Shown here piece after piece: positions 1-64,000 of a DNA stretch of 64,000 nucleotides. This DNA is from Candidatus Gullanella endobia (lineage in GTDB: Bacteria > Pseudomonadota > Gammaproteobacteria > Enterobacterales > Enterobacteriaceae). Numbering within the stretch: the stretch's first letter is position 1; each line of letters opens with the position of its first letter. The notes beneath the pieces are model-generated. The model made no database searches. It was not told the origin of the DNA and saw only the letters and a list, made by a program, of their open reading frames with translations. The stretch is taken from the NCBI RefSeq assembly GCF_900048035.1, contig NZ_LN999832.1, positions 744,001 through 808,000 of the forward strand. The letters run 5' to 3'. The translations under genes and the position numbers were made by a program.

Positions 1-957
1 AGAAGGATGAATATTTTTATTAGTCCAATCCATTTCTGAAACATGTACTAGACCTTCAACACCTGCTTCAATTTCAACGAAACAGCCGTAATCAGTTAAG
101 TTGGTTACATAACCACTTAACAGAGTACCTTCCGGATAACGCTGAGAAATAGCAATCCACGGATCTTCTCCAAGTTGTTTTAGGCCAAGAGAAACACGGA
201 TACGTTCGCGATCGAATTTTAATACTTTAACAGTGATCTCATCACCAACATTTATAATTTCGCTTGGATGTTTAACTCGTTTCCAAGCCATATCAGTGAT
301 GTGTAATAAACCATCAACACCTCCAAGATCAATAAAAGCACCATAGTCAGTAAGATTCTTTACAGTACCTTTAACTTTTGTACCTTCCTGTAAGTTTTCT
401 AATAACTGATCGCGTTCAGCGCTATTTTCGGATTCGATAACAGCACGACGTGAAACTACAACATTATTGCGTTTTTGATCTAATTTGATTACTTTAAATT
501 CAAGTTCTTTACCTTCCAGATGAAAAGTATCTCGAACTGGACGTACGTCGACTAAAGAGCCTGGTAAAAATGCACGAATACCATTTAGTTCAACAGTGAA
601 ACCACCTTTGACTTTTCCATTAATTACACCAATAACAGTAACTGCTTCTTCATGGGCTTTTTCTAATATTAGCCATGTTTCGTGACGCTTAGCTTTATCA
701 CGAGAAAGAAGTGTTTCACCAAAACCGTCTTCGATTGCATCCAATGCGACATCAATCTGATCACCTACTTCGATTTCTAATTTACCCTGAGTATTTCGAA
801 ATTGTTCAATAGGAATAGCAGATTCAGATTTTAAGCCAGCATCAACCAGAACAATATCTTTTGCGATAGACACAACGGTACCACGAATAATAGAGCCTGG
901 ACGAGTTTCAATTTCTTTCAAAGATTCTTTAAAGAGTTGAGCAAAAGATTCTATCAT
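1..957 (-). CDS. rpsA: 30S ribosomal protein S1 (3' end cut by window edge)
   Basis: S1 binds mRNA leaders on the 30S subunit and is needed to start translation of most messages. The visible 319 codons begin [20 protein letters not shown], almost identical to E. coli S1 (MTESFAQLF...), and run through the first S1 OB-fold repeats to [10 protein letters not shown] at the window edge, about residue 319 of the usual ~557. Start is the ATG at 957, where the homology begins. It lies 115 bp downstream of cmk on the same strand, the standard enterobacterial cmk-rpsA arrangement. No internal stop is seen. The remaining C-terminal repeats lie outside the window. Confidence 0.97.
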
Positions 958-1072
958 ATTTGATAATCTTCAGGTTTTTTTAATTAATATCCATCCAGCA
1001 TCTCACTAGATGGGGTTGCTTTACATTCTCTACTATCATTTTTCGATATAAGATAGTATAGTAGCTGCATCG

Positions 1073-1756
1073 TTACGATAGTGCTAGAATCTGTTTAGCA
1101 TGAGCTAATGTTTTTACTATTACTTCATCAATGCTTGATCTAGTAAAATCAAGTACCAATGCATCAGCTGCCGGTATTAGTGGTGCTACTGTACGATTTC
1201 GATCGCGATCGTCTCGTTCTTTTATCTCAGATAAAAGATGTTTAAAATTAACACTAAAGCCTTTTTCTTTCAACTGTAGCATACGACGATACGCTCTTTC
1301 ATTCGACGATGCATCAAGAAATATTTTCACTGATGCATCAGGAAAAACAACAGTACCCATATCACGGCCATCAGCAATAAGACCAGGTTCGACTCGAAAT
1401 GCACGTTGGCGTTGCAATAGCGTTTCACGTACGCGTGAAAATGTAGCGATTTGTGATGCTGTATTGCCAATAGCTTCATTTCGAATAGTACGACTAACAT
1501 CTTCTCCTTCCAATATTACACTTAATTGCTTTTGTTTAATCTTAAAACGAATATTAAGATGAGTAGCAAGTAATACTAACATTTCTTCGTTATCAAAAGA
1601 TACTTGATACTGCAGGGCAGCTAGTGCTAATACTCGGTAAATTGCACCGGAATCTAATAGATGCCACTGTAAAGTTTCTGCTAATGCTTTACAAAGTGTT
1701 CCTTTTCCTGCACCACTTGGTCCATCGACAGTAATTACCGGGATTATAATTGTCAT
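1073..1756 (-). CDS. cmk: Cytidylate kinase
   Basis: Phosphorylates CMP and dCMP with ATP, recycling pyrimidine nucleotides for RNA, DNA and CDP-lipid synthesis. At 227 aa it has exactly the E. coli length. The P-loop GPSGAGKGT sits at residues 12-20, followed by the conserved LLDSGAIYR and the [15 protein letters not shown] segment. The start ATG at 1756 is preceded by AAAGGGAAAA, a good ribosome binding site. It is followed by rpsA; in relatives rpsA is transcribed partly from within and upstream of cmk, so retention of the pair may be linked. Upstream is a terminator and the fossil of aroA. Confidence 0.97.
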
Positions 1757-1785
1757 TATTTTTCCCTTTAAGAGAAATAAAAGAA

Positions 1786-1810
1786 AAACCTGAACTAGGC
1801 CTCAGGCTTT
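1786..1810 (-). terminator. Probable rho-independent terminator of the lost aroA gene
   Basis: Read on the minus strand, an imperfect stem of about 10 bp (CCTGAG/TTCAGG core flanked by A/T pairs and one G-T wobble, loop GCCTA) runs into TTTTTCTTTT. It sits just after the eroded aroA and just before cmk, where the serC-aroA operon terminator would be expected. Still-intact structure with no gene left to terminate except serC. Confidence 0.5.
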
Positions 1811-2800
1811 ATTTTGTTATATTATGCTCTTTATTAAACATAAAAATTACTATTACTACAATTATAGTAGTGCTGAATGAAAGATTCTAATATTCTTAAA
1901 CACTATATTCGTCGTTAAATATCAATTAAGACAATTATTAATTTTTCAGGAAATATAACTGGAATACCCTCTGTTACAATTTTGTTTACTTTGATAAGTT
2001 TAATAGGTACTACCCTTAAGTTATTTGATTCGTTGATAATATTCGTAATATAAAAACTCTATTACTAATAATACGATTATACTATTACTGGAAAATAATA
2101 TTACAGTTGTAATAACTATTACCGTATCTAAGATATAAATTCTATTCATATAAATAGAATTTATTGACGTTTAACTGCTTTTAATACAATTGTCATATTC
2201 ATGTTATTGAATAGAGAAAAATGAATATTACCTTTTTAAACTATAGCAAGCAATACAATAGCCGATATACAGCTAGCTTTGTTAATAAAATAATAATTAC
2301 GATACTTTAATACTAAGGATTTTTATTAATACTAAAGTATTATTAATATAATATTAGGATAATATTATTATCTTTATTCGGATACACTTATTCTGTAAAA
2401 CAAGTATTCTTATTAAGATAACAGCAAGCATTAGATTAAAATTTACTGTTAATAACAGTATTATTACTTTAATATCTAGTTTAACAAAACGAAAATAAAT
2501 AACTCTTGAGTTTAAGGTAATTTGTTTTACCATTATTTCAATAATATATGAGATCTTCTTTTATATGTCATTTTATAATTAGTACATTGTTGCTAAAATG
2601 GATGATAAAATTCTTATAAAGAATATATCCTATATTTATAATATTTATTTAATTTATTCAACAAAAAGAACGACTAACACTAAAAACAGATTTACATTAA
2701 GATAATATCTTAACAGATACTTGATAACTCTAACTAAGAACTTTTGCAAAAAAAAAAAGAACTGCACTAAGCTCGAAACGTTGATTAAACTAATCAAGTT
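1811..2800 (-). pseudogene. aroA: aroA (EPSP synthase) fossil
   Basis: No open frame remains, but minus-strand translation recovers AroA order. Around 1945-2040 it reads NESNNLRVVPIKLIKVNK then IVTEGIPVIFPEKL, aligning with E. coli [35 protein letters not shown]; just downstream, after a shift, IFNDEYSV matches TYNDHRMAM. Near 2195 MTIVLKAV fits AMTIATAALFA, and about 2710-2750 AKVLS fits GKTVLT. Many stops and frameshifts and a 12-base A run (from about 2747) are present. AroA makes 5-enolpyruvylshikimate-3-phosphate in the shikimate pathway. It lies between serC and cmk as in the enterobacterial serC-aroA operon. Ends are approximate. Confidence 0.75.
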
Positions 2801-2884
2801 GTAATCCACGCTTTATAATATTTTATTAAAAAAACAAATAAACGAACAGTCATTGTTACTTAAATTAGATAAAATAGATAAGTG

Positions 2885-3970
2885 TTATCCATAACGATGG
2901 GAAAAACTGATCATAAAATCTACCAAAGCTTGCACTCCTTCTATCGGCATAGCATTATATAGCGATGCACGCATGCCACCTACTGTTCGATGCCCCTTTA
3001 ATGCATGCAGACCAGCAGTAAAAGATTCTTTCAAAAACAGTGCATTAAGTTTACTATTTGCTAATCGAAACGGAACATTCATTCGTGAATAATTGGTTGG
3101 TGCAACAGTATTATGATAAAAATCACTGTTATTAATAACATTATATAATAACGATGCTTTAGCTTGATTGCGTTTATCTATTTCCTTCAACCCACCTTGA
3201 GATTTTAACCATTTAAATACAAGCCCCGATAAATACCAAGCAAATGTCGGTGGCGTATTAAACATAGAATTATTTTCAGCTAATATACGATAATCTAGAA
3301 TAGATGGTAGTATTTTTCTTGCTCGACCTAGCAAATCTTCTCGTACGATAACTAGTGTTAACCCGGCTGGTCCAATATTTTTTTGAACTCCAGCGTAAAT
3401 TACTCCAAAACAATTAATATCTATCGGATAAGACAAAATTGCAGAAGAAAAATCAGCTACTACTACCTTATCGCCAAAATCCGGTAGTTCATAAATAGCT
3501 AAACCATCAATAGTTTCGTTAGGGCAATAATGTACATAAGCGCTGTTTTTAGATAAGTTCCAGTCTCGCATCGGTTTAATAGCACGTAGGCCATTTATTT
3601 CGGTAATAACATTAATTATATGTGGATCACAATATTTTTTTGATTCTTCTATAGCACTACGTGCCCAATAGCCACTGTCGATATAATCAGCACTAGTGCT
3701 TTCTCCTAATAAATTCATCGGAAATGCAGCAAATTGTGCACGTCCTCCACCTTGACAAAATAAGACTTTATAATTTTCTGGAATCGTTAAAAGTTCGCGC
3801 AGATCCTTCTCAGAAGATTGAGCAACTTCGATAAATTCTTTGCTACGATGGCTTATTTCCATAATTGATGTACCAAGACCATGCCAATTACATAATTCTT
3901 GTTTTACTTGATTCATAACTGAAACTGGTAGCATTGCTGGTCCAGAGCTAAAATTAAATACTTTATTCAT
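2885..3970 (-). CDS. serC: Phosphoserine aminotransferase
   Basis: PLP-dependent transaminase of serine synthesis (3-phosphohydroxypyruvate to O-phosphoserine) that also acts in the PdxB-type pyridoxal phosphate route. 361 aa against 362 in E. coli. It begins with [11 protein letters not shown], carries the PLP-lysine segment [12 protein letters not shown] near residue 197, and ends [23 protein letters not shown]. Start ATG at 3970 is preceded by GAGGAAAG. In E. coli it is the first gene of serC-aroA; here aroA has decayed immediately downstream while serC is untouched, so the operon is now effectively monocistronic. Confidence 0.97.
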
Positions 3971-4325
3971 TTCTTTCCTCGCTACGATTTATTAATAAAA
4001 TTACTAAAAATCATAGACCAATTTTAAATACAGATCAGTATTCTACACTTCTTAGAAGTAAATATTTTAACTAAAAATCATTACTTATATTTACTTGATA
4101 TATATCTGAGACTGAAATTATTAGTTATGTTTATTAATAGTAAAATTACTACTTACAAAGTATAATCATATCTTTTATAGATTATAGATATTTAAATACT
4201 TCTTCACTAATTACCTTTCGCAGAATTTTATTTTAGTGAATAATATTCACGAGCGGACAGGTGAAAATGGTTTTTCATGATTAAATAAGTAGTTATTTTA
4301 TATTCTAACTGATTTGAGATTCTAT

Positions 4326-4353
4326 TACAGATAATTATTGATAATTATCTGTA
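4326..4353. repeat. Perfect inverted repeat, 13-bp arms
   Basis: Arms TACAGATAATTAT and ATAATTATCTGTA separated by TG. No gene within 350 bp on the left. Function unknown; one of a series of such repeats in the deserts. Confidence 0.85.
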
Positions 4354-4367
4354 TGTATTTTAAAATA

Positions 4368-4410
4368 AAAATATTATGAAATCTAATTTAATTAAATTTC
4401 ATAATATTTT
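4368..4410. repeat. Perfect inverted repeat, 15-bp arms
   Basis: Arms AAAATATTATGAAAT and ATTTCATAATATTTT around a 13-base spacer that is itself almost palindromic. Lies 15 bp after the previous inverted repeat. Confidence 0.85.
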
Positions 4411-7015
4411 ATGCAAAATTTATGTATATTAATAAATATTTTAATAACTTATATTTAATAGCATACCAGCGAATAATAGTATTAGAAAAATTCGTCTTCT
4501 ATATATAGAATATATAATTACTATATTAAAATTATATTTTTACTGAATTTATTAATTTACTCATTATTTGTCAAGTAGTTTTAGCTAACTAAATTAGTAT
4601 TTTTATAATCATAAAAGTTCCTAAAATAAAAAGCTATTTATTTTTTATAGCGCTTCAGTAGATATATAGTTTCAGTTTCTTTTTTATTGTTCTTTTAAAC
4701 TTAAAAATAGCAGATTTTTTAGTTCTAATATATATTTCAGTATAATGATAGAACAGAATTTATTATTACCAAACTTACAAAGAAGTTCATCATAAAAAAT
4801 TTAAGTTTATTCACACTAAAACCTTTTGTAATTATAAGCTCGTTAAGAAAACTACTTTAAACATAGAAGATCATTGTACGATATTAATAACTTTATTTTA
4901 TTAAGGATTAATTTATCCAACCTGATCTCTGAAAAATAGAACTAAAATATCAAAGTATTTGCATAATACTATTCATATATTTATACAAATATATTTCTAA
5001 TTAGTACTATATAGTAAGCTAAATTAAATAAATTTTTACCAAATATCACTAAGATATTTTCTGACTTCAGTTTTAAACTTAAAAATTATCAAGCAAAATA
5101 CAGTTTACATGTATTTATCTAATTACTATCAGATCTTAAAGTAGTGAAAATAGTGAAACGATAATTTTTTATAATCTATTTCTATTTTATTTGATATATA
5201 AATATATATTTAGCATAATTTAAAAAATTGATCTTCTTTCGAAGAAAGACTTAAATATTTTTTTAAAATAAATACAGTTTTTTAAACAGTATAGTTGATA
5301 AAGAATTATTATTTTTTAAATATAACTATTGGCTGATATAGCAAATAATGAAATAATTTTAATTTTTTAAGTCCATATACACTGAAGTCTAAATATATAA
5401 AATTATTACTATAACAAAGTTTATTATATTTTTCCGATAATATTATTTATAACAACAGTTAAAATATAAGTTAACCTGAGATAAAAACTTATAATAGATA
5501 TATATAATTAATTAATTATAATTCCATCTTAGAATATATATTCATTTATATAACTTTACCTGATTAAAGATCATATCACTATAATAAAATAATTTATATT
5601 ATATCAATATAGCTATTAATCCTATACGATAATAATGTTTTATTTATTACTAATCGTCATTATAGCATAATATCAAATCGTAAAGTTATACTGATATAAT
5701 TAATCCTCATAATCACCTATAATATGGTCTGTTGTAAAAATTAGTAACATACTGAATAATGATTAAATCAATTTGCTATTTAGATTTAAGTGTAAATCTA
5801 ATAAATAATAACGAATTTATTACTAAAGTAATAAGCAAAATAGAGATGCATAAAAATTATTATTTCTAACAAAAAGCTTCTATTATAGTGTCGACTTTAA
5901 ATGCTAGTTAGATTTAAATCGCTAATAAATAATGTAATAACATGATCACATATCTTATATTAGTAAAAATATATTACTGCCGATATTTTTACTTTAGCAG
6001 CGATACCTACTAAAATATAGAAGATTTTATTTTTACAATGAAATAACTCAATGCTATTATTGATACAATTAAAATTGTACTATATATAAATATATTATAT
6101 CTTTTCTGACACCAAAATGCATAAATGCTAATAAATTTTAAGTTTAAATATTTATGATCTCAGATTAGCTATAAGATTAACTCAAGTACTAATTTTCGTT
6201 AATAAATAATAGTATTTAACATTTACTCGTACTCTGCATTAAATTAAATTAAAATTTTTCTTAATGAGATAATTAGTACAGTAAAAAATGAGATTATAAA
6301 TCTAGCATATCTAAATATTAACATTTTCCTATTATAAAAGACCAGAAGAAAATAATGGAACATACTTAAGATCAGCAATATACTCGGGGATTTTCTACCT
6401 TTTTATTAAAATTGTTCTGTAGTTTAATTATTAAGTATATTCTTTAGCTAGAAAGATATCTTCTACTATTATTAAAAGTCATTATAAAGATAACTAGATA
6501 ATCTAGCAAAAACTTATTGGCTAAAATAACTCTATTTAGTACTGCTTTAAATAGTCAATATCGTAGTGTTCTACTAATCTGATCTAGCATTAGTATTACT
6601 AAATAATACTAATGATATTATCGCATCTATATAGATAGAAATTAATTAATTTATAAGCATTTTATTTATAATAAAAAATTCTACAAATTAATCTTATAAT
6701 AAACTTAAGATATTGTTTTTATAAAAATTAAAATCATCCTATGCAAATAGGACCGATCTCATATAAAACTAACTTAATCTTATTAAATTAATACAAATGA
6801 ACATAGTAAGTATTTACCGTAACATAAAATAGATACAGTAGTTAACTAGATTTCTTATATTCTATAAATTTATAACTGAAACACTATCGTTAAACAAAAC
6901 AACATCTAATGTGATATATCAATACAGCGCAAAAAATAATTAACTTTATCTCTAAAAATATATAATAATAAGTTAATTCTAAATATTTGATATTATAGAG
7001 TATGCTTATAACTAT

Positions 7016-8308
7016 TTAACCTATATGAGTCAGACCCTTCATATAAGGCTGTAGTACTGCTGGTATAGCAATTCGTCCATCAATAAGTTGATGATTTTCT
7101 AAAATCGCTACTAGCGTACGGCTAACTGCTAGACCAGAACAATTTAATGTGTGTACTAGCTGCAGTTTTTTATTCATTCGGCTTCGGTAACGTGTCTGCA
7201 TTCGACGCGCTTGGAAATCACCAATATTAGAGCATGACGAAATTTCACGATAGGTATTTTGCGCTGGCAACCATACTTCTAAATCATAGGTTTTACAGGA
7301 TGTAAAACCTATATCGCCGGTACATAGCAACATTTTTCGATATGGCAATTGTAATAATTGCAGTACTTTTTCAGCATGACCTGTCATTTCTTCTAGTGCT
7401 TGCATCGACTGCGTCGGTTTTACTACTTGCATGATTTCCACTTTATCGAATTGATGCAAACGAATAAGTCCACGCGTATCTTGTCCATAAGAACCAGCTT
7501 CAGATCGAAAACATGGCGTGTGAGCAACCATCTTTAACGATAGAACATCTTCATCGATAATTTTATCACGTATTAAGTTAGTTAGCGGTACTTCTGCGGT
7601 AGGGATCAATGCATAAGTACTAGTATCTACTTTTTTACTCAGAGGTTGAGTATGAAATAGATCTTTAGCAAATTTTGGTAATTGCCCCGTAGCATACAAC
7701 GAAGCATGATTGACTAGATAAGGTAGATAATATTCTACATATCCATGCTGTTCAGTATGTAAATCTAGCATGAACTGAGTTAATGCACGATGTAAGCGTG
7801 CTATGATGCCACGCATTACTACAAAACGTGTACCGGTCAACTTAACCGCAGCAGAAAAATCGAGTCCATTTGCAATTTCACCTAATTCTACATGATCACG
7901 AACAGAAAAATCGTATTTCTGCGGTTTACCCCAGCGAAATACTTCCCGATTGTCATTTTCATCTTGTCCATTCGGTACGTCATCATCGGGAATATTAGGT
8001 AATGAAAGCGAATAGTCTCGAATTTCGTTTTTCAAGGAATCTAGGTTATTTTTGGTAGCACTTAAACGTCTGCTTAACTGATTAACCTCCTGGCGTACTG
8101 CCTCAATGTCTTCGCCACGGGATTTCGCAGCGTAGATTGCTCTAGAGCGAGCATTTCTTTCAGTTTGTAGCTTCTCAGTTTCTATCTGAAGTACTTTTCG
8201 CCGCTCCTCCCATTGTCGTAATGTCGTCACATCTAGTTTAAATTTTCTTCGAGCTAATTTTTCAGCGACTACGTCGAGTTCGTTACGTAGTAGATAAGGA
8301 TCAAGCAT
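7016..8308 (-). CDS. serS: Seryl-tRNA synthetase
   Basis: Class II synthetase charging tRNA-Ser. 430 aa, exactly the E. coli length. Residues about 30-100 form the charged N-terminal arm expected to be an antiparallel coiled coil. The class II motif 2 region reads [20 protein letters not shown], followed by the substrate loop; the motif 3 region retains [15 protein letters not shown] and [14 protein letters not shown]. It ends [10 protein letters not shown] as in E. coli (PYMNGLEYIG). Start ATG at 8308 follows TATAGGAC, a reasonable ribosome binding site. In E. coli it lies next to rarA and lolA; rarA is not recognisable here. Confidence 0.97.
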
Positions 8309-8894
8309 ACTAGTCCTATACTATGATTATTTGATATTTATCAAAATGATATTGTACCCCTAGATAAAGATAATATCATCAATTTTTACCCTTTGATCTC
8401 GCCACATTCGGAATAAAATAATAGTAATATATATTAACTTTTATAGAAAAACTCACAACTGGCATTAAAATTATTAAATTTTTTCTATTAAAGCATGCAT
8501 TATAATCGCAACTTATTTATTTATAAGCGCGTATGTTATTAAAACTTATTGGCTCTTTAGTTTAGTTTCGCTATATTCGATGTTATCTCTAAATTATCAA
8601 AATATTTGATATATATTATCTTTTATATTAATCAAGAGAAGCTGATTAAATTTTTATCTATAATACAATATTTCTATTATATCTATGTTGAAATATCCTA
8701 TTATATTTAACTCTAACCATAATAGGATAGTCTAAAGTTTTTAAGTTATTTAATAAATAGATCTTGCTTAAAGAAGTCAATATTAATATGTATTGATAAC
8801 TATGACTAATATACCTCTTAAATAATAAATTTTTAGTAGTTATATTATATTCCAGAAAAGATAGACATACTAATACGTATAGTTATCTTATATC
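8309..8894. other. Gene-free stretch between serS and lolA
   Basis: In E. coli the 1.3-kb rarA gene lies here. Only 586 AT-rich bases remain and I could not align any part with RarA, so it has been mostly deleted. Confidence 0.5.
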
Positions 8895-9512
8895 TTACTG
8901 ACGTTGATCATCTAATATTACGCCTTTTGGTAATATAAAATGAAATTTAGAATCTTGTATAAGAGTGTTGTTCTGTCTTTTTAATTTATAGGAGCTATAT
9001 TGCCCATTTTTTTCTAAAGTAGCAAAACTAGTAATAGCACCGTTAGCAGTGATATTAATTGTAAACTGCTTTAGATTGTTTTTATTATCTTTAGGAACTA
9101 TCAAAAAATTATTGCCATGATGTTTGATATTATACTGTTTCCAATCAGCAGGATTATTTCGGATTATGAATATAAACGGTGTGTTACCAGTTTCATTTTT
9201 TAGCCAGTTAGCAGTCGCTTGTTCAATAAAAGCATTATAAAACCAAAGCGTTTTTCCATCAGATATTAGCATGATTTCATCTGGCGAGGTCATATGACAA
9301 TTGAATAGATTTGGTCGTTTTATCCAAAATTCACCTTTGCCTTCCTGTATCGTTCTACCTTCTGAATCAATTACTTTCTGATCAAAGATAGCATGGAAAT
9401 TGTTAATTTTGTTCAGTCTATTTTTCAATATATTAGCATCATCAGCAAATGTCGAGGATACTGGTAAAGTAGTTATAGCTATTAAACAAGCTGTAATTAA
9501 CCATTTTTTCAT
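8895..9512 (-). CDS. lolA: Outer-membrane lipoprotein carrier protein LolA
   Basis: Periplasmic chaperone that takes lipoproteins from the LolCDE transporter to LolB at the outer membrane. 205 aa (E. coli 203). The first 23 residues form a Sec signal peptide (MKKW, hydrophobic core, cleavage expected after TFA before DDA). Conserved LolA features follow: FDQKV...G, GEFWIKRPNLF, ISDGKTLWFYN, and QFTINIT...Y. Start ATG at 9512 has AAGGAAG upstream. Its retention implies an outer membrane that still carries lipoproteins. It follows the ftsK fossil, as lolA follows ftsK in E. coli. Confidence 0.95.
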   Translation of the reverse strand: MKKWLITACLIAITTLPVSSTFADDANILKNRLNKINNFHAIFDQKVIDSEGRTIQEGKGEFWIKRPNLFNCHMTSPDEIMLISDGKTLWFYNAFIEQATANWLKNETGNTPFIFIIRNNPADWKQYNIKHHGNNFLIVPKDNKNNLKQFTINITANGAITSFATLEKNGQYSSYKLKRQNNTLIQDSKFHFILPKGVILDDQRQ

Positions 9513-9743
9513 TATTTAGTCTTCCTTAAGAGATCGAGTTTTTACTCTTTCACTCGAAATTTGTAACAGAATTAACTATATTGGAAGATATGTAAATGTT
9601 ATAAAAATTATATATAAAACGTTCAAGTTTACGAATATTTACGCTTTTACTTAATGAGATATTTTATTTCTATAACGATATAAAATTATAATTCTATTAT
9701 TATCGTGATTCAAAAATTTCTAGTATCTTATAATTTTATTTTC

Positions 9744-10320
9744 TCAATGATAAAATGGATAGATTATAACCGATGGAAAGCTGATGTTTGGTGCTAAATA
9801 TCTATGTACAATGCTTGTTTATAAAAAATTACAACTCAATCGAAAAGAGAATCTACGTTTATTCGTCCAGAATACAAGCTTGTCGTTGTTCTCATTATCA
9901 GTTTTGGTAACATTATTGATATATTTTATCTAACTTCGTGTCTTCCAGTTGCTAACTGTTATATATGTTTTTTGTCGCATATAAATTCAGCATAAATATC
10001 TGCTGATAGTGAAGAGTTATATCTTAAATAAAACGCATCTCTTTATCGAAAGAGATTCATTAATAATACTATATAAAATAGCTTGAAAATCGATTTTTAC
10101 TAGAAGAAACAAAGGTGATATCTGTAGAGATATCAGTATTATATAATATTAGTAATAATTAGTAAACAACGACTACTACGTCTCAATTATAAGGTAAATA
10201 TTGAAAGCAAATAATGTGTGATAAGCGAATAAACAACTCTTTTTCTTACAAATTAAAATCATTAGACTAGAAAGCTTATCTGTTATCCCTACAATACAGA
10301 GCCATTTCAGTATCGGCTAT
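9744..10320 (-). pseudogene. ftsK: ftsK (DNA translocase) fossil, C-terminal part recognisable
   Basis: Minus-strand translation through several frames recovers the end of FtsK. About 10,160-10,240: NIYLIIET matches GIHLVLAT; about 10,070-10,140: DISTDITFVSSSKNRF matches NIPTRIAFTVSSKIDSRT; about 9,920-9,960: VSNWKTRS matches VQDWKARG; about 9,820-9,880: DKLVFWTNKRR and FRLSCN match DQAVQFVTEKRK and FRIGYN of the gamma (KOPS-reading) domain; then YLAPN matches VLAPP. Stops and frameshifts separate these pieces. FtsK couples division with chromosome dimer resolution by XerCD. The position upstream of lolA is ancestral. The N-terminal 800 or so codons, expected further right, were not recognised. 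Confidence 0.85.
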
Positions 10321-14195
<3,875 letters not shown>

Positions 14196-14534
14196 AATAG
14201 CTTTATTGCTATAAAGAAATCGGTATAGTTAACATACCTTTCTATTTGTAATTTATTAATATGCTCTATTTATAATTTATTAATAAAATATGGTTAAAAA
14301 TCCATTTTCTTTTTTTACTTTGTTTTGTGTAATGTTGTACGTGCATATCTTAAATTTGTTATCATAATAACGATAGTAGATTTAAGCTAATCCATAAATA
14401 ATAATTTTCATCCTACCTGAAACAGGAAAATATTATTGAAACGTATTATTTCAAGAGATTTTAGCCTTGCTTTCTGTAAAATATATTTACACATATCAAT
14501 TCTATATGTTATTCCGATTAGAAATTAACTTTTA
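14196..14534. other. trxB-cydD intergenic region
   Basis: 339 AT-rich bases. A small inverted repeat GGTAT/ATACC around 14221-14240 followed by TTTCT may be a weak trxB terminator. No gene seen. Confidence 0.35.
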
Positions 14535-16271
14535 ATGAACAAAAATCGGCAACAAGTTTTAGTGCATTGGCTCCGATCGAAAAGTAAGTTAGTAAACTGC
14601 TGGTTACGTTTTTCTTTGATACTCGGTCTGGTAAATGCTATTATTATTATTACTCAAGCTTGGAAACTAGCCAGTTTACTACAAGCATTTATCATAAATA
14701 ATACCCCGCGTGCTGCGCTAAGTAGCGATTTTATCGCGTTAGCGTTGTTATTCGCATTACGAGCAGTTCTTAATTATTTACGTGAACGAATAAGTTTTAT
14801 TTCAGGGAGTTTACTACGTCGTCAAATCCGTGCTCAATTTTTAGATCGACTTTCTCGTTTAGGGCCAGCTTGGATCCGTGGGAAGCCTACCGGAAGCTGG
14901 AGTAGTATGTTACTTGAACAAATTGAGGATATGCATGATTTTTATGCATATTATTTGCCACAAATGTTATTATCGGTATTAGTACCAATAATGATTCTTG
15001 TTATAGTATTTTTTATTAATTGGGCTTCGGGGTTAATTTTTCTTTTAACCGCACCGTTAATTCCGCTATTTATGGTATTAGTCGGAATTGGTGCTGCTGA
15101 TGCAAACCAACGTAATTTTATAGCGTTAGCGCGCTTATCTGGCTATTTTCTTGATCGCTTGCGCGGACTTGAAACAATACGTTTATTCTTTCGTGCAGAA
15201 GCGGAAATTAAAAAATTATACTGTGCGACAGAGTTATTTCGTCAACGCACTATGGAAGTGTTACGACTAGCGTTTATCTCCTCTGGCGTATTGGAATTCT
15301 TTGTTTCGATCTCTGTTGCCGTAACAGCAGTATATTTTGGATTTTCTTACCTAGGAGAGCTACATTTCGGTAATTATGGCACTAGTATTACACTTTTCAC
15401 TGGTTTTATAGTGCTGATTTTATCTCAAGAATTCTTTCAGCCATTGCGTGATCTAGGAACATTCTATCATGCTAAAGCTCAAGCAGTAGGTGCTGCGGAA
15501 TCGTTTGTTTCTTTTTTAGAAAAAAACGATGAATTTTATGGTACTGGTAGCAAAAAGCTACCCCCTGGAGCAGTAAGTTTGCTCGCCTACGATCTTTGGA
15601 TACTAGCACCGGACGGCAGCGAACTTGCTGGACCGCTGAATTTTTCTATCCAAGCAGGACAGCGAGTTGCCATAATTGGTACTAGTGGTTCAGGTAAAAC
15701 TTCTCTGCTTAACGTTCTATTAGGATTTCTTCCATACCGCGGCTCTCTTCAAGTTAACGGCTGCGAGCTACGTGAACTTAAATCAAACTTATGGCACGAA
15801 CGATTAAGCTGGATTAGTCAGAATCCAGCATTACCAGCAATAACATTACGCGATAACATTCTATTAGGCGCATCAACTGCAAGTGAAGAACAATTAATGC
15901 GAGCAGTGAAAGATAGCTACGTATCAGAATTCCTTAATACATTGTCTAATGGACTGGATAGTAACATTGGCGAAGATGCTAAACTTCTCTCTATGGGCCA
16001 AGCACAGCGTGTTGCCTTAGCACGAGCCCTTATTCGCACTCCAGATTTACTATTACTTGATGAACCAACCGCAAGTCTTGATATTCATAGTGAGCAGTTG
16101 TTGATTAATGCAATAGAAAATTCTGCCTGTCGGCAAACAACATTATTAATAACCCATCAATTGAAGGCCATTAGATCTTTTGATATAGTTTGGGTAATGC
16201 ATAATGGTATTATTACGCAACAGGGATCTTATGATAATCTTATCGTTAGAAACGGGCTATGTCTGATTTAA
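14535..16271 (+). CDS. cydD: Heterodimeric thiol exporter, ABC subunit CydD
   Basis: CydD and CydC form an inner-membrane ABC transporter that exports glutathione and cysteine to the periplasm and is required to assemble cytochrome bd. 578 aa (E. coli 588). Residues 1 to about 310 are the six-helix membrane domain, including AGPAWI-like GPAWIRGKPTGSW and GMGAADAN-like GIGAADAN. The nucleotide-binding domain has Walker A GTSGSGKTS at about 382-390, ABC signature LSMGQ at 485-489 and Walker B LLLLDEPTASLD. The start is weakly preceded by a ribosome site but matches E. coli MNKSRQ as MNKNRQ. It lies 28 bp before cydC. Confidence 0.96.
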   Translation: MNKNRQQVLVHWLRSKSKLVNCWLRFSLILGLVNAIIIITQAWKLASLLQAFIINNTPRAALSSDFIALALLFALRAVLNYLRERISFISGSLLRRQIRAQFLDRLSRLGPAWIRGKPTGSWSSMLLEQIEDMHDFYAYYLPQMLLSVLVPIMILVIVFFINWASGLIFLLTAPLIPLFMVLVGIGAADANQRNFIALARLSGYFLDRLRGLETIRLFFRAEAEIKKLYCATELFRQRTMEVLRLAFISSGVLEFFVSISVAVTAVYFGFSYLGELHFGNYGTSITLFTGFIVLILSQEFFQPLRDLGTFYHAKAQAVGAAESFVSFLEKNDEFYGTGSKKLPPGAVSLLAYDLWILAPDGSELAGPLNFSIQAGQRVAIIGTSGSGKTSLLNVLLGFLPYRGSLQVNGCELRELKSNLWHERLSWISQNPALPAITLRDNILLGASTASEEQLMRAVKDSYVSEFLNTLSNGLDSNIGEDAKLLSMGQAQRVALARALIRTPDLLLLDEPTASLDIHSEQLLINAIENSACRQTTLLITHQLKAIRSFDIVWVMHNGIITQQGSYDNLIVRNGLCLI

Positions 16272-16299
16272 TTGCTTCTCGAAAAAAGGAGCCATAATA

Positions 16300-18042
16300 A
16301 TGCGAGTATTATTTCATTATTTTATTCTTCTATATCAACGTCATAGAATACAACTTTCTCTTGGTATTTTACTTGCTATCAGTACACTATTCGCTAGCAT
16401 TGGACTGCTAATGCTCTCTAGTTGGTTTCTTGCTAGTACAGCTACTGTTGGAGTTTTCGGTTTATACACTTTTAACTATATGTTACCTGCTGCTGGAGTA
16501 CGTGGCGCTGCAATTACTCGCACCATCAGCCGATGGGCAGAAAGAGTAGTTAACCATGACGCAACCTTCCGTGTATTACAAAATCTTCGGTGTTATATTT
16601 TTACTTATATTCTTTTTTCTCCTGGTACTATTGTTAGCTTAGAGCGGGGAAAAGTTCTAAATCGTTTAGTAGCAGATATTAATACTCTGGAACATCTTTA
16701 CCTGCGGGTTATATCTCCATTTATTGTAGCAATGGTAGTTACACTTACTGTAAGCACTAGCCTTTGTCTACTATATAGACAAGCAGGTTTACTACTTAGT
16801 ATCATAATACTAGCTATTCTAGTATTATTTCCTCCTCTGTTTTATATCATCAGCAAACCAGTAGGTGAAGCTCTCACTACCCTTCGTTCTGATTATCGTT
16901 TAAAACTGACCACTTGGCTTTCCAATAATGCTGAACTTACCCTTTATGGAGCCGAAAAATACTACCGTTACCGATTAGATATTACTGAACAGCGCTGGCA
17001 AGTACAACAGTGTCGTCAAAACTGTCTAAGTGCTAGCATAAAAAGTCTTTTAATATTGGTAACCGGACTAACATTAACTTTAATGTTATGGTTAGTATCC
17101 GGTAATTTAGGTAGCGATGGCTTGTCTGGTCCACTAGTAGCCTTGTTTGCTTTCGCAACACTTGCAGTCTTTGAAGCTTTAAGTCCATTAGCTGGGGCAT
17201 TTCAATATCTTGGACAAGTTATTGCCTGTGCTATTCGCCTTAATAGCATTATCCAGCAACCAAAAGAAGTTACTTTTCCAGAAAATGGAGCTATGCTACC
17301 AGCTACTAGCGTTTCTATTAAAATTAATCGGATACGATTTTGCTATCCAAAACAGACATCGCCAGCTATTAACGAACTAACTCTGCAGGTTTCTGCTGGT
17401 GAGCATATCGCTTTTCTTGGGCATACTGGAAGTGGAAAATCTACTCTTATAAAATTATTAACTCGTGCCTGGGATCCACAGAAAGGTGAAATTAAATTTA
17501 ATAATATCCTTCTGCGTGAATGGAGTGAAAGTGCGCTGCGTTCAATGACTACTGTAGTAGAGCAACGCATCCATATTTTTAGTGCTACGCTGCGCGATAA
17601 TCTTCTTTTAGCAGCACCGAATGCCGATGATAATCAATTAAAGGTCGCAATACAACAAGTTGGTCTTGATAAACTACTAAGGCATAAAGGTCTTAATACT
17701 TGGGTTGGTGAGGGAGGGCATACCCTCTCAGGCGGAGAGCAGCGTCGAATTGGCATTGCCCGTGCACTATTACATGACGCTCCACTTTGGTTACTTGATG
17801 AACCTACCGATGGGCTGGATTCTGTTAATGAAAAACAAATACTGCAATTACTCAGCAAACTTAAAAAAAGACGAACTGTGATTCTTATTACTCATCGGTT
17901 GCTGGGATTAGAACATTTTGACCGTATTTATATTTTGGATCGTGGTGCTCTTATTGAACAGGGAAATCATCAAATGCTAATGGCTCTTCGCGGGCGTTAT
18001 TATCACTATCATTATTCGGTAGAAAGATATATTAATGAATAA
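16300..18042 (+). CDS. cydC: Heterodimeric thiol exporter, ABC subunit CydC
   Basis: Second half of the CydDC exporter. 580 aa (E. coli 573). An N-terminal membrane domain of about 310 residues (with SWFLASTA, TRTISRWAERVVNHDATFRVL) precedes an ATPase domain with Walker A GHTGSGKST at about 374-382, signature LSGGEQRRIGIARAL at 476-490, Walker B LWLLDEPTDGLD, and the switch ILITHRL. Start ATG at 16300 has a strong AAAAAAGGAGCC site; with the 28-bp gap to cydD this is clearly one operon. The cytochrome bd genes are not in this window. Confidence 0.96.
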   Translation: MRVLFHYFILLYQRHRIQLSLGILLAISTLFASIGLLMLSSWFLASTATVGVFGLYTFNYMLPAAGVRGAAITRTISRWAERVVNHDATFRVLQNLRCYIFTYILFSPGTIVSLERGKVLNRLVADINTLEHLYLRVISPFIVAMVVTLTVSTSLCLLYRQAGLLLSIIILAILVLFPPLFYIISKPVGEALTTLRSDYRLKLTTWLSNNAELTLYGAEKYYRYRLDITEQRWQVQQCRQNCLSASIKSLLILVTGLTLTLMLWLVSGNLGSDGLSGPLVALFAFATLAVFEALSPLAGAFQYLGQVIACAIRLNSIIQQPKEVTFPENGAMLPATSVSIKINRIRFCYPKQTSPAINELTLQVSAGEHIAFLGHTGSGKSTLIKLLTRAWDPQKGEIKFNNILLREWSESALRSMTTVVEQRIHIFSATLRDNLLLAAPNADDNQLKVAIQQVGLDKLLRHKGLNTWVGEGGHTLSGGEQRRIGIARALLHDAPLWLLDEPTDGLDSVNEKQILQLLSKLKKRRTVILITHRLLGLEHFDRIYILDRGALIEQGNHQMLMALRGRYYHYHYSVERYINE

Positions 18043-18600
18043 TAAATAAATTATTTTTAGTATTTATACCTATCTAACTATTATAATGAGCGTTTAAGTT
18101 AAATTATATATTCTATATTTTATAATAAAAGGTATTAAATCTATCTAGGCATTAAAACCGTTTTGTTATCATCTATAATCAGTTTAGGTGTATTTTCTCT
18201 ATCTATTTTGATATACTAATATATTAGTTCTTAATTTATATAAATTAGCAAAAATATCAATATTTTTAAAATTAGTTCGATACTAAGAATCGCTAATTGA
18301 ACATATTAAAAATTATTATTAAAAATTTTATCAGTATCCATAGATTGATAAGTATTAATTACATATATTGTTACTATAATCGCTGGTCGGTATAAATAAT
18401 ATTTCGCCTAGATATTTTTATACAACTATTGCTTAAATTCAAACTAACTACTTATAAACTCAAGCTATTTTTCTAATAATAGAAAGCTCCATTCATTTCC
18501 TATTTTTTCTAAAATCGATAGATAATTTAGTTTTCTTTTATCATTTCATTTATTTACATAATGAATTTTTTTCGGTATTATTTTCTAATTAAATATTTAT
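18043..18600. other. cydC-infA intergenic region
   Basis: In E. coli the aat gene lies between cydC and infA. Here only about 560 AT-rich bases remain and nothing resembling Aat was found. Confidence 0.5.
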
Positions 18601-18632
18601 AATGTTTATATTTTAAAATGTTTATATTTTAA
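18601..18632 (+). repeat. Perfect 16-bp tandem duplication at the infA ribosome binding site
   Basis: The unit AATGTTTATATTTTAA occurs twice back to back (18601-18616, 18617-18632). The second copy overlaps the start of the AAGAGG ribosome binding site of infA, whose ATG is at 18642, so the duplication lengthened the leader by 16 bases without moving the binding site. Confidence 0.9.
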
Positions 18633-18860
<228 letters not shown>

Positions 18861-19379
18861 GACTATATAAACGTGTTGACTGAAATAATATCTAATTAGT
18901 ATCGCTTTATCAAAATATATCACCATATAGGCGATAATATTCTTTGTATATCTAGCGATTACGTAATATTTCTTTTATGCATCTGTTAATCCTAGATAAT
19001 GTTTTTATTTTATTTTTTTATTTTTTAGAAAATTATCCTTTTCATTTTTAATGAAATATATTGAGTAAAATAGATAATTAAGCAAAATATACCTCAATAT
19101 AGAAAATTTTATTAAACAAGTAAAATATAGAAGGAATATTATCAGATTATCTTTATTTTCAAAAAAAGATCACTTTTTATTCTAAAAAAGATAATAAAAT
19201 TAATAAAGTAAAACTGTATTTTTATTATCTAACTTATATTTATTAAATATACTTTGTAGTAGCTATTTTAAGTGTTAAAAAATTTTGTCACGATTATTTT
19301 ATCCAGCACTGCACTAAAATTACAGAAATCAGTTAGATTAAACTAGTTAATTTAAAATACTTAATATAGTAATAAGAGA

Positions 19380-19413
19380 AACAACGATTTATCTACAATG
19401 ATAAATCGTTGTT
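19380..19413. terminator. Hairpin, 14-bp perfect stem, possible terminator
   Basis: Arms AACAACGATTTATC and GATAAATCGTTGTT around loop TACAAT. It lies 127 bp beyond the asnS stop and 520 bp beyond infA, in a convergent region. There is no clear U-run on either side, so a terminator role is only suggested by position. Confidence 0.45.
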
Positions 19414-19434
19414 AAATTTAAGTAATACGTTTAT

Positions 19435-19460
19435 TACTATTTTAGTATACTAAAATAGTA
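19435..19460. repeat. 26-bp perfect palindrome downstream of asnS
   Basis: TACTATTTTAGTA followed directly by its complement, only 22 bp after the preceding hairpin and 80 bp from the asnS stop. May work with it to stop convergent transcripts. Confidence 0.8.
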
Positions 19461-19539
19461 CAAGCAGAATTACTATCATAGCAAAATGGAAATTATAAAA
19501 ACTAGTCTTTTATATGTATTTTTAATAAAATACTCAATC

Positions 19540-20940
19540 TTAAAAATTAGCATTACGTGGACTTCGTGGAAAAGGTATTACATCACGAATATTCTTTATT
19601 CCTGTAATATATGCTATTAGTCGTTCAAAACCTAATCCAAAACCTGAATGTGGGACAGTTCCATACCGACGTAAATCTCTGTACCACCAATAATTTTCTT
19701 TATTAAGTCCTATTTCTTCTAAGCGCTGATCTAGTTGGTTTAGACGCTCCTCACGCTGTGACCCACCGATAATTTCACCAATCCCTGGTACTAGCAAATC
19801 CATAGCCGCGACAGTTTTTCCATCATTATTTATTCGCATATAAAAGGGCTTAATATCTTTAGGATAATTCTTTACTATTACTGGTACTTTAAAATGTGTT
19901 TCCACTAAATAACGTTCATGTTCAGAAGATAAATTCATCCCCCAGGAAACTGGATTTTCAAAAACATAATTACAGCTTTTCAAAATCTCTATTGCTTCAG
20001 TGTAATCAAGTTGAATAAAATCTGCATTGATAATTTTTTTTAGGCGGTTTATTACCTCTTTATTAATCCGATTAGCGAAGAATTGCATATCGTCAGCTCG
20101 TTCAGTTAATATTATCTGAAATACATATTTAAGCATAGCTTCTGCGAAAATAGTAATATCGCTAAGAGTAGCAAACGCTACTTCAGGCTCAACCATCCAA
20201 AATTCAGCGAGATGGCGGCTAGTATTAGAGTTTTCTGCCCGAAATATTGGGCCAAAAGTATAGATTTTTGATAAAGCACAGGCGTAACTTTCACCATTTA
20301 ACTGTCCTGAAACTGTTAAAAAAGTTTCTTTACCAAAGAAGTCTTTATTATAATTAATTTCTCCAACAGGGGTGCGCGGCAAATTTTCCAAATCGAGCGT
20401 GGATACTCGAAACATTTCACCGGAACCTTCTGTGTTTGAAGTAGTAATCAATGGTGTGGATATCCATAAAAAACCTTGCTCATCCATGAATTTATGAATA
20501 GACCTTGCTAAGGTATGGCGAACTCGAGTCATTGCACCAATTAGGTTAGTGCGTGGTCTCAAATGAGCAACTTCGCGTAGATATTCCATACTATGGTGCT
20601 TAGCTGCCATAGGATAGGTATCTGGATCATCTACTAAACCGAATACTTTAACTGCTTTTGCCTGAATTTCGTAACACTGACCTCTACCAAGAGATTCTAC
20701 TATAAAACCAGTAACCGATACGGAACAACCTGTTGTCAAGCGTAGAATATCTTTCTGATAATTTATTAAAGTGTTCTTAATAACAGCTTGTAAAGAATGA
20801 AAGCAGGAACCATCATAGACAGAAAGAAAGCAAATTCCAGCTTTAGAGTCACGGCAGGTACGTACCCAACCTTGTACAGTGACCTCACTATCAGACGGCA
20901 CACATCCTTTCAGCACATCGATTATAGGCACTATACTCAT
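19540..20940 (-). CDS. asnS: Asparaginyl-tRNA synthetase
   Basis: Class IIb synthetase charging tRNA-Asn. 466 aa, the E. coli length. An N-terminal OB-fold anticodon-binding domain ([14 protein letters not shown]) is followed by the catalytic core with [20 protein letters not shown] (motif 2), [15 protein letters not shown], and motif 3 [20 protein letters not shown]. Start ATG at 20940, with AAAGAG upstream. No direct operon partner. The gene lies upstream of a 4.8-kb desert that separates it from fabA. Confidence 0.97.
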
Positions 20941-23107
20941 ATAATACTCTTTTTAGTTAATAGGAAAAAGAATTTTTAATCAATCACAGACCATAATATA
21001 ATCTTTTCTATCGAAAAACTACAACAGAAAACTATACATCTATATATTTCTGATAGCGAGTTAATGACTAATTATTAATAGTATAAAATTATTTTCTTTT
21101 TCTATTTTTACTAAATTATCTGTATTATAGGATCTATATCCTAATCAAGATAGATAAAACTGGCATGAATCGAGAAAAACGTATTTATTATAATATAGTC
21201 GGTAAACATACCCTTTAACTTATTTTTATCTGAATTTTATATAGTTATCTCTGTAGCGAAGATAATGATTATTTACCAGACAAGGCTGATCTTTTAACAT
21301 ATTTGAAATCATTACGGAAGCTTATGTTACAATTCAGTGATAACTTTAAAGTATAAAGCATACTTAACGTGAAAAGACTACTAAGTATTGAAATCGACTA
21401 ATCGGAAAGAAAAGATTCAGATTTTGTTTATTCGATCAATAGTTAAATTTTAAAATATTTTTATTATTATATCATATATTGTCATTAATTTTATGATAAC
21501 ATCCATCTCATTCTAAATTAGAGCAAAGTCTTATCATAATCAATTTTTTGTATAATTGCTACGTAAAAATAAAAGCATGCAGATAAGCAAAATTATTTTT
21601 ATTTAATTTCAAATTATATACTATATCTGCTTATTTACTGATATTGATAATAGTTGATAATATATTCGTAATAAAAATCTTTTTTCCAATAATAAAATTT
21701 TATATTGATCATAGCTTCATCATAAAATAATAAAACACAGTCTGCTGAATATATATGTTATATATTAGTATCAAATATTAAGTATCAACTTTAAGATAAG
21801 ATTAAAAGCAGAACTTATAAGCAATATTATTATGAAATTTTTAGTCGGATAATTAGATTATAGTTAGTATAATAATATTATAACTAAATATGCTTATATT
21901 GTATTGTTCATTTATTGAAGTATTGATAATTGTATTACACATAACCTATGTTATTTTTTATAAAACGTATTCTACAAATTATAAATTTTATTATATTAAT
22001 TTTTCTATACTATTCATTTTAACAAACTTAGCAGTACAGATTTATACTGATAATATAAATTAATTATAATATGATAAAAATAGAAGAAAAAATTGATATC
22101 ATTAGCATATACTATAATTACAGTATTATCGATATCTATCTAAATTTTAGGTTTCAAGACAACTATTTTCATTAAAAAACCAATACTATTATTTATAATA
22201 GCTCAGTGAGTATACTTTTACCGATAAATAGTAAAGTTTATTCCTACTAAAAATGCTAGTAGATAGTTAATAATAAGCATATTATCGTATATGTTCTATA
22301 TAGTTAATTATCTAAAAAATTAATTACTAATTTTTGCTTTAATTGTCAAGACGATGATTCATTCTGTAATAACATTATATTAGAGAATATTTTCTTGCTC
22401 TGGAGAAGTGCTTTATATTCAAAGCAAAGCGAATATGTTTCTGCCATATTGTTTTTATATAAATTACCTAGATATATTTGTTTGTATGGTTCACTACCTA
22501 TATTTAGTAATGTAAACAAAATTATCTTTTTCTACGTCATTTTTCTATAATTAAAACAATTGTAATGATTACAGTGAAAATAGTGATAGCTACTCTTTAG
22601 TTATCTAAGAGGATCTATTTCTGAAATCTTATCATCTTTTTTGCGGTGATAATTAATCTATTTCATATCTCTAGAATAAATTAATTGTTTTCTTGTAAGA
22701 AAGTCTTATTAGAGTTATTTATAATCGTAATAATATAAATTATGCTAACTTAGCAATAGTATCTTTTAAAAATATTATGCATTGGGATAAAATTTTTTAT
22801 CTTAAGTGCAGATATAGATATTTATATAATAACAGCAATTTATTTTAATCTGAGTGTTATGCAAAGTAAGGAGTTGAATATTCTTAATATTAAGCATATA
22901 TCGATCTGAGCAAAAACGGTAAAATATTTAGATTATTTTAATATCGAATAAGCAATCAGAAATAGTTATTTAATAACTGGAATAGCAACTTTATTTCATA
23001 TTTTAAGATACTAGCTCAATAGCGTATCTTGTTCAACTAGATAACATCATCAAAAATGAATATTTTACATCTTAATAGCGTATAAAACGCAAGAGTTATT
23101 TACATGT

Positions 23108-23141
23108 AATATACTATATTATTTAAATAATATAGTATATT
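23108..23141. repeat. 34-bp perfect palindrome
   Basis: Two 17-bp arms with no spacer (left arm AATATACTATATTATTT). It lies in the middle of a desert, more than 2 kb from any gene, so a terminator role for a present-day gene is unlikely. Confidence 0.9.
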
Positions 23142-24729
23142 TTGCTACTTTCATTAAAACGATAGCAAAAAATTATCAATATTGACTTAATATGATCTGA
23201 TATTAGTTTATCTAGCCAGGGATATCGCTACTAATAGTAAAATATAATTATATCGCCGAGTTTAAGCACCATACACTTCACATTGTGTAAATAACGTCGG
23301 AAAATATTAGACCTATTAGAAAATAGAAGATAAATATTTTACTAAATATTAAACTATATAATAACTATAGATAGATTATCTTTTTTCAGTATGGGGTCAT
23401 AATCCCCCCGTAAGTTTATTAATGAATGTTACTAAAATTACAGATTTTTATTTTTTATTATATTACTTCAATACTAATTCTCTTATTTTGAGCGAGTATT
23501 CTATAGCTAGAAAAGCTAGATTATTCTTATATCGATTAGAAATTAATTACACTGATATAATTTTCTACTAATTATTTTCTTTATTCGAATATGAATAAAA
23601 TTCTTTCATTTATTTATTTTCTTTTGAATGCATTTTATCAGAAATAATGGTAGCTACTAATTATATTGTTGCATATCATTGATACTTTCCTTAGTGTTTC
23701 TTGATCATAAAGTATGATTTTATTCTGGCTAGGAAAAATATCAAATATCATATTGAAATATTTGCTTTTATGTATTTCTTAACTGCTGCATATATTATAT
23801 GATATTTAGAGATTATGATAGTTCGGTACGTTTTACTACTGATTAATACCAGCACACTGCCAATTTAACGATATAATAACAGAAATAGTAATGGTAAAAA
23901 CATTACAACTATTATATTAGGCAATATTGATGGTTTAATTTGATAAATTTTATAACCATGATAATTAGTTTATTGATCAATAAGTTAATTTATAAGCTAC
24001 TACGTTATTGGCAGATGTGATAAATTAGTAAAATTGCCACTTGGTTATCTTATTTTTAGTGAGAATCATTCAGTCATATCTAAACGTTTATCGGCGAATT
24101 TACTATCAATAATCTAACGATATTCAATGCAATTGACAATAATCTATTTTTAATTAAAATTTAAACTAAAATGAATATATCTAATTCTTAGATCTTCTTA
24201 AGCATAATTTGGGTCGTTTCTCCAATTTAAGCGCTATAGCTTTCTTTATCAATAGATAATACAAATAGTATTAAAATACCTAAAAAACTAGAAAAATTCA
24301 TCTATAGATTTATTTGAAAATCAATAAAGTGTTAGTTGATGTATAAACTTCAATAAATATAATAAGTGAATCACTTATCTTATTTAGTTGCATGTACGGA
24401 TAAAAAATTACTTTTGACAGTAATACTTATACTAATTATTTTCTGGTAGCGTCATTTTCAACAAAACATTAATATTCTAAAACGTTTTTTAGACGGCAAA
24501 TAATTTTGCTCAGTAATATCTTAAATAACAATTTAACGAAATATCTTTTCATTATTAATTTATTTTCTTATATTAATAAATAATAATCTAATCATTGGTG
24601 ATAATTAATAATAAAAAAGCATTTTAGTATCATAATAACTAATTAAAAAAGTATTTTTATTAACTCGATCCAGAGCAGTTAATGGATTAACACTTTAACA
24701 GCTTAAATATATTATTGGCATCCTAATAG

Positions 24730-24763
24730 GATGATTAATACACTAATTAGTATATTAATCATC
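24730..24763. repeat. 34-bp near-perfect palindrome
   Basis: Arms GATGATTAATA and TATTAATCATC enclose ACTAATTAGT, itself a palindrome, with a single mismatched pair between them. About 1 kb beyond the 3' end of fabA, with no adjacent gene. Confidence 0.85.
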
Positions 24764-25755
24764 AACTTTATGTGGATTACCTTTAAAAATTCACTTAGAA
24801 TATCTAAAGATTGGATAAAGACGATAATAATATTGATATATTCAACACTATGATTTTAGTTTTAGCGAGGTGGAACAATTATACTCCGAATTCAATTAAT
24901 AATAAAAACTATATCCATTTCATTTAGTAAAGATCTGTAATACCAACTTGCTCATTATAGACAGGGAAAATAACAGTTTGTATTTTAATTATTTAAATTC
25001 CATTCAAGTATGACTTTCAATGGATTACGTTTAATAAAGGATATTGTTAGTAAAAATAGTTATTCTTAAAAAGAACAATATATTAAAGTTGCTTTTTAGT
25101 TTATTTTATTTTTATTAATTAATAATAGACAAATACCTTATTTATTGCTACTAATAGGATATTAATAACTAAAACTATATTATATGAAATTTTATTAAGT
25201 TATATAAAATTTTAAGCGACTAAGAATAATTCACTACTTTAGTATGCGATGTTACAGAGTTATATGCCTTTACTGTGTTGTTAAAATATTTATTACCTTT
25301 ATGTTTTACTATTTAAAGTCTATAAATATTTTACCTTATATTTTAGTATTATAAATATAATAATATTAAAATTTAATATAGTTTATTGAATATTAAAGGT
25401 ACTATCGATTATAATGTTATTTACTGCTATAGCAAAATTCGTCTAAATATTGACTAATTATGCCTTAGCTATTAATTTAAGTAGTATCCTGGATAATTTG
25501 TCCTCTATCTGATGTGAATATATTAAGGTTATTATGCCTTGTCTTAGTATACTGAGTATAATATAAGAAATAGATAGATAGACTATGTATAAATAGGTCT
25601 ATATGGAATTAGTGTACGTCTCCCTTAAAGATAAATACAAATTATATAAAATTATTTATAATTTTATTATTAACTTATAAAGCTTATAATATGTAAATTT
25701 TACAGGCATTGAGAATAATTAAACAAATAATTAATTAATGTTATGCTATAAAATA

Positions 25756-26274
25756 TCATAAAACAGTAGTATCTTTAAATAAGCCAACCTTCAGATCACT
25801 AGCAGTATAAATGATAGTACCATCGCATAGCACTTCACCATCTGCCATTCCCATTACTAATTTACGATTAATGACTCGACTTAAATGGATCCGATAGGTT
25901 ACTTTTTTCGCGCTTGCTAAGATTTGTCCAGTGAATTTTACTTCGCCTACGCCTAGTGCGCGACCTTTACCTTCCCCACCGAGCCAACCTAAATAGAAAC
26001 CGACTAACTGCCACATGCCATCTAGACATAAACAACCAGGCATTACTGGATCGCCGATAAAATGGCAATCGAAAAACCACATATCCGAGTGAATATCTAG
26101 TTCTGCTTCTACGAAGCCTTTTCTATAATTACCGCCATCTTCTGTCATTTTAACTACTCTATCCATCATCAGCATATTTGGTGCAGGCAACTGCGGACCC
26201 CTTTTGCCGAATAGTTCACTGCGGCTAGATGCCAGCAGGTCTTCTTTTGTATAGGATTCGCGTTTATCTACCAT
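25756..26274 (-). CDS. fabA: 3-hydroxydecanoyl-ACP dehydratase/isomerase
   Basis: Dimeric hot-dog fold enzyme that dehydrates 3-hydroxydecanoyl-ACP and isomerises the trans-2 to the cis-3 double bond, the entry to unsaturated fatty acids. 172 aa, the E. coli length. Catalytic His71 is in [14 protein letters not shown] and Asp85 in [14 protein letters not shown], both present; the [10 protein letters not shown] strand is also conserved. Start ATG at 26274 matches E. coli [10 protein letters not shown]. No conserved neighbour remains. FabB, needed to extend the cis product, is not in this window. Confidence 0.97.
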
Positions 26275-26449
26275 ATTTCTCTAAACCTTAATTATTAAGT
26301 TTTCTATATTATCAGAGTCGATATACCGCTGACAGTTCTATTAGTTCTGGTTAAACTAATTTAGTTAGCAAAAACAAAAAAGAAAAATCTTGCCTTTTAC
26401 ATATTAATATTAGAGAAATTGTTTTTCGCATATCGTTTTAGTATCATTA

Positions 26450-26515
26450 TTATATAAATATACGTAATGAATATTAGCAATATTATATAAATATACGTAA
26501 TGAATATTAGCAATA
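26450..26515. repeat. Perfect 33-bp tandem duplication upstream of fabA
   Basis: Unit beginning TTATATAAATATACG and ending TTAGCAATA is present twice without any difference (26450-26482, 26483-26515), 176 bp upstream of the fabA start. Perfect identity in DNA of this kind implies a recent event. Confidence 0.92.
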
Positions 26516-27677
26516 TTAGTTAAGCTATAGCGATGATATCAAAACATTTGTTAATTATCATATTTTAGTATGAATACTATTGTATAGTCCCGTTTTGAGT
26601 TTAATATCTTTAATATTGCTATCGCTTAATGTAGGCATTAAACTAATACAATAGGATTTGTTGCATAGAAGTTGATAGCTTAAAAAATTAAATATTGATA
26701 GCACACTGATCTATTCAACGACTTAATTATCTATTCCATTATAATTTTACTTTCAGAAATTTTATTTTTTATCTTCTATATTTGTTTACTAAGATAATTT
26801 TATATTAAAAATAAATACATTGATTGTCGGAAAATTTCATAGTATTTAATATTCGTTTTGAACTATATAGCGCTACTTCTTTTATTTTTCCAAGTAAACT
26901 ATTAGAATATAATAGTAGCTGATATTAATCACTACTATAATAGATTTATTTTTTGTTAAGATTAGTTAAACATTGATGTAATAAAAACTAATAATAAAGC
27001 ATAACTGCTGTCTATTAGTAACTAATCAAATTATTACTATAAAAATCATCTGTTTAAATTATAGAAAAGGTAAAAATTAGTTAATTAAGAATGTGTTTTT
27101 AATGATAAATATATTCATATTTCTATTAATATGATGTAATGATCTTAGTTAAAGATAGATTATATAATGATAACATCATAATATATATACTAAATAGTTA
27201 TTCATAATCTACAAAAACACTACACGAAAATTCTTCGTTCAAAGAACTATCTATAATATAAGCTTATAATGTTATCTATAGGAGTAGATAGATCTAATAG
27301 TTTTGGTAAATGCAAATATTAAACAGATCATGTTAAGTAGATATTTAATTTCTGATTTTGTCTGGTTAAATGATAATAGTTTCTTATATTTAAAGGAACG
27401 CTAATTATATAAGAAAGACACTGTTTTATCTTGGTCTATTTCTTTCTATAAATATTGTTTTAATATCTTAATATGATTATTATACTAATCCTGTAGAAAT
27501 AAATATTACTAAAATATTACTAGTATATTAATTAATAATATCATTATTTAGTAAAATGATAGGATACAACTATCCATTCTATGGATAGAAGAAATTTTAA
27601 AATTCGAAACTTAGTTAGAAATGGTAAGATTAAATAAAAATTCTATAAAATAAAGAAATTCTCTTATTATTAATAAG

Positions 27678-27715
27678 TATAATTAACAAATTAATGCATA
27701 AATTTGTTAATTATA
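27678..27715. repeat. Perfect inverted repeat, 15-bp arms
   Basis: Arms TATAATTAACAAATT and AATTTGTTAATTATA around AATGCATA. In a desert, 1.4 kb from the nearest gene start. Confidence 0.85.
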
Positions 27716-29589
27716 AATATTAGATTCTTAAGGAAGATTATAAACATACGTAAAAAAATCTATTGATTTAAAATACTAATTTTATTATTAGCTAATAATA
27801 CCAGTAAAAATAACAAAGAAGTAACCTATTGAAAACTATTATTACTCTAATAGAAATATAGAGTCATAAAAAATATAAGAATAGATTATTTTATACAAAA
27901 ATCTTATTTCTAACTTGAATTTATTTTAAAAAAATAAATAGTATTTTATTAGAGTCATTTTCAATCTAATAGCATTGTTAGCATAATTCAATTATTAATT
28001 AAATCTTCAAATACTATTTCCATATTTATAAAAAATTAGTCACTGAATGATATCGAAATTCTATAAAAAGTAGAATGAGTAGTTTTACTAAACTTTTTAT
28101 AAAACTATATCTATTTTCTAATATAGATATCATAATAAAAATTATCTTTTCAATTTGGAATAGTATTAGTTTTTTAATATTGATAGCACTAAGATATAAT
28201 ATATATAATAGCTTGTTATAACGCACCAATCCTTTCAATTAAGGATATCCTTACTTATTATCTGATCTGATAAAATATCCAATATAGTTCAAAATGAACG
28301 ATTATTTAATTATTAATGGTTTTTAAAAGATCAAAATTTACTGTTCCATATTTGAAATATATAATTTAAGAAATTATAATTAAAATACTTTCATAGGAAA
28401 ATAATATTATTTATTTAAATAATAACTATTATAGTCTGATTGTAATATTATTATTTTATTTTAATAAATAATATTACTGTATTGATGTTTTTACTTTTAA
28501 ACGGCACTATTATTTTATGATTATATAAATCCAAGCAACAAAATTTTACGATACTAAACATGAAATAACTAAAACTTTAAAAGTAAATACAGCATTCTCA
28601 TTTGTCTTTTTTTTTTAAAATTTATTAATTATTTTTATATTGTTGCTTCTTCTTACCATTTTAATTTTTAAATGATCTTTATCTATTTTTATGTTTTATA
28701 AGCTTTATCTTTTTATTATACTACTATTATCTTCTGATCTTATAATGCTTTTAATAAATAGATAATTAACACATCGATAAATGTTATAAGTATGCACTAA
28801 AGTCATTATTTATACTGAAGAGTATTTAGTTTTATACCAACTGTTATATTAATAATTTTGTAAAAATTACAATTTATATTATCTAAAAAGATAATATGGA
28901 TGCTTTATATATTTTATTAGATAAATGCTATCTATCATAGATTCAAAATAAAAATCTTTATTTAGAATTTTAAATATTGCTGAATGTGAACTAAAGTTTT
29001 TCAGTATAGAAAAGGAAAGAGTTCAATATGATACATGAGTATATAATATCTAATTAAAAAAGTGATCAGTATTTTGTATAATGATATAAGTGATGTTTAG
29101 TATCACAGAAGCTCAGCTAAATAATATACTTATGTAAAGATTACATGATCTTCTTATTATTCTTTTAAGTACTAACAAAAAATCTAGTTGTTTTAATTTT
29201 AAAATTAATCGAAAATTAAATGATTATAATATATTAAATATTTTTCCTTTAAAATTTTTAAAGATTTATTGTAAATCAATGATTTAGATAAAAAGTTTTT
29301 TCTTTATAAAATTGAAAATATACAATATATTAAGACTATGTATTACAATACTAGTTAGAAGTATGAAATGTTATTATCACATCTCATTTCCTGTTAGATA
29401 AAAATTTTTAGGAAGAAAAATCAAGAGAATAGTTTAGGTTAATTAAATTGAAACGTATACTGCTTTCTGTATAAAATAATAGTTACTTTTAACCTAACTT
29501 ATATTTTTAAAATAAAACATCCACTATATAGATATTAAGCGATATAATTAAAAGACACGACTACTCATTATCCATATAAAAGCATTGTT

Positions 29590-31242
29590 ATGAAAAATAT
29601 TAATCCTACGCATACTCCAGCCTGGAAAGGGCTTCAACAACATTTCATTAAAATGAAAGATATACAGATAAGTGACTTATTTGCATTAGAATCTGATCGT
29701 TTTTCCTCTTTCTCTGCTACTTTCGATAATCAAATATTAGTAGATTATTCTAAAAACCGAATCACCTCCGAAACATTGACTAGACTGTTAAATCTGTCAG
29801 AAGAGTGTTACCTCAAAGAAGCTATCTTCTCTATGTTTAGAGGTGAAAAAATTAATCGAACTGAAAACAGAGCAGTATTACATGTTGCGCTACGAAACCG
29901 CAGCAACACGCCGATTAATGTAGACGGTAAAGATGTTATGCTGAGTATTAATGCAGTATTAGAAAAAATGAAAAAATTTTGCAATTTAGTAGTTAGTGGT
30001 AGTTGGAAAGGATATACCGGTAAAAGTATTACTGATATTGTTAATATCGGTATCGGCGGTTCTGATCTTGGACCATATATGGTAACTGAAAGTTTACGAC
30101 CTTATAAAAATCATCTTAATATTCATTATGTATCCAACATAGATGGAACACAGATTACTGAAACAACAAAAGAACTAGATCCAGCTACCACATTATTCCT
30201 GGTAGCATCTAAAACTTTTACTACCCAGGAAACCATGACCAACGCATACAGTGCTCGGGATTGGTTCTTAAAAGCTGCCGGTAATGAGAAACATCTTATC
30301 CGACATTTTGTTGCCATATCTACTAACTCAAAATTACTTGTTGAATTTGGTATTGATAAAGAAAATATGTTCGAGTTTTGGGATTGGGTGGGGGGACGTC
30401 ATTCTCTTTGGTCTGCTATCGGTTTATCTATTGCACTGTCACTTGGTTTTAATAATTTTGAAAAATTACTAAGCGGTGCGCATGCTATGGATAATCACTT
30501 CTTGTCAGCACCTTTAGACAAGAACTTACCAGTATTACTAGCACTCATCAGCATTTGGTATAATAATTTTTTCGGTATGGAAACAGAAGCAATTTTACCT
30601 TATGATCAATATATGCATCGTTTCATCGCCTATCTCCAACAGGAAAATATGGAATCTAATGGAAAGTATATCGATCGTAATGGAGATCCTGTCAGTTATC
30701 AAACCGGGTCTATTATTTGGGGTGAACCAGGTACAAATGGTCAGCATGCTTTTTATCAACTAATCCACCAAGGAACTAAAATTATCCCCTGTGATTTTAT
30801 CGCACCAGTTATTAGTCACAACCCTATTAGTGATCACCATGCTAAATTACTCTCCAATTTTTTTGCTCAGACTGAAGCATTGGCATTTGGTAAATCACGC
30901 AATATAGTAGAACAAGAATTTAATTTAGCTGATAAATCATCGAATCAAATAAAACATGTTATACCATTTAAAGTTTTTGAAGGAAATCGTCCTACGAATT
31001 CTATTTTATTACGCAAAATTACTCCTTATAGTTTGGGTGCACTAATCGCGCTGTATGAACACAAAACTTTCACACAAGGAACTATTTTTAATATTCATGC
31101 TTTTGATCAGTGGGGCGTTGAGTTAGGCAAGCAACTTGCGAATCATATTTTACCAGAATTGAAAAAAGATAATCCGATTGATTCTCATGATAGTTCCACC
31201 AATGGTTTGATCAATTGTTATAAATGTTGGCGTAATTTATAA
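29590..31242 (+). CDS. pgi: Glucose-6-phosphate isomerase
   Basis: Interconverts glucose-6-phosphate and fructose-6-phosphate in glycolysis. 550 aa (E. coli 549). Conserved features: [17 protein letters not shown], the signature [17 protein letters not shown], catalytic Glu in [19 protein letters not shown], and the C-terminal [13 protein letters not shown] with the catalytic Lys. E. coli has Tyr where GGRHS carries His. The start ATG at 29590 has only a weak ribosome site. The next gene, plsB, is convergent and 559 bp away; in E. coli both belong to the 91-minute region. Confidence 0.97.
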
Positions 31243-31801
31243 CTTTTATTAATAGCACATATCTAGTTTTTTAGCTTGTTTATCAATCTATAATTAAAAT
31301 ATAAAAACGTGATAGTCATAAGAGTTTAGAAAAGTTATAGAGTTATTTTTGAATGCCACTAGATATCTTAATAAATATAATAAATTCAAAATATGACTAA
31401 AAAGTCATTTACCTGAAAAGAGATCAAATAAAAGATGTAAATATTATTACCTTAACTAATGAATAATTATTCACTATATAACAGATATGCTAGCAAACTA
31501 CATAATGTAGAAGTTTTATAAAATATATTTTTGATAAATAGTTTTGAGACTAATATTTTTATTATTATATATTTAATACTTATGCTATTATCTTTATCAT
31601 TATCATAATCTAATTTAATAAATAGCTTATTAAGCAATATATTCACATATGATCTATTGTTTATTTTTATCTAAACACATCTAAATTCCTATTATAATAA
31701 GAAAGCTTATTTTCCGAATAATAAGAAATGAAGATTTTACAATAATCTAATAGTGCGCTACTATAGCTATTAGATTATTGTAAAACAAGAGACATTATTT
31801 G
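31243..31801. other. Convergent intergenic region pgi / plsB
   Basis: 559 AT-rich bases. In E. coli about 20 kb (mal, ubiCA and other genes) lies here; none is recognisable. The only structured element is the hairpin at 31735-31785. Confidence 0.5.
31735..31785 (-). terminator. 19-bp perfect hairpin just after plsB, probable terminator
   Basis: Arms TTTTACAATAATCTAATAG and its exact complement around a 13-base loop containing GCGC. It begins 16 bp after the plsB stop on the minus strand and is 493 bp beyond pgi. The stem ends in a run of A/T pairs that supplies four U on either transcript, so it could stop both convergent genes. Confidence 0.6.
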
Positions 31802-34264
31802 CTATTGTTCACCAAAAGCGTCCTTACTTGCTAATTTGCTTATTGGTAAAATAGAGTTCTCGATAGTACTAAGCACGTCTGAAGTAACCAATTTACTTAG
31901 AATATTATATATCTTACTAACTTTTCTATTAACAATATCGCCAGTATCGTTGATATATTCTTCGTTACGTAACGTCAACACTAGGGTTGAGAATACTGCT
32001 TTATCAAAAAATCCTGATGCATTAATCCAATGCAGTATTGACAACTGCTGAGCTATCATGTAGCTTTTGTTTTCCAACATACTTCGGTTAAGTTTCGAAT
32101 TTTTATTTAATAACGAAAAGATAATTGCATACCGCTGTAATGTCTCGCTAATACTTTCAGCTAATAGTTTCAAGACATGTAGAAATATTTTTTCCGGATA
32201 AAATTGCATTTTATTCACATCTATTAAACCTTGCCGCGTCAGTTCATCGATAATGCTATCAATAAGTGGTGATAATTCTTTCTCACTATAGCGCATAAAT
32301 AGCTCTGCCTTTAACAATGGATAAAGAAGCATAATCGTTTTCTGTAACTGAGTACGATTAACTCCAGGATGTCTAAAAATAATATTCGCCACTAGAGAGG
32401 GTAAAATCAAGAGATGTTGAATATTATTACGATAATAGGTCATTAGAACAGCCTGATCGCGAGATAAACAGATAACATCACTGATAGTATTGTATTCGAC
32501 GGTAAACTTATTCATCTCTAGCGCATAGGTTAACAATGCTTCTGGTGTTAAATCGGGTACTGTGATTTCCAACGAATAAGGAATATTACGTAGTAGTTCA
32601 AGATAGCAGGCCAGCTGCGCTAAAAACTGTGGTCGGGAAAGAGAAAGTTGGCGAGAGGCTAGTAATACAGTAGAACACAAATTAATACTGTTAGCAGTAG
32701 CTGCATTATTAATCCGTACCATAAGAGTAATAGCAATTTCATGAACTATCGATGCTAGCCAGGTAGGACGCTGGATTTCTATCGTATCGATGTGATCACG
32801 CCACTGAGGCACTTTCTGCGAAAGCCATGTTCCTAAAATAAGGGGTTCGCCAAAATTAAAATAAACTTGGCCGAAATTACATAGCTTTCGCAATCCGCGC
32901 ATCATTTGCCAAAATCCCTCTTTCTTTTTTGGTAAACCGTGCAATTCTTCTTTATAAGATTCAACTTCCATTACATGTTCATAGCCGATATAAATAGGAA
33001 TAAGCGTAATAGGACGACTGACACCGCGTAATATAGCTTGGACAGTCATGGTTAGAGTTCCAGTTTTTGGCTCTAGCAGACGACCAGTACGAGAACGGCC
33101 ACCTTCTATAAAATATTCTACTGAACAACCGTGCATAAATAATTCGCTAAGGTATTCACGAAAAATGATAGAGTAAAGTTTACTACCCTTGAAAGTACGT
33201 CGAATAAAAAATGCACCTAAACGACGTAAAACTGTTCCTATAGGCCAAAAATTTAGATTAATACCAGCAGCGATATATGGTGGGGCCAATCCTTGATGAT
33301 AAAGCACATAGGAAAGTAAAAGATAATCCATATGACTACGGTGACAGGGAACATAGACAATATTATGCCCCATTTCAGCTAATTGACGAACTCGTTCAAT
33401 ATTGAATATGTAAAATCTTTGATAGAGTCGGTTCCAAGTCCAACTTAGAACCCGATCAAAGAGACGAATTGTTTCATACGAGAAATTAGCAGATATTTCC
33501 TCCATAAGTTTAATTGTGTTCTTTTTTGCTTTTTCTAATGAGATATTTTTGTTACGTGCTTCATCTTTTATTGCTTTTATAATAGATTTAGATGTTAATA
33601 ACTTATTAAATAAATTTTGGCGTACCGGTAATCTCGGACCAGCCGATACTAGACGTTGTCGAGCAAAGTGAATACGTGCCATTCTGGCTAGTTTTTGAGT
33701 AATATATTTGTCTGTACCGTAATTAATAACTATATAACGTAACGACAGCGATCGAGAAAAAAATATAAAACTATCTCGTCCAAGCCATAGCACTGTAAAT
33801 ATTTTTTTTATTTTTTTTAGAAAGTAAAAGTATGCTGAAATTTTAGTAGTTTTTGACTCTATATCTGGTGAACGACCAAACATAACCGATACAGGAACAA
33901 GCTTTATATCAAGAGCAGGATTAGCATAGTGCAAATTGAGGTAGTTATGAAATAATGAAATAAAATATAACTCTTTATTGTATAAAGATAACACGCATGG
34001 TTGGTCATGAATAAATATATAACGTGGTAGGATAACACCGTCGATATTAAGCGGTACTAGTGGATCGGGAAGATCTTGTCTCAGACATTGTATGCGTAAA
34101 GTAAGCAGATCTACTTTAGAATTATAAGGTAACACATAAATCATAGATTTAAGGGAATCAAAATACACTTCAGTTCGAAGATTAGTCGGAATGACTTTAC
34201 TTCTTACTAATAATTTTATCGGTAAATCTAACAACATATAATAAATTTTATTCCAATTTAACAT
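31802..34264 (-). CDS. plsB: Glycerol-3-phosphate acyltransferase PlsB
   Basis: Inner-membrane enzyme that adds the first acyl chain to glycerol-3-phosphate in phospholipid synthesis. 820 aa (E. coli 807). Acyltransferase block I HRSHMD with the surrounding [20 protein letters not shown], block II in [16 protein letters not shown], block [21 protein letters not shown] and block [15 protein letters not shown] are all intact, so the catalytic site looks functional. N-terminus [20 protein letters not shown] matches E. coli [20 protein letters not shown]. Upstream on the opposite strand E. coli has dgkA and lexA; here only a lexA fossil is recognisable. Confidence 0.96.
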
Positions 34265-34556
34265 ATTATTATTAAGCCTATTGTTAGAAGTTTAATTTAA
34301 GTACATTAAATAAACTATATATTGAATCTATAGTAAAATTAACACCTAATAAAACAATAGAAATTATTAGTAGTATAAATTATTTATAGTTATATTATTA
34401 CAGCATAAAGGTTACTATCCTCCTTATAGGAGATAACCTGATTGTTTCAATTCGATAAAATAAATCTAATCATCATGAATAACATTCTATTTCGCGTGTT
34501 TTTGTTTTCAACTAATAATGATATATACTATTGAAAGCATATAAATAGATAAAGAA

Positions 34557-35140
34557 ATAAAAACACTCACTATCAGACAAAAATGGATTTTTTTGATCTA
34601 ATCTTTAGTTATATTATATATTGGTATATCTCCAACGCGTGTTGAGATTATATCCCATCTAGGTCTTTATTCATCTAATATAGAAGAAAAATATTTCAAG
34701 TGTTAGCGAGAAAAGATGCTACTGAAATTAGCGCTGATACGTCTTGCAGAATTCGCTTAATAACATAAGAAAGTGATTTCCAATAATTGAGTATGTAGTT
34801 ACTGGCAAACCACTGTTAGCAATACAACATATAAAAATTACTATCAAATATATCCTGCTCTTTTCAAATTTCAAACTCTATACAGATTTTTGTTATAAGT
34901 AAGTGTTATATTAATGAGAGGTATTGATATTACAGATGGCGATCTTTTAGCGATATACAAAAATGAAAATACTAACAATAGACAAATTATTGTAGTGCAA
35001 ATTGATGATAATATTACTGTAAAAAAGCTAAACTATTAAGGGAGAATATTGTTAAACTTTTACTAGAAAACAATGAATTTAATCCGATTTGTAGTAGATT
35101 TTCAGAAGAAAGAGTTGATCATTTAAAGATTTTAAGTTAG
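34557..35140 (+). pseudogene. lexA: lexA (SOS repressor) fossil
   Basis: Plus-strand reading gives the whole of LexA in order, broken by stops and shifts. KTLTIRQKWIFLI at the start matches KALTARQQEVFDLI, ISPTRVEIISHLGLYSSNIEE matches the helix-turn-helix region MPPTRAEIAQRLGFRSPNAAEE, and LARKDATEISADTSCRIRLI matches LARKGVIEIVSGASRGIRLL. The catalytic region FLLRVSGMSMKDIGIMDGD is now FLL-stop-VSVILMRGIDITDGD: the nucleophile Ser119 has become Leu and Arg a stop. VTVKRL (Lys156) survives as ITVKKL, then LLLENNEFNPI matches ELLPENSEFKPI. The start codon is ATA. Position between plsB and zur/dusA is ancestral. Confidence 0.93.
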
Positions 35141-36497
35141 CGCGATACGCAATAGTAATTGGTTATAAAAAACCTTTATTTTAAAGGATATCATATTTTT
35201 CCTTATTTATATGTTTGCTTTTTTGTTTTATTTTTTATATATTAAGTTTTTATACTAAAATACTATTATTATAGTAATGAGTCTGCTCACATGAGCTATG
35301 TTTTTAATTTTTTTGATTATTGAATATCTAGACCAATTGATTTATAGATTATAAAAATCATAATTATCAATTATACAGTTTTTCTGTATCTTTGAATTAA
35401 ATCTAAAAGACAAAAATTAATTTTATTAAAAATAAATAAAACTAATAACAACTGGAAATACTATTAAAGTAAGAGTATAAAATCAATAAAATAGTAAATG
35501 TATGATAATGATTTGATTATAAATTTGTCAGTAAGACAAAAAATTTTAATTATAAAAGTAAATAACAACTTGATTTCTTTTCTATCAAGAAAGTTCTATT
35601 AAAAATGTAGAAATATATCAGATTCATTTTATTACACGATAAATTTTATCTTGATATTATGTTATAATACAGTATATTATATACTGTGTATTGGTTTTTT
35701 TGATATAAAAATCCTAGTAAAATACTAAAATTAAAAAACTAATATATGATTTTTTACAAAATCATAGGTCAACTTAATTTTTTCGAATGAAATACTTATT
35801 AAATTCAAAATTTTTATTAGACTTTGCATTAGTAATCGATTCTTTTCTGCTTTAAGGATTTTTTCTTATTAAATAATCTGTACTTAATATTTTTAAAAAA
35901 AATGAAATATCAAATTTACAAATATCATTATATGATACCTATCATCATCAAAACATTACGTAGTTATAAATTATTTTGAAAATTTCAATATAAGTGGTAA
36001 TTTACTAATTAGGTATTAATCAATAAATTTATAATTTTTTAAAATTATATTATGAAATATTGGATTTTAACTTACTTTTTAAAAAATTTAGTATCTAATG
36101 ATTAGATAAAGTTTTACTTTTAAAAATTAAGAATATCAATTAGTATTACACTATAAATTTTTTTTCAAAATTTCATTAAACGAGTAATAATATATTTAAT
36201 GAACACATATATTGTTACTTGTTTAAGTATTCAGATAATCGCTAAATAATTTTTGTATTGTATGTTAATTTTAAAAATTAAAATAAGCTTATTTTATTAT
36301 AAAAATCATTAAAATTAAATGCATAAATATAGATTAATGTATAAATATAAATTATTTATTTTTTATTAAAATAAATAAGTATTTAAATAATTATTTTTAT
36401 TTCTTTTGCTATTTTTATTTTTAACTAATATTAGATTAGTTCATAAGCTTTATAGCGAGAATAATTTTCTTATTTATAAAATAAAGAAATAAGTATG
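35141..36497. other. Gene desert between the lexA and zur fossils
   Basis: E. coli has dinF and yjbJ here. Nothing resembling them was recognised in 1.36 kb of AT-rich sequence. Confidence 0.5.
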
Positions 36498-37005
36498 CTA
36501 ATATTTTTTAATTGCTAAATTATGCTTATATTTGCAAGTGTCAAGATGTTGACATAACGCTATTTCACTATATTGAAGACAAAATCCATGTACTTCTACA
36601 ACATTATAGGAAATAGTAAATCCAATCTCGGCTGCTTTAAATTGCAAAATACTATTTATATCCTGTATGGTTTGTTCTATTACTTGACTACAGCAATCGC
36701 AGATGAAAAATACAGATACGTGTGATGGTTTTAAAAAATAATGGCATAGTACAAAACTATTAATAGATTCAACGCGATGAATAAAATCTTGCTCAAGTAA
36801 AAACTGATAGCACAGTAAACGGTTGAAGGTTTTGCTTGTGGTTCAGATTGACGTAATAGTGCAATAAGTGCTTATAACTTATTGCACTATTACGTTGTTA
36901 TATTAGTCGTAGAACTTCTAGTCGTTGCGGCGTTAGACGAAAATTACGTTGCTCACATAATTATTCAGCCTTACTAATAAGTAAGATTTCGGTAGTTAGT
37001 TTCAT
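36498..37005 (-). pseudogene. zur: zur (zinc uptake repressor) fossil
   Basis: The minus strand reads MKLTTEILLISKAE-stop-LCEQRNFRLTPQRLEVLRLI-stop-QRNSAIS, then after frameshifts LIALLRQSEPQAKPSTVYCA, then an open run of about 100 codons from LLEQDFIHRVESINSFVLCH to the stop at 36498. This follows E. coli Zur throughout (AEKICAQRNVRLTPQRLEVLRLM, LLREAEPQAKPPTVYRALDFLLEQGFVHKVES). In the zinc site CDRC is kept as CDCC, but CAAC has become CLQY. Zur is the Fur-family repressor of zinc uptake. The 100-codon open tail and clear similarity mean inactivation is fairly recent. The order lexA-zur-dusA is ancestral. Confidence 0.95.
36851..36895. repeat. 19-bp perfect inverted repeat inside the zur fossil
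   Basis: Arms ACGTAATAGTGCAATAAGT and ACTTATTGCACTATTACGT around a 7-base loop. Both arms can be read as zur codons (RNSAIS and ALLR), so the symmetry was created within ancestral coding sequence after the gene died, rather than inserted. Confidence 0.93.
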
Positions 37006-37518
37006 AATATTTCCGAGTTTTAGTTTTTTATCTATACCGATCTTAATAAGATAATAAACAATCTATTTTTCCTAAATGTATTATTTATTTAATACACTAA
37101 TAATATTTTATATATTATATAAAATTATAAAATATTATTTATATTTATTTAAATAATATCAAATAAATATAGGTATGAATATAGGAATAATAAATATTTT
37201 GCAGATACATTTTATTTTTATACTATAATTTTTAATTTATAAAAATTATAGTATAAAACTATTATGCGAAATTTCATAAAAATTCTATATTTTACATAAA
37301 GTAGATAAATTATTCAAAATTAATAATTATGTTATTTTGCATTATTTTAATATAAAATATATTTATTTTCATTCTAACTTGAGTGAATTTATTCATTACT
37401 AGATATTAAATCTAGATGAATAATTTTTATGTTAGAATATGTTCTATGTTCTTCAATCATAGTCATTTTACTACACTAAATACAAACTTATTTTTTAAAA
37501 AATAAAAAACTATTAGAA
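37006..37518. other. Intergenic region between zur fossil and dusA
   Basis: 513 AT-rich bases, divergent between the zur fossil and dusA. Contains an inverted repeat of 13-bp arms at 37099-37139 and a 19-bp hairpin at 37216-37258. No gene. Confidence 0.5.
37216..37258. repeat. 19-bp perfect hairpin upstream of dusA
   Basis: Arms TTTTATACTATAATTTTTA and its exact complement around ATTTA, 261 bp upstream of the dusA start. The stem is all A/T except one G/C pair per arm. Function unknown. Confidence 0.88.
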
Positions 37519-38550
37519 ATGATTAAAAATTACTCTTACCAGAATAACCAGCCTTCTGCTTTAATATCAACAAAAATTTTTTCTCTTGCACCAGGCTATT
37601 TAAGCGTTGCACCTATGCTAGGTATAACCGATCGTCACTGTCGTTTTTTTTTACGTCAACTAAATACTAACGTTCTGTTATATACAGAAATGATAACTAC
37701 CGGGGCTTTATTGTTTGGTAAAAATGATCATTTATTTTACCACGATGCGGAACATCCTATAGCGCTCCAATTAGGAGGTAACGAACCAAATGTTTTGGCA
37801 CGTTGTGCTAAATTAGCACAAAAGCGAGGTTATGATGAAATCAATCTCAATATAGGATGTCCTTCGAATCGAGCAAAAAATGGACATTTCGGCGCTTGTT
37901 TAATGACTGAAAAGAATCGGGTAGCAGCCTGTATTTCTGCTATGCATGAGGTGGTTACTCTGCCAATTACTGTTAAAATCCGGATCGGTATTGATAAACA
38001 GGATAGCTATGCATTTTTATATGAATTTGTTGATACTGTTTCTAGCCTCGGAGGCTGCAAAACATTTATTATTCATGCCCGTAAAGTATTACTTAACGGT
38101 TTAAGCACTAAAGAAAATCGCGAAATTCCTCCGCTAGATTATGATCGTGTATATCAACTTAAGAAGGATTTTCCAAACCTTCGGTTAATACTTAATGGTG
38201 GAATTAAAACTTTAAATGATATACAGACGCATTTAAAAAAGCTTGATGGTGTTATGATGGGACGTGCAGTGTACAAAAATCCTTTTATTTTAGCACAGAT
38301 TGATAGTAAATTATCTGGTAATGTTAATCCACTGATAAGTCAGATGGCAGTAATTGAAGCGATGTTACCATATATCAAATACGAGCTTTCAAGAGGTACA
38401 GCACTTTTTCACATTACTCGTCATATGTTTGGATTGTTTCAGGGACTACCAGGCGCCCAGAAATGGCGCCGTTATTTAAATGAAAACGCTCATCGTTCTG
38501 GTGCAAATACAGATGTATTAATTAAAGCATTATCTTACGTACAGTATTAA
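37519..38550 (+). CDS. dusA: tRNA-dihydrouridine synthase A
   Basis: FMN and NADPH-dependent enzyme that reduces U20/U20a in the D-loop of tRNAs. 343 aa (E. coli 330-345 depending on start). FMN-binding SVAPMLGITDRHCRFFLRQL, catalytic Cys114 in INLNIGCPSNR, IIHARKVLLNGLSTKENREI, LNGGIKTL and MMGRAVYKNPF are all present. It ends WRRYLNENAHRSGANTDVL, as in E. coli. The N-terminal 25 residues are poorly conserved, so the start ATG at 37519 could be slightly too early or late. Downstream order dusA-(qor lost)-dnaB is ancestral. Confidence 0.95.
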   Translation: MIKNYSYQNNQPSALISTKIFSLAPGYLSVAPMLGITDRHCRFFLRQLNTNVLLYTEMITTGALLFGKNDHLFYHDAEHPIALQLGGNEPNVLARCAKLAQKRGYDEINLNIGCPSNRAKNGHFGACLMTEKNRVAACISAMHEVVTLPITVKIRIGIDKQDSYAFLYEFVDTVSSLGGCKTFIIHARKVLLNGLSTKENREIPPLDYDRVYQLKKDFPNLRLILNGGIKTLNDIQTHLKKLDGVMMGRAVYKNPFILAQIDSKLSGNVNPLISQMAVIEAMLPYIKYELSRGTALFHITRHMFGLFQGLPGAQKWRRYLNENAHRSGANTDVLIKALSYVQY

Positions 38551-40560
38551 TTTTTTTTGGTTTTAAATAATTTTAAAATTATATAACTAATAGTTAAAAT
38601 TAAAATGGTTGTTATGTTCATTTAACTATTATTAATAATATTTATTAATTATATGATAAATGTCTTTAAGATTATATTCTCTACTATCCCATATAAATAG
38701 ATAATATAAAAATATTCTAAACTTTTATCATATTATATGAGCTCCTTAACTTTAAATAAAAATAAAAATTGAAATAACGTATTTATGTTATTGATTAATC
38801 TAATAAAAATATATTACTTATTTAAATAAGTTTAAATAAACTCTTTTTCCTAAAAATATCTATCTAAATAGATGATATTATTATTTTATAATAAATTAGT
38901 TTTAGTATTAAAATATAAGGCAAAAATCTATTATAGATGGTAATAATTTACGAATTTAAATTTATAAGATATTTTAATAAATATGATTTATATAAATAAA
39001 TTAAAGATCAAAATTTGAGACACTCTAATAAGAAAAATAAGAAAATATTCTAATAATATTAGAAATGATACTATTATAACTTTATCTTGAGTAATGAAAA
39101 TTTATATTGGAAATCTTATTTGTTAACTAATAAAATGTACAATATAAATTAATATTTAGCAATATTAATATATTTCATTTAAATTTCTTCCATAAGACTT
39201 TTATATCTCAATATAATAATCGTAAAAAAGATCAAGCAATAATAATATTAATTATAGACGATAAATTTTATCATTTTAATTTCATTATTATTCTCAAAAC
39301 TTTATGCATAAAGTGAAATAATTTCCAATTAAGATTGGATTAGAAGGTATAAATTGTTCTTTATTTTAATTAGTAGAAAGATATGTGCTCTAAACGGAAA
39401 TTAATAATGTTGCTAGTGTTATTAATTCATTAAATTAAAGTTATTATTGGTTTTTATTTTTTTTAGCTAGTAATGTAATAAATAATAAGATAACTATTTT
39501 TGTATATAATAAAATATTTAAAAATATTAGTTCTTATTTAACTGAACTCACTACTGATATAGTATATACATATCTAATGTAGTAATTCTATTTTATATCA
39601 TAGATTATTTTTCATAGTAAAACTATTAGAAATTATATCTATGATTTTAATTTTATTTTATTTTTTCTTTAATTAATTTTTTACTTCATTACAATATAAT
39701 TTTATATTCGCTGTGATTTATTAATATAAAATTAGGGAGTGAATTATAGTTAAAATTTTTTATCATAAATAATATTTCTTATTATAAATTTTTAAAACTA
39801 AATGAAATAAATTGATTAATTTTATTTTTTGCTAAATATAAGTAATAGTAGTTAATCACATGATTCGATAATGTTTTATTTATTCCTACGTTCTTATAGA
39901 GAATAATATTCTAATGATATTTAATAGATCTTTTACTAAAGTTTATTCTCTGTAACCGATTATTAAAAACTATAAATAATTCGCAGTAATGCCGTCAATC
40001 AAGACAATCTTATCAGATATAAAATTTTATTTTATCATATACAATATTTACTTTATTTCTCTTTATAAGAATCGATATGTATTCAAAAAGATAGAATTAG
40101 ATAATTTAGTTATTTTGTTGATATAATATGCATATTAGCATATGTTTAATAGGGATTGAGTGTATTGTATAAATTAATTTATCGATGAGCTAAAAATACT
40201 CTATATTTAGAATAAATTTATTTATTATATTTACCATTTCAGTAACAAGATTAAATAACAATAATGATATAAGGTAACAACTGAAATAAACTTAAATTTT
40301 AATGTAATTAATATTAATAATTTTATTTATCTATATCTTAACTAAGATCAGATATATCGAAACGGAAATAATATAATCCGTTATTTCCGTTTCGATATTA
40401 GTTAAAAAGAATATAATTAAGTACCTTTTATTATACTTGAATACAGAAAATAACTATAGATCTTTCTTTGTAATTTTGAAAAGCACATATTATTTCGATA
40501 TGAGAGAGGATATAATCCATATTTATTAAAGGACTTCTAAATAGGTAACGTACTCTATCC
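38551..40560. other. 2-kb gene desert between dusA and dnaB
   Basis: E. coli has pspG and qor here. Neither is recognisable; the sequence is among the most AT-rich of the window. A 16-bp palindrome ACTTATTTAAATAAGT occurs near 38815 and a long hairpin at 40354-40398. Confidence 0.5.
40354..40398. repeat. 18-bp perfect hairpin upstream of dnaB
   Basis: Arms ATATCGAAACGGAAATAA and its exact complement around TATAATCCG, with an outer TAACTA/TAGTTA pair 9-10 bases further out. It lies 163 bp upstream of the dnaB start. It could be the old terminator of the convergent neighbour qor or a leader element of dnaB; no U-run follows. Confidence 0.85.
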
Positions 40561-41967
40561 ATGTCAGAAAAAAAAACCTATAAAAAAGTAAATTTTTCTC
40601 GAGACCATCAAGTTGCAGATCTAAAAATACCGCCATATTCGCTAGAAGCAGAACAGTCAGTTCTAGGTGGTTTAATGCTAGATAATGAACGCTGGGATAA
40701 TGTCATCGACCGAATAATTAGCAATGATTTTTTTAATCGTTCTCACCGCTTTATATTCAGCGAGATGCAGAATCTATTAGAATTAAATAAGCCTATTGAT
40801 CTGATCACACTTTCGGAATCACTAGAACAAAAAGGAAAACTGAATGCAGTTGGTGGTTTTGCTTATCTAGCAGAGCTATCAAAAAATACTCCTAGTGCTG
40901 CCAATATTTCCGCTTATGCTGATATTGTACGTGAACGAGCCATAGTACGAGAAATGATAAGTGTTGCTCATGAGATAGCGGATGCCGGTTATAACCCTAA
41001 AGGACGTACCAGTGAAAATTTACTAGATCTAGCAGAATCTCGAGTGTTTCAGATAGCAGAAAATCGTGCCAATAAAAATGAAGGTCCAAAAAGCATTGAT
41101 CGTGTTCTTGAACATACATTAGCACGAATCGAAGAATTCCATAAGAAACCGCACGATGGCGTAACTGGTGTTTCCAGCGGTTATCTCGATCTAGATAAAA
41201 AAACTGCTGGACTGCAAAAGTCAGACTTAATCATTGTAGCTGCTCGTCCCTCTATGGGAAAAACTACTTTTGCTATAAACTTATGTGAAAATGCTACGCT
41301 AACAGAGCCTAAACCAGTTCTAATCTTTAGTCTAGAAATGCCTAGTGAACAGATAATGATACGTATGCTAGCATCACTATCTCGTGTTGATCAAACCCGA
41401 ATTCGTACTGGTCAACTAGACGATGAAGATTGGGCTCGAATATCTAGTGCTATGGGAATTCTGATAGAAAAACGCAATATGTACATCGATGATTCATCTA
41501 GCTTGACTCCGATGGAAATGCGTTCCCGCGCGCGACGAATATTCCGCGAACATGATGGTTTAAGTTTAATTATGATCGACTATTTACAATTAATGCGAGT
41601 GCCGTCGCTATCTGATAATCGTAATTTAGAAATTGCTGAAATCTCCCGTTCGTTGAAATCGCTAGCTAAAGAACTTCAAGTACCCGTACTGGCATTATCG
41701 CAGCTTAACCGAAGTTTAGAACAACGTGCTGATAAACGTCCAGTCAACTCTGATCTACGTGAATCTGGCTCTATTGAACAGGATGCTGATCTTATTATGT
41801 TTATCTACCGTGATGAGGTTTATCATGAAAATAGCGATATGAAAGGTATTGCTGAAATAATTCTTGGAAAGCAACGAAATGGTCCAATTGGAACAATTCG
41901 ATTGACCTTCAACGGGAAATTATCACGATTTGATAACTATGCTGTTCCTCAATATGAGGATGAATAA
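40561..41967 (+). CDS. dnaB: Replicative DNA helicase DnaB
   Basis: Hexameric 5'-3' helicase of the replication fork. 468 aa (E. coli 471). The N-terminal helical domain (PYSLEAEQSVLGGLMLDNERWD) is followed by the linker and the RecA-like ATPase with Walker A ARPSMGKTT at 228-236, LIMIDYLQLMR (Walker B) and SDLRESGSIEQDADLIMFIYRDE with the arginine-finger region. C-terminus IAEIILGKQRNGPIGTIRL is intact. Start ATG at 40561 is followed at once by a run of nine A (EKKT), which is in frame but a slippage risk. In E. coli alr follows; it is not seen here. Confidence 0.97.
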   Translation: MSEKKTYKKVNFSRDHQVADLKIPPYSLEAEQSVLGGLMLDNERWDNVIDRIISNDFFNRSHRFIFSEMQNLLELNKPIDLITLSESLEQKGKLNAVGGFAYLAELSKNTPSAANISAYADIVRERAIVREMISVAHEIADAGYNPKGRTSENLLDLAESRVFQIAENRANKNEGPKSIDRVLEHTLARIEEFHKKPHDGVTGVSSGYLDLDKKTAGLQKSDLIIVAARPSMGKTTFAINLCENATLTEPKPVLIFSLEMPSEQIMIRMLASLSRVDQTRIRTGQLDDEDWARISSAMGILIEKRNMYIDDSSSLTPMEMRSRARRIFREHDGLSLIMIDYLQLMRVPSLSDNRNLEIAEISRSLKSLAKELQVPVLALSQLNRSLEQRADKRPVNSDLRESGSIEQDADLIMFIYRDEVYHENSDMKGIAEIILGKQRNGPIGTIRLTFNGKLSRFDNYAVPQYEDE

Positions 41968-42368
41968 TTTTGTTCGATACCAAATTTTTTCTTGTCTCTT
42001 TTATTTTGAAAGTTTATTAATTTATTCAATCTTAAAAATTTCTTTATGTCATATTATGATTAGTTAATATATTTATATTTTATAAAGGAAGCATATTCGT
42101 TTTATCGAAAATTAATAGATAGCTTATCTAACATATAAAATAGTAAAGAAGTTGATACCTACCTGGTTAAGCAAACGGAAATACTTATTTCATCACTGGA
42201 TTTAATTTCTATTAAATAAAAAGAAATGTTCTAATATTGCAAGATTTAATCGGAAATAAAACACTTCTGATATTAAGGCATTTAAACCGTAGTTAATATA
42301 CTAACTACATCATTAAAGAAAAATAAAAGGTTATAGATCAAAAAATATATAATTGTAAATTTGGCAAG

Positions 42369-42395
42369 TAAAGTTACTATAATATAGTAACTTTA
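42369..42395. repeat. 12-bp perfect hairpin
   Basis: Arms TAAAGTTACTAT and ATAGTAACTTTA around AAT, 400 bp downstream of dnaB. Possibly a relic terminator; no U-run. Confidence 0.8.
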
Positions 42396-42732
42396 TATTA
42401 TGTTACTGCTTATATATATTTTCACAAAAGGTATCGCTAAAGCGATTAAATTAGTTTTTAAATATTTTTAAAATAACGTATAAGATTTTTAATGCTCTTT
42501 TTCAGCTCAAGATTTTAATAAATCTAACAAATTATAGAGTTCTTCTCCATTAATATATATTCAAGTATAGCTATACAACACTGTTTCTAGTATTTTTTCG
42601 CACTAATCACTCATTTTAAAAAACAAAAATAATTGTAAACTCATTACCATTCGACTAAAATAACGCATTTCCAGCTAAATAGATAATAACCTTTAAAACT
42701 AAAGATATATTTTACTTGAACAGTTTAATTTG

Positions 42733-42751
42733 CCCATCTAAAAAAGATGGG
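42733..42751 (+). terminator. Small GC-containing hairpin, possible relic terminator
   Basis: CCCATCT, five A, AGATGGG: a 7-bp stem with four G/C pairs, unusual in this AT-rich stretch. It is 766 bp past dnaB, and no U-run follows directly. Confidence 0.3.
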
Positions 42752-43304
42752 GATAATTATGTATTTTAATAATTACTTCCATGGTATAACATAGATTATA
42801 AACTATTAATTTTTATTTAATTGAAATAATGAGTAGTAGCATTGATATCATCAATTTTTATTAATGATAAAACTACTAAGCATAGCTGTAAAGCAATTTG
42901 ATTTAATAATTCTAGTATTTAGAATAGAGTGTATTAAATTATAGAGATAATCTTTTAGATTTTAAAAGGTTATTAATAGCTATTTATTTATTATTTTGTA
43001 TTATCAAAATAATATTTTTTAGATTATTAACAAGAAAATTACAATAAACTTTAATCCTCTACATTACAATAAGTAATTAAGGCAATCTGTGTAGTTGATA
43101 AAATTAGTTTAACGCAAAGAAAAGCTAATAATACTAGAAAAAACTAGTAAAAATAAATAAATATTTAGTATCTATTTATAATAAATAATTCTGCTTCACA
43201 AGTTTTCTTAGTATGTAGTCAAAATTTGAAATATATGATTTAAACTTTGTAAATAACAAATTGAATCAATTAAAATTATAAATTCGTTTTATTAGGAGAT
43301 GCTT

Positions 43305-43835
43305 ATGGCTAGCAGAGGTGTTAATAAAGTAATTCTAGTTGGAAATCTCGGACAAGATCCGGAAATCCGGCATATGCCTAATGGCGGTGTTGTAGCCAAC
43401 ATTACACTAGCTACTTCGGATATTTGGCGTGATAAACAGACTGGTGAAACTAAAGAAAAAACAGAATGGCACCGCGTAGTACTATTTAATAAACTAGCAG
43501 AAGTAGCTTCTGAATATCTACATAAAGGATCTCAGGTATATATCGAAGGGTCTCTTCAGACACGTAAGTGGCAGGACCATAACGGTCAGGATCGTTATAC
43601 TACTGAAATTATAGTCAATATGGGCGGCATTATGAAAATGCTCGGTAGTCGTCATGATAACACGACAACCAGCAGTATAAAACAGAGCAACTTAGGTCAA
43701 TCTCATAATTCAACGAAATGCAATAATACAAAATTCAGCAGTACTAATATGCAGGTAGTGCGCCCTGCGAATAATATTACTTTACCGTCTATTAATGAAA
43801 CAGCGATGGATTTTGACGACGATATCCCATTTTAA
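43305..43835 (+). CDS. ssb: Single-stranded DNA-binding protein
   Basis: Tetrameric SSB coats single strands in replication and repair. Residues 1 to about 112 are the OB fold ([56 protein letters not shown]), followed by a low-complexity Asn/Ser/Thr linker and the conserved acidic tip MDFDDDIPF that recruits partner proteins. An ATG at 43299 is in frame, but only the ATG at 43305 matches the family start (MASRGVNK) and has AGGAG at a normal distance of 7 bases; 176 aa (E. coli 178). uvrA, divergent from ssb in E. coli, is missing, and with lexA dead SOS control is lost. Confidence 0.97.
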
Positions 43836-44092
43836 GGATAATTTTATATAAAATTTGTTAAACGTATAAAAATCTTTTGTGATTAACAGTTTTTTATTTG
43901 ACACTATTATTTTAATACTAATTAAAAATTAAGCTTTAAAAGCATATATTATTAAAATAATAAACATAGAGAGTTATTTTAAATTTAAAAGGATTAAATA
44001 TATTTTTGATTACGAATATTTTTCTCATACCTAGTATAATATGCTTTATTAAAGATCATAATATTCAGGTTAATAACTTTTATCATGTCGTT

Positions 44093-44142
44093 GATTTTAT
44101 AACTATATAGTTAAGTATACTTAACTATATAGTTATAAAATC
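44093..44142. repeat. 50-bp perfect palindrome downstream of ssb
   Basis: Two 25-bp arms with no spacer. The left arm begins GATTTTATAACTATATAG and ends TTAAGTA; each arm also contains the smaller palindrome TAACTATATAGTTA, so the unit is a palindrome of palindromes. It lies 258 bp beyond the ssb stop. As RNA from either strand it would fold into a hairpin with almost no loop. Confidence 0.95.
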
Positions 44143-44851
44143 CAGTATTAAATTTCTCTAACACCAATAATATCAATATTAGAGTGTTTAATTAGTAATA
44201 AAGATACTCTTACTTATTAAGAGAGTATTTTTATTATCAATAATATATAAACTGATTGATACTTACTATAGTAGTATCTCTTATTAATAATCAGTTCTTT
44301 AATAAAGATAAGGTTATTTAATAAGTTTTATTTGTATTGAGAGTTTTTAGCTCTAATTTTTTAATATTTAAAAGATTTTTTATTACTACCACTTTAAGCA
44401 TTTTAGAATACATCACAAAAACTAATTTAATCTAGGCTTTACGAAGTAAAGCTGAAATGTTCAGTATATTATCGATATGATTAGTTACTCAGTCATAATT
44501 ATATTAATACATTAGATATTAGTTTCTAATAAAATACATTCTTTTAAAGTAGAAAAAATAAATTTTTAAATAAATTATGATCGTTATCTTGCTAGATTAA
44601 GATGTAATAAATAATTTTAATCTAAAATTAAAGGCATTACTAATAATCATTTCTAGCGAAAAATTTTTAAAATAATCGGGTAATATCGAAAGATATAAGC
44701 ATAAAACAATATCATCGCTACTTATTATAACAAGTGTATATATAAAATTATATCTTCTTCTCCGATTCTTCGATCTTAAGATATTAGTGAAGAGATATAT
44801 CTTATTATGTAATTATTATTTATTAATGCATATTAAATTAATATATTTTGT

Positions 44852-44883
44852 TTTTTAACTATTTAATAATAAATAGTTAAAAA
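44852..44883. repeat. 14-bp perfect hairpin with 4-base loop
   Basis: Arms TTTTTAACTATTTA and TAAATAGTTAAAAA around ATAA, 550 bp beyond the hemG stop. Flanked by AT-rich DNA without genes. Confidence 0.85.
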
Positions 44884-45434
44884 TAAATTTCATATAAAAT
44901 AAATTAAATAACAAATAAATTATTAAAGTTCTTATAAATAAAATTTTTAATTAATATTAATTATGTAATTAGATGATAGCAAATATACTTTAATACAAAT
45001 ATGCTAACAATATTTGTAAAAATCAAAATAAGAAAATCAATATGATTTCATATGGGAAATAATATATAAAATAAAATATTTAAATCTTTTTATTTATTTT
45101 TATAAAAAATAAGCAATGATATATCATATATTAATCATCGTCCTTAATTAAGATAAATCTATTACAGTATAGAAAAAATGTCGTATACGTTGATAGATAT
45201 CAATATTATATTTTATAATCAGTTTAGTAAACATTTAATGATATACACTATTAAATGATGTATACTACTCATAATTGAACAAAAATATTGGACAAGTAAG
45301 TTTTTTCTTCTAAATAGCTAATTTTTAACTAATTTTATTAGATAATACAAAAAAGAATCTTATCTAATGATATTAAAATGCAAATGAATTTATTTTCTGA
45401 TTAGCTTGAATAATATATGCTATCTATTTTATAT

Positions 45435-45983
45435 TTAATGTTTTATTTTTCTATTTTTGGTAGTTAATTGTACTAAATTACTAGCAAAAGAAGAAACTTG
45501 CTGCCAGTCAGTATATTCAACTTCCTTTGTTTGATCAGTTTCACCACCAGTAATATACATTATTACTTGGATTATTACTCGATCAAACCAGCGATAGCGT
45601 GGATAATATAATGCACCTGAAAATATAGCACAAAGATCGGGACACCATGGTGTATTAGCTAAAAATTTTTTGGTATAAGTATTAGTAGTTTGAGTACATT
45701 TGTCTGGTTTTCGTGCCATTAAACTAACAGAATAAAAAGCACTTGGAATACTATTTAACCAATCAAGTCGCTGTGCGATAAAACGGTCAAGATTTGCATC
45801 AAAACAACCGTAGTGAATAGCTGCTCCAATAACCACTCTCTGATAGCTTTTCAGGTCAAGATCATATGCGAAGTTCAAATCAATAACTTTACATTTACAG
45901 TAATTAGTAAGATGGGCTGCAATTGTGCGTGCAATTTTGTGCGTTTGACCATCACGGCTCAAGTAAAGAATCAGTGTTTTCAT
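45435..45983 (-). CDS. hemG: Menaquinone-dependent protoporphyrinogen IX oxidase
   Basis: Flavodoxin-like enzyme that oxidises protoporphyrinogen IX to protoporphyrin IX using a quinone, the penultimate step of haem synthesis. 182 aa (E. coli 181). Matches along the whole length: MKTLILYLSRDGQT (FMN phosphate loop), VVIGAAIHYG, LNSIPSAFYSVSLMARKPDK, YPRYRWFDRVIIQVIM and GGETDQTKEVEYTDW with the flavodoxin long-insert loop. Start ATG at 45983. In E. coli it ends the yigZ-trkH-hemG group; trkH is not recognisable upstream. Retention implies haem is still made, or its last steps are. Confidence 0.95.
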   Translation of the reverse strand: MKTLILYLSRDGQTHKIARTIAAHLTNYCKCKVIDLNFAYDLDLKSYQRVVIGAAIHYGCFDANLDRFIAQRLDWLNSIPSAFYSVSLMARKPDKCTQTTNTYTKKFLANTPWCPDLCAIFSGALYYPRYRWFDRVIIQVIMYITGGETDQTKEVEYTDWQQVSSFASNLVQLTTKNRKIKH

Positions 45984-46999
45984 ATTAATTTGTTTCTTTT
46001 ATAAGAAATTTTGATAAAATAGAAAAATAAAATCAATTTTAATCAGCTTGCTTTAAAAAATAAAGAAATGATTAATAAAATTAAAATAAGTCATTTTTAT
46101 AGAAAAAATAGTAAATTGATATTATTATCAACAATAAATTAAATAATAGTTGATATGAAGAAAAAATTTGAAAATCCTAATTAATCATTTTTAAAAACAT
46201 TAGTATATATATCTTAATATAAAAATAAAATATGGAATATTAATAGTTTTAACTATGATAGTTTATCGAAAAATAATATAAAATTTTCGCTATGTAAAAA
46301 TAATTTTGTTATGTTGATTTTCGCGTGTATAATATTTTCAGTGTAATGGATATTATCTTAAGGTTTAAAGTTTTTATATACAATCTACAAAATAATAATA
46401 CAAATATCTCTAATTCTAATGTGCAATATCTTTATAAGAAAGAATCAGCATAATAGTTAGCACTATTCGTAATTGAAATTTATTATACTAGTATAGTATA
46501 GCCAGAATAGCATGATGATAGTATCAAATAAATCTAAAATCATTATAATCAAAATTATAATATCCTTGATTCTTAACTCTAGCAAAATTAAGTTTCTTTT
46601 TTTTTGAAAAGAATTCAAACAGGTAGAATAACTTTTCGATTGATTATCATGTCGTTTCAATGTATTAATCCTATTAATTTGTTAAAAATATAAAATTAAA
46701 GATAATTAACAACTAGATTTTAAGTTATAGATTCAACTATAAAATAGTTATGCTTATCGAGATAATAGATATATTATAAACTTACCTATAATAGATTGAT
46801 AATCCTTTTGATTACTATTTTGTAATATCCCTTAAGTACTTATTTTAAAAATAGTTAATAGCCTCCGATTAATAGTCATTCTATGCATAGAATCTATAAA
46901 AATATAATTAGTAAATATATTATATTTATAATATTCTGCTTAGAACAATATAAAGGCTGTCACTATAAGCATCACGATATAAAGCAAAATGAATTTACT
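45984..46999. other. Gene-free region between hemG and fre
   Basis: E. coli has trkH, yigZ, pepQ and fadBA here. I found no convincing fragment. A 65-codon minus-strand open frame at 46463-46660 is Ile/Leu-rich with no family resemblance and looks like chance. Confidence 0.5.
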
Positions 47000-47695
47000 T
47001 TATATAAAAGTAAAAGCATCACTAAAAATTCGCTCGATTACAGCACTACGTTCAGCGCAAAAATATTCACGAGCTGTTTTTGCCATTTCAAAACGTCCCG
47101 CTATATAAATATCGTATGATTCCAAAGAACTATAGTCTTGCATTACAGACATCAGTACTTTACCAGAACGGCCATGCCAGTGCTTATCAGGTTTTTCTAA
47201 TACTGGTATTACAGATAATTGTTGATATTGTAAATTAAGCTCTTCTAGCTCATGTAAACTATATAAATGATTTCGATTGCGTCCACCCCAGTATATTGAT
47301 ACTTTTCTTTCTGGCTGTTTTACTAACACTGTTAATAAAATTGAACGAATGTAAGAAAAGCCAATTCCACCAGCAATAAGGATAATCGGTCGGTTTGTAT
47401 TGTCACGTAACCAAGCTTCACCTCGAGGAACTTCGACGATAATTTCTTTCTTTTTTAGGATATAATCGATAACTACTATCTGATTTAGTTTAGAAATACC
47501 AATATGTAACTCAATAAAAGTTGTTTCCATAGGTGTCGAAGCTAGAGAAAAAGGATATTTATTAAATTCATCTATTACTACCATTAGGTATTGACCAGCA
47601 CGAAAATAAAAAGTCGTTTCTGGTACTAACCTTACACGATAAATAGTGTTAGTAAGAGTTTCTACGGAAGAGACCTTACAGGTTAGCGTTTTCAT
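47000..47695 (-). CDS. fre: NAD(P)H-flavin reductase
   Basis: Reduces free riboflavin, FMN or FAD with NAD(P)H and so feeds reduced flavin to other systems. 231 aa (E. coli 233). N-terminal flavin-binding barrel (FRAGQYLMVVIDE) and C-terminal nucleotide-binding fold (ILIAGGIGFSY, IYWGGRN) are collinear with E. coli and the C-terminus IFSDAFTFI is complete. Two conserved positions differ: the flavin motif RPFS (residues 47-50) is YPFS and GGTGF is GGIGF. Start ATG at 47695 follows AGAGGACT. The fossil of ubiD lies directly upstream on the same strand, the ancestral ubiD-fre order. Confidence 0.95.
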   Translation of the reverse strand: MKTLTCKVSSVETLTNTIYRVRLVPETTFYFRAGQYLMVVIDEFNKYPFSLASTPMETTFIELHIGISKLNQIVVIDYILKKKEIIVEVPRGEAWLRDNTNRPIILIAGGIGFSYIRSILLTVLVKQPERKVSIYWGGRNRNHLYSLHELEELNLQYQQLSVIPVLEKPDKHWHGRSGKVLMSVMQDYSSLESYDIYIAGRFEMAKTAREYFCAERSAVIERIFSDAFTFI

Positions 47696-47719
47696 ATAGT
47701 CCTCTGTCGAATTATTATG

Positions 47720-48600
47720 TAAATAGTTACATGTATCATGTATATTACGATAAATTATTATTTGTAATAATTATTTAATTATAAATAGAATCAACATAAA
47801 TATATATCATTTAATCTATTTAAATAGGTGTATTCTATTATTACTTCGTTTATTCCAGTCATTTATTTTATACTTGTATTTATTTTTTCTAATCGAAAAC
47901 ATATGTAATAAAACTAAGATAGTTTATCGATGTATTTAAAATTAAATAGCATTAAATATTAAATTTATATAGATTTAATTATCTAAATCACATCTTTTAA
48001 AATTATGTATATTAGTATCATTATACACTATAACAAATTTATATATGAATTAATCTCTAGTAGTAAACAGAAATTTACAATTTTTATAAACTATTTAAAA
48101 TATTAAGATTTAATTAGGTACTTTATTAAGTGCTACTTATTCGATAAAGTAGTGACTACTGTGAATTGAATAGTATTTGAATACTATAGAGTAGCATACC
48201 ACTGCATAATATGAGTGATAGTAAAACTAGGAACTTATTAGTTTAATTATAATGATTACATGAAATCTTTTCTTTATTATTTTTTGCTATTTTAAGTAAT
48301 CTTCTAGAAAGATTTCGATGCTAATTTACACATCCAAGTTATAGAACACATATTTAACAATCTTCGATTTTATATTCTTATAAAAAGCCTACAAGGCATT
48401 TTTTTAAAAGAGTATTAGATAGTAACAATACTAAAATTAATATCATTCCCAACTTAGTGTTGAATGAAGCTATAATAGAAAAATTTTAATGAGAATTTTG
48501 CTATGCTTATTCCTACAGCATAGAATTAGAGATTTATATTTTTTATGGAGAAAAATCAATAAGTAATCTGATTTATTTTTATTCTGCTTACTACTCTAAA
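47720..48600 (-). pseudogene. ubiD: ubiD (polyprenyl-4-hydroxybenzoate decarboxylase) fossil
   Basis: Minus-strand translation recovers UbiD in order. About 48,540-48,590: NQIT then FFSIKN match NKLIMRWLSHRG; about 48,330-48,500: FSIIASFN, MILILVLLLSNTLLKKCLVG and KIE match [32 protein letters not shown] and KTE; about 48,190-48,260: HYN then VPSFTITHIMQ match YYNEVDSFPVFTVTHITQ; near 47,850 NDWN matches RDWN. Stops and shifts interrupt every segment. UbiD with UbiX makes 2-polyprenylphenol in ubiquinone synthesis. Its N-terminal part, expected at about 48,600-49,200, was not resolved. Immediately upstream of fre as in E. coli. Confidence 0.87.
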
Positions 48601-49069
48601 TATAGAGAGTAAATTATATCATTTATCATATTTCTTAATTTATTAAGCATATTTTTAACTGAAACTGAAAGATATACTTAGTAATCTCGTTAGTTTTTAT
48701 CAAAGTTAAATTAGTTAAATGAAATGATAATCTTGATTAATTATAAATATAAGCAGTTAATATATATTTAAAAACATTTAAAACAATAAACTATAACCTA
48801 TAAGATTAATTATTACAAAAGCTTTAACGCTTTATTCCATAAGTACTACTTATGAGTAGCATATGATTTATCTAAATTCAGTGATTTAATTTTTATATGA
48901 TTAATTTTATTGATTTTTTAAAAATTATTTTATAATTTTATATTTAAAACTAACGAATGAATTTTTCTATACCATATAACTTATAATATAACTTATAAAT
49001 TTCCTTATTTTAAATCTATCATTCATTATTTTTCATTATCTTGATTATAAATAGATTTTTATGATCTTT

Positions 49070-49109
49070 AAATCAAACAGTTCAGATTTTGTTCTGAACT
49101 GTTTGATTT
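49070..49109 (+). terminator. 17-bp perfect hairpin followed by a T run
   Basis: Arms AAATCAAACAGTTCAGA and TCTGAACTGTTTGATTT around TTTTGT, with TTAT directly after so that the 3' side ends in five T. This has the form of a rho-independent terminator on the plus strand (and nearly so on the minus), yet there is no intact gene within 1.3 kb. Confidence 0.5.
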
Positions 49110-49185
49110 TTATAGTAAAATGCAATAATACTACGATAGATAAAATAATTAATAACTGTATCATATTAATATCATCTATAAACTT

Positions 49186-49229
49186 GCTTTTAATAAGATA
49201 TTAACTAGAGTTAATATCTTATTAAAAGC
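49186..49229. repeat. 20-bp perfect hairpin with 4-base loop
   Basis: Arms GCTTTTAATAAGATATTAAC and its exact complement around TAGA, 77 bp after the previous hairpin. No adjacent gene. Confidence 0.92.
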
Positions 49230-51835
49230 TATGCAGCGCATTTCTATAGGATGCTATTTATAACGCGAAAACAATCAAAAATCACTTTATTTTGAATTAC
49301 TTTAAAAAATGAATTTTTCATAAATCTAGCTGAAGATTAAATTGACACTTGATGTATTGAATATACAATAGTTTTTAGCAAAAAATCGGATATAATTCTA
49401 ATTAAGCATTAAGCTATTATACAACGTTAAAAAATTCTATAATATGCGGGTAAAAGAAATTTTTTTATAAAATATTCAAAAATAAAATCTTAGATCATGC
49501 GAATAGAAAACTTGAAATATTAAATAATAATATCCAATAGAATACAACTATAGTTCCTATACATAGATAGTTAAGCTATTATTAAAATAATCGAAATTAA
49601 AAAATTACGAAAATTTCTAATAAATAGAACTTATCTTTTTATTCAAAAATAACTATACTAAAATAGATAGTAATATACTCTATGTTTTTAGATATTTAAA
49701 AATTCAATAAAAGATTTTTAGAATATATGTCATTATGCAAAACCATCACAGAAAATTTCTGTAAAAGATTTATATCTTATTCTCTATTAATAATTTCATA
49801 CTATTATCTTATTTCTTTAGTATGAATAAGATCATCGAACTTAATTTTTAGAAATTTTTATACGCTAAACAACTAATAAATTATTTACTTGATTTTATGA
49901 TATCGTTAGTCAATCATCAATGTCAGGTGAATAGGTTGCGATATATCAAAGAATCTAATTAATTTGATCTATATTGGTTCAAGTTACTTAATAATTAAAT
50001 ATAACTGTTAATTAAGTATGCTTTTATATGTTTATTTAGTGAAAATAAAAACTATATTCAAATCATAGCGAAATAATCAATTACATTTTGAATTTTCATT
50101 CAAATTAAATTAAGCATGAAAATTAATAATCAGATAAAAGTAATAGACTTTTCTGATCTTCTAGATCGGTTTTATATTTTTTCCGACTAAGGTAGTCTTA
50201 TTTATTTAATGAGAAACACATCTAATTAAGTATAGAAGAAAAAAAAGACACTGTTTATTATTGGCTATTACCTAAGTTACCTATTACTACTAATCTGTAA
50301 TAATAATTGTTTTATATTGTAAAATAGCAAAAACCGTTTTATTATTACTTTATTAGTAATATTATTTATCTAAATTAAAACTAACTATATTTAGAAGTAT
50401 ATTAATTTTCTATATATACTTGATATTAGAAATATATACTGATTAATCAGTAGTTTAAGTTATATAACATAATAATATCGTATAATTTATTGAATAATCT
50501 TAGCTATTAAATACATCTACCTTATTCTGATCGAATACTAGAATAACTAATATTTTAATTAGGTTAATTAAAATAAAAATCTTACTTTTATGTTGTTATT
50601 AATGTTATGTATACATAACTCGATCCTAATATTATTCTCATCAATAATATTAACTATACATATCACATGTTGACAAGAGTATATAATTATAATATAGAGC
50701 AACGATACTACTAGTTATATTAAAATATTTGACGTTTTCAAATCTAGTATTAGTTAGTATTAGTATTGTTTGTTTAAACATTTATCAATCTGAATACATA
50801 TAGATAGAGTCCAACATATAACAATAGTTAGTAATATTTTGATAACTATTTTACTAAAATATAAAATATAAATAAAATAAATAACGTAAATTCTTTTATT
50901 AATTTAAAAATTCGGAATTAAAAACTTAAAAATTAATAATCTTTATATTAAATAGATTTTAATATAAATTTTATTTCAATTATTTTATTTAGACTAAATA
51001 AAATAATAATATTACTTAATATAAGTAGTTTTGCCTAAATAACTATAGATTTTTGATTAAATAATTATTAGCATACAAAAAACCAATAGTTAGTATATCA
51101 CTCGTATATAATAAAATTATAGAATTAAGCTCTATACAGATTATAAAAATATTGGTATTTTCTCTATAATCTATTTTACTGCTATTAAGATACTCGTAAT
51201 TTCAAAAATACTAATTTATATAATCGAGTATTAGCTATAGGAAATAGTTAAAAAATTGATCTAATAGTTTTCTATGTATTGAATTAATAGCTATTATTAG
51301 ATTAATGCTAATAAAATAAATATAATTCTTTCTGCATTATAAAAGATTATGATAAAAAGTGCATATAAACATTACTCGCTGTAATATAATTAATTTTATA
51401 TCCTGAAAAACGTTACAATTTTATTCTGCAATTAAAAGTTATTCAAATATATTGAAACATATAAAAATATTTATGAATTTAATTAAATTTTAAATAAATA
51501 TCCATTCATAAGATTATTCAGATCGACTAACTACTCGCTTTAAAATCATAGATTTTATTAAATTTATTCCAATACAGTAAAAACTAAAGCATAAAAATTA
51601 ATTAATTAATGTTCTTCACGTTTCTCTTATGAACACTTAAAATAATATTAAGCGTTTAAAATTTTAAAATCTATCAAGCATAATATTGTTATTTCGTTAT
51701 AAACAAAAAATCAATTAGTAAACGATTTAGTAACGTTACTATTGAATAGTATCTCGATTTATTGTATCTGGAACTTTACCTAGTAAATGTTTTAGCTTGA
51801 TATCAATTTGATCTGAAAAGAGTTCTTTTCTTGGT

Positions 51836-51869
51836 TATACTACTAGTTATACTATTAACTAGTAGTATA
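51836..51869. repeat. 13-bp perfect hairpin
   Basis: Arms TATACTACTAGTT and AACTAGTAGTATA around ATACTATT; the loop plus left arm can form an alternative pairing. Confidence 0.8.
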
Positions 51870-52591
51870 GTAATTGGCATGCACGTGTAATAGATTTACA
51901 GGCATATTTAATTATTTATTTCTATTTAGAATTATGAGACTATTAATTTCAATAGATTTTTAGCTTAAGCACTATTTTATTATCCATTCTATAAAAATAG
52001 TGCTCATTAACGATCTTAATAAAGATATCAGAATCTGAATTCTTTCAACTTTTACTAAAAATATCAATGATTTCTAAGTAATTATTTTTTTGGAAAAATT
52101 AATGATAACTAATCTAGATGAAGTTTGTTTTAAGGCAATACTGCTTATGGAATATCAGTCTTTTTCAAAATCTGATTCAAATGAATAATGTAGAAGATAA
52201 AAAATAGTTTTTATGAGAAAAGTGGTGTTTTATCTTGAATCTTATTTAAGATATATCTATTTATAACTACTTCATACTAAAAACTTGAATATTTATATCT
52301 CAAGAAGCAAGATCGAAAAATATGATCTAATAAAATTTTTTATTACGTTGAATATTATTCAATATTATTAATAATTTATAAACGAGTTACTATATTTTAT
52401 ATATAAAATATATTTTCACTATCACTATTTGCTTTCTAAATCATTGAAACTTATACAGTAGTAACTACTACTAGGATTTAAGTGATATTTATAATGTTAT
52501 GAATATAACTTAAATCACCATTATAACAATTGAAATCTATTCAAGTTGTTAGTAGCATTATTTTCGCGCATAAAGAAAGTAATTAAAATAA

Positions 52592-52637
52592 ACTCTAAAT
52601 ATCTGAATCTATCAATTTAGATTCAGATATTTAGAGT
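52592..52637. repeat. 20-bp perfect hairpin upstream of recJ
   Basis: Arms ACTCTAAATATCTGAATCTA and its exact complement around TCAATT. It lies 570 bp upstream of recJ; no U-run follows. Confidence 0.92.
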
Positions 52638-53206
52638 AGGATTGATATCCTTTATAGCGCTGATTATTTCTTAATTAACCATATTAATCAAATTACTATC
52701 CAATATCTCTTATTTATCCTTAAAATTATAGAACAAATAGTAAACTATATTCTGTTAATAAAGCAAATACTATTTATCTAAAATTATAGATTATATCTAT
52801 CTTACGACAGCTTCTAATTTATTTTAAATCTATTTTAGAATATTAGTATAAATCATTTTATCAAGATTACTAATTAACTCTATAGAGGTGCTTTAATATA
52901 GTAAAAAATCAAGTATTTATCTAAATACGGTAGTAAAAATACATGGTAGCATATTTATTTTAGTATAGAATTATCTTAAAAGATACTTTGATATATTTAA
53001 TAAATAAAAGAACTTTTTATTCACTATCTCTGAAATTGATATCAGTAAACACTATAATATAAATGTTATAGTATGAAATTTAGTAGAATATACAACATTT
53101 CTTATAGACAAGAATATTCTTATCTTAGCTTATTAAAGATTAAAAGATTTAATCTCTATATTGGATCAATAAGAATTTGTTTAAAAAACGGACGGTTAAT
53201 GCTATA

Positions 53207-54943
53207 GTGAATATAAAAACGAAATTAAAACGGCGTCCTATAGGCGATGTTTCTGTTCTTTCCAATTCAGATATTCCACCATTACTAAAACGATTGTATA
53301 TACAACGTGGCATTTGTTCTCTTAGTGAGTTAGAAAGAGGTACGTGTGGATTAATAGCTTATTATAAATTAAGTGGTATTGAAAAAGCAGTAGATTTGCT
53401 TCTATATGCTTTAGAAGATCAGCGTAGAATAATAGTAGTTGGTGACTTTGATGCGGACGGAGCAACCAGTACAGCGCTTACAGTATTAGCTTTACAGAAA
53501 ATGGGTACAAAAAAAATAGATTTCCTAGTGCCAAATCGTTTTGAAGATGGATACGGTCTTAGCCCAAAGTTAGTAGAGCAGGCAGCAGCGCTAGGTGCAC
53601 AGATTATCCTGACTGTGGATAACGGTATTTCTTCTCATGCTGGTGTTACTCTAGCACATGAAAAAAATATCATAGTACTTATCACTGATCATCATCTCCC
53701 TAGCAAGATTTTACCTGACGCCGATGCCATTGTTAATCCTAATTTACACGATTGCACTTTTTCGTCAAAATCTCTTGCTGGTGTTGGTGTTGCTTTTTAT
53801 CTGATGTTGGCGCTTCGCGCACGTCTTAATAAGCTTAATTGGTTTTCGAAGAAAGGTATAGAAGCTCCTAAACTAGCTGAATTTCTAGATCTGGTTGCCC
53901 TAGGCACAGTAGCAGACATGGTTCCTCTAGATACCAATAACCGTATTCTAGTGCATCAGGGATTAAGCCGTATTCGTGCTGGTTTTTGTCGTCCCGGTAT
54001 TCGTGCCTTGATAGAGGTAGCCAATCGCAATATTACTCAACTGTATGCCAGCGATCTGGGTTTTTCACTAGGACCACGACTTAATGCTGCAGGTAGGTTA
54101 GATGATATGTCGGTTGGAGTTGCTCTATTATTAAGTGAAGATCTACCGAAAGCGCGTATTTTGGCATTAGAGCTTAACGCTCTTAATCAAACTAGGCGAA
54201 AAATCGAAAAAAAAATGGAAAAAAAGGCGTTATCACTGTGTCAGAAGATTATTAGCAATAAACAGAAACTTCCTTTTGGATTAGTTATCTACCATGATCA
54301 ATGGCATCAAGGAGTGGTTGGTATTCTAGCATCACGAATTAAAGAACATTTTCATAGACCGGTTATTGCTTTTGCATCTATGGGTGAAGGTATACTAAAA
54401 GGTTCTGGGCGATCTATAGCTGGTTTACATATGCGAGATCTGCTTGAACAACTTGATATGTTATATCCCGGCATGATACTAAAATTTGGTGGCCACACGA
54501 TGGCTGCTGGTTTGATATTGGAAAAAGTGCAATTTAAACAATTTTGTCAACGTTTTTCTGCATTAGTAACCGAATGGCTTGATCCTTCAATACTAGAAGG
54601 AGTAATCTGGTCAGATGGCGAACTATCAGCTAACGAGTTATCTATAGCTACTGCTGAACTGTTACGTGACGGTGGTCCTTGGGGACAAGCATTTCCAGAT
54701 CCATTATTTGACGGAAGGTTTACTATATTAAGTCAGCGCTTGGTTAGAAAAAAACATCTTAGACTTCTTCTTGAACCCGAGGTAGGAGGTCCGATATTGG
54801 ATGGTATTGCTTTTAATATTGATTTACAATTTTGGCCAGATAATAGTATTCATACCGTTGAGTTAGCTTATAAGTTAGAGATAAACGAATTTCGTGGTAA
54901 CCGATCCCTACAACTTTTAATACAGAATATTTGGCCATTATAA
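53207..54943 (+). CDS. recJ: Single-strand-specific exonuclease RecJ
   Basis: 5'-3' exonuclease of mismatch repair, base excision repair and fork repair. The DHH catalytic motifs VVGDFDADGATST and ITDHHLPS, LVALGTVADMVPLD, and the DHHA1-type KFGGHTMAAG are intact, and the protein ends ELAYKLEINEFRGNRSLQ as in E. coli. A TTG at 53177 would extend the frame, but the GTG at 53207 gives MNIKTKLKRRP, aligned residue for residue with E. coli MKQQIQLRRRE, and a 578-aa product (E. coli 577), so I prefer it. prfB and lysS follow, the ancestral recJ-prfB-lysS operon; dsbC and xerD are lost upstream. Confidence 0.93.
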   Translation: MNIKTKLKRRPIGDVSVLSNSDIPPLLKRLYIQRGICSLSELERGTCGLIAYYKLSGIEKAVDLLLYALEDQRRIIVVGDFDADGATSTALTVLALQKMGTKKIDFLVPNRFEDGYGLSPKLVEQAAALGAQIILTVDNGISSHAGVTLAHEKNIIVLITDHHLPSKILPDADAIVNPNLHDCTFSSKSLAGVGVAFYLMLALRARLNKLNWFSKKGIEAPKLAEFLDLVALGTVADMVPLDTNNRILVHQGLSRIRAGFCRPGIRALIEVANRNITQLYASDLGFSLGPRLNAAGRLDDMSVGVALLLSEDLPKARILALELNALNQTRRKIEKKMEKKALSLCQKIISNKQKLPFGLVIYHDQWHQGVVGILASRIKEHFHRPVIAFASMGEGILKGSGRSIAGLHMRDLLEQLDMLYPGMILKFGGHTMAAGLILEKVQFKQFCQRFSALVTEWLDPSILEGVIWSDGELSANELSIATAELLRDGGPWGQAFPDPLFDGRFTILSQRLVRKKHLRLLLEPEVGGPILDGIAFNIDLQFWPDNSIHTVELAYKLEINEFRGNRSLQLLIQNIWPL

Positions 54944-55054
54944 TTCATAACTGACATTAAAATCGGATTGTAATAGATATTACTTTCTGCAGTACTAATC
55001 CGTTAGAATAACGAGTTAATAAGTATTTCTTATTTTCAATGAGAGTATCAGTCT

Positions 55055-56152
55055 ATGTTTGAAATTAATCCGGTAAAAAACTGTATTCATAACTTATCAG
55101 AAAGAATAAATATTCTTAGGGGTATCTTTAAGTATGATCTCAAAAAAGAACGTCTTGAAGAAATAAATACTGAGTTAGAAAAAACCAACATCTGGAATAA
55201 GCTTCAACACGCGCAAATGTTGAGGAAAGAACGCTCATCGATAGAATTAATCATTAAAACCATTAACAAACTTACTCAAAGTTTAGAAGATATCTCTGAC
55301 TTATTAGAGCTAGTAGTAGAAGAAAATGATGAAGAGAGTTTTATTTCAATTCAGTCTGAACTCGATAATCTTGAGGTTAAATTAGATCAGTTAGAATTTC
55401 GTCGTATGTTTTCTGGTAAATACGATATCGCTAATTGTTACGTTGATATCCAAGCTGGATCTGGCGGTATAGAAGCACAGGATTGGGCTAGCATGCTTCT
55501 CAGAATGTATTTACGTTGGGCGGAATCACGTGGTTTTAAAACAAAAATTATCGAAGAATCTGAAAACAATGTAGCTGGTATAAAATCAGTAACCATTAAA
55601 GTTATCGGAGATTATGCATATGGTTGGTTTAGAACTGAAACCGGTGTGCATCGGTTAGTACGAAAGAGTCCTTTTGACTTTGGTGGTCGACGTCATACAT
55701 CATTCAGCTCCGCTTTCGTTTACCCTGAAATAAATGAAGATATCGATATCAATATCAATCCAGTAGATTTACGTATTGATGTTTATCGCGCCTCCGGTGC
55801 CGGTGGTCAGCACGTTAACCGGACTGAATCTGCAGTACGTATTACCCATTTGCCAACCAATATTGTTACTCAATGTCAAAACGAACGATCACAACATAAA
55901 AATAAAGATCAAGCAATGAAACAGTTAAAATCAAAACTATATGAATTTGAGCTTCAGAAAAAGAATTTAGAAAAAAAAGGGTTAGAGGATAGTAAGTCTG
56001 ATATTGGTTGGGGTAGCCAGATCCGATCATATGTACTGGACGATTCTCGTATCAAAGATTTGCGTACTGGCTTAGAAACACGCAATACACAGTCAGTATT
56101 AGATGGCGATCTAAATAAATTTATTGAAGCTAGTCTTAAGGCAGGACTATAA
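55055..56152 (+). CDS. prfB: Peptide chain release factor 2, single continuous frame
   Basis: RF2 releases the peptide at UGA and UAA. 365 aa, the full length of the E. coli product, with codon-recognition SPF in [12 protein letters not shown] and catalytic GGQ in [16 protein letters not shown]. In most bacteria prfB needs a +1 frameshift at an in-frame UGA after codon 25; here codons 21-28 read straight through as LRGIFKYD (E. coli LRGYLDYD) with no stop, because one G of the internal Shine-Dalgarno-like run is missing. Start ATG at 55055. It precedes lysS by 9 bp, so the two are probably co-transcribed and translationally linked. Confidence 0.97.
55118..55129 (+). other. Vestigial RF2 programmed-frameshift site
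   Basis: AGGGGTATCTTT at codons 22-25, then AAG. The E. coli element is AGGGGGTATCTTTGAC, in which the AGGGGG acts as a Shine-Dalgarno-like stimulator and CTT-TGA slips by +1. Here one G is missing and TGA-C has become TAA-G in the old frame; the two frames are fused, so no shift is needed. Confidence 0.9.
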
Positions 56153-56161
56153 GATGCCTAT

Positions 56162-57688
56162 ATGTATAGATTATATTCACAGGATAATTCTTATCAAGCG
56201 ATATATATGAATAATGAACTATTTTCGCGACGTGAAAAACTCGGACAATTACGTCAAAAGGGTATTGCTTTTCCAAACGATTTCAAACGGAATTCTATAT
56301 CTGATCAGTTGCACATCAACTACAGTGAAAAAAGCAATGAAGAGTTAGAATCATTGAATATTGATGTTAGCATTTCCGGTCGAATGATGACTCGTCGTAT
56401 TATGGGTAAAGCCTCTTTTGTTACTTTGCAAGATATGGGTGGAAAAATTCAGCTTTATATTACCTACAGTAATTTACCTGAAGGGCAATATAACGAGCAA
56501 TTCAAAACATGGGATATTGGTGATATTCTTGGTGCGCGTGGAAAACTATTCAAAACTAGAACTGGCAAATTATCGGTTAATTGTAACGAAATTTACTTAT
56601 TAACTAAATCGATACGTCCACTACCAGATAAGTTTCACGGTCTATCTGATCAGGAAATATGCTATCGCCAGCGTTATCTCGATTTGATTGCTAACGATGA
56701 ATCACGTCAAACCTTTAAGACGCGTTTTCGCATCATAACCGAAATTCGGCATTTTATGATGGAGAATAATTTCATAGAAGTAGAAACACCGATGATACAA
56801 ACTATCCCAGGCGGTGCAACAGCGCGTCCGTTTATTACTCATCACAACGCACTAGATATCGATATGTATCTGCGTATTGCACCAGAGCTATATTTAAAGC
56901 GGTTAGTGATTGGCGGTTTTGAGAGAGTTTTTGAAATTGGCCGTAATTTTCGCAATGAAGGTTTGTCTTCACGACATAATCCTGAGTTTACTATGATGGA
57001 ACTTTATATGGCCTATGCGGACTATAACGACCTGATTTTATTTGTAGAAACATTTTTCTGTACTTTGACGGAGCGAATATTTGGAAATAGTATAGTAAAC
57101 TATGGCGATCAAACCTTCGATTTCAGTAAACCGTTTACTAAGATGACGATGAAAGAAGCTATTTGTCGTTACTGCTATCAAAAGGAGATCCAGCCAGAAG
57201 CGTTAGATAATATGACTTCAGCTATTACTATCGCTGAATTACTAGGAATTAAAGTTGAAAATAGCTGGGGTCTAGGACAAATACAGGCTAAGATTTTTGA
57301 AGAGACAGTTGAAAAGCATCTTTTACAACCGACTTTTATCACCTCTTATCCAGCAGAAGTCTCACCACTTGCACGCCGTAATAATGAAAATCCATTCTTT
57401 GCTGAACGTTTTGAACTCTTTATTAGTGGGCGTGAAATCGGAAATGGTTTTTCCGAACTTAACGATGCAGAAGATCAAGCAGTGCGATTTACCGAACAAA
57501 TTCAGGCTAAAAATACCGATGACGATGAAGCTATATTCTATGATGAGGAATATATTACTGCACTTGAATATGGTATGCCTCCAACTGCCGGATTAGGTAT
57601 TGGCATTGATCGTGTAGTGATGCTATTAACTAATAGCTACAGTATTCGCGACGTAATTCTTTTTCCAACATTGCGTCCAAAAAAATAG
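56162..57688 (+). CDS. lysS: Lysyl-tRNA synthetase (class II)
   Basis: Charges tRNA-Lys. 508 aa (E. coli 505). An OB-fold anticodon-binding domain ([20 protein letters not shown]) precedes the class II core: motif 1 around [20 protein letters not shown], motif 2 [20 protein letters not shown] and motif 3 [20 protein letters not shown]. The first 16 residues are not conserved, but the distance from the ATG at 56162 to NNEL..RREKL fits E. coli within one residue and the 9-bp gap after prfB matches the E. coli operon. AAGGCAGGAC at the prfB end supplies the ribosome binding site. Confidence 0.97.
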
Positions 57689-58472
57689 CTTTCTAGGAAA
57701 AATAAAAAAATTATCTACTCTATCTGTCATTTATGCGCAATAGTAATACATTCCGTTATACGGTAATACTTTCCGTTATACGGTAATACTTTTATCTGTA
57801 GGTTAATCATTAAAATTAATAAACGCTAAATTAATATCTTATAAATTTTTGACACTTCTTTTACACTATCAATGGAGAGTTATAACTTAATTTTAAGGTA
57901 TTATTTATCGTACGTATTTATTAAATTATAGTTATATTAACTTTTATTTGTATTAATCACTAGAATAACTGTTCTAAATATATTTAGATAAATAATATAA
58001 GCTTTATCAAATTAGTAATATAAAACCTATTAATTTTTAACCAAATGACATAATTTCACACTAAAAATTTTTTAATATCAAATAAAGCTTTGCTTTTTTT
58101 CACTTTTATATGCTATATACTTAATTATAATAAAATTTTCTGTTTTGAGTTGAATATAATATTTAAGTACAATATCTTAATAATAAGCAGGAATAAATAT
58201 AGTGACTAGTCATTTCTGTCTTCGGTAACTATACAGCTCTGTCAAGTCTCAGATAAAGAAAGACCAAATAAGACTTTTATTTAAGTAAGTGTTAACAGTA
58301 TTAATTAAAAAAGAATCTATTATAGAGTAACAGAATTTCAATATAGTTATAAAATAATTTGATTAAGATATTAAAAAGACGCTGTAAGGTATAATATACA
58401 ATACTTTAAAAACAAATAGCGCCTTTCTTGTTAGTTAATTATATAAAATTTTAATAACTTAAACTTACCAAA
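57689..58472. other. Region between lysS and the tRNA gene
   Basis: 784 AT-rich bases, no gene. Holds a 20-bp tandem duplication (57751-57790) and, at 58390-58395, a TATAAT hexamer that could be a -10 element for the tRNA, though I see no good -35 partner at the right distance. Confidence 0.45.
57751..57790 (+). repeat. Perfect 20-bp tandem duplication after lysS
   Basis: TTCCGTTATACGGTAATACT occurs twice in direct succession. Each copy contains CCGT-TAT-ACGG, a short hairpin, so the duplication doubled a possible lysS terminator hairpin 62 bp beyond the stop codon. Confidence 0.92.
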
Positions 58473-58579
58473 GCGGGTTTGGTTAAAAATTAATAGGTTT
58501 TATATTACTAAGTAGTTTAAAGGCAGAACAACAGCTTCCCAAGCTGTATACGAGGGTTCAATTCCCTTCACCCGCTCCA
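58473..58579 (+). tRNA. glyU: tRNA-Gly(CCC) with a 33-base insertion in the acceptor arm
   Basis: From 58512 to 58579 the sequence is a near copy of E. coli glyU: D-arm GTTT/GAAC (one U-G wobble), anticodon stem ACAGC/GCTGT with loop TTCCCAA (anticodon CCC at 58538-58540), T-arm GAGGG-TTCAATT-CCCTT, acceptor 3' strand CACCCGC, discriminator T and encoded CCA. The matching 5' acceptor strand should directly precede TAGTTT; instead GCGGGT lies at 58473-58478, separated by 33 AT-rich bases (58479-58511) from the G that would be position 7. The bases immediately upstream of the D-arm (TACTAAG) cannot pair with CACCCGC. Either the gene is broken or the insert is handled in an unusual way. Confidence 0.75.
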
Positions 58580-59053
58580 TAAAAACACATCACCTATAAT
58601 AAGTGATTATTCTAGGTGAATAGAAAAAAGTTATTTTGTTTTTGTTTATATGTTCTCTCTATTTTATAAATAGGTATATACTTACCTTTTAATAATTTTT
58701 ATTATCTACATTCAACTTTGATACGTATATTTTTAAAACTTATTACATTTTTATACCAAAATAACATTATTTATAGATTTAATATTTTATTATAAAATAA
58801 TAGTTTTTAGATAAGTTTTTAATGAATACTAACTTAGTAATATCGATTAAGTTAAGAACTCATCAATGCATAGCATAAATTATAACAAGTATTATTAAGA
58901 TAATATACTCAATTAGTAAATACTATCTGAATTATTAATAACTATCAAAATAGTTTTATAACAAAAGATATAGTGCTAATAACTAAAATGTCTAATTTTT
59001 AGCATAAAAAATAAAATTCCTAATTTTATATATCACTAATCGATTTTTTCTAC
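58580..59053. other. Gene-free region between the tRNA and rho
   Basis: 474 AT-rich bases; convergent between the tRNA (+) and rho (-). I see no clear terminator or gene. Confidence 0.45.
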
Positions 59054-60313
59054 TTATGAACGTTTCATCATTTCAAAAAATTCATCGTTTGTTTTTGTCA
59101 TTGCTAACTTGTTTATGAGAAATTCCATTGCATCGATTTCACCCATAGGATGAATAATTTTTCGCAGAATCCACATTTTTTGTAGCTCTTCTTGAGTGGT
59201 AAGTAACTCTTCTTTACGGGTTCCAGAACGGTTGTAATCGATCGCTGGAAAAACTCGTTTTTCAGCAATTTTACGTGACAAGTGTAATTCCATATTACCC
59301 GTTCCTTTAAACTCTTCGTAAATTACTTCATCCATCTTAGAACCAGTATCGATAAGTGCAGTCGCAATAATAGTTAGACTACCACCTTCTTCCATATTGC
59401 GTGCAGCGCCGAAGAAACGCTTTGGACGATGTAAAGCATTAGCATCAACGCCACCTGTCAATACTTTTCCAGAAGCTGGAACAACAGTATTATAAGCACG
59501 CGCTAGACGAGTAATAGAATCTAGCAGAGTAATGACGTCTTTTTTATGCTCAACTAAACGTTTAGCTTTTTCAATTACCATTTCGGCAACTTGTACATGG
59601 CGAGCAGCTGGTTCGTCAAAAGTAGAAGCGATTACTTCACCTTTCACTAAGCGCTGCATTTCGGTGACTTCTTCCGGACGCTCATCAATCAAGAGAACTA
59701 TTAGTATACAATCTGGGTGGTTGCAAGTAATGCTTTGCGCAATATTTTGCAGTAGAATAGTCTTACCAGCTTTTGGTGGTGCTACGATAAGTCCACGCTG
59801 ACCGCGTCCGATAGGAGAGGCTAAATCTAGAACACGTGCAGTTAGGTCTTCTGTAGAACCATTACCACGCTCCATACGAAAACGAGAATTGGCATGTAGC
59901 GGTGTTAAGTTTTCAAATAGAATCTTATTACGAGCATTTTCGGGTTTATCATAGTTAACTTCATTAACCTTTAACAAAGCAAAATAACGCTCTCCTTCTT
60001 TTGGCGGACGAATTTTACCGGAAATAGCATCTCCAGTACGTAGATTAAAACGACGTATTTGGCTAGGAGAGACATAGATATCATCGGGTCCGGCAAGATA
60101 TGAACTGTCACTAGATCGGAGAAAACCAAATCCATCTTGTAAAATTTCTAGTACACCATCGCCGAATATATCCTCTCCGCTCTTAGCATGCTGTTTAAGA
60201 ATAGCAAAAATGATATCTTGTTTACGCATGCGAGCTAGATTTTCCTGTCCCATATTTTCGCCGAGGATTACTAACTCTGAAACCGGTGTATTTTTTAATT
60301 CGGTAAGATTCAT
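59054..60313 (-). CDS. rho: Transcription termination factor Rho
   Basis: Hexameric RNA-dependent ATPase that ends untranslated transcripts. 419 aa, the E. coli length and nearly identical. The N-terminal RNA-binding OB fold ([20 protein letters not shown]) is followed by the ATPase with Walker [34 protein letters not shown], the Q-loop, and the R-loop/arginine finger region up to the C-terminal [12 protein letters not shown]. Start ATG at 60313. Strong conservation in a genome that is now mostly non-coding suggests Rho is needed to limit transcription into the deserts. It follows trxA on the same strand, the ancestral order. Confidence 0.98.
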
Positions 60314-60367
60314 AATGGTGGGTTCTTAAACTCGAGGTATATCTTGAACTGATTTTATGGATGGTAT

Positions 60368-60387
60368 GGCAGCGTAAAATCGCTGCC
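60368..60387 (-). promoter_or_regulatory. GC-rich hairpin in the rho leader
   Basis: GGCAGCG, six-base AT loop, CGCTGCC: a 7-bp stem with six G/C pairs, 55 bp upstream of the rho start. Such GC content is exceptional in the surrounding DNA. The rho leader is the site of autoregulation in E. coli; whether this stem serves that role is inference. No U-run follows. Confidence 0.45.
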
Positions 60388-60596
60388 TATCTATAGAATA
60401 TAATCCTAATAAATTCCGTTCGATTAATTAACTGTGAATCACACAATATTAAACACAAGAAGACCAAAAAATTAATAGTATTTAATAATGTATTAATTTA
60501 AATCTCTATCCGTTGATGTTCTTGCTAGTTACATTTAATACTTTATTACAATGAGGTAATAAATAAAGAATATAGCTTAAACTTAAACTACAGGTA

Positions 60597-60625
60597 AGAT
60601 TACAATGCAGTGAAAAACAAGTCTA
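60597..60625 (-). promoter_or_regulatory. Candidate rho promoter
   Basis: On the minus strand TAGACT, 17 bases, then TAATCT. From memory, the E. coli trxA-rho interval has GTGAGTCATGCTAACTTAG followed by TTGACT-17-TATTAA; here CGTGCTAGACTTG at the same place resembles it. Start of transcription here would give a leader of about 280 bases, close to the E. coli rho leader. The hexamers themselves are weak. Confidence 0.35.
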
Positions 60626-60706
60626 GCACGGTTCCCAATGGGTGTCTAGCAATTAATATGAATAATACTTATACATCGCGCAACAATGTAAAATTCTCAA
60701 TACTTC

Positions 60707-61033
60707 TTATAGATTTACAGTTATAAATTCTTTTAATTGTCCTTTTGATAAGGCGCCAACTTTACTAGTTATTAGTTTTCCATCTTGGAACAGCAACAAA
60801 GCTGGAATACCACGGATACCATACTTTGATACAGTAATAGGGTTTTCATCAATATTTAATTTAGCAATGGTTATTTTACCATCGAATTCATTAGCAATTT
60901 CTGCTAGAATAGGCGAAATCCTTTTACAAGGACCACACCATTCTGCCCAAAAATCGATTAAAAATAGCCCTTTAGTCTGTAATACGTTTATTTTAAAATT
61001 ATCGTCATTTAAATAAATAATTTTATTATTCAT
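60707..61033 (-). CDS. trxA: Thioredoxin 1
   Basis: Cytoplasmic dithiol protein that reduces disulphides in many partners. 108 aa (E. coli 109). Active site WCGPC with Cys33 and Cys36, Asp27 in FLIDFWAEW, and the cis-proline Pro77 in GIRGIPALL (E. coli GIRGIPTLL). Ends [13 protein letters not shown]. Start ATG at 61033 follows TGGAGTAAG. A 14-bp palindrome ATTACTGCAGTAAT lies 29 bp upstream in its leader (61062-61075). Recycled by TrxB (13233-14195). Upstream neighbour rhlB of E. coli is missing. Confidence 0.97.
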
Positions 61034-62816
61034 ATCTTACTCCATAAGATTATCTTTATGTATTACTGCAGTAATCTCTAATAACAAGTTGATTACCATC
61101 AATTTCAATAATCTGATTAATTGAAATTTAAAATAAATAAACTCTTTCTCCTAAATATAACTTAGATACTATTTACAATAAATAGATTTATATTTTTTAT
61201 TTTTGTTGCATATCATCCTATTATATACTTATTTAAGTAATAAGGTGCTATCTAGCTTGATAATTTGCTATTTGACGTTTTAATTATATTGAATATAAGT
61301 TAATCTATTTTAGATAGATGTAAATTATATCGATATCAGATAGATATTAATTCTATTCAATATTATTTATTTTTAATATGTTTTAATATAGCTAAATTTT
61401 ATCTAATTTTAAATTAATAGAATTAATATATAACTAATTGTTATAGTCAATACTGTAAATAAATTTAAGTAATATATAGTACAGATTTTTATGTTAACTA
61501 TTTTAAAATTATCTTATTTTTAAATAAGACGTTTTAATAACTTTAAATTATCTTCTTTTTATTTTATCTATAATATAGAACAAAAGTGCTATTTTTAAAT
61601 AAATTATTATTTTATTAAATTATTAATATTATTAATTTTAAAATTAGCGAATCTTTATTCATCGGTTCAGTATATTTGCTATCCGAATAGTATTCTGCTA
61701 TCATGATATTTTGTAATATTCAGGTATGAGAACAAATTTTTAATTTTTAATTTTAAAATAATCTTTTTCTAAAAGAGATATTAAATATTTTTTAATAGTA
61801 TTAATAAATATTAATAAAAGATCTAGGTATGATACCTAGTAATACATCTAGTAACTTTGCTAGAAATCTATTTCAATTTAAGGTAATAAAGATCTAGAAA
61901 ATTAATAATTTATTAAAAATCGTATTGCTATAATTAATTTTTTACTAGAATATTTTTAATATTAATTTTTAATATTATTTCTTAGATAAGATATTATACT
62001 GTATAATACAGTAATAATTTCTATTATTTTATAAGAACTAATTTTAATTATTTAAAAATATATTTTGTAAATGTTTTATTGTATTTATTTTTAATAAGTA
62101 TCTTTGTATTTATTAAAATACAGATAATAGACATAATTAATGATATATAAAGATATACAAAGATAGCAAGATATTAATATAGTAGTATTAATAATAGAGC
62201 ATAGGAATATCAAACGATAAAAATTATATTTTTTAGAATTATTTTAATATAGTAATAGCTTACATTTTTTATTCTACTTAAAAAGTATTAAAAGAGTAGT
62301 GATAATGTATATCTACAAGCTAATTCAAATTTATTTAGCATTAATATATAATAAGATTAATGTATATAGATAAATACTTTCCGCTTTTATTATTATAACT
62401 ATCACTAATAGTATAGCTAATAATGAGGGAAATGCATAATTTTTTCTAATCAGGATTAGAATTTACCTACTAGTATATTTAAAGTTAGTGACGGTAATAA
62501 ATTCTAGCTCTTTTCGCAATTATATCATTTTCTAGCACAAAATATTATTTCTTTATCAATTCTACCTATATCTATGATAAAATATTTAACTTCTGCTATT
62601 TTTACGATCATAGTATGTATTTGTATCGAAAATATCCATAAAAAGATAAAGTAATACTAAAATTAATATCAGATTAACAGATAAAGACAGAATTAAGAGA
62701 ATCTATTTGATAGTAGTATTCATTTATCATTATGTTAACCAGCTACTATAAAAATTGTAGTATTATGCTTGTGATAGACATTAGTAAAATAAAGAAAAAT
62801 TATAACTACTTCTTTA
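61034..62816. other. 1.8-kb gene desert between trxA and maoP
   Basis: In E. coli rhlB, gppA, rep, ppiC and the ilv operon lie between these genes. None remains as an open frame and I recognised no fragments. Minor features: the palindrome ATTACTGCAGTAAT (61062-61075), a 9-bp hairpin AATTTCAAT/ATTGAAATT (61101-61128) and CTAGGTAT/ATACCTAG (61823-61839). Confidence 0.5.
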
Positions 62817-63156
62817 TTAATCTTCAGTATCAGTATAGTCTTCCACTATATCCATCTGTGGTTTTCCGCCGGAAAGAGTATGAAAACGTTTAGGGCGGCG
62901 AATATGCTCTATATATTTTAACCAAACTTTTTCATGCTCATTAGTCGGAGATAATTCACTATGACATACTGCAATAAACCGCCGCTCATCATTTGTTACT
63001 GGTTCACGCTTACCACTATCTAAATCATTATAAGCATGACCGTAACGCTCCAATAATTGCGCTTCCCGAATAGTAAAACAACCATGTCGAGAGAAGCCGT
63101 GAGGATAATTTTTGTTATCAAAATAACGATTAGTAGTAAAAAAAACTTTCCACCAT
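62817..63156 (-). CDS. maoP: Macrodomain Ori protein MaoP (YifE), frameshifted in a poly-A run
   Basis: MaoP acts with the maoS site to organise the Ori macrodomain of the E. coli chromosome. The ATG at 63156 starts MVESFF, matching E. coli MAESFT, but an eight-base A run (plus strand 63138-63145) throws the frame into TAC-TAC-TAA. One base fewer would give [21 protein letters not shown] and then the complete protein, about 113 aa against 112, ending [18 protein letters not shown] and EDYTDTED. No other in-frame ATG exists near the N-terminus. The rest of the frame is clean, so either the loss is very recent or polymerase slippage on the run still yields product. Divergent from the hdfR fossil, as in E. 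coli. Confidence 0.85.
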
Positions 63157-63280
63157 TTTACATGATTCCATTTTTTATATAAAAGTTATATTACTTAATA
63201 ATTTATAGTATTAATTAGTTTTAATTTTCTGTAAAACAAAATATTTAAATCAATATGATAATTTTTTGAAGGCGTAGTTA

Positions 63281-64000
63281 GTAGATATAGAACTACTTAA
63301 ACGTTCTTAGAAGTAAATTATATACGACATTTTAGACGTGCAACAGAAGCGTTATATTTAACACAATCAGCAGTAAGTTTTTATCCTTTAGTTAGAAATA
63401 TAACTCAGCATCATCTTTTTTACTTATCATAGGAATAATATTCATTTAACGTCAGCAGACGAGAGACTTCTACGCCATGTAAAAAATGATATTAACATAG
63501 CAATTTGCTAAGCAAGAAGTAATATGCTTATCGCAATACAATCCGATATCTATCGGAGCTAATATTTTTCTATGGGAAGCATATCTAGGGATTGGTTAAA
63601 AATTTATTAATAATCGCTAAACATAAAATTAGAAAAACGTATTTCTCTACATAAAAAATTGATAAAAACTTCACGAATATTAATTCGATTTAATGATTAC
63701 TACTGAAGCGAAAAAATAGAAGAATTAGCAAGTTAACAACTGGATAGTTTTTCTCTAACACTCTTTATCGATACTAACTATGTATTAGTAAGCAAAAAAA
63801 ATCCCTATATTCAAATTAAATGGGAGATGATTTTTCATACATACAAAAGTATGTTAAAGTTAAATAAACAAATTCCGCTTTTTACTACTACCTCAGAGAA
63901 ATTAACACGTTAACTATTAAAGGTTAGTGCTGCTTATACTTTGCCTAGCTACTGGTAATATTTTTCAGATTTGCGATTTGTCAACGATGTGGTATAGATA
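63281..64000 (+). pseudogene. hdfR: hdfR (LysR-family regulator) pseudogene, continues past window
   Basis: The plus strand reads DIELLK, then after loss of one A in an A run TFLEVNYIRHFRRATEALYL and TQSAVSFYPLVRN, matching E. coli HdfR [48 protein letters not shown] matches HRNNIRLTAAGEKLL, GANIFLWEAYLG matches GASASLWECMLN, QIPLFTTTSEKLT matches EVPILTTSSAELA, and AAYTLPSYW near the edge matches GCTWLPVSWA. At least four frameshifts and several stops. The start codon is GTA. Adjacent to and divergent from maoP as in E. coli. Confidence 0.92.

Follow-up and report, generated by a model that had tools for sequence, protein, structure and literature searches.

The window analysed here, the whole stretch of 64,000 nucleotides, corresponds to bases 744001-808000 of the single-contig, 938,041-base genome of Candidatus Gullanella endobia. 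Between lysS (56162-57688, + strand) and a rho-like open reading frame (ORF) on the opposite strand (59054-60313), both named from a reading of the ORF translations, it carries a tRNA-Gly(CCC) gene on the + strand (58473-58579) in which acceptor positions 6 and 7 are separated by 33 extra bases. This neighbourhood is common to several relatives; in G025, G032, G016, G034 and G012, a tRNA-Gly(CCC) gene is likewise present shortly downstream of lysS and on the same strand. The 5' acceptor strand GCGGGT (tRNA positions 1-6; 58473-58478) is followed by the insert (58479-58511) and then by the remainder of the tRNA (58512-58579), which comprises G7, the D arm, the anticodon arm with its CCC anticodon, the T arm, the 3' acceptor strand (58569-58575, according to predicted pairing), U73 and CCA. 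All elements of the tRNA are thus encoded, but the contiguous acceptor stem of seven base pairs that a functional tRNA-Gly(CCC) needs is split by 33 bases, and the locus thereby combines tRNA homology with a disrupting change, as is expected of a pseudogene. A scan of the region between the two neighbouring genes (57690-59053) for promoter-like sites was uninformative (14 sites versus a mean of 12.4 in shuffled sequences), and the scan for terminator-like sites in the same region gave none; a TATAAT motif is present at 58390, upstream of the tRNA gene.

The Rfam tRNA model matches the locus only from 58512 to 58569 (46.5 bits; model positions 7-64 of 71), so that neither positions 1-6 nor the 3' acceptor strand is covered. 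Among the 40 tRNA matches in the genome this one scores lowest, and the other 39 span the full model (1-71). ARAGORN called no tRNA in the entire window, and made no call at the interrupted locus even when introns in the anticodon loop were allowed; after the flanks of the insert had been joined, it recognized a complete tRNA-Gly(ccc) of 74 nt with seven of seven acceptor pairs. A preceding sequence-only reading had described the gene as split by 33 bases within its 5' acceptor strand and had recommended a search with the insert removed; both programs confirm this description. The same reading took GCGGGT as the true 5' acceptor strand and as a motif improbable by chance in such A+T-rich DNA, and this holds as well. 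GCGGGT pairs with 58570-58575, completes the tRNA when the flanks are joined, and occurs on the + strand of the 57689-59053 region (21.6% G+C) only once, at 58473; the whole window contains three copies on the + strand and one on the - strand. Joining 58478 directly to 58512 yields GCGGGTGTAG, the gene start found in close relatives.

The origin of the extra bases can be traced. The segment 58478-58511 is the exact reverse complement (34/34 bases) of 58012-58045, a stretch located 432 bases before it. Since T58478 is common to the tRNA and to the copied stretch, the net insert between T6 (58478) and G7 (58512) amounts to 33 bases. The inverted match runs from T6 of the tRNA to the base immediately before G7; the source flanks do not match the tRNA beyond the copied stretch, and an ungapped extension of the inverted match into the tRNA pairs only five of the next nine bases. 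When the locus was compared with its own genome by BLAST, the matches were the locus itself, the perfect 34-base match on the opposite strand, and one weaker match of 38 bases. Self-palindromes aside, 58012-58045/58478-58511 is the only exact inverted repeat of at least 22 bases in the window, and the longest such repeats in ten order-3 Markov shuffles of the window reached 18-20 bases. An exact reverse complement of nearby DNA between unrelated flanks is the expected footprint of a template switch, and, because the ends of the inverted copy coincide with both breakpoints in the tRNA, the comparison of the two copies makes inverted copying nearly certain as the insertion event. A segment of 38 bases at G000:C1:667453-667490 (L069) shares 84% identity with a stretch made up of the insert and the beginning of the tRNA body; our guess is that this similarity reflects chance in A+T-rich DNA, or else an old relic.

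A duplication of part of the tRNA, namely its 5' end, with later divergence had also been raised as a possibility, and a mature 5' end rebuilt near 58505-58512 was considered as well. The segment TTTGGTTAAAA does loosely resemble a D arm, yet it belongs to an insert that is, over its whole length, an exact inverted copy of upstream DNA unrelated to tRNAs, and the duplication therefore falls away. As for a rebuilt 5' end, the best predicted fold of an RNA starting at 58505 lacks an acceptor stem (-13.7 kcal/mol, compared with -26.4 for the joined gene), nor did ARAGORN make a call from 58500 onward; we assign next to no probability to either variant. Several further candidates were considered. 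A mobile element or repeat family is not supported, as the 34-mer occurs in only two copies, and a search of all 938 kb of the genome that allowed as many as three mismatches turned up no third one. Inversion of the 432-base segment after staggered breaks would also leave inverted duplicates; it was rejected by reasoning, since GCGGGT, which lies inside this segment and beside the insert, has the correct orientation for the tRNA. A self-splicing group I or group II intron is contradicted by the insert size of 33 bases and finds no support from Rfam, which reported only tRNA matches, both at gathering scores across the window and at E values up to 1 in 57690-59053. An archaeal-type tRNA intron would have a bulge-helix-bulge at its junctions; when the predicted folds were read by eye, no such motif was seen.

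The insert might also be a sequencing or assembly artefact, for instance a chimeric amplification product, with the real gene being intact. Some amplification methods are known to produce inverted chimeras, but simple chimeras of this kind would not be expected to return exactly to the target without the loss of a single base, as the insert does, and the assembly consists of one contig. Further exact inverted repeats of at least 22 bases with widely spaced arms were seen neither in the window nor in 240 kb of sampled genome searched within 12-kb stretches. Hence, we consider an artefact unlikely. The same sample (20 stretches of 12 kb, each searched within itself) held no exact inverted repeat longer than 20 bases with a spacer of at least 30 bases and a single one of exactly 20 bases, so that a genome-wide habit of inverted insertions was not seen. 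Perfect palindromes of 32-50 bases do recur in this genome (window 44093-44142 and 23108-23141; L103:5368-5399, L107:124-159, L118:4574-4605, L121:11421-11454); the one of 50 bases lies between the convergent ORFs 43299-43835 (+) and 45435-45983 (-), and these palindromes may represent two-way terminators or products of template switching. Short tandem duplications are present as well, namely a 38-base exact direct repeat with a 33-base step (window 26448-26518) and a repeated 20-base unit (window 57743-57792).

How the inverted copy was made is judged from its product, and here replication template switching is the likely mechanism: the growing strand would have jumped to the complementary strand, copied about 34 bases, and returned to its original template. 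Template switching is the most familiar route for inverted copying (PMC7954356, PMC8794818), but a DNA fragment captured at a break would give the identical product. RecA is present in the genome. The event resembles the short-range template switches of the 'four-point' model and quasipalindrome mutagenesis, in which a stretch of the opposite strand is copied nearby and inserted in inverted orientation before the original template is resumed. According to PMC7954356, templated insertions in great apes have a median length of 12 and a maximum of 128 bases, and their templates were sought tens to hundreds of bases away. The classical bacterial quasipalindrome cases, as outlined in PMC7954356 and PMC8794818, perfect an imperfect inverted repeat that already exists; in Candidatus Gullanella endobia, by contrast, a new inverted repeat was made at a distance of 432 bases from the source, with an entry junction that shares at most one base.

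The uninterrupted form of the gene is well represented among relatives, whose sharing of the insertion had been recommended as a check. A pattern search yielded 57 rows (100 loci; the gene of G019 is counted twice), 54 of which have an uninterrupted 5' acceptor strand; two of these 54, L023 and L075, are short of single bases at other points. The remaining three rows are the window's own, a match that is not a tRNA (L092), and a gene with a replaced 5' half (L095). The latter, in G412, consists of the 3' half of a tRNA-Gly(CCC) joined to an unrelated 5' half and has the appearance of an attachment-site remnant left by an integrated element; a second pattern match is found elsewhere in the G412 genome. 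On a contig labelled Phyllobacterium trifolii (L100), we observed a tRNA-Gly(CCC) that hardly differs from the enterobacterial type, which reflects either contamination or strong conservation. Judged by LysS identity, the closest relatives are G004 (78%), G026 (78%) and G033 (74%). G004 possesses an intact tRNA-Gly(CCC) about 4.8 kb downstream of lysS, while none was found in G026 and G033 by BLAST, by pattern, or by ARAGORN of the lysS region. The genome of G026 (L138) measures 4.5 Mb, and G004 is its near relative.

Comparison with the G004-type sequence shows that, outside the insert, 7 of the 74 positions of the interrupted gene carry substitutions. None of these breaks a base pair, and the pair 58531/58547 changed on both sides (G-C to A-U). 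The copy and its source, in turn, show no differences over their 34 bases. Given the intact pairs of the tRNA body and this identity, the insertion appears to be young relative to the divergence of the gene, and we infer that it is recent. No genome of the same genus appeared among the family genomes searched by BLAST and pattern. For the dating of the source sequence, 57600-59120 was compared by blastn with the lysS regions of G004, G026 and G033; matches with E below 0.01 were confined to the end of lysS (all three) and the tRNA (G004), and the remainder gave only short matches with E values of 0.037 or worse.

The consequences of the insert for the RNA were assessed with fold models that contain neither tertiary contacts nor modifications. 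The predicted folds of 58473-58579 retain the six outer pairs of the acceptor stem, the anticodon arm and, less firmly, the T arm. The mean pairing probability of the D stem drops from 0.71 in the joined gene to 0.02 with the insert, and that of the 7-66 pair from 0.96 to 0.00. A cloverleaf with an open 7-66 pair lies 4.9 kcal/mol above the best fold, and one in which this pair is closed over a 33-base bulge lies 11.0 kcal/mol above it. With shuffled inserts, the D-stem probability is reduced as well (mean 0.21), and for 18.5% of them it does not exceed the observed value, so that most of the damage would be expected from any insert at this position; as this damage is not special to the actual sequence, the result is also a point against the reading as a pseudogene. 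Longer transcripts ending at 58600 are predicted to keep the acceptor stem with a leader from 58440 (0.94) and to lose it with a leader from 58402 (0.02). In a transcript from 58000, the insert would be locked in a 34-bp duplex with its source, again with loss of the acceptor stem. Taken together, these models suggest that the locus very probably makes no usable tRNA.

These folding data bear directly on the possibility that the interrupted gene continues to yield a working tRNA, from which the A+U-rich insert would be looped out or cut by RNase E or RNase III. The cut form would consist of two pieces held together by the six acceptor pairs, and glycyl-tRNA synthetase (GlyRS), EF-Tu and the ribosome would have to accept it. 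The outer acceptor pairs and the anticodon arm that form in the predicted mature folds fit this idea, as do a tRNA body free of structural decay and the presence of RNase P RNA in the genome. The 34-bp duplex predicted for the transcript from 58000 cuts both ways: an RNA duplex of this length is an RNase III-type substrate, but its formation excludes the acceptor stem. The loss of the D arm and of the 7-66 pair in the predicted folds, and the energetic cost of a clean cloverleaf, speak against a working tRNA. The sequence-only reading had offered a looped-out insert or an unrecognized processing event as options; positive evidence for either is absent and predicted folding opposes them. Overall, we regard a working tRNA as distinctly unlikely.

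The decoding of GGG codons has to be considered in this context. Besides the interrupted gene, the genome encodes 39 tRNAs, among them intact tRNA-Gly(UCC) and tRNA-Gly(GCC) and no second tRNA with a CCC anticodon; GGG codons can therefore still be read. They remain in use, as the earlier reading had asked to be checked, with 34 of 479 glycine codons being GGG in 20 ORFs, each 150 codons or longer, that were picked by length and not by annotation. MnmC completes a helpful wobble modification in E. coli; its methyltransferase domain was not found in the genome by a search that detected the E. coli control, while MnmG and MnmE are present. The E. coli tRNA-Gly(UCC) reads both GGA and GGG, as stated in PMC7461829 and PMC10853795, and the latter reports that its reading of GGG is improved by mnm5U only and not by the precursor of this modification. 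Together with the missing MnmC domain, this suggests that tRNA-Gly(UCC) may read GGG less well here than in E. coli. The use of GGG, the missing MnmC domain and the retention of seven other isoacceptors with C34 (Lys CTT, Gln CTG, Leu CAG, Leu CAA, Thr CGT, Arg CCG, Arg CCT) would favour a working tRNA-Gly(CCC) and, like the undecayed tRNA body, count against a pseudogene. Even so, we deem it very unlikely that GGG is read in part by a discontinuous tRNA-Gly(CCC) whose insert either stays in place as a bulge or is removed by cleavage, with RNase III as a possible nuclease. E. coli has both tRNA-Pro(CGG) and tRNA-Ser(CGA); neither is among the 39 other tRNAs of this genome, and the loss of C34 isoacceptors is thus already under way. 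The tRNA-Lys with anticodon CTT (G000:C1:497792-497864, L032) differs by six substitutions from the tRNA-Lys(TTT) of the same genome; to our knowledge, E. coli has no tRNA-Lys(CUU).

The distribution of the gene in the family also stands against a working tRNA. Reduced genomes are numerous in this family, as are genomes of 3-6 Mb. In an even draw of 392 family genomes from a larger group, 233 matched a strict pattern for tRNA-Gly(CCC), a count to be read with the provisos that the pattern may miss diverged genes and that some matches in large genomes are not tRNAs. When these genomes were divided by their rounded, printed sizes and counted by hand, only 2 of the 117 genomes of at most 1.4 Mb matched (the window's own genome and G015) versus 231 of the 275 larger ones. 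By this pattern, 115 of the 117 reduced family genomes thus lack the gene.

We suggest that an inherited tRNA-Gly(CCC) gene was broken by a templated inverted insertion and is now a fresh pseudogene, with GGG being read by tRNA-Gly(UCC), and we consider this reading highly likely. The ancestral gene would have been a vertically inherited tRNA-Gly(CCC) of the E. coli glyU type, with which the locus shares the CCC anticodon, U73, the arms and much of the sequence, and from which it differs by the 33 extra bases in the 5' acceptor strand. These bases, copied from the opposite strand about 430 bases upstream, would have been pasted in between positions 6 and 7 at the cost of zero target bases. The insert would remove the 7-66 pair and mispair with the D arm, no usable tRNA would result, and GGG codons would then fall to tRNA-Gly(UCC). 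The loss of function is deduced, and we therefore speak of the gene as probably a pseudogene. The earlier reading had listed a recent pseudogene among its options, with the UCC tRNA able to read GGG, and this option emerges as the best of them in view of the exact source of the insert, the D arm lost in predicted folds, and the intact UCC and GCC tRNAs.

The locus fits the pattern of tRNA loss by wobble redundancy in reduced genomes, in which a C34 isoacceptor is lost or inactivated while its U34 partner stays intact; unlike the usual cases, the change is a fully readable inverted templated insertion rather than deletion or drift. Archaea and algae also have disrupted tRNA genes (with non-canonical introns, split or permuted), and the locus shares with them an interruption outside the anticodon loop, but the setting is bacterial and the insert is an inverted copy of nearby DNA. 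Group I and group II introns at position 37/38 are presented in the review PMC4033280 as the sole significant example of tRNA interruption in bacteria. A literature search with limited terms, covering titles and the openings of abstracts, revealed no tRNA gene interrupted in the manner seen here. Should the RNA be functional, against our expectation, it would be the first tRNA with an interrupted acceptor strand in a bacterium that is known to us, judging also from the review PMC4033280, a comparison that is not exhaustive.

In our view, the locus is a neat and fully readable example rather than a surprise, an assessment that only RNA evidence of function would change. Its source, its orientation, both of its junctions and the absence of any loss of target bases can all be read from the DNA, and it thus provides a clean example of an inverted templated insertion across hundreds of bases in a reduced bacterial genome. 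The tRNA-Gly(CCC) gene of Candidatus Gullanella endobia appears to have been caught near the moment of its loss, and it exemplifies how an isoacceptor may go once its wobble partner can do its work.
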